This document shows positions 1 to 64,000 of a stretch of DNA of 64,000 bases, in pieces. The first letter of the stretch is position 1. Every line of letters starts with the position of its first letter. The notes beneath the pieces were generated by a model. The model made no database searches and had not been told where the DNA came from. It saw nothing but the letters and a program-made list of their open reading frames with translations. Location of the stretch: the NCBI RefSeq assembly GCF_005503555.1, contig NZ_SCNG01000002.1:868001-932000 (forward strand), written 5' to 3'. A program made the translations under genes and the position numbers. This stretch comes from Rudaea sp. 3F27F6. Lineage in GTDB: Bacteria > Pseudomonadota > Gammaproteobacteria > Xanthomonadales > Rhodanobacteraceae.

Positions 1-33
1 GCCGCAAAAGCGCGCGGTCGCGCACAAAACCAT
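1..33 (-). CDS. Possible 5' end of a gene leaving the window
   Basis: An ATG on the minus strand at 33 is preceded by a good Shine-Dalgarno sequence (GGGAG, about seven bases upstream). It opens a frame of eleven codons, beginning MVLCATARFCG, up to the window edge. Nothing can be said about the product. The call rests only on the ribosome binding site and the lack of any other gene in 1-212. If real, the gene is divergent from the metallo-beta-lactamase. Confidence 0.3.
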   Translation of the reverse strand, partial: MVLCATARFCG

Positions 34-212
34 CGTCTTCTCCCTAGATTCGATCGCGAGCGGACTGTGCGGCCGGCGAGCGATTTCGACATGTGCCGAA
101 AGTTAGGCCCCTGCTGCGCACGCCGCCCGGAAGCCGCCACAATTGGGTCTGTTAGCCGCCGCAACAACGCGATAAAAAAACGCTCCCGGACCGCCACTCA
201 AGAAACCCGACG

Positions 213-1127
213 ATGAAACGTTTGCCTCTGCCCCTGATCGCCCTGCTGTCGACCGTCTGCACCGACGCCGCGTTCGCTGCCGACGATCCGCTGACCCGCC
301 CCGTGCCGGCCGACAAACTGTGGACTACCCCGCACGAACCGCAACACATTTACGGCGACACCTACTACGTCGGTTCGGCCGGCCTGAGTTCGGTGTTGAT
401 CCGCACCGACGAAGGCCTGATCCTGATCGACGGAACGCTGCCGCAGTGGGCGCCGCAGATCGAGGCGAACATCGCCAAACTCGGCTTCAAGCTCAAGGAC
501 ATCAAGTACGTGCTCAACTCGCACGCGCACTCCGATCATGCCGGCGGCATCGCCGCGATCGTGCGCGACAGCGGCGCGGTGGCGATCGCGAGTCCGTCCG
601 GCGCCAAGGCGCTGCGCGACGGCCACGTGGTCGCCGACGATCCGCAGGCGTCAGATACCGAGATGGCGAGTTTCCCCGCCGTCGCGCGCGTGCGCGAAAT
701 CGCCGACGGCGAGGTCGTGCGCCTCGGCAAAGCCGCGGTCACCGCGCATTTCACGCCGGGGCACACGCCGGGCAGCACGACCTGGACCTGGACGTCGTGC
801 GAAGGCGCGAAATGCCTCAACATCGTCTACTCGGACAGCATCTCGGCGTTCGCCTCCGACGGCTTCCGTTTCCAGGCCGACGCGACGCACGGCGATCTCA
901 CCGCCTTGTTCCGCAAAAGCATCCAGACCGTCGCCAACCTGCCCTGCGACATTCTGATCTCGACGCATCCCGACGCGTCCGGCACCGACGAGCGCCTGGC
1001 GAAGCTCGCCAAAAAACGCGAGCCGAACCCGATGATCGACGCGGGCGCGTGCCGCCGCTTCGCGGCGAAGTACGACAAGATGCTCGACGAGCGCATTGCC
1101 AAGGAAAACGCGGCGAAGGCGAAATAG
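213..1127 (+). CDS. Subclass B3 metallo-beta-lactamase, secreted
   Basis: A zinc hydrolase of the metallo-beta-lactamase fold, 304 residues, probably periplasmic. Residues 1-22 form a signal peptide (hydrophobic core, cleavage near AFA-AD). The B3 zinc ligands are all visible: HAHSDH at 104-109 (His104, His106, Asp108, His109), His184 in GHTPGSTTW and His252 in STHPDAS. The YSDSIS stretch near 206-211 matches the Ser-containing segment of L1-type enzymes. Known B3 enzymes hydrolyse beta-lactams, often carbapenems; activity and substrate here are inferred from the motifs. The gene is monocistronic and converges on the Anbu gene with a 23-bp gap. Confidence 0.9.
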   Translation: MKRLPLPLIALLSTVCTDAAFAADDPLTRPVPADKLWTTPHEPQHIYGDTYYVGSAGLSSVLIRTDEGLILIDGTLPQWAPQIEANIAKLGFKLKDIKYVLNSHAHSDHAGGIAAIVRDSGAVAIASPSGAKALRDGHVVADDPQASDTEMASFPAVARVREIADGEVVRLGKAAVTAHFTPGHTPGSTTWTWTSCEGAKCLNIVYSDSISAFASDGFRFQADATHGDLTALFRKSIQTVANLPCDILISTHPDASGTDERLAKLAKKREPNPMIDAGACRRFAAKYDKMLDERIAKENAAKAK

Positions 1128-1150
1128 CCGCGGGCCGCGGCGACACGCCG

Positions 1151-1894
1151 TCAGGCAACGACGGCGAGTCTCTGCGGCTCGGGAATGCCGGCGAAAGCTT
1201 GCTTGAGGCCGTCGTTCCAAAGCCGGCCGAGCTCGCGGAAATACGGATCGTTCTCCTCGATGCGATGCTGCCGGCTCGCATCGAAGCTGTCGAGCGGATA
1301 GACGAGCAAGTCGATCGGCAGGCCGACCGAAATATTCGAGCGCATGGTCGAATCGAACGAGACGAGGGTCAGCTTGATCGCGTCGTTGAGCGCGAGATCA
1401 GGCGAAATCACGCGGTCGATCACCGGCTTGCCGTACTTGGTCTCGCCGTTCTGGAAGAACGGCGCTTCGTCGGACGACTCGATGAAATTGCCTTCGGAAT
1501 AGACCAGGAACAGACGCAACCGCTCGCCGGCGACCTGGCCACCAACGATGAAGCTCGCCGACGCGTCGATGTTCTGCGCACGCAGATATTCGCCTTCGCG
1601 CTGGCGCGTGTCGCGCAAGGCATTGCCGAACAGCTCGGCGACATCGTAGAGCGAGCGCACCGAATAAATGTTCGGCTTGTCCGGCGATTCCAGCGCCACG
1701 CGCTCGATCTGGTTGATCGCTCCCTGCGAGATCGAAAGGTTGCCCGCGGACAGCGCGACGATCACGCGGTCGCCCTGGCGGGAAAACACATGCAGCTTGT
1801 CGACGCGGGAAATATTGTCGACGCCGGCATTGGTGCGCGTATCGGACGCAAACACCATACCGGCACCGAGCTTCATCGCAACACAGTAGGTCAT
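1151..1894 (-). CDS. Anbu, proteasome-type peptidase
   Basis: A homologue of HslV/proteasome beta subunits (Ntn hydrolase fold), 247 residues. I chose the ATG at 1894 because it gives MTYCVAMKLGAG, which places Thr2 as the N-terminal nucleophile after Met removal, and because SDTRTNAGVDNIS follows as in the Anbu family. The longer frame to 1951 starts inside a dispersed repeat and is unlikely. It is last in a minus-strand cluster with the ATP-grasp and alpha-E genes (3176-4603, 2084-3046), its usual partners. The family is thought to form ring or helical assemblies; the substrate is unknown. Confidence 0.92.
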   Translation of the reverse strand: MTYCVAMKLGAGMVFASDTRTNAGVDNISRVDKLHVFSRQGDRVIVALSAGNLSISQGAINQIERVALESPDKPNIYSVRSLYDVAELFGNALRDTRQREGEYLRAQNIDASASFIVGGQVAGERLRLFLVYSEGNFIESSDEAPFFQNGETKYGKPVIDRVISPDLALNDAIKLTLVSFDSTMRSNISVGLPIDLLVYPLDSFDASRQHRIEENDPYFRELGRLWNDGLKQAFAGIPEPQRLAVVA

Positions 1895-1934
1895 TGGCAA
1901 TCGGGTGACGAAGATTTTGTTTGGAGCGGATTTT

Positions 1935-2078
1935 ATCTTTCCTTCGCCCATCGGGAGAAGGTGGTGCGCGGCGCCGGATGAAGGACAGGTATCTCAACTA
2001 TTCGAGGAGCTTGAGAATTTGCAACGTTTTCCCCCTATCCGCCCTTTGGGCACCGCACCCCCACGAGAGAGGGGAAGC
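1935..2078. repeat. 144-bp composite palindromic repeat, copy 1
   Basis: A noncoding element between the alpha-E and Anbu genes. Its ends carry a CTTCGCCCATCGGGAGAAGG hairpin-type arm followed by GCGCCGGATGAAGG on one side, and a GCGGAT/GGTGCC arm in reverse orientation on the other. The reverse complement aligns along its length with 17515-17658, including the centre, so these are two copies of one element in opposite orientation. It has no coding capacity. It resembles REP/MITE-type elements. Confidence 0.75.
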
Positions 2079-2083
2079 AAGGA

Positions 2084-3046
2084 CTACTTCACTGCCTCCG
2101 GGGTCAGCAGGAAGTGCCGGTCGATTTGCCGGGCGAGCTCGAACAGCCGCGTCATCACGCGCCGCAGCCAGCCTTCCATGCCGGCCGCGAACAGATCGTC
2201 GATGCGGCCGTAGCGCGTCTCCGCCATCAGTGCGCCGGCCTGGCGCACGACCTCGTGGTTGCCGGGCCCGGCGAGCGCGGCGAGAGTGCGATGCACCGTC
2301 ACCGTGCAGGTTGCGAGCGAACGCGGTGAATCCGGATTCAGAATCATCAGCTCGGCGACACGCTCGGGCAGGATCGTCTCGCGATAGCGACGGCGGTACA
2401 TTTCCATCGCCGACAGCGCGTTGAGCAGTGCGCTCCACTGGTAATAGCCGAGCGCCGAACGCGCATCGCCCGCCTCGCTCTCGGCCTGCGAGTACTTCAC
2501 GTCCATCAGGCGCACGCACCAGTCGGCGCGTTCGAGAAAGGTGCCGAGGCGCAGAAAATGATACGGATCGTCGCGGCCGAGCGTGCCGATCGTGACGCCG
2601 CGGAACGACGCCGAACGTGTCTTCACCCATTCGATGAAGCGCGGCAGGCCTTCGTCCTCGAAGCGCTGCTGGCCGATCTGGCGCATCTCGATCCACGACG
2701 TGTTGAGATCCTCGTACATCTCCAGCGTCACCGCGCCGCGCTGCGCACGCGCCGACTCGCGCGCGGCGCGGATACAGGAATAAATCGAGGACGGATTCGC
2801 CGGATCGAGGCACAGATAGCGCAGCACTTTGTGCGCGACGACCGGCCCGTTCAGGCGCGAATACGCCTGCACGGTGCCGAGCGCGTCGAGCGCGCGGCGC
2901 CAGGCGCCGGCTTCGTGGCGCGCAGGATCGAGACGCTCGGGCAGCAGCGCGATGCGCTGACTCACGTCGACCAGGCGCGCGGTGTTCTCGGCGCGCTCGA
3001 TGTGGCGGGCGGTCCAGTACAAGTCGTTCGCGGTACGACAAAGCAT
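2084..3046 (-). CDS. Alpha-E domain protein of the Anbu cluster
   Basis: A mostly helical protein of 320 residues. The N-terminus MLCRTANDLYWTARHIERAE is the hallmark of the alpha-E domain family (DUF403), found next to circularly permuted ATP-grasp proteins, transglutaminases and Anbu peptidases. In this family the job is probably to assist an ATP-grasp peptide ligase; this is inference from genomic association, and no enzyme activity is evident from the sequence. It lies between the ATP-grasp and Anbu genes on the same strand. A repeat pair separates it from the first and a composite repeat from the second. Confidence 0.9.
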   Translation of the reverse strand: MLCRTANDLYWTARHIERAENTARLVDVSQRIALLPERLDPARHEAGAWRRALDALGTVQAYSRLNGPVVAHKVLRYLCLDPANPSSIYSCIRAARESARAQRGAVTLEMYEDLNTSWIEMRQIGQQRFEDEGLPRFIEWVKTRSASFRGVTIGTLGRDDPYHFLRLGTFLERADWCVRLMDVKYSQAESEAGDARSALGYYQWSALLNALSAMEMYRRRYRETILPERVAELMILNPDSPRSLATCTVTVHRTLAALAGPGNHEVVRQAGALMAETRYGRIDDLFAAGMEGWLRRVMTRLFELARQIDRHFLLTPEAVK

Positions 3047-3056
3047 TCGCCTACTC

Positions 3057-3152
3057 CGTCATTCCGGCGCACGCCGGAATCCATTTTGATCCCGGTTCGA
3101 TGCGAGCGGCAGTAAGGGAAGACACTGGATTCCGGCTTGCGCCGGAACGACG
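3057..3152. repeat. Inverted pair of REP-like palindromes
   Basis: Two palindromes in inverted orientation: TTCCGGCGCACGCCGGAA at 3062-3079 and TTCCGGCTTGCGCCGGAA at 3130-3147. The outer 27-base arms (3057-3083 and 3126-3152) match at about 25 positions. This is the CGTCATTCCGGCG...CCGGAATCCA repeat type common in proteobacterial intergenic regions. It separates the ATP-grasp and alpha-E genes and could act on transcript stability or transcription. Confidence 0.8.
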
Positions 3153-3175
3153 GCATAAACAAACGCCGCTGCGTG

Positions 3176-4603
3176 TCATTCTTCCAACACCCACGTGTCT
3201 TTGGTGCCGCCGCCTTGCGACGAATTGACCACGAGCGAGCCTTCGGCGAGCGCGACGCGCGTCAATCCGCCCGGCACGATATGGATCTCCTTGCCGCTGA
3301 GCACGTACGGGCGGAAATCGACGTGCCGCGGCGCGAGGCCGCTGGCGACGTAGGTCGGGCACGAGGACAGCGCCAGGGTCGGCTGGGCGATGTACTTCGA
3401 CGGCTCGGCGAGGATGCGTTCGCGGAACGCGGCGATCTGCGCCTTGCTCGCCGCCGGGCCGACCAGCATGCCGTAGCCGCCAGCGCCGTGGACTTCTTTG
3501 ACCACAAGTTCGGGCAGATGGTCGAGCGCATAGCTCAGATCTTCGCGGTCGCGCAATTTATACGTTTGCACATTGTATAAAATCGGTTCTTCGCCGAGAT
3601 AGAAGCGGATCATGTCGGGAACGTAGGGATAGACCGACTTGTCGTCGGCGATGCCCGCGCCGATCGCGTTGGCGAGAGTGACGCGGCCCGCGCGGTAGGC
3701 GGCGAAGATGCCCGGCACGCCGAGCATCGAGTCCGGCTTGAACACGGTCGGATCGAGATAATCGTCGTTGATGCGCCGATAGATCACGTGCACGCGCTGC
3801 GGCCCCTGGGTCGTGCGCATGTACACGGTGTCGTCGCGCACGAACAGGTCCTGGCCTTCGACCAGTTCGACGCCCATCTGCTGAGCGAGGAAGGCGTGCT
3901 CGAAGTAGGCCGAGTTGTGGAAGCCCGGGGTCAGCACGGCGACGGTCGGCTCGTCCACGGCATCGGGTGCCACCGAGCGCAGCACATCGAGCAGGCGGTC
4001 GGGATAGTGCTCGACCGGGGCGACCGAATGCATCGCGAACAATTCCGGGAACAGACGCATCATCATGCGTCGGTTCTCGATCATGTAGGACACGCCCGAC
4101 GGCACGCGCAGATTGTCTTCGAGCACGTAGTACTCGCCGCGCCCCGCGCGCACGATGTCGACGCCGGAGATATGCGAATAGATGCCGCCCGGCACGTCCA
4201 TGCCGCGCATGACCGGCTTGTACTCGGCGTTATGCAGGATCAGATCGCTCGGCACCTTGCCCGCGGCGAGGATTTCCTGGTCGTGGTAGACATCGTGGAG
4301 AAACAGATTGAGCGCTTTGACACGTTGGCGCAGGCCCGCGTCGAGCATCTTCCATTCGTCGCGCGGGATGATGCGCGGCACGATGTCGAACGGAATCAGC
4401 CGTTCGGCGCCTTCCTTCTCGCCGTAGACAGCGAAGGTGATGCCGACGCGGTGGAACAGCACTTCGGCCTCGCGCCGCTTCTGTTCCAGCCGGCCCGAAG
4501 GCATGGCTTTGAGCCAGTGATCGAAATTCCCGTAGTGCGGCCGCGCCGCACCGTTCGCTTCGGGCCCGATGTTGTCGAACATCTCGTCGTAGCTGACCGG
4601 CAT
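3176..4603 (-). CDS. Circularly permuted ATP-grasp protein of the Anbu cluster
   Basis: A 475-residue protein of the circularly permuted type 2 ATP-grasp family (DUF404/407). Diagnostic stretches are MFDNIG near the N-terminus, VLEDNLRVPSGVSYM around 160-175 and the Gly-rich EVHGAGGYGML near 378. The C-terminus ends in NSSQGGGTKDTWV, typical of the family. The domain is expected to form an amide or peptide bond using ATP; the real substrate is not known. It is the first gene of the cluster that continues with alpha-E and Anbu. The O-methyltransferase gene lies 116 bp upstream on the same strand. Confidence 0.92.
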   Translation of the reverse strand: MPVSYDEMFDNIGPEANGAARPHYGNFDHWLKAMPSGRLEQKRREAEVLFHRVGITFAVYGEKEGAERLIPFDIVPRIIPRDEWKMLDAGLRQRVKALNLFLHDVYHDQEILAAGKVPSDLILHNAEYKPVMRGMDVPGGIYSHISGVDIVRAGRGEYYVLEDNLRVPSGVSYMIENRRMMMRLFPELFAMHSVAPVEHYPDRLLDVLRSVAPDAVDEPTVAVLTPGFHNSAYFEHAFLAQQMGVELVEGQDLFVRDDTVYMRTTQGPQRVHVIYRRINDDYLDPTVFKPDSMLGVPGIFAAYRAGRVTLANAIGAGIADDKSVYPYVPDMIRFYLGEEPILYNVQTYKLRDREDLSYALDHLPELVVKEVHGAGGYGMLVGPAASKAQIAAFRERILAEPSKYIAQPTLALSSCPTYVASGLAPRHVDFRPYVLSGKEIHIVPGGLTRVALAEGSLVVNSSQGGGTKDTWVLEE

Positions 4604-4719
4604 GCGTCTCCCTGCGGTGCATGGACCCCATCAGCCTCGCCCGTAAAACGAGACACGGAGCACGTACCGCACTGCAGCAAACTATTCGCCGCGCGTCAAG
4701 CGGCAAATGCGTCCGGCGC

Positions 4720-5406
4720 TCAGGCCGGATCGACTTGCGTGCGTACCGACAGTTCGGTGCCGCCTTTCATCGGCAGGCTCATCGAACGGAAGCCGTTGGC
4801 CGGATCGCGGATCCAGGCGAGATAGTCCGGCTCGGCATTGTCGTTGAGCGCGATCGCCCCACCCTGCATCTGCGGCGCGATCAGGCGCATCACCTGCAGC
4901 GCGAGCGACGGTCCTTCACCGAGCGGCCAGCCGTCAATCAGGGCGAAATCGACATCGCCGCCGAGATCGCGCAGGGTTTCGCGCGCGTCGCCTTCGCGGA
5001 TCTCGACGTAGTCGGACAAGCCGGCCTCGACCAGATTGTGCCGGGCCACGGCGATCTTCTCCGGCACGATCTCCGAACCGATCACCTTGCCGCCGCCGTT
5101 GTCGCGCATCGCCGCAGCGAAATACAGCGTCGACAGGCCGATCGACGTGGCGAACTCGACCACGCGCTTGGCGCGCAGCGAGCGGCACAGCAGATAAATC
5201 AATTCACCCTGGTCGGGATGGATCGAAAAGCCGTATTCCGCATAGGCATGCGGATCGCGGTCGCTGCTGTGGTTCGGCCCGCCGTTCGACGGACGCCGAT
5301 AAGCGGCCTTCATGCGCGCGATTACCGCTTCGATGCGCGCATCCTGCAGCGCGCTCGGTGCCGGAGGCGGCGTATCGACGCCGCCGGCGAGATTGAGGAT
5401 GGCCAT
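4720..5406 (-). CDS. Class I SAM-dependent O-methyltransferase
   Basis: A 228-residue methyltransferase of the O-methyltransferase (COMT/CCoAOMT-like) group. It has the SAM-binding motif VVEFATSIGLSTLYFAAA near residues 82-99 and FALIDGWP near 155, where the Asp-Gly replaces the acidic post-motif of the family. The ATG at 5406 overlaps the TAA of the upstream PadR gene by one base (TAATG), so translation is probably coupled. The partnership with PadR suggests that its expression is governed by the same signal; the acceptor substrate is unknown. Confidence 0.85.
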   Translation of the reverse strand: MAILNLAGGVDTPPPAPSALQDARIEAVIARMKAAYRRPSNGGPNHSSDRDPHAYAEYGFSIHPDQGELIYLLCRSLRAKRVVEFATSIGLSTLYFAAAMRDNGGGKVIGSEIVPEKIAVARHNLVEAGLSDYVEIREGDARETLRDLGGDVDFALIDGWPLGEGPSLALQVMRLIAPQMQGGAIALNDNAEPDYLAWIRDPANGFRSMSLPMKGGTELSVRTQVDPA

Positions 5407-6068
5407 TATTCGTCTCCGCGGATTTCGGCCGCCGCGCGGCGCAGGATCTCGGCGATGCGCTTGGCCTCTTTGGGACCAGCGTGGCGCTTGTCGCGCAGCG
5501 CGGACTTGAGTTCGCGGCGTGCGAGCCAGGCGTCGCGCCAGATGCCGCCGCGCTGATCCTCGTCGTCGTCGGGGCCGGAAAAGGCCTCGCGCACGCGGCC
5601 CATTCTGCGGCCGATCAGTTCGAGTTGCTCGAGCATCGCGTCGGCCGCTTCGCGGTGATCGTCGAGATACTTGCGGCCTTCGTCGGTGATCGCATACAGC
5701 TTCTTCGCGCCGTCGGCGGTGACGCTGGCGTAGCCGACCTCTTCGAGCCAGGTCAGCGCCGGATAGACCATGCCGGGACTCGGCACGTAGAAGCCGCCCG
5801 AGCGCTCTTCGAGCGCCTTGATCAGCTCGTAGCCGTGGCTCGGACGATCGGCAAGCAGGGCGAGCAGAACCAGTTGCAGCTCGCCCGAAGCGAGCTTGCG
5901 CCCGGTGCGGAAGCCGCCGCCGCCAAAGCCCGGACCGCCGAAGAAACCGGCGCCGAAATGGCCGAAACCGCGGCCGTGGCGGCCGCGGCCGATACATAGG
6001 GCCTCACCGAAGTCTTCAGCGAAGCGATGCAGTTTGTCGTGGAAACGATGATGGAAATAGTGGTGCAT
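5406..6068 (-). CDS. PadR regulator with His/Gly-rich N-terminus, YqjI-like
   Basis: A transcriptional repressor of 220 residues. The first ~50 residues are His- and Gly-rich (MHHYFHHRFHDKLHRF, then a run of GFGG), which could bind a metal. Residues from about 58 form the PadR winged helix (SHGYELIKALEE, PSPGMVYPALTWLEE), and the C-terminal half is a dimerising helical segment. Both the helix sequence and the His-rich extension resemble E. coli YqjI, a nickel-responsive PadR repressor of a ferric reductase gene. Metal sensing here is therefore an inference. It is divergent from an MFS pump, with a perfect palindrome in between. Confidence 0.88.
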   Translation of the reverse strand: MHHYFHHRFHDKLHRFAEDFGEALCIGRGRHGRGFGHFGAGFFGGPGFGGGGFRTGRKLASGELQLVLLALLADRPSHGYELIKALEERSGGFYVPSPGMVYPALTWLEEVGYASVTADGAKKLYAITDEGRKYLDDHREAADAMLEQLELIGRRMGRVREAFSGPDDDEDQRGGIWRDAWLARRELKSALRDKRHAGPKEAKRIAEILRRAAAEIRGDE

Positions 6069-6093
6069 TGAGATTCTCCGTATTATCGACAGC

Positions 6094-6109
6094 TATATCG
6101 TAAGATATA
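6094..6109. promoter_or_regulatory. Palindromic operator candidate for the PadR regulator
   Basis: The sequence TATATCGTAAGATATA is a perfect inverted repeat (6-bp arms, 4-bp spacer) 26 bp upstream of the padR-like ATG. It lies in the short AT-rich gap before the divergent MFS gene. PadR proteins typically bind such ATAT...ATAT palindromes. The position suits autoregulation together with control of the transporter. Confidence 0.6.
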
Positions 6110-6176
6110 TTTCCAAGATGTCAACAACCCTATGACAAAACCCCCTTCGGCGCCGTCTCGTGCGAGAATAGGCGAC

Positions 6177-7586
6177 ATGGATCAACCGAGCCCGCCCGCC
6201 GCCGTCGAATCCCCTGCCCTCGACGCGCGCGCCAAGCGCACCCTGCTCTGGCTAATCGCGTTCTCGTTCTTCATGCAGATGCTCGACTCGACGATCGTCA
6301 ATACGGCGGCGCCGAGCATCGCCGACGCCCTGCGCGTGTCGCCGCTGTCGATCAAGACTGCCCTGATCAGCTACACCCTGAGCCTCGCCGTGTTCATTCC
6401 GCTGAGCTCGTGGATGGCCGACCGCTACGGCACGCGCCGGGTGTTCTGGGCGGCGATCGCGATCTTCACCGCGAGCTCGCTCGCCTGCGGCCTTGCGCAG
6501 AATCTGCCGATGCTCGTCATCGCACGCGTCGTCCAGGGTTTCGGCGGCGCGATGATGATGCCGGTCGGGCGCCTGGCGATCCTGCGCAGCTTTCCCAAAG
6601 CCGAATTCGTAGGCGCGATGGCATTCGCAACGATACCGGGCTTGATCGGCCCGGCGATCGGCCCGCTGCTCGGGGGCCTGTTCTCGACCTACCTGTCGTG
6701 GCGCATGATCTTCTTCGTCAACCTGCCGTTCGGTCTGATCGGCTTGTGGATGACCCTGCGGCACATGCCCGACTACCGCGCGGCCACGCCGGTGCCGCTC
6801 GATCTCGCCGGCTTCGTGCTGTTCGGCCTCGGCGTCGGCGGCGTGTCCTGGGCGCTGGAACAGGTGATCGAGGCGAACTATCTGCAGACCGCCCTGATCG
6901 GCGTGCCCGCGATCGTGCTGCTCGTCGTCTATGCGATGCGCAGCCTGCGCATTGCGTATCCGATCGTCGACCTGAACCTGCTGCGCGTGCCGAGCTTCCG
7001 CATCGGCGTCAACGGCAGCTTCACCACGCGGCTCGGCGTCGGCGGCGTCTACTTTCTGTTGACCCTGCTGTTCCAGGTCGGCTTCGGCTACTCGCCGGTG
7101 ATGGCGGGCTTGCTGCAGACGCCACAGGCGCTGGCGATGCTGTCGACGCGGTTCTTCGTCGCCTCGATCATCCGCCACCTCGGTTACCGTCGCGTGCTGA
7201 TCGTCAACACCGCGCTCGCCGGGTTGATGATCCTGTCGTTCGCGACGTTCTCGGCCGACACGCCGATCTGGCGCATCTGCACTCAGGTATTCGTGTTCGG
7301 CGCGGTGATGTCGATCCAGTACACCGCGGTCAACACGCTCGGCTTCGTCGACCTCGTCCCGGCGCAGGCGAGCATGGGCTCGTCGATGTCGAGCACGGCG
7401 CAGAACCTGTCGATCAGCTTCGGCGTCGCCTTCGGCTCGCTGCTGATGGCCTGGTTCCTGCCGGCGGACGCCGCGCGCGGCGAGCACTACATCGGCGCGT
7501 TCCGCGCGACCGTGACCGTGCTCGGCATCGTCACGATGCTGTCGTCAGCGGTGTTCTACCGCGTGCCGCGTTCGGCGGCGGCGTGA
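6177..7586 (+). CDS. MFS drug-type efflux transporter (DHA2 family)
   Basis: A 469-residue inner-membrane transporter of the EmrB/QacA-like DHA2 group, expected to have 14 membrane segments. Visible family motifs are MLDSTIVNTAAPSIA in the first helix (motif D1), WMADRYGTRRVFW (motif A) and RVVQGFGGAMMMPVGR (motif B), followed by the GLIGPAIGPLLGG antiporter motif. I chose the ATG at 6177 because the family usually starts shortly before the first helix; an in-frame ATG at 6132 would add 15 residues and crowd the promoter. It probably exports a toxic compound under control of the divergent PadR protein. Confidence 0.88.
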   Translation: MDQPSPPAAVESPALDARAKRTLLWLIAFSFFMQMLDSTIVNTAAPSIADALRVSPLSIKTALISYTLSLAVFIPLSSWMADRYGTRRVFWAAIAIFTASSLACGLAQNLPMLVIARVVQGFGGAMMMPVGRLAILRSFPKAEFVGAMAFATIPGLIGPAIGPLLGGLFSTYLSWRMIFFVNLPFGLIGLWMTLRHMPDYRAATPVPLDLAGFVLFGLGVGGVSWALEQVIEANYLQTALIGVPAIVLLVVYAMRSLRIAYPIVDLNLLRVPSFRIGVNGSFTTRLGVGGVYFLLTLLFQVGFGYSPVMAGLLQTPQALAMLSTRFFVASIIRHLGYRRVLIVNTALAGLMILSFATFSADTPIWRICTQVFVFGAVMSIQYTAVNTLGFVDLVPAQASMGSSMSSTAQNLSISFGVAFGSLLMAWFLPADAARGEHYIGAFRATVTVLGIVTMLSSAVFYRVPRSAAA

Positions 7587-7690
7587 TCATCCGTTGAGTG
7601 TGCCGCACGGAATGAAAATCTGAAGCGACGCAGACGTCGGCGTATATCATTTCGTTTTTTCCGTATGCGAGCGGCCAGGGACAGAGCGAC

Positions 7691-8857
7691 ATGGGGGGAG
7701 TGGAAAGAGTCGAATACGCCAACACGTTGCGCGGCATTGCTGCCGTCTGCGTCCTCATCTCGCATTACGCCGGAGTGTTCTGGAAGCGCCCTGAAGCCGT
7801 CGCAGCGCTGCTGCATATTCCTGCCGCGCAGGTAACGATGCCGGGGTATCTGGCCTGGCTGCATCCGTCGTCCCATCTCGACTGGGGTCCGTTCGGCGTC
7901 GGCGTGTTTTTTCTCGTGAGCGGTTTCGTCATCCCGTTTTCCTTGCGGAACGCGTCTTGCCCGGCGTTTCTGATCGGGAGATTCTTTCGTATCGTTCCGC
8001 TGTATGCGGCGGGTTTTTCGATCAGCCTCGCTGCGTTGTGGATCGTCGGCAGATACTTCGGCGTCGAATGGCCGTTCGGCTTCAAGGAAGTGCTCGTCCA
8101 CTACATCCCGGGCATCCGCGACCTGCTCTGGTCGACGAACATCGATGGCGTGATCTGGACGCTCGAGATCGAGATGAAGTTCTACCTCGTCTGCGCTGCG
8201 GCCATTGTCTGGTTCCGGCGCAAATCGCCTCTGGTGTTCGTCGTACCCGCGGTTCTCGCCGTGATCGGACTGTACGTGGCCGGCCAACTTCAGTTCTGGC
8301 AGGCATCGGCTCCCGCCGCCTATCGATTCGGGCTCGGCCTGACCCACGCCATTCCTTATCTCGTCTTCATGTTCATCGGCACGCTGTTTCACTTCCTGCA
8401 CACGCGATCTCTGCGTGCGGAACTGGCGCTTTTCATCGGAACATCCCTGTTCGCAATGTTCGCGTGGCTGCTCATGACGGGCGTCTTCTCGGGTGAAGCC
8501 ACCTTGCTCTGGAGTTATGTCCTCGCGACCTTGCTGTTCGGATTCGCCGCCAGTTTTCCGCGCTGCTTCAGAGCCACGCGTCTCGGCAATTTTTTCGCCG
8601 ACATCAGCTACCCGCTGTATGCGATTCACGGAGTCGCGGGATATGTCGCCCTACGCCTGCTGCTCGATGCCGGCGTGGCCACGTGGGCCAGTCTCGCCGT
8701 AACGACGGCCGCGGCCCTGGCCCTGGCCTGGCTGCTGCATGTGGCGATCGAAGTGCCCAGCGACAGGCTCGGCAAGCGGCTCGCGCGACGCCTGCAATTC
8801 GGCGCGGCGGCGCCCGATGCGGCGAGCGAGCCGGCGATCCACGGGCAGGCAGGCTAA
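7691..8857 (+). CDS. Acyltransferase 3 family membrane protein
   Basis: An integral membrane O-acyltransferase, 388 residues. The start ANTLRGIAAVCVLISHYAG carries the conserved R and the catalytic His of the Acyl_transf_3 family, and about ten hydrophobic segments follow. Such enzymes acetylate or otherwise acylate sugars of lipopolysaccharide, exopolysaccharide or oligosaccharides. No polysaccharide genes are adjacent, so the acceptor cannot be guessed. It stands alone after the MFS gene. An AT-leaning 100-bp stretch upstream could carry its own promoter. Confidence 0.88.
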   Translation: MGGVERVEYANTLRGIAAVCVLISHYAGVFWKRPEAVAALLHIPAAQVTMPGYLAWLHPSSHLDWGPFGVGVFFLVSGFVIPFSLRNASCPAFLIGRFFRIVPLYAAGFSISLAALWIVGRYFGVEWPFGFKEVLVHYIPGIRDLLWSTNIDGVIWTLEIEMKFYLVCAAAIVWFRRKSPLVFVVPAVLAVIGLYVAGQLQFWQASAPAAYRFGLGLTHAIPYLVFMFIGTLFHFLHTRSLRAELALFIGTSLFAMFAWLLMTGVFSGEATLLWSYVLATLLFGFAASFPRCFRATRLGNFFADISYPLYAIHGVAGYVALRLLLDAGVATWASLAVTTAAALALAWLLHVAIEVPSDRLGKRLARRLQFGAAAPDAASEPAIHGQAG

Positions 8858-8961
8858 GCCTCGAGCCTGCCGGAAGGGCTAGGTCGTCCCGAGCATGACG
8901 CCGCGAGCAGCGCTGTCTTTGACATTACTCCGCGCCCGGATCGGCGACCGCACCATCGCGA

Positions 8962-9603
8962 TCAAAGTTTGAACGTCGGCAACTGCCAATCGTAGACCAC
9001 GGAAACCAGGCGTAGCGCGGCGACCGTGACGAGACCGAGCGCCATCGCCCAGCGTCGCTCCACACCGAGGCGCTGGGCGACGAGGTAGAGCACGATCCCG
9101 GCGATCGCCGCCGTGGCATAGATGTCTTTCTTGAGGATCATCGGCACGCTGCCGCTGAGCACGTCGCGCAGCACGCCGCCGGCAACACCGGTCATCGTGC
9201 CCATCATGACGACGATGATCGGCGCATGCCCCGTGCGTTCGGCAAGCTGCGCCCCGGTGATCGCGAACAGCGCGAGCCCGAGCGCATCGGCGATCAGCAA
9301 GGCATGCGCCGGCACGGGCAGGAAACTCGTGTAGACGATGGTGGCGACGGCCGTCGCGCAGATCACCCAAGGATAGGTCGAGTCCGCGACCCAGAAGATC
9401 GGCTGGCGCCCGAGCAACAGGTCGCGCAAGGTGCCGCCGCCGATCGCCGGCAGGGTCGCGAGCACGATCACGCCGAACCAGTCGAGGCCCGCGCGCCCTG
9501 CCGCGAGCGCCCCGGAAACGGCGAACACGGCGACACCGGCGAGATCGAGTGCGTAGAGGATGCGGGCGCTGCTCCAGCGCGAGCGCGTCGTCGTTGCGTT
9601 CAA
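8962..9603 (-). CDS. TRIC-like channel (UPF0126, YicG family)
   Basis: A 213-residue inner-membrane protein made of two homologous three-helix UPF0126 units. The first contains AIGGGTLRDLLLG and the second GVAGGVLRDVLSG, the repeated GG-x-LRD signature. Bacterial members are homologous to trimeric intracellular cation channels; for some, glycine transport has been proposed. The start is a TTG at 9603, supported by GGGGAA six bases upstream and by the absence of an in-frame ATG before the first helix. Single gene, on the strand opposite to the acyltransferase. Confidence 0.88.
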   Translation of the reverse strand: MNATTTRSRWSSARILYALDLAGVAVFAVSGALAAGRAGLDWFGVIVLATLPAIGGGTLRDLLLGRQPIFWVADSTYPWVICATAVATIVYTSFLPVPAHALLIADALGLALFAITGAQLAERTGHAPIIVVMMGTMTGVAGGVLRDVLSGSVPMILKKDIYATAAIAGIVLYLVAQRLGVERRWAMALGLVTVAALRLVSVVYDWQLPTFKL

Positions 9604-9738
9604 GAAAATTCCCCGAAACTACTGCTGCGACAGTGCGCGCAGCTTAATCCGAAACGCCGGATCGTTCACGGCACCGCGCGACGGGAAGTCGTGGCCCCGT
9701 ATCCGCAAGCGCGGCCGACACCGGGCGCGCAATGCGTA

Positions 9739-10005
9739 TCAACGCAACTGGCTGTCCTTGCTGCCGCGCCGGTTGTAGCCGCTGAACGCCGCCTCGTCCT
9801 CGTCGCGTGCGGACTGGCAGGCCACGCACAAACGCACGCCCGGCACGGCCTTGCGCCGAGCCTCGGGAATTTCGGCATCGCATTCCTCGCAGCGTTTCAG
9901 GCTCGGCCCGCGCGCCGCGCGGCTGCGCGCACGCTTGACCGCGTCCGCGATCGTCGCATCGATTTGATCCTGCACGGCGCCATCGCCGGCCCAGCCCGTG
10001 GCCAT
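9739..10005 (-). CDS. DksA/TraR-type C4 zinc finger protein
   Basis: A small protein of 88 residues with one zinc ribbon: CEEC near residues 39-42 and CVAC near 60-63, separated by IPEARRKAVPG. This is the TraR/DksA C-terminal finger of the short YbiI-like group, which lacks the long coiled-coil of DksA itself. Members of the wider family bind the secondary channel of RNA polymerase; for this short form the role is unproven. It has an ATG at 10005 and lies alone between the channel gene and the S9 peptidase. Confidence 0.88.
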   Translation of the reverse strand: MATGWAGDGAVQDQIDATIADAVKRARSRAARGPSLKRCEECDAEIPEARRKAVPGVRLCVACQSARDEDEAAFSGYNRRGSKDSQLR

Positions 10006-10114
10006 CGTCGTCTCCGCTCGCTCGGCGAAACTCCGCCTACATGCATGATGGCGACGGTCGGGGCAAAGCTCAACCCGCAGCGACGCACGCCGGGTCAGGC
10101 CGCCGCGCCGTCGG

Positions 10115-12610
10115 TCAAGGCGCCGGCTCCGGCGAAGATCGCTTTTCCTCGCCGGCCGGCGGCGCCGCAGTGCTCAAATGCCTGCTCAAAAATGCGGCAA
10201 TCAAGGGATAGGTCTGCGCCCTGTTCTTCATGTCGCGGATGCCGTGGCCTTCCCCCTGCAGGCGGATCAACGACGGCGGCCGCCCGGCGAGATTCAGCAT
10301 GCGCACCAGGCGACGCGCATTTTCATAGTCCACGCGCTCGTCTTCCGTGCCGTGGACGATGAGCACGGGAGCCTTGAGTTCGTCGAGGCGATAGATCGGC
10401 GAGGTGCGCAAGAGCGCGTCGGAGCCGTCGTTCGGATTGCCGATGTATTTCTCCAGCGCTTTGCGCCGGACCGCGTTGAACGCGCCGTCGCTGGCGGTGA
10501 ACGAGAGTATCCGGTCGCTGATGCCGGAAATCGAGACGACGCAACGGAAGCGGTCCGGATGGCGCACCGCGGACATCAATGCGGAATAGCCGCCGTAGCT
10601 CGTGCCCATCGCGCACATGCGGCCCGCATCGAGCGGATATGCCGCCAGGGCGGCATCGACGGCGCTGTCGATGTCGTCCTCGATCAAGGTGCCGTAGCCG
10701 CCTTTCGCCGCTTCGCGATAGGCGCGTCCGTATCCTTCCGAACCACGAAAATTCACCTGCAGAACCGCGTAGCCCAGGCCGGCGAGAAACTGCACTTCCG
10801 GGTCAAAGTGGCGCTGATCGCGGATGCCTATCGGACCACCGTGGGCAAGCACGATCAAAGGGCGCTTGCCGGCGGCGGAAGGCAAGGTCAGGTAGGCCTC
10901 GATCGATTGCCCGTCCGCGCCCCGGGCGCGCACGACGACGCTCGGCGTCCACTTCTTTTTCGATAGTGAGGGCGTGGCTTCGTCGATCAGCGACGCGCGG
11001 CGCGTTTCGGTATCGAGCCGATAGACGGTAAACGGAAAATCGCTGCCGTCGACGCCGAGAATCGCGACCTTGCCCTCGTCGTCGCGCGACATGACCACGG
11101 CCGTCTTGTCCGGGAAGGCTTTTTCTATCAGCGCATTGAGACGGCGGTCGGCCTCGTCGAAATAGCTGCTGACAAGATTGCCCGAGTCGTAGTACCTCGC
11201 GCCTATCGGTGCCCCGGCGCGATTGAAAATCACATCCTGTATGTCGGTGCCTTCCTTGGAGAAAAGCGTCTGTGCAATGGTCTTGGTCGATGGATCGAAA
11301 ACGACGAGGTCGCGCTGATTGCGCCCGTAGTCGCTGAAGCCGTAGATCAGACCGCCGTTCGGCGACACCTGAAAAGGCACGAAATACGGCTCGTCGTCTT
11401 CCTTGAAGCGGATCAACTCCTGATAGCTGCCGCTCTGCCCGTAAAACAAGCTTATCTGTTTGCCGACCATCGCCAAGGCCGCGCGCACGCTGCCTGCACC
11501 ATCGGCGTACCACAAGTAATCGTCGTTCAGCCCTTTGTTCAGACGCGTGTCGAAACTGCGGTCGGAATTCTTGACCGACGCATCGCTGGTCATGTCGACC
11601 GGATGCACCATCGGTTTGCCGCCCGGACTCGCGCTGGCGATCAGAATGCGCCGCGGATCCGGGGACGAACCGCCGACCACCCTGCCGGTATAGGGCAAAT
11701 TGACGTTCCTGGCATTCAAGGGCTTGCCGACGGCATTGTCGACATGGAATGCGGCAATGAAATTCTTGTCGCCCGGTTCACCGAGGCTCGCCACGAGCGT
11801 GCGATTCCCGAACCATTGCATGCTTTCGACGCGAAACGGCGGATTGACCAAACGCCTGACTTCGGACGCGCGCAGGTCGATCAGATCGATTCCCCATTTT
11901 TCCTTTTCGTAGACGGACTCCGCGAGCAGATCGCCCGCCGGATTGACCGACACCGAGGCAATCCTGCCGGTTTGCCACAGTTCCTCGATCGGCAGCGACG
12001 GCGTCAGCGGCGACGGCAGTTCGCTGAGCTTGTCGAGATCGGCGAGTTTCTTCTCGGGATGCGCCGCACGCAGTTTGCGGTAATGCTCGACGAACGGATC
12101 GGCATAGTGGCCGATGTAGACGAACTTCATCGAATTCAGCGACGGAAACTGTGTTTCGAGCCAGTCCATCGCCTGCAAGGCCCGGTCCATCGTGCGCATG
12201 CGGCTGCGCGTACCGCCGCTGCGGCGGAACAGCAGATCGCCCGGATAGTTGACCACGCCGGGGCGTATCTCGAATTTGAATTCGACCTCGTCGGACAGTT
12301 CGTAGTAGTAGTTCGCGAGCAGGCCGACGCGATCCCAGCGATACTTGCCGGCCGGCGCCGCATAAAGCTTGGTGGTGACGCCCTGCTTCAGGTCCTGCAG
12401 CTTGGCCGACGAAAAAATATTTCCTTCTTTCTGGATGCGGACATAGTAGATCTCCGCCAGAGTATCGACCGATACGAGTAGCAAGCCTTCGTCCGCACCG
12501 AGCTTGACCTCTTGGCCCGGCGCGATTTCGCGCAGAAACGCGTGACACTCCTGCACTCCCAACAGCAGGACGCACGCGACGAAACAGACGAATCTTCCGA
12601 CGATCCCCAC
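10115..12610 (-). CDS. Secreted S9-family prolyl oligopeptidase-like peptidase
   Basis: An exported serine peptidase of 831 residues. An N-terminal signal peptide ends near ECHA-FLR. A beta-propeller-like region occupies about 200-560 and an alpha/beta hydrolase domain the C-terminal third. The expected triad is Ser671 in GTSYGGYS, Asp757 in HGTEDERV and His789 in GEGHG; HGGPIGIRD supplies the oxyanion region. It probably trims peptides in the periplasm. The start is GTG at 12610 with a strong GGGGGGAA ribosome site. The last ~15 residues are Pro/Glu-rich and probably disordered. Confidence 0.92.
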   Translation of the reverse strand: MGIVGRFVCFVACVLLLGVQECHAFLREIAPGQEVKLGADEGLLLVSVDTLAEIYYVRIQKEGNIFSSAKLQDLKQGVTTKLYAAPAGKYRWDRVGLLANYYYELSDEVEFKFEIRPGVVNYPGDLLFRRSGGTRSRMRTMDRALQAMDWLETQFPSLNSMKFVYIGHYADPFVEHYRKLRAAHPEKKLADLDKLSELPSPLTPSLPIEELWQTGRIASVSVNPAGDLLAESVYEKEKWGIDLIDLRASEVRRLVNPPFRVESMQWFGNRTLVASLGEPGDKNFIAAFHVDNAVGKPLNARNVNLPYTGRVVGGSSPDPRRILIASASPGGKPMVHPVDMTSDASVKNSDRSFDTRLNKGLNDDYLWYADGAGSVRAALAMVGKQISLFYGQSGSYQELIRFKEDDEPYFVPFQVSPNGGLIYGFSDYGRNQRDLVVFDPSTKTIAQTLFSKEGTDIQDVIFNRAGAPIGARYYDSGNLVSSYFDEADRRLNALIEKAFPDKTAVVMSRDDEGKVAILGVDGSDFPFTVYRLDTETRRASLIDEATPSLSKKKWTPSVVVRARGADGQSIEAYLTLPSAAGKRPLIVLAHGGPIGIRDQRHFDPEVQFLAGLGYAVLQVNFRGSEGYGRAYREAAKGGYGTLIEDDIDSAVDAALAAYPLDAGRMCAMGTSYGGYSALMSAVRHPDRFRCVVSISGISDRILSFTASDGAFNAVRRKALEKYIGNPNDGSDALLRTSPIYRLDELKAPVLIVHGTEDERVDYENARRLVRMLNLAGRPPSLIRLQGEGHGIRDMKNRAQTYPLIAAFLSRHLSTAAPPAGEEKRSSPEPAP

Positions 12611-12692
12611 GACGTTCCCCCCAAACAGCTCCCGCCCCTCGCAGCCGTCCCGGCCCGGCTGCAGGCACTACCCCGGCGCCCGCTCGATGCGG

Positions 12693-12944
12693 TTATTCGG
12701 ATGCGGCCTGATCGAGGAAGTACGCCACCACCTCGCCCTTGAACCTCAAGGTCATCGGCCGTCCGCGACGGTCGAGCGCGCGCGGCACGGCCATGCGCAC
12801 CCAGCCTTCGCTGACGCAATATTCTTCGACCGTGGTCTTTTCCTCGCCGTTGAAGCGGATGCCGATGCCGCGCGAGAGCACGGCCTCATCGTAGAACTTG
12901 CTGCGCGGATCGTTGGAAAGATGATCGGGAGGCGTGTCGCTCAT
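12693..12944 (-). CDS. DUF3297 family protein
   Basis: A small soluble protein of 83 residues matching the DUF3297 family, recognisable by the SDTPPDHLSNDPRSKFYDE opening and IGIRFNGEEKTTVEEYCVSE. No catalytic motif or membrane segment is visible and the family has no established function. It has an ATG start and a TAA stop. It lies between the S9 peptidase and the WS/DGAT gene on the same strand, 20 bp downstream of the latter, so it may be co-transcribed with the lipid gene. Confidence 0.88.
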   Translation of the reverse strand: MSDTPPDHLSNDPRSKFYDEAVLSRGIGIRFNGEEKTTVEEYCVSEGWVRMAVPRALDRRGRPMTLRFKGEVVAYFLDQAASE

Positions 12945-12964
12945 ATGCGGAATCGAGTTCGGAA

Positions 12965-14452
12965 TCAGGAGCGCGAATTGTAGTGGGCCAGCGTCGCCTC
13001 CGCATCCGCCGCGGCGATCTCGCGCTCCCAGTCTTCCATCAGCGTGATCAGCACGAGCTTGTCGAATTCGCGCGCGAAACGCTGCACGATCGGCTCCGGA
13101 TCACGCACGCGCTTGCCGTCGACGATCAGGCCGAAATAAACATTGCCGTTGTAGGAAAGAATCGACAAGCCCATGCCAATCGAGCCCGACTGCGGCACCC
13201 AGAACATCAGTTCGTCGACTTCGCAGCCGGCCAGATAGAGCGGCATCTGCGGACCGGGCACGTTGGTCGCGACCGTCGACGCCTTGCGCGAGAACAGTTC
13301 GAGGGCGACGCGCTGGATCGCCGCCGGCGCCATGCCGACCGCGGAAAGCAGGCCGAAAGTCAGCGCGGCCTGCTTCGACTTCTTCAGCTCGCGCATGTTC
13401 GCCGCGACTCGTTCGAGCCGGCGCAGCGGATTGGCCTCGCCGATCGGCAGGTCGAGAAAGACCAGACCGAAATGATTGCCGAGTTTCTTCGCGTGTTCGA
13501 GCGGACGCAGATTGACCGGCACGGTGGCGCGTATCGTCAGCCCGTCCACCGGATCGCCGATCTCGCGCAGATGTCCGCGCAGCGCACCCGCGGCGCAGGC
13601 GAGCAGCACATCGTTGACCGTGCAGCCAAGCTCCTTGCCGATGGTCTTCACTTCTTCGAGCGGCAGCGGTTCCGCCCAGGCCACGCGCTTGGCCTGGCCG
13701 AGCGGGCCTTTGAACGCGGTCGGCGGATCGTCGGGCAAGGTCAGCGCGACCGCGAGTTCGCGCGCGATTTCGCCGCCGTCCTTGGCGAGCGCGGCGGCGA
13801 GTTCGGGATTCGCCACCAGCTCGCTGCTTTTGTCGAGCGCCATTTCGCCAAGCGCGAGCGCCTTCGACAGGCCCGCGCTGGCCGGTTCGAGCAGGCGCTT
13901 CAACACGCCGCCCTGGTCGCGCTTGAGCCAGACCTTCGCCAGCTCCTTGTGCTGCTTCTCCGAAGGGCTCGCATCGGTCAGCGACAGCAGCACCTGGACG
14001 AGCGCCATGCCGTCCGCATAGCAATGATGGATGCGCGCGACCAGCACGCTGCGGCCGCGCTCGCCGTTCGGCGCGTAGTTGTCGACCAGATGAAACTGCC
14101 ACAACGGCTTGGCGTGGTTGAGCGGCGTCGAGGCGAGCTCGCTGACGAATCTTTCGAGCTCGACCTTGTCGGCGTTGCCGGGCAGCGCGGCGACGCGCAC
14201 GTGCCAGTCCATGTCGAAATCGGCGTCGGTCTCCCATTGCGCCGAGCGGACCGAATCGACCGCCTTCTGGCGGAAGCGGCGATAGGCGAGGAAGCGATCT
14301 TCGAAGAGTTGCTTGAGCCGGGCGAGGTCGAGGCGCTCTTTGAACATCAGCACGCCGGTGATCATCATCAGATTGGTCGGGCTTTCCATGCGCAACCAGG
14401 CGGTGTCGACCTTGGACATCGCCTCGCGCGCGTTGCGTAACGCTGCCGGCAT
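12965..14452 (-). CDS. Wax ester synthase/diacylglycerol acyltransferase (WS/DGAT)
   Basis: A 495-residue acyl-CoA-dependent acyltransferase that makes wax esters or triacylglycerols. The catalytic motif HHxxxDG is present as HHCYADG at 142-148, and the SKVDTAWLRMESPTNLMMI opening is typical. I prefer the ATG at 14452, which has GGGGA seven bases upstream; the ATG at 14419 would remove 11 residues. It is divergent from the CPA2 antiporter across 64 bp and followed by DUF3297. The gene predicts neutral lipid storage. The very long open frame that extends further upstream is antisense to the antiporter and not real. Confidence 0.92.
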   Translation of the reverse strand: MPAALRNAREAMSKVDTAWLRMESPTNLMMITGVLMFKERLDLARLKQLFEDRFLAYRRFRQKAVDSVRSAQWETDADFDMDWHVRVAALPGNADKVELERFVSELASTPLNHAKPLWQFHLVDNYAPNGERGRSVLVARIHHCYADGMALVQVLLSLTDASPSEKQHKELAKVWLKRDQGGVLKRLLEPASAGLSKALALGEMALDKSSELVANPELAAALAKDGGEIARELAVALTLPDDPPTAFKGPLGQAKRVAWAEPLPLEEVKTIGKELGCTVNDVLLACAAGALRGHLREIGDPVDGLTIRATVPVNLRPLEHAKKLGNHFGLVFLDLPIGEANPLRRLERVAANMRELKKSKQAALTFGLLSAVGMAPAAIQRVALELFSRKASTVATNVPGPQMPLYLAGCEVDELMFWVPQSGSIGMGLSILSYNGNVYFGLIVDGKRVRDPEPIVQRFAREFDKLVLITLMEDWEREIAAADAEATLAHYNSRS

Positions 14453-14516
14453 TTCTGATTCCCCATCGGTTATCCTGCAGGTAGCATCCAGCGTCACCAG
14501 GGAAAAGGCAACCGCA

Positions 14517-15674
14517 ATGCAGCACGGCACCGACATCCTCCTCAGCCTGTTCGTGATCTTTGTCGCCGCGCGCGTCGCCGGCTGGCTGGCGCGCGCGATC
14601 AAGCTGCCGGGCGTGGTCGGCGAAATCGTCGCCGGCTGCGTGATCGGCCCATCGGTACTCGGCTGGATCGCGCCGTCCGAGCCGCTCGAAGTGCTCTCCG
14701 AGATCGGCGTGGTTCTGCTGCTGTTCGCTGTCGGTCTGGAAACGCGCATCGACGAGATGAAACGCGTCGGCCGCAGCGCCTTCTTCGTCGGTTTGCTCGG
14801 CGTGATCGTGCCGTTCCTGTTCGGCTCGATCTGGGCGCACGGTTCGGGCTTCGACTGGGCAAAATCGCTGTTCATCGCCGCGGCCTTCGTCGCCACCTCG
14901 GCCGGCATCACGGCGCGCGTGCTGCAGGAACTCGGCGTGCTGCAGCGCGAAGAAAGCCGCGTGATCCTCGGCGCCGCGGTCATCGACGACATCCTCGCGA
15001 TGCTCCTGCTCGGCATCGTCACCGCGCTGCAGGCCGGCGAGAACGTGCAGTTCGGCAAGCTCGCAATCGTGTTGCTCGAAGCGATCGGCTTCGTCGTCGT
15101 CATCGGCCTGCTCGGCACGCGGCTCGCGCGCCGCTCCGGGCCGAAGCTCGATGCGCGCAAGATCGACCTGCTGCCCGCCGCGCTCGCGCTCTGCCTCGGC
15201 CTCGCCTTCCTGTCGACTCAGTTCGGCCTCGCTGCGATCATCGGCGCCTTCCTCGCCGGCATGGTCGCCTCGGAAACGCCGCAGCACAAAAAACTCGAAC
15301 ACGATACGCAGCCGCTGCTGATGCTGATGACGCCGTTCTTCTTCGTGCTCACCGGCGCGAAGATCGAACTGCAGCAACTCGCTTCCGCCGACGCGCTGCT
15401 GACCCTCGCCGTGATCACCGCAATCGCGCTCGTCTCCAAACTGATCGGCGGCGGCCTCGGTGCGCTCGCGCTCGGCAAGCGCGGTGCGCTGATCGTCGGC
15501 ATCGGCATGATGCCGCGCGGCGAAGTCGGCGTGGTCATCGCCAGCCTTGGCCTCGCTGCGGGCGTGTTCTCGCCGCGCACCTATGCACTGATCGTGGCGA
15601 TGTCCCTGATCACCTCGATCGTCACCCCGCCGCTGCTCGCCCTGCTGTTCAAGCGGGAACGCGGCGCGACCTGA
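14517..15674 (+). CDS. CPA2 cation:proton antiporter (KefB-like membrane domain)
   Basis: A 385-residue inner-membrane antiporter with about 11-12 helices. The family marks are GVVGEIVAGCVIGPSVLG near 31-48, FAVGLETRIDEM near 72-84 and an acidic pair in the helix GAAVIDDILAMLLLG near 157-171, where Asp-Asp is the ion-binding site of CPA antiporters. It lacks the C-terminal TrkA-N domain of Kef proteins. It probably exchanges Na+ or K+ for H+. The ATG at 14517 follows AAAAGG. Its 3' end overlaps the convergent Pr6Pr gene by 26 bp. Confidence 0.88.
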   Translation: MQHGTDILLSLFVIFVAARVAGWLARAIKLPGVVGEIVAGCVIGPSVLGWIAPSEPLEVLSEIGVVLLLFAVGLETRIDEMKRVGRSAFFVGLLGVIVPFLFGSIWAHGSGFDWAKSLFIAAAFVATSAGITARVLQELGVLQREESRVILGAAVIDDILAMLLLGIVTALQAGENVQFGKLAIVLLEAIGFVVVIGLLGTRLARRSGPKLDARKIDLLPAALALCLGLAFLSTQFGLAAIIGAFLAGMVASETPQHKKLEHDTQPLLMLMTPFFFVLTGAKIELQQLASADALLTLAVITAIALVSKLIGGGLGALALGKRGALIVGIGMMPRGEVGVVIASLGLAAGVFSPRTYALIVAMSLITSIVTPPLLALLFKRERGAT

Positions 15675-16269
15675 GATTGGCGATCCACACCAGTGCCGCC
15701 GCGATCGCGATAAAGCCGACGAGGATTCCCGCACCGTTGACGAATACCTGTGCGTAGCCGAGTTCGCGCACGTTGAAGAACGGGTACGGATAGAAACCGT
15801 CCGCGGCGCCGCGCACGAGTGCGTAGAAAAAGTATCCGATCGGATACAGCGCCCAGTGCGCGATCTCGGCGTAGCGCAGGGGCTGCCGCGACGCCGCGAG
15901 CCACCACCAGGCCAGGAACAGCGGCGGACATACGTCATGCAACAAGAGTTCGCCGACGAGGCGCAGCCCCTGTGGATTGTCGAAGTCGCGGAGCAGCACG
16001 TTCCAAGCCAGACCGACGAGAACCGCGCTCGCCGCAATACCGGTGACGATCCCAGGGCGTGAAAAAAATCCTGTGGATCGGCGCGCCGCGGCAGTCAGTG
16101 CGAACGCGGCGAGCAGATTGGTCAGGTTGGTAAAAAACGCGAAGAAGATCCAGGTGATCTCGATCCGGCCGAACCCGCGCGAAGGCCCGATCACGAACCA
16201 CAGCCCGAATTGATACAACAAGGTCAGCCAGATCGTCGCCGCAGCGAAACGGGCGTAGGCGATTTTCAT
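15649..16269 (-). CDS. Pr6Pr family six-helix membrane protein
   Basis: A 206-residue protein with six hydrophobic segments, of the Pr6Pr (FAR-17a/AIG1-like) group. The stretches FFAFFTNLTNLLAA and LLHDVCPPLFLAWW are characteristic, with the His-Asp pair in the membrane. The eukaryotic relatives include FAHFA hydrolases; the bacterial members are uncharacterised, so a lipid hydrolase role is only a possibility. The gene converges on the antiporter and overlaps its last 26 bp. Confidence 0.82.
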   Translation of the reverse strand: MKIAYARFAAATIWLTLLYQFGLWFVIGPSRGFGRIEITWIFFAFFTNLTNLLAAFALTAAARRSTGFFSRPGIVTGIAASAVLVGLAWNVLLRDFDNPQGLRLVGELLLHDVCPPLFLAWWWLAASRQPLRYAEIAHWALYPIGYFFYALVRGAADGFYPYPFFNVRELGYAQVFVNGAGILVGFIAIAAALVWIANLRSRRVPA

Positions 16270-16372
16270 GCGGCGATTTCCACCTTCGTCGGACTGCGTG
16301 CGCGGCGCGCATCATGCGCGCGGCAACGGCCCCGCGCAACGCCTTCGCCTCGCGATCGATCGGCGTTACAGC

Positions 16373-16627
16373 TCAAGCCGCGCTGCGCGCGGCATCCGCA
16401 AGACGGGCGACGGCGGCACGCGCCAACTCGCTGAGTCCTTCGCCCTTCCGCTCGGCGAAATACGCAACGATCTTGCGGCGCATGCGCGGCTCCCAGAAAC
16501 GCGTCAGATGATTGACGATACCGTCGACCGCGAGTTCGCGGTCGGGTTCCGATTGAAAATAGTCGGCGATGTCGTTGACCATCTTGACCAGTGCGGCCGA
16601 AGCGTCGTGAGATTCGTGCAGGCTCAT
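16373..16627 (-). CDS. fdsD: Formate dehydrogenase delta subunit
   Basis: A small soluble protein of 84 residues of the FdsD family. Typical stretches are LVKMVNDIADYFQ and HLTRFWEPRMRRKIVAYF. In molybdenum-dependent, NAD-linked FdsABG enzymes it is needed for assembly or binds the complex, but is not catalytic. Its ATG overlaps the stop of fdhD (ATGA at 16624-16627), indicating translational coupling. It is the last gene of the fds operon; nothing further is seen in the ~100 bp after it. Confidence 0.93.
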   Translation of the reverse strand: MSLHESHDASAALVKMVNDIADYFQSEPDRELAVDGIVNHLTRFWEPRMRRKIVAYFAERKGEGLSELARAAVARLADAARSAA

Positions 16628-17499
16628 GCGGTGTTTTCCGGTTGCATATTGCGGACACGCGGCGCGGCGACGGCGGCGCGTTCGATCAAACGATGGCCAT
16701 GCGCATAGAGGCCGTAACCGTCGGCGCGGGCGAAGCCGACCAGAGTCAGATCCGTCTCCTGCGCGAGCGCGATCGCAAGTGCGGTCGGCGCCGAGATCGC
16801 GGCGAGAAAGCCGATGCCGACGGTCGCCGCCTTCATCACCATCTCGTAGCTCGCGCGGCTGGTGACGAGCAGAAAGCCCGCGCGCGGATCGATGCCTGCG
16901 CGCTGCATCGCTCCGATCAGCTTGTCGAGCGCGTTGTGGCGGCCGACGTCTTCGCGCAGCAGGACGACGCTGCCGTCGAGATTGGCCCAGGCGGCCGCAT
17001 GCACGGCGCCCGTCGCCGCATTGATCGTCTGCAGCTTCTGCATTTCGCCAAGCGCGCGCAGCAAAGCCGCCTCGCGCACATCGGGCGAGCCGGCTACCGC
17101 AGGCGGATGGCGTACGGCCGCATCGAGCGTCTGCGCGCCGCAGAGTCCGCAGCCCGTGCGTCCGGTCAGTTCGCGCACGCGGTCTTCGAGCTTTGCGGCT
17201 TTCTCGGCCGGAATGGCGATGTGCAATTCGATGCCGGCCAGCGCTTCGACTACTTCGATCTTCGTGCACTGCGCGGCGTTGTCGATAATGTTTTCGCTGA
17301 GGCTGAAACCCAATGCAAAATCTTCGAGATCGGCCGGCGTCGCCATCATCACCGCATGCGGGCGCTCGTTGTAAACGAAGGCAACCGGAATTTCCTCGGC
17401 GACTGCGTCGCGCACGCGCGCGGCGACGCCGTGGCGATGACGTTCGACTTCGCGTGTAACGGCGCCGTGGGGAACCGGGTTGTTTGAATGCGATTTCAA
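16624..17499 (-). CDS. fdhD: Formate dehydrogenase accessory sulfurtransferase FdhD
   Basis: A cytoplasmic protein of 291 residues that transfers sulfur to the molybdenum cofactor of formate dehydrogenases, an essential activation step. The two catalytic cysteines lie in GRTGCGLCG near 132-140, and DVGRHNALDKLIG near 223 is the other conserved segment. The likely start is TTG at 17499, with AAGG upstream; no suitable ATG exists. It follows fdsA after 165 bp that hold a composite repeat, and overlaps fdsD by four bases. Confidence 0.93.
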   Translation of the reverse strand: MKSHSNNPVPHGAVTREVERHRHGVAARVRDAVAEEIPVAFVYNERPHAVMMATPADLEDFALGFSLSENIIDNAAQCTKIEVVEALAGIELHIAIPAEKAAKLEDRVRELTGRTGCGLCGAQTLDAAVRHPPAVAGSPDVREAALLRALGEMQKLQTINAATGAVHAAAWANLDGSVVLLREDVGRHNALDKLIGAMQRAGIDPRAGFLLVTSRASYEMVMKAATVGIGFLAAISAPTALAIALAQETDLTLVGFARADGYGLYAHGHRLIERAAVAAPRVRNMQPENTA

Positions 17500-17514
17500 G
17501 CCGTAGTCGCCTTG

Positions 17515-17658
17515 CCTCCCTTCTCCCTGCGGGAGAAGGTGCCCGAAGGGCGGATGAGGGAAGAGCCTCGCAATTTTCTCGCGGAATCTTCAACAACGGC
17601 AGCGCTCCTCCCTCATCCGGCGCTGCCGCGCCACCTTCTCCCGATGGGAGAAGGAAAG
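17515..17658. repeat. 144-bp composite palindromic repeat, copy 2
   Basis: A noncoding element between fdsA and fdhD. Each end carries a hairpin: TTCTCCC-TGC-GGGAGAA at 17521-17537 and TTCTCCC-GAT-GGGAGAA at 17636-17652. Between them, GCGGATGAGGG and CCCTCATCCGGCGC face each other. The whole unit matches the reverse complement of 1935-2078 including its AT-richer core. If transcribed it would fold into paired stems and could affect fdhD-fdsD expression. Confidence 0.8.
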
Positions 17659-17664
17659 CTATCG

Positions 17665-20637
17665 CTACTTCGTCACCGCCTCCGACAACAGCTCCTGCTG
17701 CCTCTCACTGAACTTACGATAGCGCTGCTGCCAATCCGAAGGCTGGCTGACACGCGTGATCTGCACGGCAGTGACCTTGTATTCGGGGCAGTTCGTCGCC
17801 CAGTCGGAATTGTCGGTGGTGATCACGTTCGCGCCCGAGAACGGGAAATGGAAGGTGGTGTAGACCACGCCCGGCTGCATGCGCTCGCTGACCGTCGCGC
17901 GCAGGACGGTCTGGCCGGCACGGCTTTCGATGCCGACCCAGTCGCCGTCGACGATGCCTCGGTCTTCCGCGTCCTGCGGATGGAGTTCGAGGCGGTCTTC
18001 GCTGTGCCAGCGGCTGTTCTCGGTGCGCCGCGTCTGCGCGCCGACGTTGTACTGGCTCAAAATCCGCCCCGTGGTCAGGATCAGGGGATATTTCGCGTTG
18101 ACCTTCTCCGCGGTCGGCACGTACTCGGTCAGCATGAAGCGGCCTTTGCCGCGCACGAATTCATGCACGTGCATGGTCGGCGTGCCCTCGGGCGCGGCAT
18201 CATTACACGGCCATTGGATGCTGCCGAGGCGGTCGAGCTTGTCGAAGCTGACGCCGTGGAACGTCGGCGTCAACCGCGCGATCTCGTCCATGATTTCCGA
18301 CGGGTGCGCATAGTTCATCGGATAACCCATCGCGTTCGCGAGAAGCTGGGTGATCTCCCAGTCGGCATAGCCGCGCGTGCCGTCGGAATTGCGCGGTTGC
18401 ATCACGCGGCGCACGCGCGAGATGCGCCGCTCGGCGTTGGTGAAGGTGCCGTCCTTTTCGAGAAACGAGCTGCCCGGAAGAAAGACATGGGCGAACTTCG
18501 CCGTCTCGTTGAGAAACAGATCCTGCACGACGACGCATTCCATCGAGGTCAGCGACGCGGTCACATGCTGCGTGTTCGGATCGCTCTGCGCGATGTCTTC
18601 GCCTTCGATGTAGATCGCCTTGAATTCGCCGTCGAGTGCGGCTTCGAACATGTTCGGTATGCGCAGGCCGGGCTCGTTCTGCAGCGGCACGCCCCAGGCC
18701 TGCTCGAAACTCGCGCGCACGGCATCGTCATCCACATGGCGATAGCCCGGAAACTCGTGCGGGAACGAACCCATATCGCACGAGCCCTGCACGTTGTTCT
18801 GCCCGCGCAGCGGATTGACGCCGACGCCTTCGCGGCCGATGTTGCCGGTCGCCATCGCGAGATTGGCGATGCCCATGACCGTGGTCGAACCCTGCGAGTG
18901 CTCGGTCACGCCGAGGCCGTAATAGATCGCTGCGTTGCCGCCGGTTGCGTAAAGCCGTGCCGCGGCGCGCACATCGGCCGCCGCCACGCCGGTCACCTCC
19001 TCCATCGCCTCGGGCGAGTTTCTCGGCTCGGCGACGAACGCGCGCCACTTCGCGTACGCTTCGGGCTCGCAGCGTTCGCGCACGAAGGCTTCGCTCACCA
19101 GGCCTTCGTCGACGATCACGTGCGCGAGCGACGTCACGAGAGCGACGTTGGTGCCCGGCCGCAGCTTCAGGTGATAGTCCGCGCGCACGTGCGGCGTGCG
19201 CACGATGTCGATGCGGCGCGGATCGGCGACGATCAGTTTCGCGCCCTGGCGCAACCGGCGCTTCATCTGCGAGGCGAACACCGGATGGCCATCTGTGGGA
19301 TTGGCACCGATAACGAGGATCACGTCGGCCTGCATGACCGAATCGAAATCCTGCGTGCCGGCCGATTCGCCGAGCGTCTGCTTCAGACCGTAACCGGTCG
19401 GCGAATGGCAAACGCGCGCGCAGGTATCGACATTGTTGTTGCCGAACGCGGCGCGCACGAGCTTCTGCACGAGATAGGTTTCCTCGTTCGTGCAACGCGA
19501 AGAGGTGATACCGCCGATCGAGTCGCGGCCGTACTTGGCCTGGATGCGCTTGAACTCGCTCGCGGCGTGAGCGATCGCTTCCTGCCACGTCACCTCGCGC
19601 CACGGATCGCTAATCTTCGCGCGGATCATCGGCTTGAGGATGCGATCCTGGTGCGTCGCATAGCCGATTGCGAAGCGGCCCTTGACGCAGGAATGGCCGT
19701 GGTTGGCACTGCCATCCTTGTTCGGCACCATGCGCACGATGTCCTCGCCGCGCATTTCGGCGCGGAACGAGCAGCCGACGCCGCAGTAGGCGCAGGTCGT
19801 CGTCACGCTGTGCTCGGCCTGGCCCTGAGCGATCAGCGATTTCTCGCTCAGGGTCGCGGTCGGGCAAGCCTGCACGCAGGCGCCGCACGACACGCATTCC
19901 GAATCCATGAAACCCTCGTTCTGGCTCGCTGCAACTTTCGAGTCGAAGCCGCGGCCCTGGATTGTCAGCGCGAGCGTGCCCTGCTGCTCGTCGCAGGCGC
20001 GCACGCAGCGCGAGCAGACAATGCACTTGGACGGGTCGAAGGTGAAGTACGGATTGCTTTCGTCCTTGACCGCAAATAACGGATTGAAGCCTCCCCCTTC
20101 AAGGGTGAGGTTGGAGGGGGATGGTGTTTGCGTAGCGGTGAAATTGACACCGCCCCCACCACTTGAAGGGGAGGGCTTGAGCGTGGAGTAAACGTGATTC
20201 CTGCCGTCGTAGCCGTAGCGCACTTCGCGCAAGCCGACCGCGCCGGCCATGTCCTGCAGTTCGCAATGCCCGTTCGCCGGACAGGTCAGGCAGTCGAGCG
20301 GATGGTCGGAGATATACAGCTCCATCACGCCACGGCGGATGTCGGCGAGCTTCGCGTTCTGCGTCGTCACCTTCATACCGGCCGCTACCGGCGTCGTGCA
20401 CGAGGCCGGATAGCCTTTCATGCCTTCGATCTGCACAAGACAGAGCCGGCACGAGCCGAACGCATCGAGCAGCTCGGTCGCGCAGAGCTTGGGAATTTGT
20501 ATACCGACTTCGCTCGCCGCGCGCAGCACCGAGGTGCCGGCCGGCACGCTCACTTCGCGCCCGTCGATGGTCAGCGCCACCTGCTGCGCGGACTTGGACT
20601 TGGGCGTACCGAAATCGAGTTCGATTATCGACAACAT
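17665..20637 (-). CDS. fdsA: NAD-dependent formate dehydrogenase alpha subunit, with in-frame repeat insertion
   Basis: The catalytic subunit, 990 residues, oxidising formate to CO2. In order: a [2Fe-2S] domain (Cys52, 63, 66, 80); a NuoG-type His-Cys cluster (HPLDCLTCPANGHC, 112-125); two [4Fe-4S] motifs (CIVCSRCVRAC near 205-215, CVSCGACVQAC near 248-258); and a molybdopterin domain opened by CAYCGVGC at 282-289. Cys410 in VCHSPT is the expected Mo ligand, so the enzyme uses cysteine rather than selenocysteine. Start at 20637 (GAGG upstream). Residues ~151-190, rich in Pro, Ser and Gly, are encoded by a palindromic repeat and are not expected in FdsA. Confidence 0.95.
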   Translation of the reverse strand: MLSIIELDFGTPKSKSAQQVALTIDGREVSVPAGTSVLRAASEVGIQIPKLCATELLDAFGSCRLCLVQIEGMKGYPASCTTPVAAGMKVTTQNAKLADIRRGVMELYISDHPLDCLTCPANGHCELQDMAGAVGLREVRYGYDGRNHVYSTLKPSPSSGGGGVNFTATQTPSPSNLTLEGGGFNPLFAVKDESNPYFTFDPSKCIVCSRCVRACDEQQGTLALTIQGRGFDSKVAASQNEGFMDSECVSCGACVQACPTATLSEKSLIAQGQAEHSVTTTCAYCGVGCSFRAEMRGEDIVRMVPNKDGSANHGHSCVKGRFAIGYATHQDRILKPMIRAKISDPWREVTWQEAIAHAASEFKRIQAKYGRDSIGGITSSRCTNEETYLVQKLVRAAFGNNNVDTCARVCHSPTGYGLKQTLGESAGTQDFDSVMQADVILVIGANPTDGHPVFASQMKRRLRQGAKLIVADPRRIDIVRTPHVRADYHLKLRPGTNVALVTSLAHVIVDEGLVSEAFVRERCEPEAYAKWRAFVAEPRNSPEAMEEVTGVAAADVRAAARLYATGGNAAIYYGLGVTEHSQGSTTVMGIANLAMATGNIGREGVGVNPLRGQNNVQGSCDMGSFPHEFPGYRHVDDDAVRASFEQAWGVPLQNEPGLRIPNMFEAALDGEFKAIYIEGEDIAQSDPNTQHVTASLTSMECVVVQDLFLNETAKFAHVFLPGSSFLEKDGTFTNAERRISRVRRVMQPRNSDGTRGYADWEITQLLANAMGYPMNYAHPSEIMDEIARLTPTFHGVSFDKLDRLGSIQWPCNDAAPEGTPTMHVHEFVRGKGRFMLTEYVPTAEKVNAKYPLILTTGRILSQYNVGAQTRRTENSRWHSEDRLELHPQDAEDRGIVDGDWVGIESRAGQTVLRATVSERMQPGVVYTTFHFPFSGANVITTDNSDWATNCPEYKVTAVQITRVSQPSDWQQRYRKFSERQQELLSEAVTK
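20087..20178. repeat. Palindromic repeat inserted in-frame in fdsA
   Basis: A 92-bp segment whose ends are inverted copies: AAGCCTCCCCCTTCAAGGG at one side and, reversed, AAGCCCTCCCCTTCAAGT at the other. This is the CCCTCCCCTTCAAGGGGAGGG type of intergenic repeat known from xanthomonads. Here it lies inside the fdsA frame without a stop or frameshift. It encodes a Pro/Ser/Gly-rich linker between the His-Cys cluster and the next ferredoxin domain. Confidence 0.8.
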
Positions 20638-20664
20638 ATTGCCTACCTCATCAAAGCCAGAGCA

Positions 20665-20751
20665 TTTGACCACGGATTACACGGATCACACGGATAAGAG
20701 CGAATTCAGAAATTTTCTTGATCCGTGTGATCCGTATAATCCGTGGTTAAA
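20665..20751. repeat. Long hairpin between fdsB and fdsA
   Basis: Two 27-base arms (20669-20695 and 20721-20747) are inverted copies with a single mismatch. They are built from the iterated ACGGATTACACGGATCACACGG motif and separated by 25 bases. This motif is a dispersed repeat found in many proteobacteria. Within the fds transcript it would form a very stable stem just before the fdsA ribosome binding site. It may change the fdsB:fdsA ratio or block RNA decay. Confidence 0.85.
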
Positions 20752-20758
20752 ACTGCTC

Positions 20759-22363
20759 TTAAGAAAAATCTTCCGAGAAATACTTGATCGCGCTGACCAC
20801 CGGATCCGGCGTCAGACCCCCGAGCGCGCACAACGATCCGTAGCGCATCGTGCTGCACAGATCGTCGAGCAGCGCGAGGTTCTTTTCCCGATCGACATTC
20901 GCCCGAATGCGATCGATCACCTCGACGCCGCGCGTCGAGCCGATCCGGCACGGCGTGCACTTGCCGCAGGACTCAACCGCGCAGAACTCCATCGCGTAGC
21001 GCGCCTGCTCCAGCATGTCGACCGTGTCGTCGAAAGCAACGATGCCGCCGTGGCCGAGCATCGCGCCGATCGCGGCGAAGGCTTCGTAGTCGACGACCGT
21101 GTCGAACTGCGATTCCGGCAGATACGCTCCGAGCGGGCCGCCGACCTGTACCGCGCGGATCAGCCGGCCCGAATACGAACCGCCGCCGTAGTCGTACAAC
21201 AATTCGCGCAGGGTCACGCCGAATGCTTTTTCGACCAGGCCCGTGCGCTTGAGGTTCCCGGCAAGCTGGATCGGCAAGGTGCCGCGCGAGCGGCCGACGC
21301 CGTAGTCTCGATAGAACTCTGCGCCGCGGTCGAGAATGGCAGGCACCGAGGCGAACGAGATCACGTTGTTGATCACCGTCGGCTTGCCGAACAGACCCTT
21401 GAGTGCCGGCAGCGGCGGCTTGTAGCGCACCTGGCCGCGCTTGCCTTCGAGGCTGTCGAGCAAGGACGTTTCCTCGCCGCAGATGTAGGCGCCCGCGCCG
21501 AGGCGCACTTCGAGATCGAAGCGCTTGCCGCTGCCGAGAATGTCGGCGCCGAGGTAGCCAGCCGCGTAGGCGTTCTCGATCGCCGCGGCCAGCGCGCGAT
21601 GCGCGTGCGGATATTCGCTGCGCAGATAGATATAGCCCTGGCTCGCGCCGACGGCAATGCCCGCGATCGTCATGCCTTCGATCAGGCAGAACGGATCGCC
21701 TTCCATCAGCATGCGGTCGGAGAACGTGCCGGAGTCGCCTTCGTCGGCATTGCAGACGATGAAAGACCGGGATTGGGGATTTGGGATTTGGGATTCGGAA
21801 GAGCCTGCGGCATCGAGCGCCGCGCGCGCGGCGCTCGATGCGTCCAGAACGGTCTTCCATTTGATGCCGGTCGGAAACGCCGCGCCGCCGCGGCCGCGCA
21901 GGCCGGAATCGGTGACGATCTTGACGATGTCGGCGCCGCTCAGCGCGAGCGCATTTTTCAGACCGCGGTAGCCACCGTGGGCCAGATAGTCCTCGACGCT
22001 GAGAGGATCGGTGATACCGACGCGCGCGAAACACAATCGCTGCTGTTGCTTGAACCAGGCGAGGTCTTCGACCGCGCCGAGACGCAGCGCATGCGCACCG
22101 CCGTACAGAAAATCCGCATCGAACAAGCTCGTGACATCGGCCGCTTTGACCGGCGCGTAGGCGATGCGCCCCTTCGGTGTCGCCACTTCGATCAACGGTT
22201 CCAGCCAGAACATTCCGCGCGAGCCATTGCGCACGAGATCGATCTCGATGCCGCGGCTGCGCGCCGTTTCCGCGATCGCCTGCGCGACGCGATCCGCGCC
22301 AAGCGCCAGCGCAGCGGCGTCGCGCGGCAGGTAAATCTTGATTGGCGAAGTCGACGCATTCAT
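20759..22363 (-). CDS. fdsB: NAD-dependent formate dehydrogenase beta subunit, with in-frame repeat insertion
   Basis: A NuoF-like flavin/iron-sulfur subunit of 534 residues that passes electrons to NAD+. RGRGGAAFPTGIKW (156-169) and NADEGDSGTF (205-214) form the NADH/FMN site, GAGAYICGEETSLLDSLEG the second nucleotide segment, and ESCGKCTPCRIG plus LCALGG bind the [4Fe-4S] cluster. An N-terminal ~110-residue thioredoxin-like part is present, as in FdsB. Residues ~174-200 (containing SESQIPNPQSR) interrupt the usually short loop before FIVCNADEG and are repeat-derived. The ATG overlaps the fdsG stop (ATGA). Confidence 0.95.
   Translation of the reverse strand: MNASTSPIKIYLPRDAAALALGADRVAQAIAETARSRGIEIDLVRNGSRGMFWLEPLIEVATPKGRIAYAPVKAADVTSLFDADFLYGGAHALRLGAVEDLAWFKQQQRLCFARVGITDPLSVEDYLAHGGYRGLKNALALSGADIVKIVTDSGLRGRGGAAFPTGIKWKTVLDASSAARAALDAAGSSESQIPNPQSRSFIVCNADEGDSGTFSDRMLMEGDPFCLIEGMTIAGIAVGASQGYIYLRSEYPHAHRALAAAIENAYAAGYLGADILGSGKRFDLEVRLGAGAYICGEETSLLDSLEGKRGQVRYKPPLPALKGLFGKPTVINNVISFASVPAILDRGAEFYRDYGVGRSRGTLPIQLAGNLKRTGLVEKAFGVTLRELLYDYGGGSYSGRLIRAVQVGGPLGAYLPESQFDTVVDYEAFAAIGAMLGHGGIVAFDDTVDMLEQARYAMEFCAVESCGKCTPCRIGSTRGVEVIDRIRANVDREKNLALLDDLCSTMRYGSLCALGGLTPDPVVSAIKYFSEDFS
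21770..21842. repeat. Repeat and 32-bp perfect palindrome inserted in-frame in fdsB
   Basis: Two parts are adjacent. Positions 21770-21797 hold the iterated GGGATTTGGGATT motif, another dispersed repeat type. Positions 21810-21841 form a perfect 32-bp palindrome: CATCGAGCGC, a self-complementary CGCGCGCGCG centre, then GCGCTCGATG. Both are read through in the fdsB frame and give a short Ala/Ser/Pro-rich loop. Confidence 0.75.
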
Positions 22364-22932
22364 GCGCTCGCACTCCTCGCGTCGCCGACGAGTTCGTCGA
22401 ACGCCTCCGGTGTCACGCGTGCGTACAACTCGACAGTTGCGTGTGCTTCCCCGCTCACCGCTCCACGCGCACTGCTCTCCACGAGCACCGACGGTCCGCA
22501 GCCGCAGTTGCCGAGGCAGTAGACCGGCTCCAGGGTGATCGCACCGTCGCTCGTCGTTTCGTGAAAATCGATGCCGAGACTCTGCTTTGCATGTGCTTCG
22601 AGCGCGCGCGCGCCGAGCGCCTGGCAGGCCTCCGCACGGCAGATGCGCACGATGCGGCGTCCCGGCGGCGACGCGCGGAAATGATGATAGAACGTGACTA
22701 CACCATGCACTTCGGCACGCGTGACGTTCAGCTCGTGCGCGATCAGCGCGAGCGATTCGGGCGGCACGTAGCCGAGCGCGTCCTGCACGCCGTGCAGGAT
22801 CGGCAACAACGCGCCGGGCTTTTCGCGCTGCGCATCAATCGCCTGCATCACCGCCTGCCGCATCGGCGCGGGCAACGGCGGCAATTTGTACGCCTTACTT
22901 TCAACCACCACATTGATTTTCGCTGGCTTCAT
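22360..22932 (-). CDS. fdsG: NAD-dependent formate dehydrogenase gamma subunit
   Basis: A NuoE-like subunit of 190 residues carrying one [2Fe-2S] cluster. Ligand candidates are the cysteines of RICRAEACQALGA and of VYCLGNCGCGPSVLV. The helical N-terminal part contains LPILHGVQDALGYVPPESL, typical of the family. It relays electrons between FdsB and FdsA in the soluble FdsABG complex. It is the first catalytic gene of the operon and overlaps fdsB by four bases. The OFA transporter gene ends 99 bp upstream. Confidence 0.94.
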   Translation of the reverse strand: MKPAKINVVVESKAYKLPPLPAPMRQAVMQAIDAQREKPGALLPILHGVQDALGYVPPESLALIAHELNVTRAEVHGVVTFYHHFRASPPGRRIVRICRAEACQALGARALEAHAKQSLGIDFHETTSDGAITLEPVYCLGNCGCGPSVLVESSARGAVSGEAHATVELYARVTPEAFDELVGDARSASA

Positions 22933-23031
22933 TTCGCTGGCTTCTCAGTCTTACCTGCGCGCTCGTCCATGAACGCGGCAATCAACTGGCAGCCGTCCCT
23001 GGCTGCACTTTTCGATGGAACTACGGCACGG

Positions 23032-24693
23032 TCAGAACAGCGCCGCCACCTTCTGCAAGGTGATCCACACGCCCCACGCGACCGGGATGCCGATCGCGAT
23101 CCAGGCGGCATAGACCAAGCCGATCGGTGTCACCGCAGCCGCGCCGCCGAGCAGCGGACCGGCCGCATTCGCGACGGCGACGTCGTGAGCGCGCTTGCGC
23201 TCCGCGGCGAGCTCGGCCTCGCTCATGAACCACTTCGGCGCAACCGGCTGCACGAGTGCGTTGCAGATCAGCCCGACGACGAGCAAGCCCGCGAGCACGT
23301 ACATGGTCGTATCGTATACCTGGCTGCGCGCAAGCCCCGCGGCAAGCTGTGCATCGCGAAAATACGTGATCAGCCAGGGCCCGATCACGCCGGCCACCGA
23401 CCATGCGGTCAGCAGGCGCCCGTGGATCGCGCCGACCATTTGCGTGCCGAACATATCGGCGAGATAGGCCGGCACGGTGGCGAAGCCGCCGCCGTACATG
23501 GTCAGGATCACGCAGAACGCGGCGACGAACAGCGCGATCTGGCCACTATGGCCGAGACTCGGCACCGCGGCATAGAGCAGTATGCCGAGAACGAAGAACA
23601 CGAAGTAAGTGCTCTTGCGGCCGAGATAGTCCGAGACCGAAGCCCAGAAAAACCGGCCGGCGATATTGAACAAACTGAGCAAGCCGGTGAAGCCGGCGGC
23701 GATCGCTGCGATCGCGCCCTTCTGCGCGGCATCGAGATCGTTGAAGCCGAGCGCAACGCCGACGAGTTTGCCGCCGAACACCTCCTGTAGCATCGGCGAG
23801 GCCATCGCGAGCACGCCGATGCCCGCGCTGACATTGAGGCAGAGCACGCCCCAGATGCACCAGAACTGCGGCGTCTTCCACGCCTGGTCGAGATGTACCT
23901 GGCCGCGCGTGATCATGCCCTTGCCCGCGTCGGCCGCCGGCGCGGTCCAACCGGGCGGCGTCCAGCCCGCAGCCGGGATGCGGTAGCCGAACACGCCGAT
24001 CAGCATGACGACGAAGTAGATCGCGCCCATCGCGACGAAGGTTTCCCAGACCCCGACCGAAGTCGGCGTGGCGAAGGCTTTCATCAGCTTGTCCGCAAGC
24101 GGTGCGCCGATCATCGCGCCGCCGCCGAAACCCATGATCGCCATGCCGGTGGCCATGCCGCGCCGATCGGGGAACCACTTGATCAGCGTGGACACCGGCG
24201 AAATGTAGCCGAGCCCGAGGCCGATGCCGCCGATCACGCCCGTGCCGAGCCAGATCAGCCAGAGTTGATGGACATAGATGCCGAGCGCGCCGAGGAGGAA
24301 TCCGCCGGCCCAGCAACAGGCCGAGACGAAGGCCGCCTTGCGCGGACCGACGCGTTCGAGCCAGCCGCCCCAGACCGCCGCGGCGAGGCCGAGGACGACG
24401 ATGAACAGAGTGAAGGTGAAGGTCAGCGCCGAAACCGACCAGTCGCAATCGGCGACGAACAATTCGGCGAACCATCCGGTTCCAGCCGCACAGGCGACCG
24501 GCTTGGATATGCCGATCGCTTTCGACAACGGCAGCCAGAACACGGAAAACCCATAGGCCATGCCGATGCACAGGTGGATGCACAGCGCGGCAGGCGGCAC
24601 CAGCCAGCGGTTGTAGCCCGCGCCGGCGACGGTGCGCTCTTTGTCGAGCAGGCCGGGCGTGCCGGGTGGAATGACGTCGGTCGTGCTTGCCAT
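23032..24693 (-). CDS. OFA-family (oxalate/formate-type) MFS transporter
   Basis: An inner-membrane transporter of 553 residues with about 12 helices, related to the oxalate:formate antiporter OxlT. IHLCIGMAYGFSVFWLPLSK forms the first helix, and GIGLGLGYISPVSTLIKWFP and FPDRRGMATGMAIMGFGGG are OFA signatures. It is longer than OxlT (~420 residues) because of inserted loops near 60-80 and 245-265, as in many proteobacterial members. It stands upstream of fdsGBA on the same strand, so formate uptake is the simplest role; no oxalate-degrading genes are in the window. The ATG at 24693 follows GGGGAGGG. Confidence 0.9.
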   Translation of the reverse strand: MASTTDVIPPGTPGLLDKERTVAGAGYNRWLVPPAALCIHLCIGMAYGFSVFWLPLSKAIGISKPVACAAGTGWFAELFVADCDWSVSALTFTFTLFIVVLGLAAAVWGGWLERVGPRKAAFVSACCWAGGFLLGALGIYVHQLWLIWLGTGVIGGIGLGLGYISPVSTLIKWFPDRRGMATGMAIMGFGGGAMIGAPLADKLMKAFATPTSVGVWETFVAMGAIYFVVMLIGVFGYRIPAAGWTPPGWTAPAADAGKGMITRGQVHLDQAWKTPQFWCIWGVLCLNVSAGIGVLAMASPMLQEVFGGKLVGVALGFNDLDAAQKGAIAAIAAGFTGLLSLFNIAGRFFWASVSDYLGRKSTYFVFFVLGILLYAAVPSLGHSGQIALFVAAFCVILTMYGGGFATVPAYLADMFGTQMVGAIHGRLLTAWSVAGVIGPWLITYFRDAQLAAGLARSQVYDTTMYVLAGLLVVGLICNALVQPVAPKWFMSEAELAAERKRAHDVAVANAAGPLLGGAAAVTPIGLVYAAWIAIGIPVAWGVWITLQKVAALF

Positions 24694-24791
24694 GTTGCCC
24701 TCCCCCTTTTTTTGCCGCGTTTGCGGCGGGTTCGTTCGGGCGAGGCCCGGCCGCCTCGCTCTTATGTCTGCACCATAGCGGAGCGCCGCAT

Positions 24792-24822
24792 GACAAAATA
24801 TGCTTTCGAGTACATATTTGTC
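24792..24822. promoter_or_regulatory. Imperfect inverted repeat in the fds regulator promoter
   Basis: GACAAAATATG at 24792-24802 faces CATATTTGTC at 24813-24822. The arms match apart from one extra A. The repeat lies five bases before the ATG of the LysR/ModE-like regulator, in the gap shared with the divergent transporter gene. It is a candidate operator for autoregulation and control of the formate genes. Confidence 0.4.
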
Positions 24823-24827
24823 GCAGC

Positions 24828-25904
24828 ATGTTCAAGGTTTCGATCAACCCCCAATGGCAAGTGCAGGCACCGAGCGGCGAGCCTGCGCTGCCGCGCTTGA
24901 TCGAACTGCTGGTCGGCGTGCACGAAACCGGCAGCCTTGCGCGTGCCTGTGCGCGCTCGCAGCTCTCCTATCGTTATGCCTGGGGCGTGCTGCGCGCCGG
25001 CGAGAAGACGCTCGGCGCGACGCTGATCGAAACCACGCGCGGCTCGGGTGCGCGCCTGACCGCACTCGGCGAAAAGCTGGTCTGGGCCGACAAGCGCATT
25101 GCCGCGCGCCTGTCGCCGCTGCTCGATTCCCTGTGCTCGGAAATCGAAGTCGAGTTCGAGCACGCTTTCGAGCCCGGCGAACGCATTCTGCGCATCCACG
25201 CAACTCATGGCTTCGCCGTCGAAACCTTGCACCGCTTCCTCGGCCAGCGCCAGATCGCCGCCGATCTCAAGTACCGCAGCAGCCTCGACGTGCTCGCCTC
25301 GCTCGCGCGCGACAACTGCGACCTCGCCGGGCTGCATCTGCCGATCGGCGAATTCGAGGCGCCGATGCTGAAACTGTGGCCGCCATCGCTGCGCCGCGGC
25401 GGCTTCGTCGTCATCGACCTGGTCACGCGCCGGCAGGGCATCATGGTCGCTCGCGGCAATCCGAAGAAAATCCGCAGCGTGCGCGATCTCGCGCGCCGCG
25501 GCGTGCGCTTCGTCAATCGCCAGCACGACTCGGCGACGCGCGCGCTGTTCGACCTGCTGCTCGCCGCCGAAAACATCGACGGCGGCACGATCGACGGCTA
25601 CGACAACGTCGAGTTCACCCACGCCGCCATCGCCGCCTACGTGGCGAGCGGCATGGCCGACGCGGGTTTCGGCCTGGAAACGCCCGCGCAGCGTTTCGGC
25701 CTCGACTACCTGCCGATCCTCTACGAGCGCTATTTCTTCCTCTGCCCGCACGCCGTCTACGAAAGCCAGGCGGTGGACCGCGTGCTCGCGATCCTGCGCA
25801 GCCACGAATTCCACAAGATCGCCAACACCCTGCCCGGCTACAACGCCGAGCATTGCGGCCGCACCCTCGACCTGCTCGAGGCGTTTCCCGCGCTGCACGG
25901 CTGA
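24828..25904 (+). CDS. LysR/ModE-type regulator with substrate-binding domain, divergent from the fds operon
   Basis: A 358-residue DNA-binding protein. Residues ~20-100 are a winged helix close to the ModE/LysR N-terminus (HETGSLARACARSQLSYRYAW, TTRGSGARLTALGEKL). The remainder, from about residue 125, resembles a periplasmic-binding-protein-like sensor domain (YDNVEFTHAAIAAYVASGMADAGFG). Proteins of this design accompany fds operons; FdsR of Cupriavidus regulates formate dehydrogenase. Being divergent from the OFA-fds genes, this one probably responds to formate, molybdate or a related signal. Confidence 0.82.
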   Translation: MFKVSINPQWQVQAPSGEPALPRLIELLVGVHETGSLARACARSQLSYRYAWGVLRAGEKTLGATLIETTRGSGARLTALGEKLVWADKRIAARLSPLLDSLCSEIEVEFEHAFEPGERILRIHATHGFAVETLHRFLGQRQIAADLKYRSSLDVLASLARDNCDLAGLHLPIGEFEAPMLKLWPPSLRRGGFVVIDLVTRRQGIMVARGNPKKIRSVRDLARRGVRFVNRQHDSATRALFDLLLAAENIDGGTIDGYDNVEFTHAAIAAYVASGMADAGFGLETPAQRFGLDYLPILYERYFFLCPHAVYESQAVDRVLAILRSHEFHKIANTLPGYNAEHCGRTLDLLEAFPALHG

Positions 25905-25923
25905 GCGCCGCGCGGCGCCGTCG

Positions 25924-26937
25924 CTACGACGGCCTCGCCGTCTCGCGCCAACGGTTCGGTGTCGTGCCTTCCCAGTGATGGAAGGCACGCGTGAACGAAT
26001 TGATTTCCTCGAAGCCGAGAAAGAACGCGATCTCGCCGGGCTCCAGATCGGTCGAGGTCAGCAAATGCCGCGCGGTCTGCTGGCGCACGAGGTCAAGCTG
26101 CTCCTGATAGCTCGTGCCCTCGTCGGCGAGACGCCGCTGCAAAGTGCGCGGGCTCAGGTGCAACTGCTTGGCCACCGCCTCCACACTGGGCCGCTCGCCG
26201 CGCATGCCACGGCCGAGGATCGCGCCGACCTGCTCGGTCAGCGAGGCCGCCCTTGCATAGTCGCGCAGGGCCGCTTCGAGGCCGGGCAACAACAGATCGA
26301 CAAGGTCCTCGTTGGAAGTGAGGAACGGCTCGTCCATCGTCGCCAGGTCCCAGACGATCAGATCGCGCTCCATGCCGAAATGCACAGCACAGCCGAAGTA
26401 GCGCGAGTACATCTCGACAAGGTCCTGCGTCGGCCGCTGGCGGATGAACTCGACACGGCGTGGCGCGGCCGTCACGTCGCCGGTCGCGCGGCGCACGAGG
26501 CTCAGCGCGGAAGCGAACATCGCGTCGGTCAGCGTCGCCGGCGCGTGATTCTCCGAGGCGGTCCAGCGGTAATGCGCGATGGCTTCGACCGCGGTGTATT
26601 CGACGGTGATCTCTTCCGGGCAGACGAGACGCTTGTAGCGCGCGATTTTCTCCATCGCCGCACGGAAATTCGCCGAATAGAGCGCGACCAGAAGAATCAC
26701 TTCCGCGTGCTCCACCTTCGTGTGCTCGCCCATGCGCAGGCCGAGCGTCGGGTCGTCGCTGACCTCGCCGATCGCCTGCCACAAGGCGAAGAACTGGCGC
26801 GTGCTGAAACGCGGCCGCGCACTGCGATAGAGCACCGGCGAGAGGCCCGCGAGCTGGAGCACGCGGGCCTCGTCGATACCCAGTTCGCGCATGCGCAGGC
26901 GCGATATCTTGGAAAGCGGAATCAGATCGGCACCCAT
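25924..26937 (-). CDS. AraC-family transcriptional regulator (OruR-like)
   Basis: A 337-residue regulator. The N-terminal ~190 residues are the 'Arabinose_bd' ligand domain of the OruR/ArgR-type AraC proteins (LGIDEARVLQLAGLSP, GLRMGEHTKVEHAEVI). The C-terminal ~100 residues hold two helix-turn-helix motifs (VEAVAKQLHLSPRTLQRRL and GEIAFFLGFEEINSFTRAF). It follows the SDR gene by nine bases on the same strand and is probably co-transcribed with it, so the pair may belong to one response; the ligand is unknown. Confidence 0.9.
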   Translation of the reverse strand: MGADLIPLSKISRLRMRELGIDEARVLQLAGLSPVLYRSARPRFSTRQFFALWQAIGEVSDDPTLGLRMGEHTKVEHAEVILLVALYSANFRAAMEKIARYKRLVCPEEITVEYTAVEAIAHYRWTASENHAPATLTDAMFASALSLVRRATGDVTAAPRRVEFIRQRPTQDLVEMYSRYFGCAVHFGMERDLIVWDLATMDEPFLTSNEDLVDLLLPGLEAALRDYARAASLTEQVGAILGRGMRGERPSVEAVAKQLHLSPRTLQRRLADEGTSYQEQLDLVRQQTARHLLTSTDLEPGEIAFFLGFEEINSFTRAFHHWEGTTPNRWRETARPS

Positions 26938-26946
26938 GACACCAAC

Positions 26947-27618
26947 CTACGCCGCCTGCGGCCGCACGGGCAGTTTCGTCACGCGCGCGGTCGGCCGCGT
27001 GCGCGGACCGATACCTTCCGCATCGATACCGATCTTGCGCAGCAGTTGCGCGGTCACGTGCCTGGACACGCGATCGAACACCTGCTCCGGCTCGACCACG
27101 TCGATCTCGACTCCGCAGGCCACGGACTCTTCGGCCAGCGCCTCGAAATAAGCCCGCAGCGCACTGCGCGTGGCGCGGCGCCCTGCAGCGCCCTCCGCGC
27201 GACCGGCGTCGCGTTCCATGATCTGCACGACGCGCCCCGCACCCTGTTCCTGCAAGATCGGCAACACCGCATGCATCACCCCGGCGACGGCGAAGAAATC
27301 CGCCTCAAAACGCGCGCGCAATTCGGTATCGTTCATTTCCTCGACCGCCGTCGAGTGAGTGCTGGAGGCGGTGTTGACGACGACGTCGAGCCGGCCGAAC
27401 GCGGTCAACGCCGTGTCGAGCGCGGCATACACGGTCGCTTCGTCCGCCGCGTCGAACTCGACCGCGCGGACGCGGGCCCCGTAGCGCGCGACCAGCGCGT
27501 CGAGCCAGCCGTGTTCGCAACTGCCGGCAACGACCTGCCCACCCGCCTGCAATGCGGCATCGGCCAACGCGCGACCGGCGCCGTGGGCTGCCTCGGTAAT
27601 CAACCAGACCTGTGACAT
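26947..27618 (-). CDS. Degenerate short-chain dehydrogenase/reductase
   Basis: A Rossmann-fold protein of 223 residues related to SDR oxidoreductases. The start at 27618 (MSQVWLITEAAHGAG, GAGG upstream) is preferred over the longer frame. The cofactor loop reads TEAAHGAG instead of TGxxxGxG, NTAS replaces the usual NNAG, and where YxxxK is expected the sequence is RRATRSALRAYFEALAEE, with neither Tyr nor Lys. It therefore probably lacks normal dehydrogenase activity and may bind a ligand or serve a regulatory role with the adjacent AraC gene. The overall length is normal for the family. Confidence 0.8.
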   Translation of the reverse strand: MSQVWLITEAAHGAGRALADAALQAGGQVVAGSCEHGWLDALVARYGARVRAVEFDAADEATVYAALDTALTAFGRLDVVVNTASSTHSTAVEEMNDTELRARFEADFFAVAGVMHAVLPILQEQGAGRVVQIMERDAGRAEGAAGRRATRSALRAYFEALAEESVACGVEIDVVEPEQVFDRVSRHVTAQLLRKIGIDAEGIGPRTRPTARVTKLPVRPQAA

Positions 27619-27816
27619 GTGAATTCCTCTAGGCAATCGGCGCAATGCCGCCAGGCCACTATAGGAGTCCGATGCCGCCAACAAAAATCCGATCGCGCCA
27701 AGTCGTCATCGGATTGCGCCACGCTCTTGGCATTTTCGCCCGAGCGCACACTTGCGAGCTTGCGCCGCTGGTCAAGAAGGACGCGGCGGCCCGTGAGCAG
27801 CCGCGTATCGCTTCGA

Positions 27817-30522
27817 TCAAAGCAGCCCGAAGCGCCGGATCATCCAGGTCTTCACGACCTGGGTGAGGCACATATAGGTAACCAGGATCGCGGCGAGTAT
27901 CGGCCACCAAAGCCCCGGCAGCGGCGAGAAGCCGAACCAGGCGCCGATGGGCAGCGCGGTGAGCAGGATGCCGACGATGCAGATGACGATGCCGGCGACG
28001 GTCAGCGGCAGGCTCGCCCAGCTTTGCAGGAACGGAATCTTGCCGGTGCGGATCACGTGCACGATCAGGGTCTGCGAGAGCAGCGACTCGATGAACCAGC
28101 CGGTCTGGAACAGACCGGCGTGCGCCGTCGTATTCGCGCCGATCACGAACCAGAGCACGGCAAAGGTGATGTAGTCGAAGATCGACGAGATCGGACCGAT
28201 GCCGACCATGAAGCGCGCAATGCCCTTCAGATCCCACTGGCGCGGCTTGGCGAGATATTCCTGATCGACCTCGTCGGACGCGACCGCAGTCTGCGAGAAG
28301 TCGTAGAGCAGATTGTTGAGCAGAATCTGCACCGGCAGCATCGGCAGGAACGGCAGCAGCACCGAAGCGCCGATCATCGAGAACATGTTGCCGAAGTTCG
28401 ACGACGCGGTCATCTTGATGTACTTGAGGATGTTGCCGAACACCTTGCGGCCTTCGAGCACGCCTTCCTCGAGCACGAGCAGGCTCTTTTCGAGCAGGAT
28501 GATGTCGGCCGATTCCTTGGCGATGTCGACCGCCGTATCGACCGAGATGCCGACATCGGCCGCACGTAGTGCCGGGCCGTCGTTGATGCCGTCGCCCATG
28601 AAGCCGACGACGTGGCCGTCGCGATGCAGCGCCTCGACCACGCGCACCTTCTGCTGCGGGTTGAGGCGCGCGAACACCGGCGTGTCGCGCGTGGCGAGCA
28701 TCAGTTCCTCGTCGCTCATCGCCTCGATCTTCGGCCCGGTCAGCCACTTGTCGACCTGGATGCCGACCTGGCGGCAGACGTTGCGCGTAACCGTGTCGTT
28801 GTCGCCGGTGAGGATCTTCACCGCAACGCCGTTCGCGTTGAGCGCCTGGATCGCGTCGGCCGCGGAATCCTTCGGCGGATCGAGGAAGGCGACGAAGCCC
28901 ATCATTGTCAGGTCTTTTTCGTCGTCGCGCGAATAGGCCGGCTTGACTTCGATCTCGCGCACGCCGAGCGCGAGCGCGCGGAAGCCGTCCTCGTTCATCT
29001 CGTGGGCGACGGCCTTCACCTCGGCGAGATGCTGCGGCGTCATCGGCTTGTAGTCGTCCTCGAAAGCGAGGCTCGAACAGACGGCCAGGGTCTCGGCGAC
29101 CGCGCCCTTGGAGATGATGTAGTGTTTGCCGGCCTTGTTCTTGACGATCACCGACATGCGCCGGCGCGTGAAATCGAACGGCACTTCGTCGACGAGCGTG
29201 TATTCGGCATGCAGGTGCTGCACCGTATCCGCATCGTTGACCGCGTCGAGCACGGCGACGTCGAGCAGGTTGCGCAGGCCGGTCTGGTGGTAGCTGTTGA
29301 GCCATGCATATTCGAGCACGCGCTCGTTCTCGTCGCCGTAAATGTCCGTGTGGCGTTCGAGGATGACTTTGTCCTGGGTCAGCGTGCCGGTCTTGTCGGT
29401 GCAGAGCACGTCGATCGCACCGAAGTTCTGAATCGCGTTGAGGCGCTTCACGATGACGTCCTTCTTCGCCATCTTGAGCGCGCCCTTGGCGAGATTGATC
29501 GCGACGATCATCGGTAGCATTTCCGGGGTCAGGCCGACCGCCACCGCCACCGCAAACATGAAGGCCTCGAACCAGTTGCCCTTGGTGACCCCGTTGATCA
29601 GGAACACGATCGGCACCATCACCGCCATGAAGCGGATCATGAGCCAGGCGAAGCGGCTGACGCCCTTGTCGAAACTGGTCTGCACACGCTGGCCGACGAG
29701 CGAACCCGCAAGCGCGCCGAAATAGGTGTTTGCGCCGGTCGCCGCGATCACCGCGGTGGCGCTGCCCGACACGATGTTCGAACCCATGAAGCACAGCGAC
29801 TTCGCTTCGAGCGCGATCTTCGCGTCGGCGTCGGCCGCAGCGAATTTCTCCACCGGCATCGATTCGCCGGTCAGCGCGGACTGGTTGACGAACAAGTCCT
29901 TCGCGCTGATCAGGCGCAGGTCGGCCGGCACCATGTCGCCGGCGGCGAGAAAGACGAGATCGCCCGGCACGAGCGAATCGAGCGGCACTTCGACTTTCTT
30001 GACCACGCGCACCGGCGGCGCATCCTCGTCGGTGCCCGGCGCGGGCTCTTCGACTTCGCGCTTGACCGTCGCGGTGTTGCTGACCATCTTGCGCAACTGC
30101 TCGACGGCATTGCTCGAACGCGCCTCCTGGAAGTGCGCGACGAACACGGCCATGACCACCATCGCGAACATGATGACCGCGCCGATCTTGTCGCTCGTCT
30201 CCTCACCGGTGAACCAGGTGACGAGCGCGAGCACGGTCAGCAGGATATTGATCGGATTGGTAATGAAGCGCTCGCCGATTTCGAGCAGGAAAGGCTTTTT
30301 CTTTTCCTGCGCGACCGTGTTCGGCCCGTATTGCTCGAAGCGTTCGGCGACCTGCTCCGGACTGAGCGCCTGCCCGCCCGGATTGAGCTTGCTCAGGGCG
30401 TCGTCGGGGTTGAGGCGCGCGAGCGCAGTGAGTTCCGCCGCGATGCGCGCGGCCGCTTCGTTCTTGGCGCCATTGCGGCCGTTGCCGCCGATCAGCATCG
30501 CCGCGATCGAGAATTTCAGCAT
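27817..30522 (-). CDS. mgtA: Magnesium-translocating P-type ATPase
   Basis: A P3B-type ATPase of 901 residues that imports Mg2+ using ATP. It has the phosphorylation motif DKTGTLTQDK, TGES in the actuator domain, GDNDTVTRNVCRQVGI and MGDGINDGPALRAADVGISV in the P domain, and about ten membrane helices. The long N-terminal segment and PNTVAQEKKKPF are typical of MgtA/MgtB. The start is placed at 30522 (GGGAAG seven bases upstream); an extra 12 residues upstream are unlikely. It is monocistronic, with over 500 bp before the next gene, so leader-type control is possible. A second Mg2+ system, MgtE, lies at 50136. Confidence 0.94.
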   Translation of the reverse strand: MLKFSIAAMLIGGNGRNGAKNEAAARIAAELTALARLNPDDALSKLNPGGQALSPEQVAERFEQYGPNTVAQEKKKPFLLEIGERFITNPINILLTVLALVTWFTGEETSDKIGAVIMFAMVVMAVFVAHFQEARSSNAVEQLRKMVSNTATVKREVEEPAPGTDEDAPPVRVVKKVEVPLDSLVPGDLVFLAAGDMVPADLRLISAKDLFVNQSALTGESMPVEKFAAADADAKIALEAKSLCFMGSNIVSGSATAVIAATGANTYFGALAGSLVGQRVQTSFDKGVSRFAWLMIRFMAVMVPIVFLINGVTKGNWFEAFMFAVAVAVGLTPEMLPMIVAINLAKGALKMAKKDVIVKRLNAIQNFGAIDVLCTDKTGTLTQDKVILERHTDIYGDENERVLEYAWLNSYHQTGLRNLLDVAVLDAVNDADTVQHLHAEYTLVDEVPFDFTRRRMSVIVKNKAGKHYIISKGAVAETLAVCSSLAFEDDYKPMTPQHLAEVKAVAHEMNEDGFRALALGVREIEVKPAYSRDDEKDLTMMGFVAFLDPPKDSAADAIQALNANGVAVKILTGDNDTVTRNVCRQVGIQVDKWLTGPKIEAMSDEELMLATRDTPVFARLNPQQKVRVVEALHRDGHVVGFMGDGINDGPALRAADVGISVDTAVDIAKESADIILLEKSLLVLEEGVLEGRKVFGNILKYIKMTASSNFGNMFSMIGASVLLPFLPMLPVQILLNNLLYDFSQTAVASDEVDQEYLAKPRQWDLKGIARFMVGIGPISSIFDYITFAVLWFVIGANTTAHAGLFQTGWFIESLLSQTLIVHVIRTGKIPFLQSWASLPLTVAGIVICIVGILLTALPIGAWFGFSPLPGLWWPILAAILVTYMCLTQVVKTWMIRRFGLL

Positions 30523-31076
30523 GAGAGGCTTCCCGTCATGAAAATCGCACAAAACCAAGCAGATTGCCCGGACTTTGTGACAGCTCGGCGACGGGAGCGC
30601 CCGCGAGGGCGTGATGGTGTCGGCGCACTATCCTCTACGGGACGGCGCGCCGCAAAGGCGAACTATCCGCGTGGAAAAGTCGGGTTGGCTGCAGTTGAAG
30701 ATCTACTGCAAGGGTCCACGGACGGACGTCCTCGATAGAAAGGTGCGCGCAAAGTAGTCGCGGCGCCGCAGCTTGTCAACCGCCACGGAACTCTCGTACA
30801 TGGCATCGAGATCATCCCCCGTCACCGGGCGGAGGAAACGAAGGCCCGAACCACGCAGAATGCGAAAGAAGAACAAAATTCGTTACACCTCGGAAACCTC
30901 TCGCAAAGGCCAACCCACGATTCCGGCGTGCGCCGCGACGGCAGGAAAAATCCGGGGCTGCAAGAGATGTTCTGCGTTTTCTTTTCCCCGTGTTCTGCGT
31001 GGTTCAATCGTTTTGCTCCGCCTCCATCGCCGACAAAGCGGACGAACGAAGATCGCCCCACTATTGCGAGAACGCC
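30523..31076. other. 554-bp gene-free region upstream of mgtA
   Basis: No supported gene was found on either strand. The proximal part (30523-30800) is the presumed promoter and leader of mgtA; I could not match it to a known Mg2+ riboswitch. A 32-codon frame on the minus strand (30703-30801) has no convincing ribosome site. The distal part holds a dispersed inverted repeat at 30847-31005. Confidence 0.5.
30847..31005. repeat. Dispersed inverted repeat, copy A
   Basis: GAACCACGCAGAA at 30847-30859 and TTCTGCGTGGTTC at 30993-31005 are perfect inverted ends. Inside are AAGAAGAAC and an AATTCGTT...CTCGG core. A shorter relative lies at 32677-32745. These are the CACGCAGAA/CGGAGAACACAGAG repeat type seen in several bacterial genomes. 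The two copies flank the secreted-protein gene. Confidence 0.65.
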
Positions 31077-32591
31077 CTACCAGCCGCTGATGTTGACGGG
31101 CTGCCCGGAGCGGCCCTGCGCGCCCGGCGCGAGATCGACATTCAACTGGCGCATACGAATGCGGTTTTGGGTCAAGGCGTCGGCTATTTCACCTTCGAGT
31201 CCCGCATCGCCCAGACGCAGCCTTTGCACGGCATCGAGCACTTCGGCGCGCCAGGTGCCTGGCAGCACGGACTTCGCCGCGGGGAAATTGCCTTTCATGC
31301 TCGTTTTCACATCGCTGACGATGATTTCCATGAGGCCCGTTCCGGCCTGACGCGCCGCGGTGATGAAATCGACGCCGGCGACGTTCGCACCGGCCGGCGC
31401 CTGCAGACCGATTTCGCCCTGGTCGAAACGTGCCTCGTGATAGGCGAGGCTTTCGCCCTTGTTCGCATTGGTCGAGGTGGCATGAGAGGCCGGCACGCGC
31501 GAGCGGCCCATGACCTGGAAACGCTCGCCGGAGAACGGGTCCACATGGTACTGCCCGGCCCATGCGTCGGCGCCGGCGGATTCCAAGCCTTTGGCCCAGG
31601 AGCGCGGCGGCGCAACGGTGCCGGGCTTGCCCGCCTTCGGCTGCCACAACGTTGCGTACATGCACAGCCGGCGCGATATGCGGTAACCGTTCGCATACGG
31701 CGTCGGCGGCTTGCCGACGACCGGTGTCTGCAGATCGCCCGCCAGCGCGATCAGAAACTGCCTCGCGATATCGGTCTTGTCGATGCCGAGCAGGGTCTGC
31801 GCGCGCACGAAATCACCGCGCCCGAACGCGCCGGCCGCCGCCACGAGATTCTCGTAGCCCACCGCGCAGCCGCGCGTGCCGTCGCGCACACCCGCAAGGA
31901 ACGGATCGGGCTCGCCTTGCGTCTGCCGATTCTGCGCCTGCGCCGGCGCTTCCCACGGCCACGGAGTCGATGGCGTTTTGGAAAAGCAGCGGCACCCCGA
32001 CGGCGCGCCGCGCAAGGTCGGGTTCGCGCAAAAGTTGTAGCCGCCGGCCACGCCGTTCGTGGTCGAGTAGCCTCCCGGGAAACACGCCGCAGTGGCGGCC
32101 GAGCCTGCGCCGGTCCTGAGCCACTTGCCGGGGTCGCCCTGCCCGGGCGACGGCGTTCCACGTCCGTTTTGCGCGGGTCCGGGAGCAGTACCGCCGGGCC
32201 CTGGAGAAGTCTCCGCGTAGCCCGACAACGGCGGGCGTCCGCCCGGATTTTGCGTGCCGGTCGGGCATGACCAATTGCGCGGATGGCCGCCGCCGGGCAA
32301 GGTCGGCGGCGGACAGTTCGGATTGCCGACGACGCCCTGTGTACCGGTCGGGCACGACCAGTTGCGCGGATGGTCGCCGCCGAGCAGGGTCGGCGGTGGG
32401 CAATTCGGATTGCCGACGACGCCCTGGGTACCCGTGCTGCCGCTCGAAAAAATTTCGGTGGGCGGCGAGTTTCCCTGCTGATTCTGCTGCGTGTTGGAAA
32501 CGCGCCCTTGCAGCGGCTGCCCGGACTGACTGCGGGCCAGACCCGCGTACAGGCAGAAACCGATCAACAGTAGCGATGCAATCGTCCTCAT
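31077..32591 (-). CDS. Unrecognised secreted protein with duplicated 29-residue unit and possible nuclease-like C-terminus
   Basis: I do not recognise the family. The ATG at 32591 gives a signal peptide (MRTIASLLLIGFCLYAGLARS). Residues 53-81 and 82-110 are a near-perfect tandem pair (TGTQGVVGNPNCPPPTL...NWSCP), followed by a Pro/Gly-rich linker to ~160, a Cys-containing region (170-201) and a globular C-terminal half. There, GVDFI (Asp408) and IIVSDVKTS (Asp427, Lys429), with acidic residues at 386 and 393, resemble the E...D...(D/E)xK layout of PD-(D/E)xK nucleases. That is only pattern similarity. No immunity-like gene is adjacent. Repeats flank it on both sides. Confidence 0.75.
   Translation of the reverse strand: MRTIASLLLIGFCLYAGLARSQSGQPLQGRVSNTQQNQQGNSPPTEIFSSGSTGTQGVVGNPNCPPPTLLGGDHPRNWSCPTGTQGVVGNPNCPPPTLPGGGHPRNWSCPTGTQNPGGRPPLSGYAETSPGPGGTAPGPAQNGRGTPSPGQGDPGKWLRTGAGSAATAACFPGGYSTTNGVAGGYNFCANPTLRGAPSGCRCFSKTPSTPWPWEAPAQAQNRQTQGEPDPFLAGVRDGTRGCAVGYENLVAAAGAFGRGDFVRAQTLLGIDKTDIARQFLIALAGDLQTPVVGKPPTPYANGYRISRRLCMYATLWQPKAGKPGTVAPPRSWAKGLESAGADAWAGQYHVDPFSGERFQVMGRSRVPASHATSTNANKGESLAYHEARFDQGEIGLQAPAGANVAGVDFITAARQAGTGLMEIIVSDVKTSMKGNFPAAKSVLPGTWRAEVLDAVQRLRLGDAGLEGEIADALTQNRIRMRQLNVDLAPGAQGRSGQPVNISGW
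32262..32435 (-). repeat. Two tandem 87-bp units within the secreted-protein gene
   Basis: Two consecutive 87-bp units (32349-32435 and 32262-32348) encode residues 53-81 and 82-110. The copies differ at a few bases, giving LLGGDHP versus LPGGGHP. Each unit has two Cys and an NPNCPPPTL core. A truncated third start (TGTQ) follows. The high DNA identity points to recent duplication. Confidence 0.9.
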
Positions 32592-32676
32592 GCGGAACCT
32601 CCACTGCGTGACAGGATTCCGGGACCGGCTTTTTCGCTTATCCGATCCGTTGATAAAAGCGGCAGAGCAAAGAACT

Positions 32677-32745
32677 GAACCGCGGAGAACACAGAGAAGA
32701 ACGAGAATTCGTTCGACGAGGTTTTCTTTTCCTTGCGTTCTCCGC
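32677..32745. repeat. Dispersed inverted repeat, copy B
   Basis: GAACCGCGGAGAAC at the left faces GTTCTCCGC at 32737-32745, with AGAAGAACGAGAATTCGTT between them. It shares the arm type and the AATTCGTT core with 30847-31005. It lies in the 243-bp gap between lpxK and the secreted-protein gene; nothing else was seen there. Confidence 0.6.
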
Positions 32746-32834
32746 AATCTGGGCTTTTGCGTCCTTGCTCGTGCCATCGAGCAAATAGGCTTGCTTGCGG
32801 ACAAAAATGACGCTGAAAAACGCCGTTCAGACGA

Positions 32835-33827
32835 TCAAGGAACCGGCTCTCCGGCCATCTTGTGCGCAATCCCGTCGAAGAAATCTGGCGGCAGTTCGGC
32901 ACGCACCGGCACGCACCAGAAATCCGCGCAGGCAAACGCCGCGCACTTGACCGCATCCTTCTGCGTCATCAGCACGGGCAGATCATCGCCGAAATCCAGA
33001 TCGCGCGCGACGAAAACATGATGATCGGCGAACGCATGCTCGACCACGTCAACGCCCGCCGCACGCAGCGTCGCGAAAAACCGCGCCGGGTTGCCGATGC
33101 CGGCGACGGCATGCACGCGGCGCCCGGAGAAGTCGCGCAAGGCCCGGCTCACGGCGGGATCGCTCACGCCCACCGCGGCTTCGCCGACGAGCTGCATCTG
33201 CACTTCGCCCGGCCGCGCCTGCGCGCCGTTGCAGACACGGAAATCGACCGTCGCCAACCGCGACAGCGGCTCGCGCAGCGGACCCGCCGGCAGCAGCAGT
33301 CCGTTGCCGAAGCGGCGTTCGCCGTCGATGACACAAATTTCCACATTGCGGAAAAGTGGATAATGCTGCAATCCGTCGTCGGCGACGATCACATCGCAGT
33401 CGCGATGCGCGAGCAGCAAGCGCCCGGCGGCGACGCGATCGCGGCCGACTGCGACAGGCACGTCGGCCGCGTTGTGGATCAGCAGCGGCTCGTCGCCGAC
33501 CCGCGCCGCGTCGGCGGACGCATCGAGCAGTTGCGGCGTGCCGGTGTCGGCGCCGTAGCCGCGGCTGATCACGCCCGGCTTGAGCCCGCGCACGCGCAAA
33601 GCCTCGACAAGGGCGATCACGAGCGGCGTCTTGCCGGTGCCGCCGACGGTGACGTTGCCGACGACGATCACCGGCACGGGCAAACGTTGCGGCTTTTTCC
33701 ATCCGAGCGAATACGGCAAGCGATGCAGTGCGCGCAAGCCACGATAGACCGGGACGAGTAGGCGCAACCACAGCGGCGGCGGCACGCCGTCGTACCAGAT
33801 TGTCGGGAGTCGGTGAAGGAGACTCAT
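32835..33827 (-). CDS. lpxK: Tetraacyldisaccharide 4'-kinase LpxK
   Basis: A 330-residue inner-membrane-associated kinase that phosphorylates the lipid A precursor DSMP at the 4' position. The P-loop VVGNVTVGGTGKTPLV lies at about 55-70 behind an N-terminal membrane-binding helix, and VIVADDGLQHYPL near 148-160 holds the conserved Asp-Asp-Gly-x-Gln-His segment. It follows msbA on the same strand, the usual order in xanthomonads. A half-copy of a REP-like sequence (CATTCCCGCGAAAGCGGGG) lies in the 87 bp between the two. Confidence 0.95.
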   Translation of the reverse strand: MSLLHRLPTIWYDGVPPPLWLRLLVPVYRGLRALHRLPYSLGWKKPQRLPVPVIVVGNVTVGGTGKTPLVIALVEALRVRGLKPGVISRGYGADTGTPQLLDASADAARVGDEPLLIHNAADVPVAVGRDRVAAGRLLLAHRDCDVIVADDGLQHYPLFRNVEICVIDGERRFGNGLLLPAGPLREPLSRLATVDFRVCNGAQARPGEVQMQLVGEAAVGVSDPAVSRALRDFSGRRVHAVAGIGNPARFFATLRAAGVDVVEHAFADHHVFVARDLDFGDDLPVLMTQKDAVKCAAFACADFWCVPVRAELPPDFFDGIAHKMAGEPVP

Positions 33828-33914
33828 TAGCCGGCTCCTCTTCCCGCCATCATTCCCGCGAAAGCGGGGCTACGAAGGCAACGGGCGGGCGCAAACATTC
33901 GCGCTGCGAACGGC

Positions 33915-35696
33915 TCACGACGCAGTTCCCTGCACCGTTGCCGCAGCCGGTTCGTGGAACTGCAGACGATGCAACGCAGCGTACTTGCCATGGCACGCGA
34001 TCAGCTCCGCATGCGTGCCGCGTTCGACGACGCGGCCGCCTTCGAGCACGGCGATCTGGTCGGCATGCTCGATGGTCGAGAGGCGATGTGCGATAACGAG
34101 CACAGTGCGCTGTTTCATCAATCGATTGAGCGCGTCCTGGATCAGGCGTTCGGACTCCGTGTCGAGCGCGCTCGTCGCCTCGTCGAGGATCAAGATCGGC
34201 GCGTTCTTGAGAATCGCGCGCGCAATCGCGATGCGCTGGCGCTGGCCGCCCGACAACTGCGCGCCGTCTTCGCCGACCGGCGAGTCGAGCCCTTGCGGCA
34301 GCCGCTCGATGAACTCCATCGCATTCGCTGCGCGCGCGGCGGCCTCGATCGCCTCGCGCGAAGCGCCGCCGAGCGCGCCGTAGGCGATATTGCGCGCGAT
34401 CGTGTCGTTGAACAGGACGACGTTCTGCCCGACCCAGGCAATCTGCGCGCGCAGATCGACGAGGCGGTAGTCGCCGAGCGGTTCGCCGTCGAGGCGGATT
34501 TCGCCGGCGGTCGGCTCGTAAAACCGCGGCACGAGGCCGACCAGGCTCGACTTGCCGCTGCCCGAGCGCCCGACCAGGGCGGTGACCGTACCGGGCGCGC
34601 AGTGCAGATCGACGCCGTCGAGTGCATCGGCATGCTGGCCCGCGTAGCGAAACGAAACGCCGCGGAAATCGATCTCGCCGCGGCTGTGCTGCAGACTGCG
34701 CGTGCCCTCGTCGCACTCGCCCGGCGTGTCGATCAGGCGGAACAGGTCCTGCGCGGCGACGATGCCGCGATTCATGTTCGACTGCACCGTGGTGAGGTTC
34801 TTCAGCGAGGTGAGCATCACCATCATCGAGGTGATAACCGACATGAATTCGCCGGCGCTCGTGTGGTTGATGATGCCGGGCCGCGTGGCGACGAAAATCA
34901 CCACGGCGATCGAACAGGCCGCGATGATCTGCACAGCCGCGGTCGCCATCGCGTTGGTCGACGACACTTTCAAATTGAGGCGCCGGTTTTCCTCGGTGAC
35001 CGCGGCAAAACGCTGCCGTTCGGCTTCCTGCCCGCCAAAGATTTTGACCTCGCGCTGGCCGTTGACGACTTCGTGGATCGTGCCGGTGACCTCGCCCATC
35101 GACTGCTGGATGCGCGGACCGATGCGCCGGTAGCGCCGGCCGACCGTGCGCACGATCAACGCGATCAACGGCGCGAGAACGAACAGCGCGCCGGTGAGGC
35201 GGGCGCTCTGGTAGAACATGACGACGGTGTAGCCGACTACGTTGAGCGAATGCAGGACCACGGTCTTGAGCGAATCGGTGCACGCGCCGGAAACCTGCTC
35301 GACGGTGAAGGTCAGGCGCGACACCATCTGCCCCGACGTCTCCGAGCCGAAATACGACGAAGGCAACTGCAAATAGCGGCCGAACACCTCGTTGCGCATC
35401 CGGTGCACCACGCTGCGTGCCACCCTTGCCATGCCGTAGTCGGAGAGATAGCCGCCGATGCCGCGCGTGACGAACAGGATGATGACGATGAACGGCATCC
35501 AGAACGTCCAGAACGGATCGTGATCGGTGAAGATCGCGTCGATGATCTCTTTGATGAAATACAGGAACGCGGAGCCGCAGGCGGCATCGAGCGCCATGCC
35601 GAGCAGGGCGAATCCGACGGTGCCGCGCAACGGCCACAGATAGCCGAGCAGGCGCCGGTAGGTCGCCACGAAACCCGTATTGTCTGGTTCGCTCAT
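33915..35696 (-). CDS. msbA: Lipid A export ABC transporter MsbA
   Basis: A half-size ABC exporter of 593 residues that flips lipid A-core across the inner membrane. Six helices precede ~residue 330. The nucleotide-binding domain has Walker A VGRSGSGKSSL, the signature LSGGQRQRIA, Walker B ILILDEATSALD and the H-loop IAHRLST. It lies between exbD and lpxK in a run of envelope genes all on the minus strand, nine bases after exbD, so co-transcription is very likely. Confidence 0.95.
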   Translation of the reverse strand: MSEPDNTGFVATYRRLLGYLWPLRGTVGFALLGMALDAACGSAFLYFIKEIIDAIFTDHDPFWTFWMPFIVIILFVTRGIGGYLSDYGMARVARSVVHRMRNEVFGRYLQLPSSYFGSETSGQMVSRLTFTVEQVSGACTDSLKTVVLHSLNVVGYTVVMFYQSARLTGALFVLAPLIALIVRTVGRRYRRIGPRIQQSMGEVTGTIHEVVNGQREVKIFGGQEAERQRFAAVTEENRRLNLKVSSTNAMATAAVQIIAACSIAVVIFVATRPGIINHTSAGEFMSVITSMMVMLTSLKNLTTVQSNMNRGIVAAQDLFRLIDTPGECDEGTRSLQHSRGEIDFRGVSFRYAGQHADALDGVDLHCAPGTVTALVGRSGSGKSSLVGLVPRFYEPTAGEIRLDGEPLGDYRLVDLRAQIAWVGQNVVLFNDTIARNIAYGALGGASREAIEAAARAANAMEFIERLPQGLDSPVGEDGAQLSGGQRQRIAIARAILKNAPILILDEATSALDTESERLIQDALNRLMKQRTVLVIAHRLSTIEHADQIAVLEGGRVVERGTHAELIACHGKYAALHRLQFHEPAAATVQGTAS

Positions 35697-35705
35697 GCCG
35701 TGCGC

Positions 35706-36137
35706 TCAGCGTGGCTTGTTTGCGTCTTTCGCACGTGTAGTCGCGATCGAAAGATGAGTGAAGCCGAGCTGGCCGAGTGCGTCCATCGCAGTGACGACGG
35801 CCTGGTGCGGCGTCGCCGCGTCGGCGCGCAGCACGACCTGACGTTCGCGGTTATCGCCGGCGATGCGCGCGATCGCTTCCTTGAGCGTGTCCAGCGCGGG
35901 ATTGAGCACTTCGTTGTTGTCGACGAAGTAGTGCCCGTTCGCGTCGACCATCACGGTCAGCGATTCGCGCTGCGCTTCGGTAGTCGTCTCCGACGCTTCG
36001 GGCAGGGTCACTTTCATCGCCGAGTGCTGGACGAAGGTCGTCGTCATGACGAAGAACATCAGCAGGGTCAGCATGACGTCGATCAGCGAGATCACGTTGA
36101 TCTCGAAGTCGTCCTGCCGTCCGGAACTGAGCCGCAT
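35706..36137 (-). CDS. exbD: ExbD/TolR-type biopolymer transport protein
   Basis: A 143-residue inner-membrane protein with one N-terminal helix (INVISLIDVMLTLLMFFVMTT), in which the Asp of LIDV is the proton-responsive residue of ExbD/TolR, and a periplasmic domain. It works with ExbB to energise an outer-membrane process. The gene starts one base after the exbB stop. Its place before msbA-lpxK is a known arrangement in xanthomonads and Francisella, and its specific task there is not established. Confidence 0.92.
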   Translation of the reverse strand: MRLSSGRQDDFEINVISLIDVMLTLLMFFVMTTTFVQHSAMKVTLPEASETTTEAQRESLTVMVDANGHYFVDNNEVLNPALDTLKEAIARIAGDNRERQVVLRADAATPHQAVVTAMDALGQLGFTHLSIATTRAKDANKPR

Positions 36138-36138
36138 C

Positions 36139-36807
36139 TCAGACGGTTTCCTGTTCCGCGGCCGATTCTCTGCGCGGGCGCGGTGCGCGCGTGGGAACGG
36201 CTTCCGCGTGCGCGGAGAGCTCGTCCATCAGCACGATCACGTCCTTTTCCATGTCGACGACGAGATCGGTAACGCGACCGCGGAAATAGCGATGGAAGAA
36301 ATACGCCGGGATCGCCACGCACAGGCCGGCTGCCGTGCAAACCAGTGCCTCGCCGATGCCGCCGGCCATCTTGAGCGGATCGCCTACGCCGGACACCATC
36401 ACCGCGAAGAACATGCGGATCAGGCCGAACACCGTGCCGAGCAGGCCGAGCAGCGGCGAGATCAATGCGATCGTGCCAAGTGTGTTGAGAAAGCGTTCGA
36501 GCCGGTGCACGACGTGGCGCCCAGTGTCCTCGACGCGCTCTTTCATGATCTCGCGCGAACGCATGCGCACGCTGAGCGCCGCCGCGAGGACTTCGCCGAG
36601 CGGCGAATTCTGGCGCAGGGTTTCCACGTGCTGCGGATCGAGCTGCCGATTGCGCGCCCACTCGCGCACTTGCGCGGTCAGGCCCGGCGGGATCACGGCG
36701 GAGCGGCGCAAAGTCCAGAAGCGTTCGAGGATGATCGCGATCGCAATCGCCGAACAGATCAGGATGGGCAGCATCGCCCAGCCGCCGGCCATCAAAATTT
36801 CCAGCAC
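36139..36807 (-). CDS. exbB: ExbB/TolQ/MotA-type proton channel protein
   Basis: A 222-residue protein with three membrane helices: near 5-28, LISPLLGLLGTVFGLIRMF around 120-138, and AAGLCVAIPAYFFHRYF around 165-181. The GLLGTVFG segment is the core of the MotA/TolQ/ExbB channel family. It pairs with ExbD directly downstream. comEC ends 120 bp upstream on the same strand. No TonB gene is next to it, so the partner is unknown. Confidence 0.92.
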   Translation of the reverse strand: MLEILMAGGWAMLPILICSAIAIAIILERFWTLRRSAVIPPGLTAQVREWARNRQLDPQHVETLRQNSPLGEVLAAALSVRMRSREIMKERVEDTGRHVVHRLERFLNTLGTIALISPLLGLLGTVFGLIRMFFAVMVSGVGDPLKMAGGIGEALVCTAAGLCVAIPAYFFHRYFRGRVTDLVVDMEKDVIVLMDELSAHAEAVPTRAPRPRRESAAEQETV

Positions 36808-36927
36808 GCCAATGCCTCTCTAGTTCCCGCGCTCGCCGCGAATCATACCAGCGAATAACTCCGGCTTTGCGCGTTTGGTGACGGCTTCGACCTATTCCGC
36901 CGTCTGCGGGTTCCCAAGCCGCAGCGC

Positions 36928-39327
36928 TCATTCACGCCAGTACGGATGCCGATCGACTCGTCCGCGCTCGACCAGGCGCGGTGCGACATCGGGGGCGAAA
37001 CGGAATTCGGTAAATCCGTTTTCCGGCGTGGCCAGCAAATCGACTCCGGCCGCGCGGTAGCGCGCGACGACGGTCGGATTCGGATGATTGAAGTGATTGC
37101 GATAGCCCGACGAGACCAGGGCTAGCTCCGGCTCGATCGCCGCGATGAAGGCCGCACTCGACGAGGTTTTGCTGCCGTGGTGCGGCACTTGCAGCAGCGT
37201 GTGCGGCGCGATCGGCCCGAGCGCGGCGACCACGTCGCCTTCGACCGCCGCGGTGATGTCGCCGGTCAGCAACAAGGCGCTGCCGCCCGTGCGCACTTCG
37301 AGCACACAGCAGCGATCGTTGTCTTTGGCCGCGAGCGGTTCGTGCGGATGAACGATGCGGAACGCGACGCCGTTCCAGTTCCACGCTTGCCCGGCAAGAC
37401 ATTGCGTTGCCGCGACCGGCATGCGTGCCGGCTCGCCGCCCGAGACTTCAGCCTGCGCAAACGCCGCGAGCACGGCCGCGGCGCCTCCGGCATGGTCGTT
37501 GTCGCCGTGGCTGACGATCAGGCGATCGACGCGGCCGATGCCCTTCGCCCGCAGCGCGGGCACGACTGCAGCGTCGCCGAGATCGAAGCCGGATGGAAAA
37601 CGTGCGCCCGCATCGTAGACGAGTGCGTGGTCGCGCGTGCGCACGACGACCGCCAGGCCCTGGCCGACGTCGAGCATCAGCGCCTCGAATTCACCATCGC
37701 GCAACGGCGCGCGTGCGGGAATCAGCAGCGGCAGGAACAAGGCCACGCCGAGACCGCGCGCCGGCATGCCGCGCGGCAGCAGAATCCACACGGCACCGAG
37801 CATCGCCAAGGCAAACGCCCAAACGCTAGGCTCGGGGAAATACCACAACGCGCCGGGCCACGCGGCCATGTGTTCGAGCAGCCACCACAGCGCCTGCATC
37901 GCGAGCCCGGCGAGTTTGAGCAACGGCGCGCCGATCGCCGGCAACGTCGATTGCAGCAAAGCCCCGGCAACGCCGAGCGGAAGAATGAAGAAGCACACCA
38001 CCGGCACGGCGACCAGGTTGGCGATCGGTCCGATCAGCGAACTCTGGCCGAAGAACCAGATCGTCAGCGGCAGCAGGCCGAGGCTGGCGACACCCTGCGC
38101 ACTCAGCATTTCGCGCCACCAGCGCCGACGCTCGCCGCGGCCGCTGAGGCAGAACATCAGCCAGGCGACACCGACGAAGGACAGCCAGCAGCCCGCGCTG
38201 AGCACGCAGAGCGGATCGAGCGCGAGCAGCACGATCACGGCGAAGGCAAGCCCGTGCACCGGCGCCCGCGCGCGCCGCAGCAGATTGGCGGCGAGGAGGA
38301 CACCGATCATCACCAGCGCGCGCCGCGTCGGCAGGCCGAGGCCGGAGATCGCGGCATAGCCGACCGCGAAGACGATGCTCGCCAGCGCCTCGATCAGCGG
38401 CGCGGGCCAGCGCAGGGTCAGGCGCGGAGCGAGCTTCCAGAACAATCGCACGATCAAGACACCGAATCCGGCGAACAGCGCGATATGCAGACCCGAGATC
38501 GCGATCAGATGCGGAATACCGGTCGCGCGCGCGACATTCCATTCGCCCTCGTCCATCGCCTGCTGGTCGCCGAACGCGAGCGCACGCAGCACGTTGCTTT
38601 GCGGCCCTGGGCCGAGCGTTTCGGCAATGCGCAGCGAAATGTGCTGGCGCAGACCTTCGACGCACAAGGCACGCGTGCCGGTTGCGCGATTGGCCGCGTC
38701 TTCGCGCACGTAGCCCGTTGCGGTAATGCCCTCGCCGAGGGCATAGCGCTCGAAATCGAAGCCGCCCGGATTGATCAGGCCGCGCGGGCGCTTGAGGCGC
38801 AGATGCAGACGCCAGTTCTCGCATGGCTGGATCGTCGGCGCGGTGTCGTACCAGCTCACGCGCAGCGTGCCGAGAATGGTCACGGGTCGGTTTTCTCGTT
38901 CAGCTGTATAGACGGCCAAATCGAAACGCGTAGAGTCGTCCGCCACACGCGGCAGTCCGCGGATCGTGCCGGTCACGAATACGTCTTCGCCTTCCAGCGC
39001 AGCGGGCAAACGCGACGACAAGGCGAGGTCCGCACGCCAGACCGTCCAGGCTGCACCGACCAGAACAAAACCGAGCCAGCGCCAGCGGCTGCGCAGCAGA
39101 GTCAGCACTGCACCGGCCAGCCCAAGACCTGCAGTAACCCAGTGAGACGGCAACGCAGTCAAGGTTTGCACGGCGACCGCGCCGGTCAGCAGAGCGACGG
39201 CAGCGGCCACACTGAAAAGGTCGCTCAGCGGAAATCGGGGAGGCGCTTCTTCGCCGCGCTTGGCTGCACCGGGCGACGCCGAATGCCGCGCGAAAAAAAG
39301 GCCTTCCAAAGCAGCACGCCAATCCAT
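36928..39327 (-). CDS. comEC: ComEC/Rec2 DNA uptake channel
   Basis: A 799-residue membrane protein with an N-terminal helix pair and OB-like DUF4131 region, a central competence domain with about ten helices (LIAISGLHIALFAGFG near 275, AISGLGLPTRRALVMI near 325), and a C-terminal metallo-beta-lactamase-like domain with VSHGDNDHAGGAA. It is expected to carry single-stranded DNA into the cytoplasm during transformation. It lies between lolD and exbB as in other xanthomonads. Its presence suggests potential natural competence, although no type IV pilus genes are in view. Confidence 0.95.
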   Translation of the reverse strand: MDWRAALEGLFFARHSASPGAAKRGEEAPPRFPLSDLFSVAAAVALLTGAVAVQTLTALPSHWVTAGLGLAGAVLTLLRSRWRWLGFVLVGAAWTVWRADLALSSRLPAALEGEDVFVTGTIRGLPRVADDSTRFDLAVYTAERENRPVTILGTLRVSWYDTAPTIQPCENWRLHLRLKRPRGLINPGGFDFERYALGEGITATGYVREDAANRATGTRALCVEGLRQHISLRIAETLGPGPQSNVLRALAFGDQQAMDEGEWNVARATGIPHLIAISGLHIALFAGFGVLIVRLFWKLAPRLTLRWPAPLIEALASIVFAVGYAAISGLGLPTRRALVMIGVLLAANLLRRARAPVHGLAFAVIVLLALDPLCVLSAGCWLSFVGVAWLMFCLSGRGERRRWWREMLSAQGVASLGLLPLTIWFFGQSSLIGPIANLVAVPVVCFFILPLGVAGALLQSTLPAIGAPLLKLAGLAMQALWWLLEHMAAWPGALWYFPEPSVWAFALAMLGAVWILLPRGMPARGLGVALFLPLLIPARAPLRDGEFEALMLDVGQGLAVVVRTRDHALVYDAGARFPSGFDLGDAAVVPALRAKGIGRVDRLIVSHGDNDHAGGAAAVLAAFAQAEVSGGEPARMPVAATQCLAGQAWNWNGVAFRIVHPHEPLAAKDNDRCCVLEVRTGGSALLLTGDITAAVEGDVVAALGPIAPHTLLQVPHHGSKTSSSAAFIAAIEPELALVSSGYRNHFNHPNPTVVARYRAAGVDLLATPENGFTEFRFAPDVAPRLVERGRVDRHPYWRE

Positions 39328-39463
39328 TGCAGCGCCGTCCCCTATTTTGCCCTTCAGGCACCTGCCCTGCCCGGCATCGCGCCTTCCCTTCCATCACCGC
39401 AAACGATGCCAAGCAAGGCATCGCAAAAACGCGACGATGTTCCTCTATGCGAGAACGCCGTAA

Positions 39464-40198
39464 CTAACCGGCGACTTCGCTCAATCCTCCGCCGTGCAGT
39501 TCGAGCACACGATCCATGCGTCGCGCGAGCCCGCGGTCATGCGTGACGAGCACGAAGCTCGTGCCGATTTCGCGGTTGAGCTCGAGCATCAGCGCATAGA
39601 CCTGCGCGGCGTTCTTTTCGTCGAGATTGCCAGTCGGCTCGTCGCCGAGCACGCAGGCCGGACGCGTGACCAGCGCGCGCGCCACCGCGCAGCGCTGGCG
39701 CTCACCGCCGGACAGTTCGCCCGGCTTGTGCGCCGTGCGATGCGCGAGACCGACACGATCGAGCAGCTCGTTCGCGCGCCGCTTCGCCTCAGCAACCTTG
39801 ATGCCGCGGATCAGCAGCGGCATCGCGACATTTTCGAGTGCGGTGAATTCGGGCAACAGATGATGGAACTGGTAGATGAAGCCGAGCGAGCGATTGCGCA
39901 CTTCGCCGCGCTCGCGGTCGGACAGTTTCGACATCGCGCGGCCTTCGACCTCGACCTCACCCGCGCTCAAGGTATCGAGGCCGCCGAGAATATGCAGCAA
40001 CGTGCTCTTTCCGGCGCCCGACGCGCCGACGATTGCCAGTGTCGATGCGCGCGGCAGTTCGAAGCTCACGTTATTGAGGACTTCGGTGCGCAGCTTGCCT
40101 TCGGCATAGGTCTTGGCGACGTTGCTTGCGCGCAGGACGATATCTCCGGAACGAGGGCTCGGCGTCGGAGGCTGGGGGCTGCTGTAAGTCATCACCAT
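39464..40198 (-). CDS. lolD: Lipoprotein-releasing ABC ATPase LolD
   Basis: The ATPase of the LolCDE system, which releases lipoproteins from the inner membrane to LolA, about 244 residues. Walker A is [13 protein letters not shown], the signature [15 protein letters not shown], and Walker [12 protein letters not shown]. The start is uncertain: ATG at 40198 or 40192, or a GTG at 40216; the first ~20 residues are a poorly conserved Pro/Ser stretch. It follows lolC by less than 100 bp on the same strand. No separate lolE is present, as expected for a single-permease system. Confidence 0.94.
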
Positions 40199-40291
40199 AA
40201 TGAGCGCTTCTTTCACTGTTTTTCCGCGCGATAAGAACGAGCGCCGAACAGCGCCACACCCAGTGCCGCTCGCGGCTGTTTGTCCGCGGCC

Positions 40292-41533
40292 TTACTCATA
40301 GCGCAGCGCCGCAGCCGGCTGTGTGCGCGCCGCGCGCCACGCCGGATACAAGGTTGCGAGCAGGCAGAAAACCCAGGCGATCGCCGCGACCCAGCCGACG
40401 TCGCTCCAGTGCAAATCGGACGGCACTTCGGTGATGTAGTAGATGTCCGCAGGCAGGATCTCGAAATGGAACGTGCGCTCGACCCACTTGGCGATCCCCG
40501 GGATGTTCCACGCGAGCAGAACACCGCCGACGAGGCCGATCAGAATACCGAAGCTGCCGACGATCACGCCCTGCACGGTGAAGATGCCCATGACGCTGTT
40601 CGGCGAGATGCCGAGCGTACGCAGGATCGCGATATCGGCCTGCTTGTCGGTGACCAGCATGATCAGCGTCGAGACGAGATTGAACGCGGCGACGCCGACG
40701 ATCAGCGAGAGGATGATGAACATCACCGTCTTCTCCATCCGCACCGCGCTGAAAAAATTCTGGTGGCTCTGTTCCCAGGTCGTGACCTTGAAGTACTGCT
40801 CCAGTTGATCGCGCAATCCCACCGCGATCTTCCACGCATCGAACATATCGTCGAGCTTGAGACGGATGCCGCCGGCGCCGTCGGCGCGCAGCAGGGTTAT
40901 CGCGTCGTCCATGTTCATGAGCGCGACGCCGGTGTCGTACTCGGCGAAGCCGACCGCGAACACGCCGACGACTTCGCAGTTCTTCGAGCGCGGCAACGCG
41001 CCGACCGGCGTGACGCTGAACTCGGGGACCATCACCGTGACTTTGTCGCCGACGCGCACGCCGAGCTGCATCGCCAGTTCGTTGCCGAGGATGATGTTGA
41101 AACTGCCGGGCGTTAACTGGGCCAGCGAGCCCGACTGCAGCTTGTCGCCGATGTTCGATACCTTCGGTTCCTGATCGGGCACGAGTCCGTGAATGACCGC
41201 AGGTTGCGTGCGCCGGCCGCGCAACAGCGCCTGCGCGTCGAGATAAGGCGCCGCACCGACGACGTGCGGCCGCGCCTCGACTTTCTTCACCGTGTCGCGC
41301 CAGTCGGAAATACCGCCGTCGATGCTTTCGATCGAGGCGTGCGCAACCATGCCGAGGATGCGCTGCTGCATGTCGCCCTGAAAGCCGTTCATCACGCTCA
41401 TCACTGCGATCAGCGCCATCACGCCGACGGCGATACCGAGCATCGATACGAGCGAGATGAACGAAATGAAGTGATTGCGGCGTTTGGCGCGCGTGTAGCG
41501 CAGGCCGATGAAGAGTTGCAGCGGATGGAACAT
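40292..41533 (-). CDS. lolC: Lipoprotein-releasing permease LolC/LolE family
   Basis: A 413-residue inner-membrane permease with four helices: one near the N-terminus (NHFISFISLVSMLGIAVGVMAL) and three in the C-terminal third, around a large periplasmic MacB-like domain. The start at 41533 (MFHPLQLFIGLRYTRAKRR) matches LolC exactly; the longer frame upstream has no support. It forms the lipoprotein extrusion complex with LolD. It is divergent from the beta-barrel gene across a 316-bp gap. Confidence 0.94.
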   Translation of the reverse strand: MFHPLQLFIGLRYTRAKRRNHFISFISLVSMLGIAVGVMALIAVMSVMNGFQGDMQQRILGMVAHASIESIDGGISDWRDTVKKVEARPHVVGAAPYLDAQALLRGRRTQPAVIHGLVPDQEPKVSNIGDKLQSGSLAQLTPGSFNIILGNELAMQLGVRVGDKVTVMVPEFSVTPVGALPRSKNCEVVGVFAVGFAEYDTGVALMNMDDAITLLRADGAGGIRLKLDDMFDAWKIAVGLRDQLEQYFKVTTWEQSHQNFFSAVRMEKTVMFIILSLIVGVAAFNLVSTLIMLVTDKQADIAILRTLGISPNSVMGIFTVQGVIVGSFGILIGLVGGVLLAWNIPGIAKWVERTFHFEILPADIYYITEVPSDLHWSDVGWVAAIAWVFCLLATLYPAWRAARTQPAAALRYE

Positions 41534-41849
41534 TCTCGTGGAAATCCGTTTGCGGAATTTTTTGGACTGCAACGCAGAGGGCTTGCGCATTGTACGTGTT
41601 GCGCGCTCAGCCGTCAGTTCGACACGAGGAAACGCGCCAGGTTCCTGCAAGGTTGGACAGGTTCCTGTATGCGATTTCAGCTAGGTGAATATTTTATAAA
41701 CCGCGCAGTATTGAAAATAAACTCCCTCGCCCCATTTTGAATCCCAGCACCGAGGCGATGAAAAAGATCGCCGACGTGCGGAGCGGCCTTCGGGCGCGCT
41801 TTGTTTGTCCAACAAGCAACACCAAACACAAGAGCAATTGGAGACACCC
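41534..41849. promoter_or_regulatory. Divergent promoter region of lolC and the beta-barrel gene
   Basis: A 316-bp gap without a gene on either strand. It becomes AT-rich around 41685-41725 (AATATTTTATAAA), which is a good place for the promoter of the outer-membrane protein gene, leaving a leader of over 100 bases. No riboswitch or clear operator was recognised. Confidence 0.5.
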
Positions 41850-42437
41850 ATGAAAAATACGCTGTTCGCTATCGCCCTCGCTACCGCTTCTTTCGCTACG
41901 CTGCCGGCCGTGTCCCACGCCGCAGACGGCAACAACGGCGGCTTCTTCGTCAACGGCAACGTCGGTCGTTCCAGCCTCGACAAAGGTCTCTACGACGACA
42001 ACGATACGGCCTATGGCGTCAACCTCGGTTATCGTTGGGCGTTGAGCCCCGGCTTCGCGCTCGGCGTCGAAGGCGGCTACGCCAAGCTCGGCGATTTCGG
42101 CGCCAAGAGCCGCTACAACGGCCTGGGCCTCGGCAGCGCTTCGGTCAAAGGCTGGACCGCCGGTGTGAACAGCCGCTTCAACATCGCTCCGCAGTGGTAT
42201 CTGTCCGGTCGCGTCGGCCTGTTCCGCGCCGATACGAACGGTTACTACTCGAAGGACGGTGCGACCGCCTACTACGTCGACGACACCAGCACCAAGTGGT
42301 ATGCGGGCGTCGGTGCCGGTTACGACTTCAGCAACAACCTGTCGCTCGGCGTGAACTACGACTACTACAAGACCAGCAAGAACGGATTGAACCTCGATCC
42401 GAACGTGTTCTCGGTCAGCGCGGAATACCGCTTCTGA
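41850..42437 (+). CDS. Small outer-membrane beta-barrel protein
   Basis: A 195-residue protein of the OmpA-like/opacity porin type. Residues 1-24 form a signal peptide ending SHA-AD. The rest shows alternating aromatic strands (GFFVNGNVGRSS, AYGVNLGYRWAL, WYAGVGAGYDFS) typical of an eight-stranded barrel. The last residue is Phe in VSAEYRF, the outer-membrane assembly signal. The ATG at 41850 follows TTGGAGA. A strong terminator follows about 100 bp downstream. The precise role, structural or adhesive, is unknown. Confidence 0.88.
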   Translation: MKNTLFAIALATASFATLPAVSHAADGNNGGFFVNGNVGRSSLDKGLYDDNDTAYGVNLGYRWALSPGFALGVEGGYAKLGDFGAKSRYNGLGLGSASVKGWTAGVNSRFNIAPQWYLSGRVGLFRADTNGYYSKDGATAYYVDDTSTKWYAGVGAGYDFSNNLSLGVNYDYYKTSKNGLNLDPNVFSVSAEYRF

Positions 42438-42532
42438 TCCGCTTCAACTGAAGTAAGCAGCGCGGCCAAGGATGGCTGTCGCAGGATTCACCGGATCGAA
42501 GCGGAATGCTTCACAGGGCAAGGACGCGGGAC

Positions 42533-42563
42533 AACCGGCCTCACGATGAGGCCGGTTTTTTTT
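42533..42563 (+). terminator. Rho-independent terminator after the beta-barrel gene
   Basis: A perfect 11-bp stem (AACCGGCCTCA / TGAGGCCGGTT) with a CGA loop is followed by a run of T. It ends just before the convergent ygfX-like gene. The AA at its left edge is too short for it to be a good terminator in the other direction. Confidence 0.9.
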
Positions 42564-42568
42564 GCTTT

Positions 42569-43000
42569 TCATTCGACTGCGTGAACCGAATCGGCTCGTG
42601 CCAGCCTTACGCGCAGCCGACGCCGCGTCTCGGCATCGCAGTTGTCCGGCAACAACGGCAACGCCACCGTAGCCTTCGCACCGACTTTCAACACCAGCAC
42701 GATCAGCATGCCGAGCGTGACGGCACGGACGAGTTCGCCGATATGCTCGCCACCTTCTTTATCGCCCAGCCGCCAATGTCCGGCCGAGTGCCACATGATC
42801 TGCGTAAACGGCGGATGCGAAAATCGCCAGAGTGACTGCCCGGCATAGGCGAGGGCCGCGAGCATCAAAGCCAGTTTGAACCAAAGGCTCAAGCCACACA
42901 CCGCGATCGCCAACACCGCCAGCAAGGTCGCGAGGCCGATGCCGAACATCAGCCAACGCGACGGGCGGTAGTCAAATGCGATCGCGGGTACGGATTTCAT
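42569..43000 (-). CDS. YgfX-like membrane protein
   Basis: A 143-residue protein with two adjacent helices (LMFGIGLATLLAVLAIAVCG, then WFKLALMLAALAYAG) and a soluble C-terminal part with WHSAGHWRL. This layout, and the position straight after sdhE with a 29-bp overlap, match YgfX (CptA), which in E. coli forms an operon with sdhE (ygfY). YgfX has been described as a toxin affecting cytoskeletal proteins and as a membrane partner of SdhE; which applies here is unknown. The ATG at 43000 starts MKSVPAIAFDYRPSRW. Confidence 0.78.
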   Translation of the reverse strand: MKSVPAIAFDYRPSRWLMFGIGLATLLAVLAIAVCGLSLWFKLALMLAALAYAGQSLWRFSHPPFTQIMWHSAGHWRLGDKEGGEHIGELVRAVTLGMLIVLVLKVGAKATVALPLLPDNCDAETRRRLRVRLARADSVHAVE

Positions 43001-43214
43001 CGACGATGGCACGGAAGCGGACGTCTTCCGGGGCGCCGTGACCTTGCAACCAGTGCCACAGCTCGGGATCGGGTTGTTCGAGCAGCTCGGCAAACGCGGC
43101 CTGCGCCGTGCCATCGGCCGACTCGTAGCGCGTATCGAGATACCAGCCGAGCAGTTGATCGAGTTCGCGCATGCCGCGACGACAGCGCCAGCGCAGGCGT
43201 CCTGCTTCGCTCAC
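42972..43214 (-). CDS. sdhE: SdhE, FAD assembly factor for succinate dehydrogenase
   Basis: A small helical protein of 80 residues that promotes covalent flavin attachment to SdhA. The RGxxE motif is present in CRRGMRELDQLL. I chose the GTG at 43214 because it aligns with the E. coli SdhE N-terminus (the motif starts at residue ~12) and overlaps the stop of the MAPEG gene (GTGA), suggesting coupling. The longer frame to 43253 would lie inside the MAPEG gene. It overlaps the ygfX-like gene at its 3' end. Confidence 0.92.
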   Translation of the reverse strand: MSEAGRLRWRCRRGMRELDQLLGWYLDTRYESADGTAQAAFAELLEQPDPELWHWLQGHGAPEDVRFRAIVDEIRTRDRI

Positions 43215-43630
43215 TTGCACAACCCGAAGGCCAGCACGCCCCAAAGTATCCACAACACCAGGCTGCTCGATACGTATGCGTAGAAACGATGCATGACCTT
43301 GTTGTAGCTACAATGGATCACGCTATGCACGATGCGCAACGCAACGAAGACCCAGGCCAGAGTCAGTGTGACCGTACTGACCTGCGCGCTCAGAAAAGCG
43401 ACCAACAGCGCCACGTAGAACAGCACCGGCATTTCGAACAGGTTGCGGAAGTTGTCGGCGGCGCAAGTGTCTTTGAGCCGCGCCGCGGCCTGCGCCGAGT
43501 TCGCGATTGCCTGGGGATGAACGCGCTCGCGCTTCATCTCGCCAATGCGCGCGACATACATGCGCATCTGCACGAGAAAGGTCAGCATGACCATGGCGAC
43601 GGCCGGCCAGAAGATCAGGCGTGCTTCCAT
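43211..43630 (-). CDS. MAPEG family membrane protein
   Basis: A 139-residue protein with four helices, of the MAPEG family (membrane-associated proteins in eicosanoid and glutathione metabolism). The family core is visible as NFRNLFEMPVLFYVALL near 70-86 and ALRIVHSVIHCSYNKVMHRF near 105-124. Its biochemical role in bacteria is mostly unproven. It is placed between sdhB and sdhE, with an end overlapping sdhE by four bases, so it is in the sdh transcript. The ATG at 43630 follows GAGGGGA. Confidence 0.88.
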   Translation of the reverse strand: MEARLIFWPAVAMVMLTFLVQMRMYVARIGEMKRERVHPQAIANSAQAAARLKDTCAADNFRNLFEMPVLFYVALLVAFLSAQVSTVTLTLAWVFVALRIVHSVIHCSYNKVMHRFYAYVSSSLVLWILWGVLAFGLCK

Positions 43631-43745
43631 CGGATTCCCCTCGTTGCAACGCGAGTTGGCGCGCGCGTTTTTCTGCGATCTGCAATTCAAGAGCCGGGCT
43701 CGATAAATCGAGCTCTAAAGTATTCGGCCCTTGCGAACCCCTCGC

Positions 43746-44528
43746 TCAGACGCCCTTGCGCTCGACCATCAGTTTCTTGATCTCACCGATCGCCTTGGCC
43801 GGATTCAAGCCTTTCGGACAGGTGTTCGTGCAGTTCATGATCGTGTGGCAGCGATACAGCTTGAACGGATCTTCAAGCTCGTCGAGACGCGCACCGGTGT
43901 CTTCGTCACGCGAGTCGGCGATGAAACGGTAGGCCTGCAGCAATGCCGCCGGGCCGAGATACTTGTCGCCGTTCCACCAGTAGCTCGGGCAGGACGTCGA
44001 ACAGGACGCGCAGAGAATGCACTCGTAGAGACCGTCGAGTTTGGCGCGGTCTTCCTTCGACTGCAGGCGTTCCTTGTCCGGCGCGGGCGTCTCCGTACGC
44101 AGCCACGGCTTGATCGAAGCGTATTGCGCGTAGAAGTTGGTCAGGTCGGGCACCAGATCTTTCACCACCGGCATATGCGGCAGCGGATAGATCTTCACGT
44201 CGCCCTTGCAGTCGTCGATCGCCTTGGTACACGCGAGCGTGTTGCCGCCGTCGATGTTCATCGCGCACGAACCGCAGATGCCTTCGCGGCACGAGCGGCG
44301 AAAGGTCAGGGTCGAGTCGATCTCGTTCTTGATCTTGATCAGCGCGTCGAGAACCATCGGGCCGCAACTGTCCATATCGACTTCGTACTCGTCGATATGC
44401 GGGTTCTGGCCGTCGTCCTCATTCCAGCGATAGACGCGGAACGTGCGTACGTTCTTCGCGCCCGCCTTGGCGGGGAACTTTTTGCCTTTCTGGACCTTGG
44501 AATTCTTCGGAAGGGTGAACTCGGCCAT
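43746..44528 (-). CDS. sdhB: Succinate dehydrogenase iron-sulfur subunit
   Basis: The 260-residue electron-transfer subunit of complex II. Its three cluster motifs are visible: CREGICGSC for [2Fe-2S], [12 protein letters not shown] for [4Fe-4S] and [12 protein letters not shown] for [3Fe-4S]. The Trp pair after CP (SYWW) is typical near the quinone site. It has an N-terminal extension of about 20 residues rich in Lys ([15 protein letters not shown]), as in related species. It follows sdhA after 92 bp containing a hairpin repeat. Confidence 0.96.
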
Positions 44529-44573
44529 GTTCTTGCTCGGATTCTGAGATTAGGGATTGAGGCTTCGGGCCGA

Positions 44574-44599
44574 GCGATGCGGAACGAGTCCCGCATCGC
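44574..44599. repeat. Hairpin between sdhA and sdhB
   Basis: GCGATGCGG (44574-44582) pairs with CCGCATCGC (44591-44599) around an 8-base loop. Just before it, 44540-44562 reads GATTCTGAGATTAGGGATTGA, a relative of the GGGATT repeat found inside fdsB. It lies in the sdh transcript before sdhB and may influence the sdhA:sdhB ratio or mRNA stability. Confidence 0.65.
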
Positions 44600-44620
44600 C
44601 AATTCCGAAACCCAGCCTTT

Positions 44621-46411
44621 TCAATACACGCGCGCTTTCGGCGGCACCGGTTTCACTTCGTCGGTCAGCGTATTCATGTGCACCGGGCGATAGTCGAAGC
44701 TGCACGCGCCCTTGTGGTCGACCTTCACCAGCGTGTGCTTCATCCAGTTGACGTCGTCGCGATTCGGATAATCCTCGTGCGCATGCGCGCCACGCGACTC
44801 GTGACGCTGCTCGGCGGAATTGATCGTCGCGACCGCGTTGTAGAGCAGGTTCTGCAGTTCGTAAGTCTCGATCAGATCGGAGTTCCATACCAGCGAGCGG
44901 TCGGCGATGCGCACGTCCTCGAACGAAGCGAACACCTTGTCCATCTTCTCGCAGCCTTCCTTGAGCGTCTTCGAGGTACGGAACACTGCAGCGTCGCTCT
45001 GCATGGTGCGCTGCATGTCCAGGCGGATTTCCGCGGTAGAACGCGAACCCTTGGCGTTGCGCAGCTTATCGAGGTTGGCCAGCGCCGCGTCGCAGACGTC
45101 GGCCGGCAGGGTCTTGTGCGAGGCGCCCGACTTGATCGTCTCGGCACAGCGGTTCGCGACTGCGCGGCCGAACACGACCAGATCGAGCAGCGAATTGGAA
45201 CCGAGACGGTTGGCGCCGTGAACCGAAACGCAAGCCGCTTCGCCGATCGCGTACAAGCCTTCGACGACCTTGTCCGGATCGTTGCCGATCTTCTGCACGA
45301 CTTCGCCGTGATAGTTGGTCGGGATGCCACCCATGTTGTAGTGCACGGTCGGCAGCACCGGGATCGGCTGCTTGGTCACGTCGACGCCGGCGAAGATGCG
45401 CGCGCTCTCGGCGATGCCGGGCAGCTTCTCGTGAATTACTTCGGGACCAAGGTGGGTCAGATCGAGCAGGATGTGATCCTTGTGCTCGCCGACACCGCGG
45501 CCTTCACGGATTTCGATCGTCATCGAACGGCTGACCACGTCGCGCGAAGCGAGGTCCTTGTAGTGCGGCGCGTAGCGTTCCATGAAACGCTCGCCGCTGG
45601 AATTGCGCAGGATGCCGCCTTCGCCACGGACGCCTTCGGTAATCAGACAGCCGGCGCCGTAGATGCCGGTCGGATGGAATTGCACGAACTCCATGTCCTG
45701 CAGCGCCAGGCCCGCGCGTGCGAAGAGACCGCCACCGTCGCCTGTGCAGGTATGCGCCGAGGTCGCACTGAAGTAAGCGCGGCCGTAGCCGCCGGTCGCG
45801 AGCACGACACCGTGCGCGCGGAACAAATGCAGGGTGCCTTCGGCCATATCGAGCGCGAGCACGCCGCGGCAGGCACCGTCGGCGTCGAAGATCAGATCGA
45901 GCGCGAAGTATTCGACTTTGAACTGCGCATCGTGCGCCAGCGACTGCTGATACAGCGTGTGCAGCATCGCGTGACCGGTGCGGTCGGCCGCGGCGCAAGT
46001 GCGCTGCGCCGGCGGACCTTCGCCGTAGCGCGTGGTCATGCCGCCGAACGGGCGCTGGTAGATCTTGCCTTCCTCGGTGCGCGAGAACGGCACGCCATAG
46101 TGTTCGAGTTCGATCACCGCGGCCGGCGCTTCCTTGCACATGTACTCGATCGCGTCCTGGTCGCCGAGCCAGTCCGAACCCTTGATCGTGTCGTAGAAGT
46201 GATAGCGCCAGTCGTCCTCGCCCATGTTGCCGAGCGCGGCGGAAATGCCGCCCTGCGCCGCCACCGTATGCGAACGCGTCGGAAACACCTTGGTCAGGCA
46301 GACCGTCTTGAGACCCTTCGCGGCGAGGCCGAAAGTGGCGCGCAACCCTGCGCCGCCTGCTCCGACGACGACGATGTCGTATTTGTGTTCTTGAATCTTG
46401 TACGCCGACAT
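44621..46411 (-). CDS. sdhA: Succinate dehydrogenase flavoprotein subunit
   Basis: The 596-residue catalytic subunit. [19 protein letters not shown] (14-32) binds FAD. The His of [16 protein letters not shown] is the site of covalent FAD attachment, for which SdhE is encoded in the same cluster. HRLGSNSL-type sequence ([18 protein letters not shown]) and the catalytic Arg region ([14 protein letters not shown]) are intact. It oxidises succinate to fumarate in the TCA cycle. It follows sdhD by 11 bases. Confidence 0.97.
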
Positions 46412-46422
46412 TCCGATTCCTC

Positions 46423-46827
46423 TCAGCTCAATACGATGCGGACGACGGCGATGATGCCGGCCAGGGCAGCCGCCGCGCAGACGAATTTGTTCGCGAGCTG
46501 CGCGACCGCTTCAAGCCAGCGCGTGTGCACGTAGTCTTCGATCACGACCTGGATGCCGAGCTGCGCGTGCCAGAATCCGGCGATCAGAAACGCGATCAGC
46601 CAGACCGCAGCGAACGGGTGATGCAGCATCTCGCGCGCCTGCGCGTAGTCGCTGTGCACGAGGGCCAAGGCGAGATAGATCGCCCACAGCACGAGAAACA
46701 CCAGCGCCACCGCCGTCACGCGCTGTGCGATGAAATGATGCGTGCCCGACTTGGCGGCCCCGAGCCCGCGCACGCGCTTCAGTGGCGTGCGGTAGTCGGC
46801 CGCGCGGACATTGTTCGTCTCGCTCAT
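46423..46827 (-). CDS. sdhD: Succinate dehydrogenase membrane anchor subunit
   Basis: A 134-residue three-helix membrane anchor for complex [20 protein letters not shown]-type sequence ([16 protein letters not shown]) opens the first helix, and [15 protein letters not shown] near 90-105 carries the conserved His and Asp-Tyr near the quinone site. The start at 46827 has a near-perfect AAGGAGG ribosome site. It shares the base A with the sdhC stop (TGATG), so translation is coupled. Confidence 0.94.
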
Positions 46828-47219
46828 CACTTGCCTCCTTGGGCGAATACGCAGGCCCAGATCAGGGCGGTCAGTACGAGACTGGCGACGATCACAGCGA
46901 TGCCGCTCGCCTTCGCCTGCTGGATCGAGAAGCCCTTGCCGACGTCCCAGAACAGGTGGCGAATGCCGTTGGCGAGGTGGAACGTCAGCGCCCAGGTCCA
47001 GCCGAACAGCAGGACCAGACCGAGCCAAGAGCCGCAGAGTGCGCGCGCGGTCGCGTAGCTTTCCGGACCGTGGGCCAGGGCCAGCAGCAGCCAGACCACG
47101 AGCAAAAGACCGATCGCGATCGCGATGCCGGTCATGCGATGCACGATCGACAGCGCCATTGCCAGCGGCCAGCGATAGATCGTGGTGAACGGAGACAGAG
47201 GACGTGCGGGTTGCGGCAT
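46827..47219 (-). CDS. sdhC: Succinate dehydrogenase cytochrome b556 subunit
   Basis: A 130-residue membrane subunit with three helices. RPLSPFTTIYRWPLAMALSI begins the protein, SIVHRMTGIAIAIG carries the quinone-site Ser/Arg pair, and LTFHLANGIRHLFWD contains the haem-ligand His. It forms the anchor with SdhD. It is the first structural gene of the complex, 58 bp after an SDHAF4-like gene on the same strand. Confidence 0.95.
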   Translation of the reverse strand: MPQPARPLSPFTTIYRWPLAMALSIVHRMTGIAIAIGLLLVVWLLLALAHGPESYATARALCGSWLGLVLLFGWTWALTFHLANGIRHLFWDVGKGFSIQQAKASGIAVIVASLVLTALIWACVFAQGGK

Positions 47220-47277
47220 ACGAAAACCTTGTATGTGGCTACTGCGTAGATGAAACGAGATGCAAACGCGACTGCCG

Positions 47278-47463
47278 TCAGAAGTCGACGCAACGGCCGT
47301 TCTTTTCCCAATCGCCGTAGCGCGTGGGTTCGAGGCCGTCGCGACCGCCGATTTCCTTTGGTGGAGATTTTCCTGCGGGCGAAGGCGGCGCAGATGATAC
47401 CGCTTCGTCCGCGTCTCGGGACGAAGATTGGGGCTCAGTGGACTCGGACACGTGGATCGACAT
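47278..47463 (-). CDS. SDHAF4-like succinate dehydrogenase assembly protein (DUF1674)
   Basis: A small protein of 61 residues, easily overlooked. The C-terminus PKEIGGRDGLEPTRYGDWEK followed by NGRCVDF is the DUF1674 signature shared with eukaryotic Sdh8/SDHAF4, which binds flavinylated SDHA before its assembly with SDHB. The N-terminal half is Ser/Glu-rich and probably disordered. The ATG at 47463 (MSIHVSEST) is the best start, although its ribosome site is weak. The position directly before sdhC supports the function. Confidence 0.85.
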   Translation of the reverse strand: MSIHVSESTEPQSSSRDADEAVSSAPPSPAGKSPPKEIGGRDGLEPTRYGDWEKNGRCVDF

Positions 47464-47596
47464 AGTGCGACGCTTGACCCTGCTTGCTTGACAACCGGCA
47501 AGAAATCTCCACATTTCTTGCGATGCACAATTATAGCGCCGGACCCGAACCTCTGACACGCTCCAGCCACCGAACTGCCCGATTGCAGGGATCACG

Positions 47597-48454
47597 ATGG
47601 GACTGGGCCAAGACCGACGACATTACGATATGACCAGCGCTTCCCTTATCGCCCTACCCGCTCCTCAGATCGTCGAAATCGTCGGTGCCGATGCGATCGC
47701 GTTCGCCCAGGCGCAGTTTTCGAGCAATCTCGCCGAACTCAAGAACGGCCATTGGCAATGGTCGGCGTGGTTGTCGCCACAAGGCCGTGTGCGTGCGTTC
47801 TTCCATTTACTGCGCGACGACGACGAGCATTTGCGTCTGGTGCTGCGCGGCGGTTCCGCTGCGCAACTGTGCGCGGCGCTCGCACGTTATGTCTTCCGCG
47901 CCAAAGTGCAATTGCGCACGATCGAAAAACAATACGCCTACGTTGCACGACGGCAGGCAAACCTCGATCGTTTTCCCACGCCGCCGGCGGATTGGCTCAT
48001 CGCTTCGAATTCCGGCGAGACCTGCATCGCCCTGCCTGGTGAGACGCCGCGCTGGCTGCTGCTGACCGCGGAAGAGCCAGGTAACGCAGAGCGATCGGCG
48101 GCAGCGCAAAACGAAAATGCGCTGGCCGATATCGCTGCGGGTCTCGTCACACTCTCTGCCGAGATCGAGGACAAGCTGCTGCCGATGTGGATCGGACTCG
48201 ACGCTCTCGCCGCAACGAGCACGAACAAGGGCTGTTATCCGGGCCAGGAAATCGTCGCGCGCCTGCACTTCAAAGGCGGCAACAAGCGGCAACTGCGTCG
48301 AGTGACCTACTCCACCGCGGAACTGCCCGAGCCCGGCGCAACCATCGACATGAAAAACGGGGAAAGCGCTCTGATCGTCTGCTCCGCATGGGCGAGCGAA
48401 TCGATCGCGACGGCGCTCGCGGTGACCAACGATAGCGGCGTGAAGTTGCCGTAG
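47597..48454 (+). CDS. ygfZ: YgfZ/GcvT-like folate-binding Fe-S maintenance protein
   Basis: A 285-residue protein of the YgfZ family, related to the T protein of glycine cleavage. The signature KGCYPGQEIVAR, with the conserved Cys, is near residues 211-222. YgfZ supports the stability of certain Fe-S enzymes in a folate-dependent way, including MiaB and succinate dehydrogenase in E. coli. It is divergent from the sdh cluster, which fits that role. The ATG at 47597 has AGGG six bases upstream; ATG at 47630 is an alternative. Confidence 0.88.
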   Translation: MGLGQDRRHYDMTSASLIALPAPQIVEIVGADAIAFAQAQFSSNLAELKNGHWQWSAWLSPQGRVRAFFHLLRDDDEHLRLVLRGGSAAQLCAALARYVFRAKVQLRTIEKQYAYVARRQANLDRFPTPPADWLIASNSGETCIALPGETPRWLLLTAEEPGNAERSAAAQNENALADIAAGLVTLSAEIEDKLLPMWIGLDALAATSTNKGCYPGQEIVARLHFKGGNKRQLRRVTYSTAELPEPGATIDMKNGESALIVCSAWASESIATALAVTNDSGVKLP

Positions 48455-48912
48455 CGGTCACCGTGGAGCGCAGAGACAGAATCAGTCACTGAATGCAAAA
48501 AAGTATTAATTTATCTTTTTTGTAAAAGTACACTTAAATACTTTTCCACTTGTACGAAAAAGATAATTTGGATCAATTTGTTCTTTCTACCCTTTTTATC
48601 ATTTGCTTAATTGTTTCTGAACACGAGCGTTCAGCTTTCTCAATTCTTAACATTCAGCGTTGTGCGCGCCGCACAAATCGACTAACCTGCACGCACTGAA
48701 TCACTGCGCCGTCACCATTGACGCGCAAACACCGGCCCACAGACAGTGCACCGGCGCAACGGAACCAGGTAAGGCTCCGCATACTTTTACTCCTTCACTT
48801 GAGCGCGCGATCTACATCGCAGCCTGCTCGTGACGGGAAGAAATCTTCAGCTGGCGCGCAACGACGCGACGCGGATTTCGCACAACGAATTCCTTTTGTC
48901 TGACGTTCGTAC
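48455..48912. other. 458-bp gene-free region with an AT-rich island
   Basis: No gene is supported on either strand. From 48495 to about 48660 the sequence is strongly AT-rich in an otherwise GC-rich genome. It holds nested inverted repeats: ATCTTTTTTGTAAAAGT (48513-48529) faces ACTTGTACGAAAAAGAT (48548-48564) with two mismatches, and inside them AAAAGTA faces TACTTTT. It may be a complex promoter or operator region of the SleB-like gene, or a remnant of foreign DNA. Confidence 0.55.
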
Positions 48913-49350
48913 ATGAAAATTTCTTTTCTGCTTTGGCTCGCCTCGATCCTGCCGCAGCCTGTCGCCGACCGCGCCTGCCTCGCCGGCACGATCTATCTCG
49001 AAGCGCGCAGCGAACCCGTAGCCGGCCAGTTGGCGGTGGCCGAGGTTGCGCTGCGCCGCGCCGAAAGCGGCCAGTGGGGCAATTCCGTGTGTTCCGTGCT
49101 CACCGCTCCGGGCCAGTTCGCGTTTACTCTCCTGCCTCCCGGCTATGTGATGAGCGAAGCCGATGCGTTGCAGCGCTCCTGGGCGATCGCAAATGTCGCG
49201 ATGACGATGTGGTCCCTGCCGGAACCGTTGCGCTATTCGGTCGTGCCGAAGGCCGACCACTTCTACGCATCGAACACGCCGATGCCGCCATGGGCCAAGG
49301 GCTATCCGCTCGCACGCATCGGTGAACACAGTTTCTACCGCGTCGACTGA
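48913..49350 (+). CDS. SleB-type cell wall hydrolase
   Basis: A secreted protein of 145 residues. An N-terminal hydrophobic stretch (MKISFLLWLASILPQPV) serves as signal or anchor. The rest is a Hydrolase_2 (SleB) domain, with the catalytic Glu in AGTIYLEARSEPVAGQLAVA and the FTLLPPG and ADHFYA segments. SleB-like enzymes are lytic transglycosylases acting on peptidoglycan; in non-sporulating proteobacteria they are thought to help wall remodelling. It ends at a bidirectional terminator. Confidence 0.87.
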   Translation: MKISFLLWLASILPQPVADRACLAGTIYLEARSEPVAGQLAVAEVALRRAESGQWGNSVCSVLTAPGQFAFTLLPPGYVMSEADALQRSWAIANVAMTMWSLPEPLRYSVVPKADHFYASNTPMPPWAKGYPLARIGEHSFYRVD

Positions 49351-49373
49351 TCTCAAGCTCGATTCGCGGGCAT

Positions 49374-49410
49374 AAAAAAACCGGACGTGTTCGCACACGT
49401 CCGGTTTTTT
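49374..49410. terminator. Bidirectional terminator between convergent genes
   Basis: A 10-bp stem (CCGGACGTGT / ACACGTCCGG) with a TCGC loop is flanked by A7 on the left and T6 on the right. It can therefore stop transcription from both sides. It separates the SleB-like gene and the glycine-zipper lipoprotein gene. Confidence 0.93.
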
Positions 49411-49429
49411 GTTGACTTGAGTTTGTCGA

Positions 49430-49948
49430 TCAGCGCATCAGTTCGAGACGGCCATCGTTGCGTCCGCCGCGAATCACTACGCGGTCGCCGATGCGGAAGC
49501 CCGGATTGTCGTACTGGCCGACCCAAGCCTCGTGACCATCGTCGAGTTCGACGTAGTAGCGCCATGCATAGCCCGACGCCGCACGTGCATTGTTCGACTC
49601 GACCGCATTGCCGGCGACTGCGCCGCCAACTGCACCGATTGCCGTCGTCGCCGCGCGGCCGCTGCCGCGGCCGAACTGGTTGCCGATCAGGCCGCCAATG
49701 AGCGCGCCAAGGATCGCACCGCCGCCCGTCGTCTGCTGGTCGACGCGCACCTGCTCGATCTGGCGGATCGTGCCGCAGCGGTTGCAGACACCATTGTCGC
49801 GACGGTCGTAGTAACCGTTCTGCTGATTGTTGTTGTATCCGGCCGGATCGCGATAGACCACGCGCTCGCGCGGCGGCGGCGCGACGCAGGCCTGCAAACC
49901 GAACAGTGCGACGAGCGACAACACCACAATTCCGCGATGCTTGAACAT
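49430..49948 (-). CDS. Glycine-zipper outer-membrane lipoprotein (SlyB-like)
   Basis: A 172-residue lipoprotein. The lipobox LFGLQAC puts the acylated Cys at residue ~21. After an Asn/Tyr-rich stretch with a CNRC pair, residues 75-115 form a glycine-zipper 2TM domain (GGGAILGALIGGLIGNQFG, AIGAVGGAVAGNAVE). The C-terminal part is a small beta-domain. Such proteins (SlyB, Rcp, Pcp) sit in the outer membrane and affect envelope integrity, often under Mg2+-related control; mgtE is the next gene, divergent. Confidence 0.87.
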   Translation of the reverse strand: MFKHRGIVVLSLVALFGLQACVAPPPRERVVYRDPAGYNNNQQNGYYDRRDNGVCNRCGTIRQIEQVRVDQQTTGGGAILGALIGGLIGNQFGRGSGRAATTAIGAVGGAVAGNAVESNNARAASGYAWRYYVELDDGHEAWVGQYDNPGFRIGDRVVIRGGRNDGRLELMR

Positions 49949-50135
49949 ATTCTGATCCTCGTATTGATGATTCGTACACCCGAATCCGGGGGTTTACGGC
50001 GCCATTCTGCGAGCGAACATGTGAACACTTGCAGAATTCCCAAACAGCGAACTATCGCGCGAATCCACGTTTCCGTCCGCCCAAAGCCGGGTTAGCATCC
50101 GCTTGGGGAATAGTAACGAATCATGGGGGGAAGCG

Positions 50136-51341
50136 ATGACAGAAACCTCAGTGGAAACGCTCGGCAACCGAATCCGCAATCTCGACGCGATTTCGGCAAA
50201 AAACAGGCTCGAAGGACATGGCGACGCCGAGATCGCAGCCGCGCTTAGCGAGCTGCGTGCCGGCCAGGCTGTCGACATTCTTCAGCATTTCACGCCGCAG
50301 CGGCGCGACGCGGTCATCGCCGCGGCGCCGGCTGACGAAGGCGAGCAATGGCGAATCCGCGTGCGTTACGCGGAAGCGACGGTCGGCCGCCTGATGGAAC
50401 CGACGCCGCCACAATTCGCCCCCGGCACGACGGTTGGCAGTGCGATCGACGCATTGCGCGACACAGTCAAGACACGTCTGGTCACCTATCTTTTCATCGC
50501 CGACGCGAATGGGAAGCTGGTTGGCGTCGTCACCTTCCGCGAGATGCTCTACGCGGACCGCAGTCAGACGCTCGGCGAGATCATGGTGCGCGATCCATTC
50601 TCGCTGCAGCCCGACGCCGCGCTCGTCGATGCGATGCGCGACGTGGTCACCCGCCACTATCCGGTCTATCCCGTCTGCGACGCGGACGGCAGGCTGGTCG
50701 GCCAGGTTCGCGGTCAGGTGTTGTTCGAGGAGCAGGCTTTCGAAATCAGCGCCCAGGCCGGATCGATGGTCGGCGTCGAAAAGGAAGAGCGCACGACCAC
50801 GCCGTGGCCGCGCGCCCTCATGTTCCGCCATCCGTGGCTACAGCTGAATTTGCTGACCGCCTTCGTCGCTGCGGCCGTGGTCGGTTATTTTCAGAACACG
50901 GTCAACGCGATCGTCCTGCTCGCCGTATTCCTGCCGGTGCTCTCGGGCCAATGCAGCAATACCGGTTGCCAGGCGCTCGCAGTCACCCTGCGCGGCATGA
51001 CCTTGAACGAGATCCGCCCCGGCCGTGCCAACGCCCTTCTGCTCAAGGAAGCCTGGCTCGGCCTGCTCAACGGCCTGCTCGTCGGCTGCGTCGCCGCGAT
51101 CGGCATGTTCGTGATCGCGCACTTTCAGCACAACGCGCAGGCCCTGCCGCTCGCGCTGATCACCCTCGTTGCGATGGCGCTGTCGAGCGTCGCCAGCGGA
51201 GTCGCCGGCGCGGCCGTACCGATGGTGCTCAAAAGAGCCGGCGCCGACCCGGCGATGGCCTCGAGCATCTTCCTGACCACGGCGACCGATGTAGTCAGCA
51301 TGGGCCTGTTCCTCGGCCTCGCTCAATGGCTGCTGCTCTAG
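50136..51341 (+). CDS. mgtE: Magnesium transporter/channel MgtE
   Basis: A 401-residue Mg2+ channel. The N-terminal helical domain is short, CBS domains follow (LVTYLFIADANGKLVGVVTF near 125-144 and HYPVYPVCDADGRLVGQV near 185), and then five membrane helices with the pore segment PVLSGQCSNTGCQALAVTLRG. The ATG at 50136 follows GGGGGGAAGCG, a very strong site. The Mg2+-sensing N domain is truncated compared with Thermus MgtE (~450 residues). It complements the MgtA pump at 27817. Confidence 0.93.
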   Translation: MTETSVETLGNRIRNLDAISAKNRLEGHGDAEIAAALSELRAGQAVDILQHFTPQRRDAVIAAAPADEGEQWRIRVRYAEATVGRLMEPTPPQFAPGTTVGSAIDALRDTVKTRLVTYLFIADANGKLVGVVTFREMLYADRSQTLGEIMVRDPFSLQPDAALVDAMRDVVTRHYPVYPVCDADGRLVGQVRGQVLFEEQAFEISAQAGSMVGVEKEERTTTPWPRALMFRHPWLQLNLLTAFVAAAVVGYFQNTVNAIVLLAVFLPVLSGQCSNTGCQALAVTLRGMTLNEIRPGRANALLLKEAWLGLLNGLLVGCVAAIGMFVIAHFQHNAQALPLALITLVAMALSSVASGVAGAAVPMVLKRAGADPAMASSIFLTTATDVVSMGLFLGLAQWLLL

Positions 51342-51506
51342 GCTCTTTATCTGCGCCAGGGTAAACGGCCCGACTCAGCGCATCGCAACCTTTCACAAGA
51401 ACCGTGCATCGAACCGCCGTGCTTCCGCTGGCTGGTTCGGGCCGCGGTTTTCTGTTTCGCCGGCCGCGATCCGAACCAGCGCCGGCACGCCCGAGGTCCA
51501 ATCGCC

Positions 51507-52622
51507 ATGCTGGGTCTGCTTCGCTCATCGGTACTCACGCTCCTTTTTTGCGCCGGAACTGCCGCGCACGCGGCATCGCCGGATGCTGCCATCACCGAAC
51601 AAGTACAGACACACCGCTTCAGCGGGACGATCCTTGTGCAGAAAGACAGCCGCGTCCGCTATCTGCGCAGCTTCGGGCTGGCGAACTACGAACTCGGCGT
51701 GGCGAACACTAACCGGACGGTTTATCGCATTGCGTCGATCACCAAATTGTTCACCTCGACCCTGATCCTGCAATTGCACGAGGCCGGCCGCCTCGATCTC
51801 GACAAGCCTTTCGGCGAGTATCTGCCCGGCTATCGCGGTCAGGCCGCAAGTCGGGTCACGGTTCATCAACTGTTGAACCATACGTCCGGGCTTCCAAATA
51901 TCGATCGCATCCCGAACATCGAGAACGCCGATGAAGCGATCTCCGCGCAGCTCGATGACGCCGCCAAGCATGCGCGCCTACCGATCTACCAGACGCCGTA
52001 CACGAGCGACCAATTGCTCGAAAAATTCTGCAGCGACCCGCCAGTGCGGCCGCCCGGCCAATCGTTCGACTACAACAATGCCGACTACATTATTCTCGGC
52101 AAAATCATCGAAGCGCTTTACCGCAAATCGTACGAAGAAGTGCTGCAGGAACGCATCCTGCGGCCACTGCGCCTGGAGCATACCGGTATGGCGCACCACG
52201 CGCGTCTCGTGCCGGGCCTCGCCGATCCGTATTCGCTGGGCGCCGACGGCAAGACGCTCGAGAAGGACATGCCGGTTTATCCGGAGAACTGGTATGCCGC
52301 GGGTGCGATGTATTCCACGGCCGACGATGTGCTGAAGTTCTCCAATGCCCTGTTCGGCGGCGGCCTGCTCAACGCGAAGTCGCTCGCGCTTCTGACTCAG
52401 CCCGGGCTCGATCGCTACGGCTACGGCCTTTGGATCTACGAGAAGAAGATCGGCGGCAAAAACTATCGAATCGCCAAGCGCCCCGGCAGGATCATGGGAA
52501 CGCGCAGCGAGCTGTATCGTTTCCTCGACAGCGATTTGACCGTCGTCATCCTCGGCAACACGGGCGCAGCCGATCTCGATGCGCTCGCGGCGGAAGTCGG
52601 CCGCATTATGGTCGAGTCGTAG
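51507..52622 (+). CDS. Secreted serine hydrolase of the beta-lactamase (class C/PBP) fold
   Basis: A 371-residue exported enzyme with a signal peptide ending AHA-AS. The SxxK motif is in RIASITKLFTS and the second motif YxN appears as DYNNADYI, as in class C beta-lactamases, EstB esterases and D-aminopeptidases. HQLLNHTSGLP is another family mark. The third motif near the C-terminus is not obvious. Substrate specificity cannot be predicted; esterase or D-Ala-peptide activity is as likely as beta-lactamase. It stands alone between mgtE and tatD. Confidence 0.87.
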   Translation: MLGLLRSSVLTLLFCAGTAAHAASPDAAITEQVQTHRFSGTILVQKDSRVRYLRSFGLANYELGVANTNRTVYRIASITKLFTSTLILQLHEAGRLDLDKPFGEYLPGYRGQAASRVTVHQLLNHTSGLPNIDRIPNIENADEAISAQLDDAAKHARLPIYQTPYTSDQLLEKFCSDPPVRPPGQSFDYNNADYIILGKIIEALYRKSYEEVLQERILRPLRLEHTGMAHHARLVPGLADPYSLGADGKTLEKDMPVYPENWYAAGAMYSTADDVLKFSNALFGGGLLNAKSLALLTQPGLDRYGYGLWIYEKKIGGKNYRIAKRPGRIMGTRSELYRFLDSDLTVVILGNTGAADLDALAAEVGRIMVES

Positions 52623-52787
52623 CTCGGCCCGATCGCCATCGAACGTCTGCCCATATGCAAGCAGCTTTGCAGTACGGCGGCGAACATTGGCAGCGTACGG
52701 AGTTGATCGAACCCACATGCGGCATCGATCATAGGCGGAGGCTTATGCTCTACGTTTCCGCCGATTCGCATTCGGAATCCCGCACCA

Positions 52788-53579
52788 ATGCTCGATCTGA
52801 TCGACAGCCACACGCATATCGACGTCGCCGAATTCGACGCCGACCGGGGCCCGGTGCTCGCACGCGCGCGCGACGCCGGCGTCGCGCGGCAGATCGTGCC
52901 TGCGATCGCGCTGGCCGGTTTCGACAAATTGGCGGCGCTATGCCGTGCCGAAACCGGCTTGTATCCGGCCTACGGCCTGCATCCGATGTATCTGGCCGAA
53001 CACCGCCCGGAGCATCTGGATGCGCTGCGCGGCTGGATCGAGCGCGAGCGCCCCGTCGCCGTCGGCGAATGCGGGCTCGACTTCTTCGTCGAAGGCCTCG
53101 ACGCGGAATCGCAGCGGCTGTACTTCCGCAGTCAGCTCGAAATCGCGCGTGACTTCAACCTGCCGCTGGTCCTGCACGCGCGCCGCGCGCTCGACGAAGT
53201 GATCGCCGCGCTGCGCAGTATCGGCAAGCTCAGCGGGGTCGTGCACAGTTTTTCGGGCAGCGAGGAGCAGGCGCGGCAGTTGTGGAAGCTCGGCTTCTGC
53301 ATCGGCCTCGGCGGTCCCGTCACCTACGAGCGTGCGCGGCGTCTGCGCGGTATCGCCGCGACCATGCCACTCGAACTCCTCCTACTCGAAACCGACTCGC
53401 CGGACCAGCCGTTGCACGGCCACCAAGGCCAACGCAATGAGCCGGCCCTGCTTAGCGAAGTTTGTGCCTGTATAGCGGCGCTACGCGCAGTGCCGGCCGA
53501 AGAAATCGCCATGGCGACGACGCGCAATGCCGAGCGTCTGTTCCGCCTGCCGGCATGGAATGGTTCCGCCACCGCGTAG
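52788..53579 (+). CDS. TatD family hydrolase (metal-dependent DNase)
   Basis: A 263-residue TIM-barrel hydrolase of the TatD family. Metal ligands and signatures are DSHTHIDVAEFD at 7-18, GLHPMYL near 64, VGECGLDFF near 90, HARRALDEV near 127, VHSFSGS near 146 and LLETDSPDQP near 201. The family has 3'-5' DNase and D-aminoacyl-tRNA deacylase members. It converges on tcdA with a 15-bp gap. Confidence 0.92.
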   Translation: MLDLIDSHTHIDVAEFDADRGPVLARARDAGVARQIVPAIALAGFDKLAALCRAETGLYPAYGLHPMYLAEHRPEHLDALRGWIERERPVAVGECGLDFFVEGLDAESQRLYFRSQLEIARDFNLPLVLHARRALDEVIAALRSIGKLSGVVHSFSGSEEQARQLWKLGFCIGLGGPVTYERARRLRGIAATMPLELLLLETDSPDQPLHGHQGQRNEPALLSEVCACIAALRAVPAEEIAMATTRNAERLFRLPAWNGSATA

Positions 53580-53594
53580 CTCGGATAAAGTAAA

Positions 53595-54455
53595 TCAGGA
53601 AGCGGCCGCTTCGATTTTCTCGGCTTCCGTGCCGCTGCGCACCGGCGTACGCTTATCGGCGTCCGCACCCGGTTTCTTCGCTTCGAGCAATTTCGCCAGC
53701 ACGCGCGAAACCGCGACGAAGGCGAATGTGCCCGTTACATGCGTCGCCGCACCGAGACCGCCCGAGCAGTCGAGCTTCAAGGCGCCCTCACCCGAAATGC
53801 GCGTCTTGCACACCGTACCGTCGGCCTGCGGATAGTTGGCGTTCTCGCGCGAGAACACGGCCTGCACGCCGAAGTAGCGTTTCGGATTGCGCGTCCAGCC
53901 GTAGTCGTCGCGCAGCTTCTGGCGCACGATGGCGAGCATGGCGTCGTGCTCGGTCTTCGACAGATCGCGCGAAGTGACCAGGGTCGGATCGATACGTCCA
54001 CCCGCCGAACCCGAAACCGCGATCGGAATCTTGCGCCGCTTGCAGAACGCGATCATCTCGACCTTGACCTTGAGCGCGTCGCAGGCGTCGAGCACGGCGT
54101 CGAACGGACGCAGCCCGTCGCGCCCGAGCAGTTCCCACAAATTTGATGAAGTCAGGAAATCCGCAACCGCATGCACCTTGATCGCCGGATTGATCGCGCG
54201 TGCGCGCTGCGCCATTACTTCGACCTTGGCTTTGCCGTATTCGCCGTCGAGAGCGTGCAGTTGGCGATTGGTATTCGACACGCAGACGTCGTCCGCGTCG
54301 ATCAAGGTCAGCTCGCCGACGCCGGAGCGCGCCAGCGCCTCGACCGCCCAGGAGCCGACGCCGCCGATGCCGACCACGCAGACATGTGCGTGCGCAAAGC
54401 GTTCCGCCGCGCTGGCGCCGTAGAGACGATCGATTCCTGCAAAACGTTCTGTCAT
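53595..54455 (-). CDS. tcdA: tRNA threonylcarbamoyladenosine dehydratase TcdA
   Basis: A 286-residue E1-like (ThiF/MoeB fold) enzyme that converts t6A37 of tRNA to the cyclic form ct6A using ATP. The nucleotide site is VVGIGGVGSWAVEALARSG near 28-46, followed by LTLIDADDVCVSNTNRQ and the family mark SGSAGGRIDPT. The start at 54455 (MTERFAGIDRLYG) is canonical. The last 30 residues are charged and variable. Confidence 0.93.
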   Translation of the reverse strand: MTERFAGIDRLYGASAAERFAHAHVCVVGIGGVGSWAVEALARSGVGELTLIDADDVCVSNTNRQLHALDGEYGKAKVEVMAQRARAINPAIKVHAVADFLTSSNLWELLGRDGLRPFDAVLDACDALKVKVEMIAFCKRRKIPIAVSGSAGGRIDPTLVTSRDLSKTEHDAMLAIVRQKLRDDYGWTRNPKRYFGVQAVFSRENANYPQADGTVCKTRISGEGALKLDCSGGLGAATHVTGTFAFVAVSRVLAKLLEAKKPGADADKRTPVRSGTEAEKIEAAAS

Positions 54456-54574
54456 CGAAATATTTTATAGCGATCCTGCCTGACCACGAAAATCGGCAGT
54501 CATGCGCGACCACACTTCTCAATAAATGCCGGCGCCTGAGATATGCTTCGCACTTTGCGGTTTCAATCGTGACT

Positions 54575-54973
54575 ATGAAGCAGATCGTTTTGCTGTTGAT
54601 CGGACTAGTCGTCGGCGCGATGGGCGCCGTCATCGTCGCCAACGCCTTGCGCGCGCGCGACGCCTACGCGCGTGGGGCGATGGATGTGATGCAGCATCAC
54701 TACGGTTCGTTGCGCGAGGACTTGCGCGCCAAGCGCTGCGACGCGAGAAAAACCACGCTCGCGCTGACCCAGTTGCGTGCGCTGAGCAACGAGATCGAAC
54801 CCGCCGTCTACCCCGACTCGACGCCGGAATCGGCCTTCCGCGAATTCGGCTCGCGGCTCCGCGACGCGCTCGACGCGGGCATCGCCGCGGCGCCGGCGGA
54901 CTGCGCCGCGCTCGCGCCGGTCGCGGAAAAGATCGGCAAGGTATGCGAGGAATGTCATCAGCAATACCGCTGA
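54575..54973 (+). CDS. Cytochrome c'/c556-like protein
   Basis: A 132-residue protein with an N-terminal hydrophobic segment (MKQIVLLLIGLVVGAMGAVI). A helical region follows and, at the very C-terminus, KVCEECHQQYR. The CxxCH haem motif next to the end, followed by xxYR, is the hallmark of cytochrome c' and c556, four-helix bundle monohaem proteins of the periplasm. The helical pattern and length agree. It is divergent from tcdA and downstream genes are on the other strand. Function in electron transfer or NO binding is inference. Confidence 0.78.
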   Translation: MKQIVLLLIGLVVGAMGAVIVANALRARDAYARGAMDVMQHHYGSLREDLRAKRCDARKTTLALTQLRALSNEIEPAVYPDSTPESAFREFGSRLRDALDAGIAAAPADCAALAPVAEKIGKVCEECHQQYR

Positions 54974-54991
54974 GGCATCCGCGGCGCTCCG

Positions 54992-55867
54992 TTACTTCAC
55001 GGGCAGAGGAATGAACTCGGTTTCGCCGGGCACCTGCCCCAATCGCTGCGCCGCCCAGTCCTGCTTGGCCTGCTCGATGCGTTCGCGCGACGAGGAAACG
55101 AAGTTCCAATACATGTGCCGGTCGCCGTCGAGCGGCTCGCCGCCGAAAAAGACCGCGTGGCCGCCGTTCGGCGCGACGATCTCGACGTCGACGCCCGGCG
55201 CCAGCGTCGCCATGCGTTGTGCCGCGAGCGTCTCGCCACCGACGATCAGGTCGGTATCGACCGCGTAAACCGCACGCTCCGGGTATTCGGGCGGCAACAC
55301 GAATTTTCCGCCGGCGGAAAACTCCGCAGCGAGATAGAACATCGGAGCGAATACGCGCACCGGCGAGCGCAGGCCGAGCGCGTCGCCGACGACGAGGCGC
55401 AGATGCGCGCCGTCGCGCTCGATCGCCGGCAAGGTCGCGACCGGGTGATGATGGAATTCCGGCTCGACTTCTTCGGACGCTTTCGGCAAAGCAACCCAGA
55501 TCTGGATACCGTGCATCTTTTGTCCGGCTGCCCGCTCCGCGTCGGGCGTGCGTTCGGAATGGACGATGCCGCGGCCGGCGGTCATCCAGTTGACGTCGCC
55601 CGGACGGATGTCCTGGACCGAACCGAGGCTGTCGCGATGGCGGATCGCGCCTTCGAACAGGTAGGTCACCGTGGCGAGCCCGATATGTGGGTGCGGGCGT
55701 ACGTCCATGCCCTGCCCGGGCTTCATTTCCACCGGCCCCATGTGGTCGAAAAACACGAACGGGCCGACGTGGCGTGCGTCGATGTGCGGCAGCAGGCGGC
55801 GGACGAAGAAGCCGTCGCCGAGATCGTGAACGCGGCCGTCGATCAGATGGGAAATAGAAGAAGTCAT
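54992..55867 (-). CDS. Pirin family protein 1
   Basis: A bicupin protein of 291 residues. The metal-site motif is HPHIGLATVTYLFEG, with the HxH pair, and GDVNWMTAGRGIVHSE follows. Known bacterial pirins act as quercetinases or modulate pyruvate dehydrogenase; the role here is unknown. The start at 55867 (MTSSISHLIDG) is preferred, although its ribosome site is weak. It is divergent from a second pirin at 56010 with 142 bp between them. A C-terminal tail shared with the family ends in IPLPVK. Confidence 0.9.
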   Translation of the reverse strand: MTSSISHLIDGRVHDLGDGFFVRRLLPHIDARHVGPFVFFDHMGPVEMKPGQGMDVRPHPHIGLATVTYLFEGAIRHRDSLGSVQDIRPGDVNWMTAGRGIVHSERTPDAERAAGQKMHGIQIWVALPKASEEVEPEFHHHPVATLPAIERDGAHLRLVVGDALGLRSPVRVFAPMFYLAAEFSAGGKFVLPPEYPERAVYAVDTDLIVGGETLAAQRMATLAPGVDVEIVAPNGGHAVFFGGEPLDGDRHMYWNFVSSSRERIEQAKQDWAAQRLGQVPGETEFIPLPVK

Positions 55868-56009
55868 GGCATGAAGAGAATGGAAACGGGTGCCGATAGT
55901 GTAGACCTCACGCAGTTCCACCGGCAGGACGATGCGTCCGAGTCAGGACGGCTGGTTTCGCTGCGCATGGAGCTTATATTGACGCCATCGCTTCTTTGAG
56001 GAGTTCAGC

Positions 56010-56882
56010 ATGGCCAGCGTCAATCCCGTTTCTCAAACCAATCCCGACCGCCGCAGCGTCGTGCGCATCGTGCGCGGACTGCCGGCCAGCGACGGCGCAG
56101 GCGTCAAGCTCACGCGTGTGATCGGCCAGCCGGCGCTCGACATGCTCGATCCGTTCCTGATGCTCGACGAGTTCCGCTCGGATTCGAGCAGCGACTACAT
56201 GGCCGGCTTCCCCGACCACCCGCACCGCGGCTTCGAGACCGTCACCTACATGCTTGCCGGGCGCATGCGCCATGGCGACAACCAGGGCAACTCGGGCCTG
56301 CTGACCGCGGGCAGCGTGCAATGGATGACCGCCGGCCGCGGCATCGTTCACTCGGAAATGCCCGAGCAGGAGGAAGGCCTTATGCAAGGCTTCCAGCTCT
56401 GGGTGAACCTGCCGGCGAAGGACAAAATGACCGCGCCGCGCTACCAGGACATTGCGCCCGAGCGCATTCCCGAAGTGCAGCTCGCGCCGGGCGCCAAGGC
56501 GCGCGTGATCACGGGCGAGCAGGCCGGCATGCGCGGGCCCGTGGACAATGTGGCGACCGATCCGCTGTATCTGGATTTGCACCTGGACGCGGGCGCCACG
56601 GCCGAAATCGACATCCCTGCCGGACACAACGCCTTCGTCTATGTGTATGAGGGTCAGGCGCGGGTCGGTGACGGCAGTGCCAGCGAATTGCTGCGCGGCG
56701 ACCTCGGTGTACTGAGCCGCACCGGCGACAAGCTGCTGGTCACGGCACCGGTCGCCGCACGTGCGATTCTCGTTGCCGGCCGGCCGCTCAACGAACCGGT
56801 GGCCAAGTACGGACCGTTCGTGATGAACACCCAGCAGCAGATTATCCAGGCAGTCGAGGACTTTCGTGCCGGACGGTTCTAA
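56010..56882 (+). CDS. Pirin family protein 2
   Basis: A second bicupin pirin, 290 residues. Motifs are HPHRGFETVTYMLAGRMRH in the N-terminal cupin and SVQWMTAGRGIVHSEMP, with the metal-binding His residues and Glu. The C-terminal part (PAGHNAFVYVYEGQARVG) is the second cupin. It is clearly diverged from the neighbouring pirin and belongs to the more common pirin subgroup. The ATG at 56010 follows GAGGAG. The divergent arrangement may mean shared regulation from the 142-bp gap. Confidence 0.92.
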   Translation: MASVNPVSQTNPDRRSVVRIVRGLPASDGAGVKLTRVIGQPALDMLDPFLMLDEFRSDSSSDYMAGFPDHPHRGFETVTYMLAGRMRHGDNQGNSGLLTAGSVQWMTAGRGIVHSEMPEQEEGLMQGFQLWVNLPAKDKMTAPRYQDIAPERIPEVQLAPGAKARVITGEQAGMRGPVDNVATDPLYLDLHLDAGATAEIDIPAGHNAFVYVYEGQARVGDGSASELLRGDLGVLSRTGDKLLVTAPVAARAILVAGRPLNEPVAKYGPFVMNTQQQIIQAVEDFRAGRF

Positions 56883-56915
56883 ACACGGAAGGTCAGTCCG
56901 AGGCGGTGATTTAAA

Positions 56916-56976
56916 TACGATTTTTATCGTACTTCAAACGACCGAATCGCCGCACTAGAAATGTATAACCGTTATA
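56916..56976. other. AT-rich spacer with two short palindromes
   Basis: After the second pirin gene, TACGAT-TTTT-ATCGTA (56916-56931) forms a small hairpin and TATAAC-C-GTTATA (56964-56976) is a perfect palindrome. The stretch is much richer in A and T than its surroundings. The first could weakly terminate the pirin transcript; the second looks like a protein-binding site, but no gene starts nearby. Confidence 0.4.
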
Positions 56977-57004
56977 ATGATTGATGTAATCGTTTTCACT
57001 CTGC

Positions 57005-57042
57005 AATAAAAACGCCCCGGCAGTCTTTCGATTGCCGGGGCG
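57005..57042 (-). terminator. Rho-independent terminator after cspA
   Basis: On the minus strand a 10-bp stem CGCCCCGGCA / TGCCGGGGCG with a 10-base loop is followed by TTTTTATT. It lies 27 bp after the cspA stop and is correctly oriented for it. Confidence 0.88.
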
Positions 57043-57068
57043 TGAAGTAGTTTTGGATTTTCAGACTA

Positions 57069-57278
57069 TCAGGCGGGAGTGACTTCGTCCGCCTGCAGGC
57101 CTTTCTGGCCCTGGACGACTTTGAAGCTGACCTTCTGGCCTTCCTGCAGGGTGCGGAAACCGGTGCCGGTGATCGCGCGGAAATGCACGAACACGTCCGG
57201 GCCGTTTTCACGGCTGATGAATCCGAAACCCTTGCTGTCGTTGAACCATTTGACAGTACCTACTTCACGATCCGACAT
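57069..57278 (-). CDS. CspA-family cold shock protein
   Basis: A single cold-shock domain of 69 residues that binds single-stranded RNA and DNA. RNP1 is SKGFGFI and RNP2 DVFVHF, with KWFND at the start. The ATG at 57278 follows GGAG in GTGGAGC. The gene is monocistronic with its own terminator. The ~160 bases upstream of the ATG have no competing gene and may be a long structured leader, as is usual for cspA-type genes. Confidence 0.95.
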
Positions 57279-57816
57279 AAAAGCTCCACAAGACAAACTA
57301 GACGAATCCGCAAACGCAACATTTACGGACGACTTACTGGCATGCATGGAAATGGGTTGACGATGTAGCGATCGAAGGACCAGCGAACGCAGGCTCAGGG
57401 ACTCGCCGGTCACAACTCACAACGGCCGTGCAGACACAGTAGTTTCAGCATAACTCAAAATTTACAAAAGACATAGCGAGCAGACACGGAATTGAAAAAA
57501 TGCCGGGTATCGATACCAACGCTATTACGGGATGACCGTCCGACAGCCTCCCGATGCAGTCCGGCCGACTCCGGATCGACGGCATCGCCCACTCGAAATA
57601 GATATGCGTGCGGCACTCGCTGAAAGTAATCGTAGAACTCCGCCGTCGATGCAATGCAGCAATTCCGAATGGGTGTTCGCGGTGGACACTGCGGCCGTCC
57701 TGCACCCCATGCGCAGCGCGTTCGAGAAGCACCGCAGCAACAGGACTGCAACTTTATGCGAAAATTCGCCGTATGCCCCGCGTATCGCGAGGCGCCGCGA
57801 GCCTACTGCACCACTC
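57279..57816. other. 538-bp region between cspA and the GNAT-like gene
   Basis: It contains the presumed cspA leader (57279 to about 57440, minus strand) and the promoter region of the plus-strand GNAT-like gene. The frame of the latter is open back to 57532, but the extra 95 residues are Arg/Pro-rich and have no credible start. Nothing else was recognised. Confidence 0.5.
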
Positions 57817-58896
57817 ATGGATTCCACAGACCGCACGGCATATTTCAACCTGCTCGAACCGGCCGGTCTGATCGCGAAGTTCCTCGCTGCGCCGCCGCAG
57901 GATTTTTCCACCGGTTCGACCGCAGACGGCGCGCCCTACTTCGTCGCCAAGTTCGATCTGCTGACGACGATGGAGCCGGCCGCCAAGCAACGCATCACCC
58001 GGCTGCCGCTCTACCGCCGCTGGGGCGAATGGCTGAAGCCCCTGACCTGCTTCGTCGGCACGACCGTGACCGAATATGCGCCGTTACCTTCGGGCGTTGA
58101 TGCCGGATCGCTCGTCGCCCGCATCAAGGCGGACTTCGCCAGGCGCTATGCCTTCGTTATCGTCAAGGACACGCCACAGGACTCGCCACTGCTGCCGGCC
58201 GAGAGCAATGCGGCCTCGGCGTCTTTCGTCGATGCCTGCCGCCAAGCGGGTTTCGTTCTGCTCGAAGGCCAGGCCCTCGCTTACGTGACGATCGACTTCG
58301 CCTCGACCGACGAGTATCTCGCACGTCTGTCGTCGGGACGGCGCAAAGACATCCGCCGCAAGCTGCGCAGCACCGCCGAGCTCGACATCGAAACCGTGCC
58401 GACCGGCGACGCGCGTTTTGCCGATGCGGCGGTGCGCGCCGAGTTCTATGCCTTGTTCCTCAACGTCTACAATCAGAGCGAGCTGCATTTCGACCTGCTC
58501 ACCGCCGATTTCTTCGATGCGATCCTGCTCGACGCATCGAACGGCGGTGTGATCTTCGTCTATCGACACGAGGGCCGCGTGATCGGCTTCAATCTCTGCT
58601 ACGTCTGCGGCGGCAATCTCGTCGATAAATACGTCGGCTTTGTCTACCCGCAGGCGCGCGAGCTGAATCTGTATTTCGTCAGTTGGATGCATAATCTCGA
58701 CTACGCGATGAAGCACGGGCTGAAGCACTACATCGCCGGCTGGACCGACCCCGAAATCAAGTCTTATCTCGGCGCGAAGTTCACCTTCACGCGCCATGCC
58801 GTCTATGTGCGCAATCCGGTGCTGCGCGCCATACTGCGCCGCTTCTCCGGCGCGTTCGAAAGTGATCGCGCGGTAATGCAGGCAAAATCCTCGTGA
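57817..58896 (+). CDS. GNAT-superfamily acyltransferase (FemAB/BioF2-like)
   Basis: A 359-residue protein. Residues ~190-320 have the look of a GNAT/FemAB-like acyltransferase domain: LARLSSGRRKDIRRKLR, GVIFVYRHEGRVIGFNLCYV and NLYFVSWMHNLDYAMKHGLKHY. Some proteins of this design attach amino acids or acyl groups to peptidoglycan precursors or make N-acyl amino acids. The start at 57817 (MDSTDRTAYFNLLEPAG) is chosen because the frame further upstream looks noncoding. It is coupled to the next gene by GTGA overlap, so the two probably act together; the pathway is unknown. Confidence 0.75.
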   Translation: MDSTDRTAYFNLLEPAGLIAKFLAAPPQDFSTGSTADGAPYFVAKFDLLTTMEPAAKQRITRLPLYRRWGEWLKPLTCFVGTTVTEYAPLPSGVDAGSLVARIKADFARRYAFVIVKDTPQDSPLLPAESNAASASFVDACRQAGFVLLEGQALAYVTIDFASTDEYLARLSSGRRKDIRRKLRSTAELDIETVPTGDARFADAAVRAEFYALFLNVYNQSELHFDLLTADFFDAILLDASNGGVIFVYRHEGRVIGFNLCYVCGGNLVDKYVGFVYPQARELNLYFVSWMHNLDYAMKHGLKHYIAGWTDPEIKSYLGAKFTFTRHAVYVRNPVLRAILRRFSGAFESDRAVMQAKSS

Positions 58897-59756
58897 GCTT
58901 CCGTCCCGTCATTCTCGATTTCGACCGCTCCGTCGGCGAACTGCCTGATGCACTGACCGTCGACCTGGCCGACTGGCAAGAGGCGATCCGCTTCGGCTGC
59001 TCGATGCGCCGCATGGACGCGCTCGCGACCAAACTCGACGCCGAACTGCCCGCCGAGTACGGCACGGTATTTATGGGCAGCGGCGATTTCCATCATCTGA
59101 CCTGGCCGCTCGTGCGCCGATTGCGCGACAAAGGGCCTTTTCAGGTCGTGGTCTTCGACAACCATCCGGACAATATGCGCTTCCCGTTCGGCATCCACTG
59201 CGGCTCGTGGGTGCGCCGCGTCGCCGCGCTGCCGTTCGTCAGCCATGTACACGTGATCGGCATCACTTCGAACGACGTCGGCGCCGCGCATTCGTGGGAA
59301 AACTATCTGCGGCCGCTCTACGCCGGCAAGCTGACCAACTGGTGCATGGACGTCGATACGCGCTGGGCGACCCGTATCGGGCTCGGCAAGGCATTCAAGG
59401 TTTTCGCCACACCCGACGAGCTGGTCGAACAATTCGTCGCCATGCTCAAGCAATTGCCGCATCCGACCTACTTGTCGATCGACAAGGACGCGCTGAGTCC
59501 CGAGACCGCGCGCACCAATTGGGACCAGGGCCGCTTGCTGGAACTACATATAAATGCCGTCATCGACGCGCTTGCCGGCCGCATCGTCGGCAGCGACATC
59601 AACGGCGAAGTGTCGGCCTACGAATACTCCACTGCGTGGAAGCGCTGGCTGAGCCATGCCGACGGACAGGAACCCGTGCCGGCCGCCGAACTCGCCGCCT
59701 GGCAGGAACAGCAGCGTGCGCTCAATCGACGCTTGCTCGCGCGCATTCGCCCCTGA
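58893..59756 (+). CDS. Arginase-fold (ureohydrolase superfamily) protein
   Basis: A 287-residue protein with the metal-site pattern of the arginase/agmatinase superfamily in modified form: GSGDFHHLT near 66, FDNHPDN near 89 (DxHxD) and SIDKDALSP near 199 (DxD), then VGSDINGE near 236. These resemble the four Mn2+-binding segments. Ureohydrolase activity on a guanidino compound is possible, but overall similarity to known enzymes is low. The GTG start at 58893 overlaps the stop of the GNAT-like gene by four bases. The C-terminal ~45 residues are an added helical tail. Confidence 0.8.
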   Translation: MSFRPVILDFDRSVGELPDALTVDLADWQEAIRFGCSMRRMDALATKLDAELPAEYGTVFMGSGDFHHLTWPLVRRLRDKGPFQVVVFDNHPDNMRFPFGIHCGSWVRRVAALPFVSHVHVIGITSNDVGAAHSWENYLRPLYAGKLTNWCMDVDTRWATRIGLGKAFKVFATPDELVEQFVAMLKQLPHPTYLSIDKDALSPETARTNWDQGRLLELHINAVIDALAGRIVGSDINGEVSAYEYSTAWKRWLSHADGQEPVPAAELAAWQEQQRALNRRLLARIRP

Positions 59757-59864
59757 TCGGCCCGGCGGCGAAGGGGGCATCGGCGCTGTCGCCTCATAAG
59801 TAAAGACGACTGCCGAGGGCCGTCCGGCGAAGAAATAACGTTGCGCGACAACAGCCCTGCTCGG

Positions 59865-60458
59865 TCAGGAGCGCTCGCTCTGTACGAGCCACTTTCGCGC
59901 CATGCGCCTCAGGGATTCGTCGGCGCCGTCGTCCACCACGAGCTGCGCGATGTCGCGCCAGGCCAGCGCATGCGACTCGTCGCTTACGACGAAATCCTCG
60001 CCCGCCGTCGCACGCACGACGTAGCGCACGTCGTAATGCCAGTGCGCCGGCTCGTGTCCGCGCGCGGGAATCTCATGGCGATCCAGATCGAAAATCTCCG
60101 GCACGACGGCCAAGCCGCTCAGGCCCGACTCCTCTTCCGCCTCGCGCAAAGCGACGCGCGCGAGATCGACGTCGCCATCGGCATGTCCGCCGAGCTGCAG
60201 CCAGCGACTCAGCTTGCGATGGTGGGTCAGCAGCACGCGCCTGCCGTCGGCGCTGACGAGCCAGGCCGAGCCGGTCAGGTGACCGACGCCGAGACTGCGT
60301 TCGGCCGCATCGGCATGCGCCGACACGAAATCGGCGAACAGCGCGGCGACCTCGCTTTCGGCCGGATGGCGCATCGCGTATCGACGGAATGCCGCGCTCC
60401 AATCGCTCTGCCAGGGTTGGAACAAACGTGTGGATTCGACGGCGGCCTTGTGCGTCAC
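59865..60458 (-). CDS. NUDIX hydrolase
   Basis: A 197-residue hydrolase. The Nudix helix is seen as ALREAEEESGL near 104-114, after LQLGGHADGD; the first Glu of the classical box is not conserved. About 60 N-terminal residues form a helical extension before the Nudix fold. It probably cleaves a nucleoside diphosphate derivative. The start is GTG at 60458. It is divergent from the APC permease and separated from the arginase-fold gene by 108 bp. Confidence 0.88.
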   Translation of the reverse strand: MTHKAAVESTRLFQPWQSDWSAAFRRYAMRHPAESEVAALFADFVSAHADAAERSLGVGHLTGSAWLVSADGRRVLLTHHRKLSRWLQLGGHADGDVDLARVALREAEEESGLSGLAVVPEIFDLDRHEIPARGHEPAHWHYDVRYVVRATAGEDFVVSDESHALAWRDIAQLVVDDGADESLRRMARKWLVQSERS

Positions 60459-60630
60459 AGCTTGCTCGACAGGAAGGGGTCGCGTATTTTACCCGCACGA
60501 GTTTGGGTCCCAGCGAAACTGCGAGCGACTTCTCGAAGTTTCCAGCGCCAAGGCGAGGTACCCGGATCAAAGAGGATGGCAGCGGCCGCGCCGCCAGCCG
60601 CCCACCACATCATCAGTCTGGGGACACACA

Positions 60631-62139
60631 ATGGTTTTTTGGCGCGTCAAGCCGCTCGATAAGATTCTCGAAACCGCAGAAAAGAAATCGCTCAAGCGCC
60701 AACTCGGCCCGGTACAGTTGACCCTGCTCGGCATCGGCGCCGTGATCGGCACCGGTATCTTCGTCTTGACCGCCGAGGCCGGACAGAAAGCCGGCCCGGG
60801 CATGATGCTCGCCTTCGTCATCGCCGCCGTCGTCTGCGCTCTGGCCGCCCTGGCCTACTCCGAAATCGCCTCGATGATCCCGGTCTCGGGCTCGGCCTAC
60901 ACATATAGCTACGGCGTGTTCGGCGAACTGATCGCCTGGGTTGTCGGCTGGGCGCTGGGCCTCGAATACGGCATCGGCGCGGCAACCGTCTGCGTCGGCT
61001 GGGCCGGGTACGTCAACGGCCTGCTCAATCACTCCACCGTGTTTGGACTCGTCCAACCCGGGGCGTTGGCGCTACCGCAGTTCTTGCAAGCGGGCCCGAT
61101 GTCGGGCGGCACTTTCAATCTGCTCGCATTCCTGATCGCTTTCGTCGTCACGATACTGCTCGTCATCGGCACTTCGAAGAGCGCCAAAGTCAACGCGGTG
61201 CTCGTCGCGATCAAGATCGCTGCGTTGACCGTGTTTATCGCGATCGCCGTTCCGGCGGTGCAGAGCCCGAATTTCGAGCCGTTCCTGCCGACCGGCTGGT
61301 TCGCCTCGGGCGGTGGCATCGGCGTGCTCGGCGCGGCCGCATCGATCTTCTTCGCCTACGTCGGCTTCGATGCAGTGTCGACCGCGGCCGAAGAAACCAA
61401 GAATCCGAACCGCAACATCCCGATCGGCCTGATCGGTTCGCTCATCGTCTGCACGATCTTCTATCTGCTCGTCGGCTACGGTGCAGTCGGTGCGGTCGGT
61501 GCACAGCCCCTGATCGGCGCCGACGGCTTCGCGATCGACCCGAGCAGCCCGGAAATGGCCGCGGCCTGCGCCAACTCGCAGGCCCTCGTGTGCAGCAAGG
61601 AACCGCTCGCGCACGTGCTGCGCCAGATTGGCTTCCCCGAAATCGGCAACTGGATCGGCATCGCCGCCGGCCTCGCCCTGCCGTCGGTAATCCTTATGAT
61701 GATGTTCGGCCAGACGCGCATCTTCTTCACGATGTCGCGCGACGGCCTGCTGCCTGCGGTGCTGTCGAAGGTACATCCGAATTTCCACACGCCGCACGTG
61801 ATCACGGTGCTCACCGGCATCGTCGTCGCGATCTGCGGCGCGCTGCTGCCCGTGGGCCGGCTGGCCGACACCTCGAACTCGGGCACCCTGCTCGCCTTCG
61901 CGATGGTGTCGATCGGCGTCCTCGTGCTGCGCAGGACCCAGCCCAGCCGTCCGCGCCCGTTCCGCACGCCGCTGGCCTGGATCGTCTGCCCTCTGGCGAC
62001 GCTCGGCTGCGTGATCCTGTTCTACAACCTGTCGCCGTTCGCGAAGACGTTCTTCCTTGGCTGGGCGGTGCTCGGCCTGATCATCTACGCGTTCTACGGC
62101 TACAAGCGCAGCCAGCTCGCCGAAGGCAACGCGGGATAA
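60631..62139 (+). CDS. APC-family amino acid permease 1
   Basis: An inner-membrane permease of 502 residues with about 12-13 helices, close to the cationic amino acid transporter (CAT/YfnA-like) group of the APC superfamily. LLGIGAVIGTGIFVLTAEAG near 31-50 is the substrate-binding first helix and FFAYVGFDAVSTAAEETKNP near 230 the sixth. The ATG at 60631 is preceded by GGGG. A related permease follows 104 bp downstream, separated by a terminator hairpin. Confidence 0.92.
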   Translation: MVFWRVKPLDKILETAEKKSLKRQLGPVQLTLLGIGAVIGTGIFVLTAEAGQKAGPGMMLAFVIAAVVCALAALAYSEIASMIPVSGSAYTYSYGVFGELIAWVVGWALGLEYGIGAATVCVGWAGYVNGLLNHSTVFGLVQPGALALPQFLQAGPMSGGTFNLLAFLIAFVVTILLVIGTSKSAKVNAVLVAIKIAALTVFIAIAVPAVQSPNFEPFLPTGWFASGGGIGVLGAAASIFFAYVGFDAVSTAAEETKNPNRNIPIGLIGSLIVCTIFYLLVGYGAVGAVGAQPLIGADGFAIDPSSPEMAAACANSQALVCSKEPLAHVLRQIGFPEIGNWIGIAAGLALPSVILMMMFGQTRIFFTMSRDGLLPAVLSKVHPNFHTPHVITVLTGIVVAICGALLPVGRLADTSNSGTLLAFAMVSIGVLVLRRTQPSRPRPFRTPLAWIVCPLATLGCVILFYNLSPFAKTFFLGWAVLGLIIYAFYGYKRSQLAEGNAG

Positions 62140-62193
62140 GGCACGCGGCGTTGAAATCGGAAGTTACGCATACAACTTGACATGACCTCATCA

Positions 62194-62229
62194 CGAAGGC
62201 CGACGCCCCGCGTCGGCCTTCGTTCTTTT
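62194..62229 (+). terminator. Terminator hairpin between the two permease genes
   Basis: A perfect 12-bp stem, CGAAGGCCGACG / CGTCGGCCTTCG, with a CCCCG loop is followed by TTCTTTT. It ends only about 14 bases before the ATG of the second permease gene. The ribosome binding site (GGAAG) lies just downstream of the T-run. Confidence 0.88.
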
Positions 62230-62243
62230 CCGGAAGTACGCAA

Positions 62244-63716
62244 ATGCTCAAGCAGCTCCTCCGCACCAAGCACCCGCTCGCGGTCAACAACGAAGCCGGC
62301 GAGATCGAACTGCGCCGCACGCTCGGCCCCTGGGGCCTGACCGCGATCGGCATCGGCGCAGTGATCGGCGGCGGTATCTTCGTCATCACCGGCCAGGCGG
62401 CAGCGATGCACGCAGGTCCTGCGGTAATGCTTTCATTCGTGCTCGCGGCGATCTGCTGTACGTTTTGCGCGCTGTGCTATGCCGAATTTGCTGCGATGGT
62501 CCCTGTGTCGGGTTCGGCTTATTCCTACACCTACGCCACCCTTGGCGAAGGCGCAGCTTGGTTTATCGGCTGGATGCTGATTTTGGAATATGGCGTGTCT
62601 GCTTCGGCAGTTGCCACAAGCTGGACAGGCTATTTTGTCAGTTTGCTCGATCACGTCGGCATTCATTTGCCAGCTGCGCTAACCAGCGCACCTCTGGCAA
62701 AAGTTGATGGGAAACTGCAACTCACTGGCTCAATTCTCAATCTACCGGCCGTCGGCATCGTCGCCGTACTAACCTCCATTTGCTATGTCGGCATTCGAGA
62801 ATCGGCATCTGTGAATACGGTGATGGTGATACTCAAAATCTGCCTACTGCTGCTTGTGATTGGCTTCGGCTGGAGCTACGTCGATACGAGTTTGTGGCAC
62901 CCATTCATTCCGCCAAGTCAGGGCGAACATGAATTCGGATGGGGCGGAATTCTGCGCGGCGCCTCAATGGTTTTCTTCGCTTATATCGGCTTCGAGGCCA
63001 CCAGCGTAGCTGCCCAGGAGTCGGTCAATCCCAAGCGAGACCTGCCAATCGGCATGATGGCTTCTCTGGCGATTTGTACGGTGCTTTATGTTGCGATGGC
63101 CGCGGTACTCACTGGTCTTATGCCGTATACCCAACTCGGCACGAACGAACCAGTTGTCACTGCCGTGTCAAGCCACCCACAGCTGGCGTGGCTGCGTTGG
63201 ATCGTAGAAATCGGCGCGCTGATCGGCCTGTCGAGCGTGATCCTTTGCATGTGTATCGGCCAGCCACGAATCTTCATGATCATGGCGAACGACGGTCTAC
63301 TGCCGCCGATCTTTTCGCGCATCCATCCGAAATATCGTACGCCGCACATAAACACCATCATCACCGGCGTCGGCATAGCTCTGCTAGCCGCGGTATTTCC
63401 GCTCGATGTTCTCGGCGACCTCACTTCGATCGGCACTCTTATCAGCTTTGCCGCAGTTTGCGCGGGTGTATGGATACTTCGGATTTACCATGCGGAGATC
63501 CCACGTCCTTTCCGCATCCCCTTCGCCCCTTTAATTTGCTTTCTCGGCATTGCAAGTTGCCTTCTGCTCTTGTGGACATTCGATGCCTACAACTGGATGC
63601 TGACCATATCTTGGACGGTCGCCGGATTTGCACTCTACTTCGCCTACGGCTATCGCAAGAGCAAGCTGCATCGCGAAACCGAGGCGACCACCGCCGCGAT
63701 CTCGACCCGAGCTTGA
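62244..63716 (+). CDS. APC-family amino acid permease 2
   Basis: A 490-residue inner-membrane permease homologous to the preceding one (AIGIGAVIGGGIFVITGQAA and FFAYIGFEATSVAAQESVNP match its key helices). About 12 helices are expected. It may carry the same or a related amino acid. From about 62430 the codon use becomes much less GC-biased than in the first ~190 bases and in neighbouring genes, hinting at a mosaic origin. The C-terminus is hydrophilic and short. Confidence 0.92.
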   Translation: MLKQLLRTKHPLAVNNEAGEIELRRTLGPWGLTAIGIGAVIGGGIFVITGQAAAMHAGPAVMLSFVLAAICCTFCALCYAEFAAMVPVSGSAYSYTYATLGEGAAWFIGWMLILEYGVSASAVATSWTGYFVSLLDHVGIHLPAALTSAPLAKVDGKLQLTGSILNLPAVGIVAVLTSICYVGIRESASVNTVMVILKICLLLLVIGFGWSYVDTSLWHPFIPPSQGEHEFGWGGILRGASMVFFAYIGFEATSVAAQESVNPKRDLPIGMMASLAICTVLYVAMAAVLTGLMPYTQLGTNEPVVTAVSSHPQLAWLRWIVEIGALIGLSSVILCMCIGQPRIFMIMANDGLLPPIFSRIHPKYRTPHINTIITGVGIALLAAVFPLDVLGDLTSIGTLISFAAVCAGVWILRIYHAEIPRPFRIPFAPLICFLGIASCLLLLWTFDAYNWMLTISWTVAGFALYFAYGYRKSKLHRETEATTAAISTRA

Positions 63717-63723
63717 TCTCGAA

Positions 63724-64000
63724 ATGCGAATTGCGCGGCAATTGCAAAAACTACCGAAACATGTCTGGCTTCTGCTCGCCGTGTATTGCTGTGCAAGCCT
63801 GATCCATTTCGCGCACAACGCGGAATACATCGCGTTCTATCCGAACATGCCTTTGTGGATCACACGCGAGAACGTGTACTGGGTATGGCTGGCGATCACC
63901 GCGGTGGGTATTGCGGGAATGATCGCCTTGTCGCTGGGATGGCGCACCGGCGCCGCGCTGCTGTTCGTCGCCTACGGCGGCTTCGGATTGGATGGGCTCG
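63724..64000 (+). CDS. Membrane protein, truncated by the window end
   Basis: The ATG at 63724, seven bases after the permease stop, opens a frame that runs to the window edge (92 codons). The translation begins MRIARQLQKLPKHVWLLLAV and shows at least three hydrophobic segments (WLLLAVYCCASLIHF, VYWVWLAITAVGIAGMIAL, GAALLFVAYGGFG). I do not recognise the family. The tight spacing suggests co-transcription with the permease. Confidence 0.7.
   Translation, partial: MRIARQLQKLPKHVWLLLAVYCCASLIHFAHNAEYIAFYPNMPLWITRENVYWVWLAITAVGIAGMIALSLGWRTGAALLFVAYGGFGLDGL

Follow-up and report, generated by a model that had tools for sequence, protein, structure and literature searches.

It is found that, in the window (the whole stretch of 64,000 nucleotides of Rudaea sp. 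3F27F6 that was analysed), the gene of the formate dehydrogenase alpha subunit, fdsA, contains an imperfect palindrome, called element A here, and the data given below support that this segment belongs to a dispersed palindromic repeat and is read in frame within a catalytic subunit. We consider it very probable that element A was inserted in fdsA at a permissive linker, one that has repeatedly taken up palindromic repeats in the Rhodanobacteraceae. The features in and around the gene are as follows, where the names of the neighbours of fdsA are presumed.

17665..20637, minus strand: fdsA, formate dehydrogenase alpha subunit (ORF, Pfam, phmmer to the FdsA chains 9wxb and 6tg9)
20087..20178, minus strand: element A, imperfect palindrome, in frame as FdsA residues ~154-184 (KPSPSSGGGGVNFTATQTPSPSNLTLEGGG) (inverted repeat, genome copies)
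20087..20103, plus strand: left palindrome end of element A (inverted repeat)
20162..20178, plus strand: right palindrome end of element A (inverted repeat)
20759..22363, minus strand: ORF, presumably fdsB (ORF list)
22360..22932, minus strand: ORF, presumably fdsG (ORF list)
16624..17499, minus strand: ORF 3' of fdsA, presumably fdhD/fdsC (ORF list)
20665..20751, no strand assigned: second palindrome, unrelated to element A, in the gap 5' of fdsA (31-nt arms, 94%)
17514..17659, no strand assigned: third palindrome, of element C type (CCTTCTCCC...GGGAGAAGG), in the gap 3' of fdsA (inverted-repeat search)

The likely start of fdsA is the ATG at 20637, from which the residues ~154-184 are numbered, with the upstream GTG at 20673 being also possible. 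The ORF beginning at this GTG has 1002 amino acids and no stop across the palindrome segment. In 17665-20673 Pfam gives Fer2_4, NADH-G_4Fe-4S_3, Fer4_7, Molybdop_Fe4S4, Molybdopterin and Molydop_binding, with NADH-G_4Fe-4S_3 (PF10588) ending at residue 152 and Fer4_7 starting at residue 216 in the GTG numbering. It was claimed in the original prediction that inverted ends surround the 92-bp segment and that the segment is read in frame in FdsA, with the His-Cys [4Fe-4S] domain before it and the ferredoxin domain after it. Both claims hold: the two ends, of 17 nt each, are 88% complementary, and the element A peptide lies between the two domains as placed by Pfam. Judged from the open frame, the segment would be translated as part of FdsA. 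The solved FdsA chains 6tg9, which we take to be that of Rhodobacter capsulatus, and 9wxb have the same domain order as the window FdsA but, unlike it, their aligned sequence has no visible palindromic insert; the architecture of FdsA is treated in passages of PMC7171172. The predicted structures are uninformative here, with a mean pLDDT of 63.2 for the full FdsA (below 50 through residues 118-282) and of 47.7 for an N-terminal construct.

The three palindromes at the window fdsA are mutually unrelated, and in the closest relative, G008, palindromes are absent at all three corresponding places, as read by eye. Note also that the limits given for element A are those of the palindrome ends and may differ from those of the insertion, which may have replaced some DNA, as the FdsA of G008 offers no empty site for comparison. 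A search of 17400-20900 against Rfam with E up to 0.1 gave no match at element A, while four sub-threshold miRNA matches on the two intergenic palindromes are judged to be chance hairpin matches. Nothing was matched among the PLSDB plasmids.

The arms of element A have a stop-free frame that gives a polar peptide rich in Pro, Ser, Gly and Glu (KPSPSRGG / PNPPLEGEG), and they are read as KPS.S and LEG in the window FdsA, in the FdsA of genome G099 and in an IcmF-like protein described below. The full-length consensus element, read straight in the KPSPSRGG frame, hits a stop, and the window frame is open only because the window copy deviates from the consensus. The copies within FdsA differ in length from the consensus, and the frame thereby stays open. 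On the sense strand of fdsA the RNA of 20080-20190 is predicted to fold with -47.7 kcal/mol, giving a z of -6.2 versus dinucleotide shuffles (none of 200 being as low). When compared with synonymous recodings of the same peptide this fold is unexceptional, with 253 of 1000 recodings being as low, and thus there is no sign that the hairpin itself is maintained.

Other copies of the segment in the genome, which the original prediction had expected, are indeed present. By BLASTN with 111 bp, partial copies were found on contigs C8, C9, C12 and C13, with a best non-self E of 3.7e-6, and, when up to 3 mismatches are allowed, the arm pattern finds 8 palindromic sites in the genome versus 0 for the reversed-pattern control. 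These 8 sites are grouped into six loci, the window's included. The locus on C12 is interrupted and weak (BLASTN E 0.3, 3 mismatches to the arm pattern), and the copy at C13:353780 ends at the contig end. A consensus with arms CCCTCCCCTTCAAGGGGAGGG-TTGGGTGGGGATGGTGTT, its core being masked, matches every locus but that on C12, thus five of six, with E up to 0.01; the window copy is about 83% like this consensus, over one arm. The homology among the copies extends past the 21-nt arm core. It was also supposed that a repeat normally confined to intergenic DNA had entered a catalytic subunit gene. The insertion in such a gene stands but the confinement does not, because two of the six loci are in frame within enzyme genes (fdsA and the IcmF-like gene), with the other four being intergenic as judged from reading of the flanks rather than from gene calls. 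In the family, the arm pattern with at most 1 mismatch is present in 51 of 233 Rhodanobacteraceae genomes, with the control giving 0 throughout; the sites number 136 in G096, 86 in G028, 45 in G259 and 5 in the window genome. Element A is taken to be a non-autonomous and probably mobile palindromic repeat.

The linker of the window FdsA has 46 residues. Among relatives (80 loci fetched, of which 70 were parsed and 10 were unmatched by the linker pattern), the linker between NH and NPYF has 8 residues in 56 of the 70, e.g. LQSAKDES, and 9-40 residues in the remaining 14. A linker of 20 residues, e.g. VYAKSAQGEANPLFAAKDES, is present in Dyella-like and some other FdsA, and the solved chains 9wxb and 6tg9 have one of about 19 residues, of NP..PKD type. 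The 20-residue state looks ancestral, as similar linkers occur in the solved chains and in Nevskia-type FdsA. The expectation that other FdsA would have only a short linker is mostly borne out, though many Rhodanobacteraceae have linkers of at least 34 residues, with differing sequences. A further expectation, that the segment sequence is not shared by FdsA of other genera, agrees with the linkers compared. The nearest FdsA, that of G008, is 91% identical and has a linker of 35 residues with a sequence unrelated to the window's. This G008 linker was considered as a repeat itself but is not accepted as one, as a 111-bp query spanning part of it gave, as the best extra match, only 31 bp at 88% with E 0.0026, in apparent coding sequence.

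The long linkers of several other Rhodanobacteraceae, of 34 residues, read like ASIPAREDQEAAIHGRTPQ, and this peptide is encoded by another dispersed palindromic repeat, element B, that is unrelated to element A and consists of two hairpins, GCGATC..GATCGC and GCGGCCATCCATGGCCGC, separated by a short spacer. With tblastn at E up to 10 the element B peptide has dispersed matches, often in short ORFs, including 23 in G008 and 10 in G060. With 3 mismatches at most, the pattern of element B is present in 171 of 233 family genomes, with 0-74 copies per genome (11 in the window genome), where the reversed control never gives more than 1 match per genome. In the forward orientation the peptide is mostly RED-Q-AAI-GRT, with some copies being degenerate, while the linkers with B in reverse (EKSGHGWPVLDSGDQGRS) are the reverse complement of B in another open frame. 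The linker of G122 consists of four tandem 60-bp forward copies, in frame.

FdsA was found in 86 of the 233 genomes, with the linker being readable in 79; those without an extracted linker, and so outside the tree discussed below, are G177, G085, G084, G254, G089, G092 and G082, and G004 is also outside. The 79 linkers, as classed by hand-made regular expressions, comprise 18 with B forward (degenerate in G001, G013, G019 and G114), 5 with B reverse, 3 of A type, 35 of 20 residues, 13 of 8 residues and 5 that are longer and were assigned to none of these classes. The A-type DNA is in the window genome, in G099, where a match of the arm pattern at C10:751256 falls within fdsA, and in G096, where by reading the A-type arms are mixed with other hairpins. 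The capture of repeats in FdsA is not a one-off: in the Rhodanobacteraceae, two or more families of repeats, unrelated to each other, occupy this one linker.

To place these linker states, a DNA tree of 660 columns of the flanking fdsA, without the linker, was made of 90 sequences (79 family members and 11 others, one of which duplicates a family member), its bootstrap being not fully settled. On this tree the linker type needs 28 changes. B forward needs 15 changes, at least 12 of them forced by supported branches, while B reverse and A type need 3 changes each. The protein tree gives the same totals for B forward, B reverse and A, with supported branches forcing only 2, 1 and 3, respectively. 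It is noted that these counts are of changes, not necessarily of gains, to which recombination of fdsA may contribute. In the close sisters G214, G231 and G230 (support 100/98), the linkers are of 20 residues, of B forward and of B reverse, respectively. The linker has very probably captured palindromic repeats several times in the Rhodanobacteraceae. A Poisson estimate over the 79 genomes gives about 0.09 hits of B expected at one 60-bp site even if only a tenth of the genome is insertable. As related genomes are pooled and a genome size of 4.2 Mb is assumed, this value is good to an order of magnitude only. By this rough estimate the landings of B in the FdsA linker far exceed random landing.

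Based on these data, we propose the following pathway. Element A would insert in the stretch of fdsA that joins the His-Cys [4Fe-4S] and ferredoxin domains. As the open frames of the elements would yield mostly polar peptides and the total length would keep the frame, the result would be a longer linker that is tolerated. Since flexible connections between domains would in general tolerate frame-keeping insertions, repeats would accumulate there, and the captures explained in this manner would include A in the window, A type in two other species, B in both orientations and the fourfold tandem. Transposition is the presumed route of insertion. The insertion was presumably neutral, with the insert being retained since the linker tolerates its length.

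An alternative, which we regard as possible but on the unlikely side, is that the linker alleles arose only a few times and then passed among species when fdsA was recombined or transferred. It would account for the observation that most linkers with B forward begin at one shared place after NHV[YF]A, and for the three g43 genomes that have B reverse in FdsA and no other copy of B by pattern. Besides, the tree is built on short sequences (660 columns), and of the B-forward changes on the protein tree just 2 are forced by supported branches. Yet A, B forward and B reverse cannot stem from a single event, the boundaries of B differ in G231, G087, G088 and G081, and the 20-residue state looks ancestral. 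The shared boundary would also be expected if a sequence or structure at the linker codons were a preferred target that draws the transposase of the elements, and the junction CATGTTTATGC does resemble element B's own TTTGC end. This we hold to be quite unlikely, because the site is used by the unrelated elements A and B and the sites hit in other proteins are unrelated. Moreover, when a link of RAYT type was sought, one Y1_Tnp transposase gene was found in the genome, with no A, B, C or E in the surrounding 3.3 kb.

It could also be argued that the long linker serves a function, e.g. in spacing of the Fe-S domains, assembly or contact with a partner, and that selection favours the capture of repeats. 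The recurrence of long linkers across the family, the in-frame fourfold tandem array of G122 and the roughly estimated excess of B over random landing would be consistent with this. It is nevertheless unlikely in our opinion, as 48 of the 79 family genomes have linkers of 8 or about 20 residues and the insert sequences are mutually unrelated. As to the similarity being by chance or an assembly artefact, with the Pro and Gly codons merely looking palindromic, the fold of the window segment, which does not surpass the folds of synonymous recodings, would be in line with it. It is hardly tenable in view of the BLASTN matches to genomic copies with E down to 3.7e-6, the zero of the reversed-pattern control, the homology past the arm core and the same type of repeat in frame in the IcmF-like gene.

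That IcmF-like ORF, at C13:328438-331479 of the window genome, is named by its domain order (B12-binding, MeaB GTPase and methylmalonyl-CoA mutase) and has an in-frame A-type insert, KPSPPNPPLEGEG...ALKPSPSRGGLGGDG, in a linker of 98 residues versus 20-29 in 13 relatives (24 fetched, 13 parsed for linker length). A second variable linker of the protein, parsed in 7 of 25 loci, has element C in the window genome and G011 and a VIPAKAG-type palindrome in G010; the G008 version of this second linker is also long. Nine ORFs with element B were tested, and in 8 of them it is in frame with a Pfam domain. One of the eight, a DAHP synthase ORF (L286), was later withdrawn as a coding case, since a plausible ATG (MTTHHTDDL) lies downstream of B, which may belong to the leader. 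The seven retained are DnaG, GcvP, a HutF-like amidohydrolase and four Aminotran_4 proteins. In the last four it is the C-terminal tail that contains B; three further Aminotran_4 tails with B were confirmed and six others were seen by eye only. Compared with solved structures, DnaG has a 20-residue insert, the HutF-like protein has 22 residues versus 1, and GcvP is 13 residues longer there. In L281 element B is within a 118-aa frame, for which Pfam gave no match.

The original prediction compared the segment in kind to the Rickettsia palindromic elements, and the comparison is apt. As described in passages of PMC10969869, those comprise several families that are intergenic and also in frame within unrelated genes. 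The elements here are likewise dispersed palindromic families (A with 6 loci, one of them weak, and B with 11 copies in the window genome) inserted in frame in unrelated genes (A in FdsA and the IcmF-like protein, B in DnaG, GcvP, HutF-like and Aminotran_4 proteins), with A and most forward copies of B each reusing a stop-free frame of their own. By contrast, the hosts here are Rhodanobacteraceae and a single enzyme linker hosts unrelated families, in both orientations; the likeness is one of description. According to passages of Di Nocera et al. (2013; PMC3733652), GTAG/CGTC REPs, dimeric or clustered, are found within ORFs in a number of species, and different REPs are at roughly one recB site in X. 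campestris and X. oryzae. Unlike these REPs, A (AAGCCCTCCCC) and B (TTTGCG... / ...CACT) have, by eye, no GTAG or CGTC end tag, the targets are FdsA, the IcmF-like mutase, DnaG, GcvP, the HutF-like hydrolase and aminotransferase tails, and the linker states are traced over 79 genomes on a tree. A CGTC does occur in element B, where it is confined to a loop. With MITEs element A shares terminal inverted repeats (17 nt, 88%), and with both MITEs and REPINs the nature of a non-autonomous inverted-repeat element of about 100 bp, the difference from both being that neither a transposase partner nor, in comparison with the nearest relative (whose linker is another one), a target duplication was found.

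None of the literature matches listed, with few subscription journals among them, deals with palindromic repeats in FdsA or in the coding sequences of Rhodanobacteraceae. In-frame palindromes (Rickettsia elements, GTAG/CGTC REPs) and different repeats near one site (Xanthomonas recB) are already known, while the element families A and B, FdsA as a target and the repeated filling of one linker are novel. Protein-coding palindromes are extended beyond Rickettsia and, judging by the ends, beyond the tagged REP families, to metabolic and replication enzymes in another bacterial family. Closely related species have one and the same enzyme in an empty, a forward, a reverse or a tandem state, a natural experiment that allows activity, stability and translation to be compared directly. 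This bears on how selfish DNA turns into protein sequence and on how linkers tolerate new sequence.

Finally, we note the hairpins of element B. In FdsA the perfect ones have two stem sequences, GCGAGC/GCTCGC and GCGCGC/GCGCGC. The pairing of the forward copies was compared with that of synonymous recodings for 11 of the 18 B-forward cases. At least one copy exceeds the recodings (P<0.05) in 9 of these 11 genomes, and no excess is seen in G141 (P 0.10), in G110 (P 0.47) and in two of the four tandem copies of G122. The excess is accounted for just as well by recent insertion. It is a very doubtful speculation that linkers of multidomain enzymes in the Rhodanobacteraceae are landing pads where captured coding hairpins are kept as useful, e.g. 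for ribosome pausing. If this were true, selfish DNA would provide the protein with a linker and the RNA with a pause signal between two Fe-S domains. The two stem variants are predicted by such keeping of hairpins, and equally by the independent insertion of stem variants.

The FdsA linker, which joins the His-Cys [4Fe-4S] domain to the ferredoxin domain, in genome G122 (L223) contains element B, a palindromic repeat unrelated to element A, as four tandem copies of 60 bp each. In G187, G183 and G180 the FdsA linker is element B in reverse orientation, and a search of these three genomes with the B pattern gave no further copies; this reverse-B linker may be a relic or may have come with a transferred gene. 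Element B also forms the C-terminal tail of Aminotran_4 proteins (L264, L271, L272, L154 and others), with two tandem copies in L271, and directly after the tail in these loci starts the next gene, which resembles leuC.

The IcmF-like mutase L005 (G000:C13:328438-331479) of the window's genome has two linkers, each with an in-frame palindromic insert, one of the type of element A and one of the type of element C, a palindrome unrelated to A; the second linker of the IcmF-like mutase in G010 has a palindrome of yet another kind, neither A-type nor C-type.

The window also contains the following repeats.

1934-1968, element C type, single arm
17514-17659, CCTTCTCCC..GGGAGAAGG, palindromic and of the element C type
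20665-20751, ACCACGGATTACACGGATCACACGGAT, a palindrome in the gap that precedes fdsA; reading the corresponding gap in G008, the closest relative, did not show it
32251-32424, tandem repeat, two copies of an 87-bp unit, 89% alike

It is also noted that one FdsA group (L251, L252, L253, L202, L203 and L242) lacks cysteine in the His-Cys Fe-S motif and has a TEM-type sequence in place of CELQ, and the sequences suggest that the Fe-S cluster is lost or changed in these proteins.
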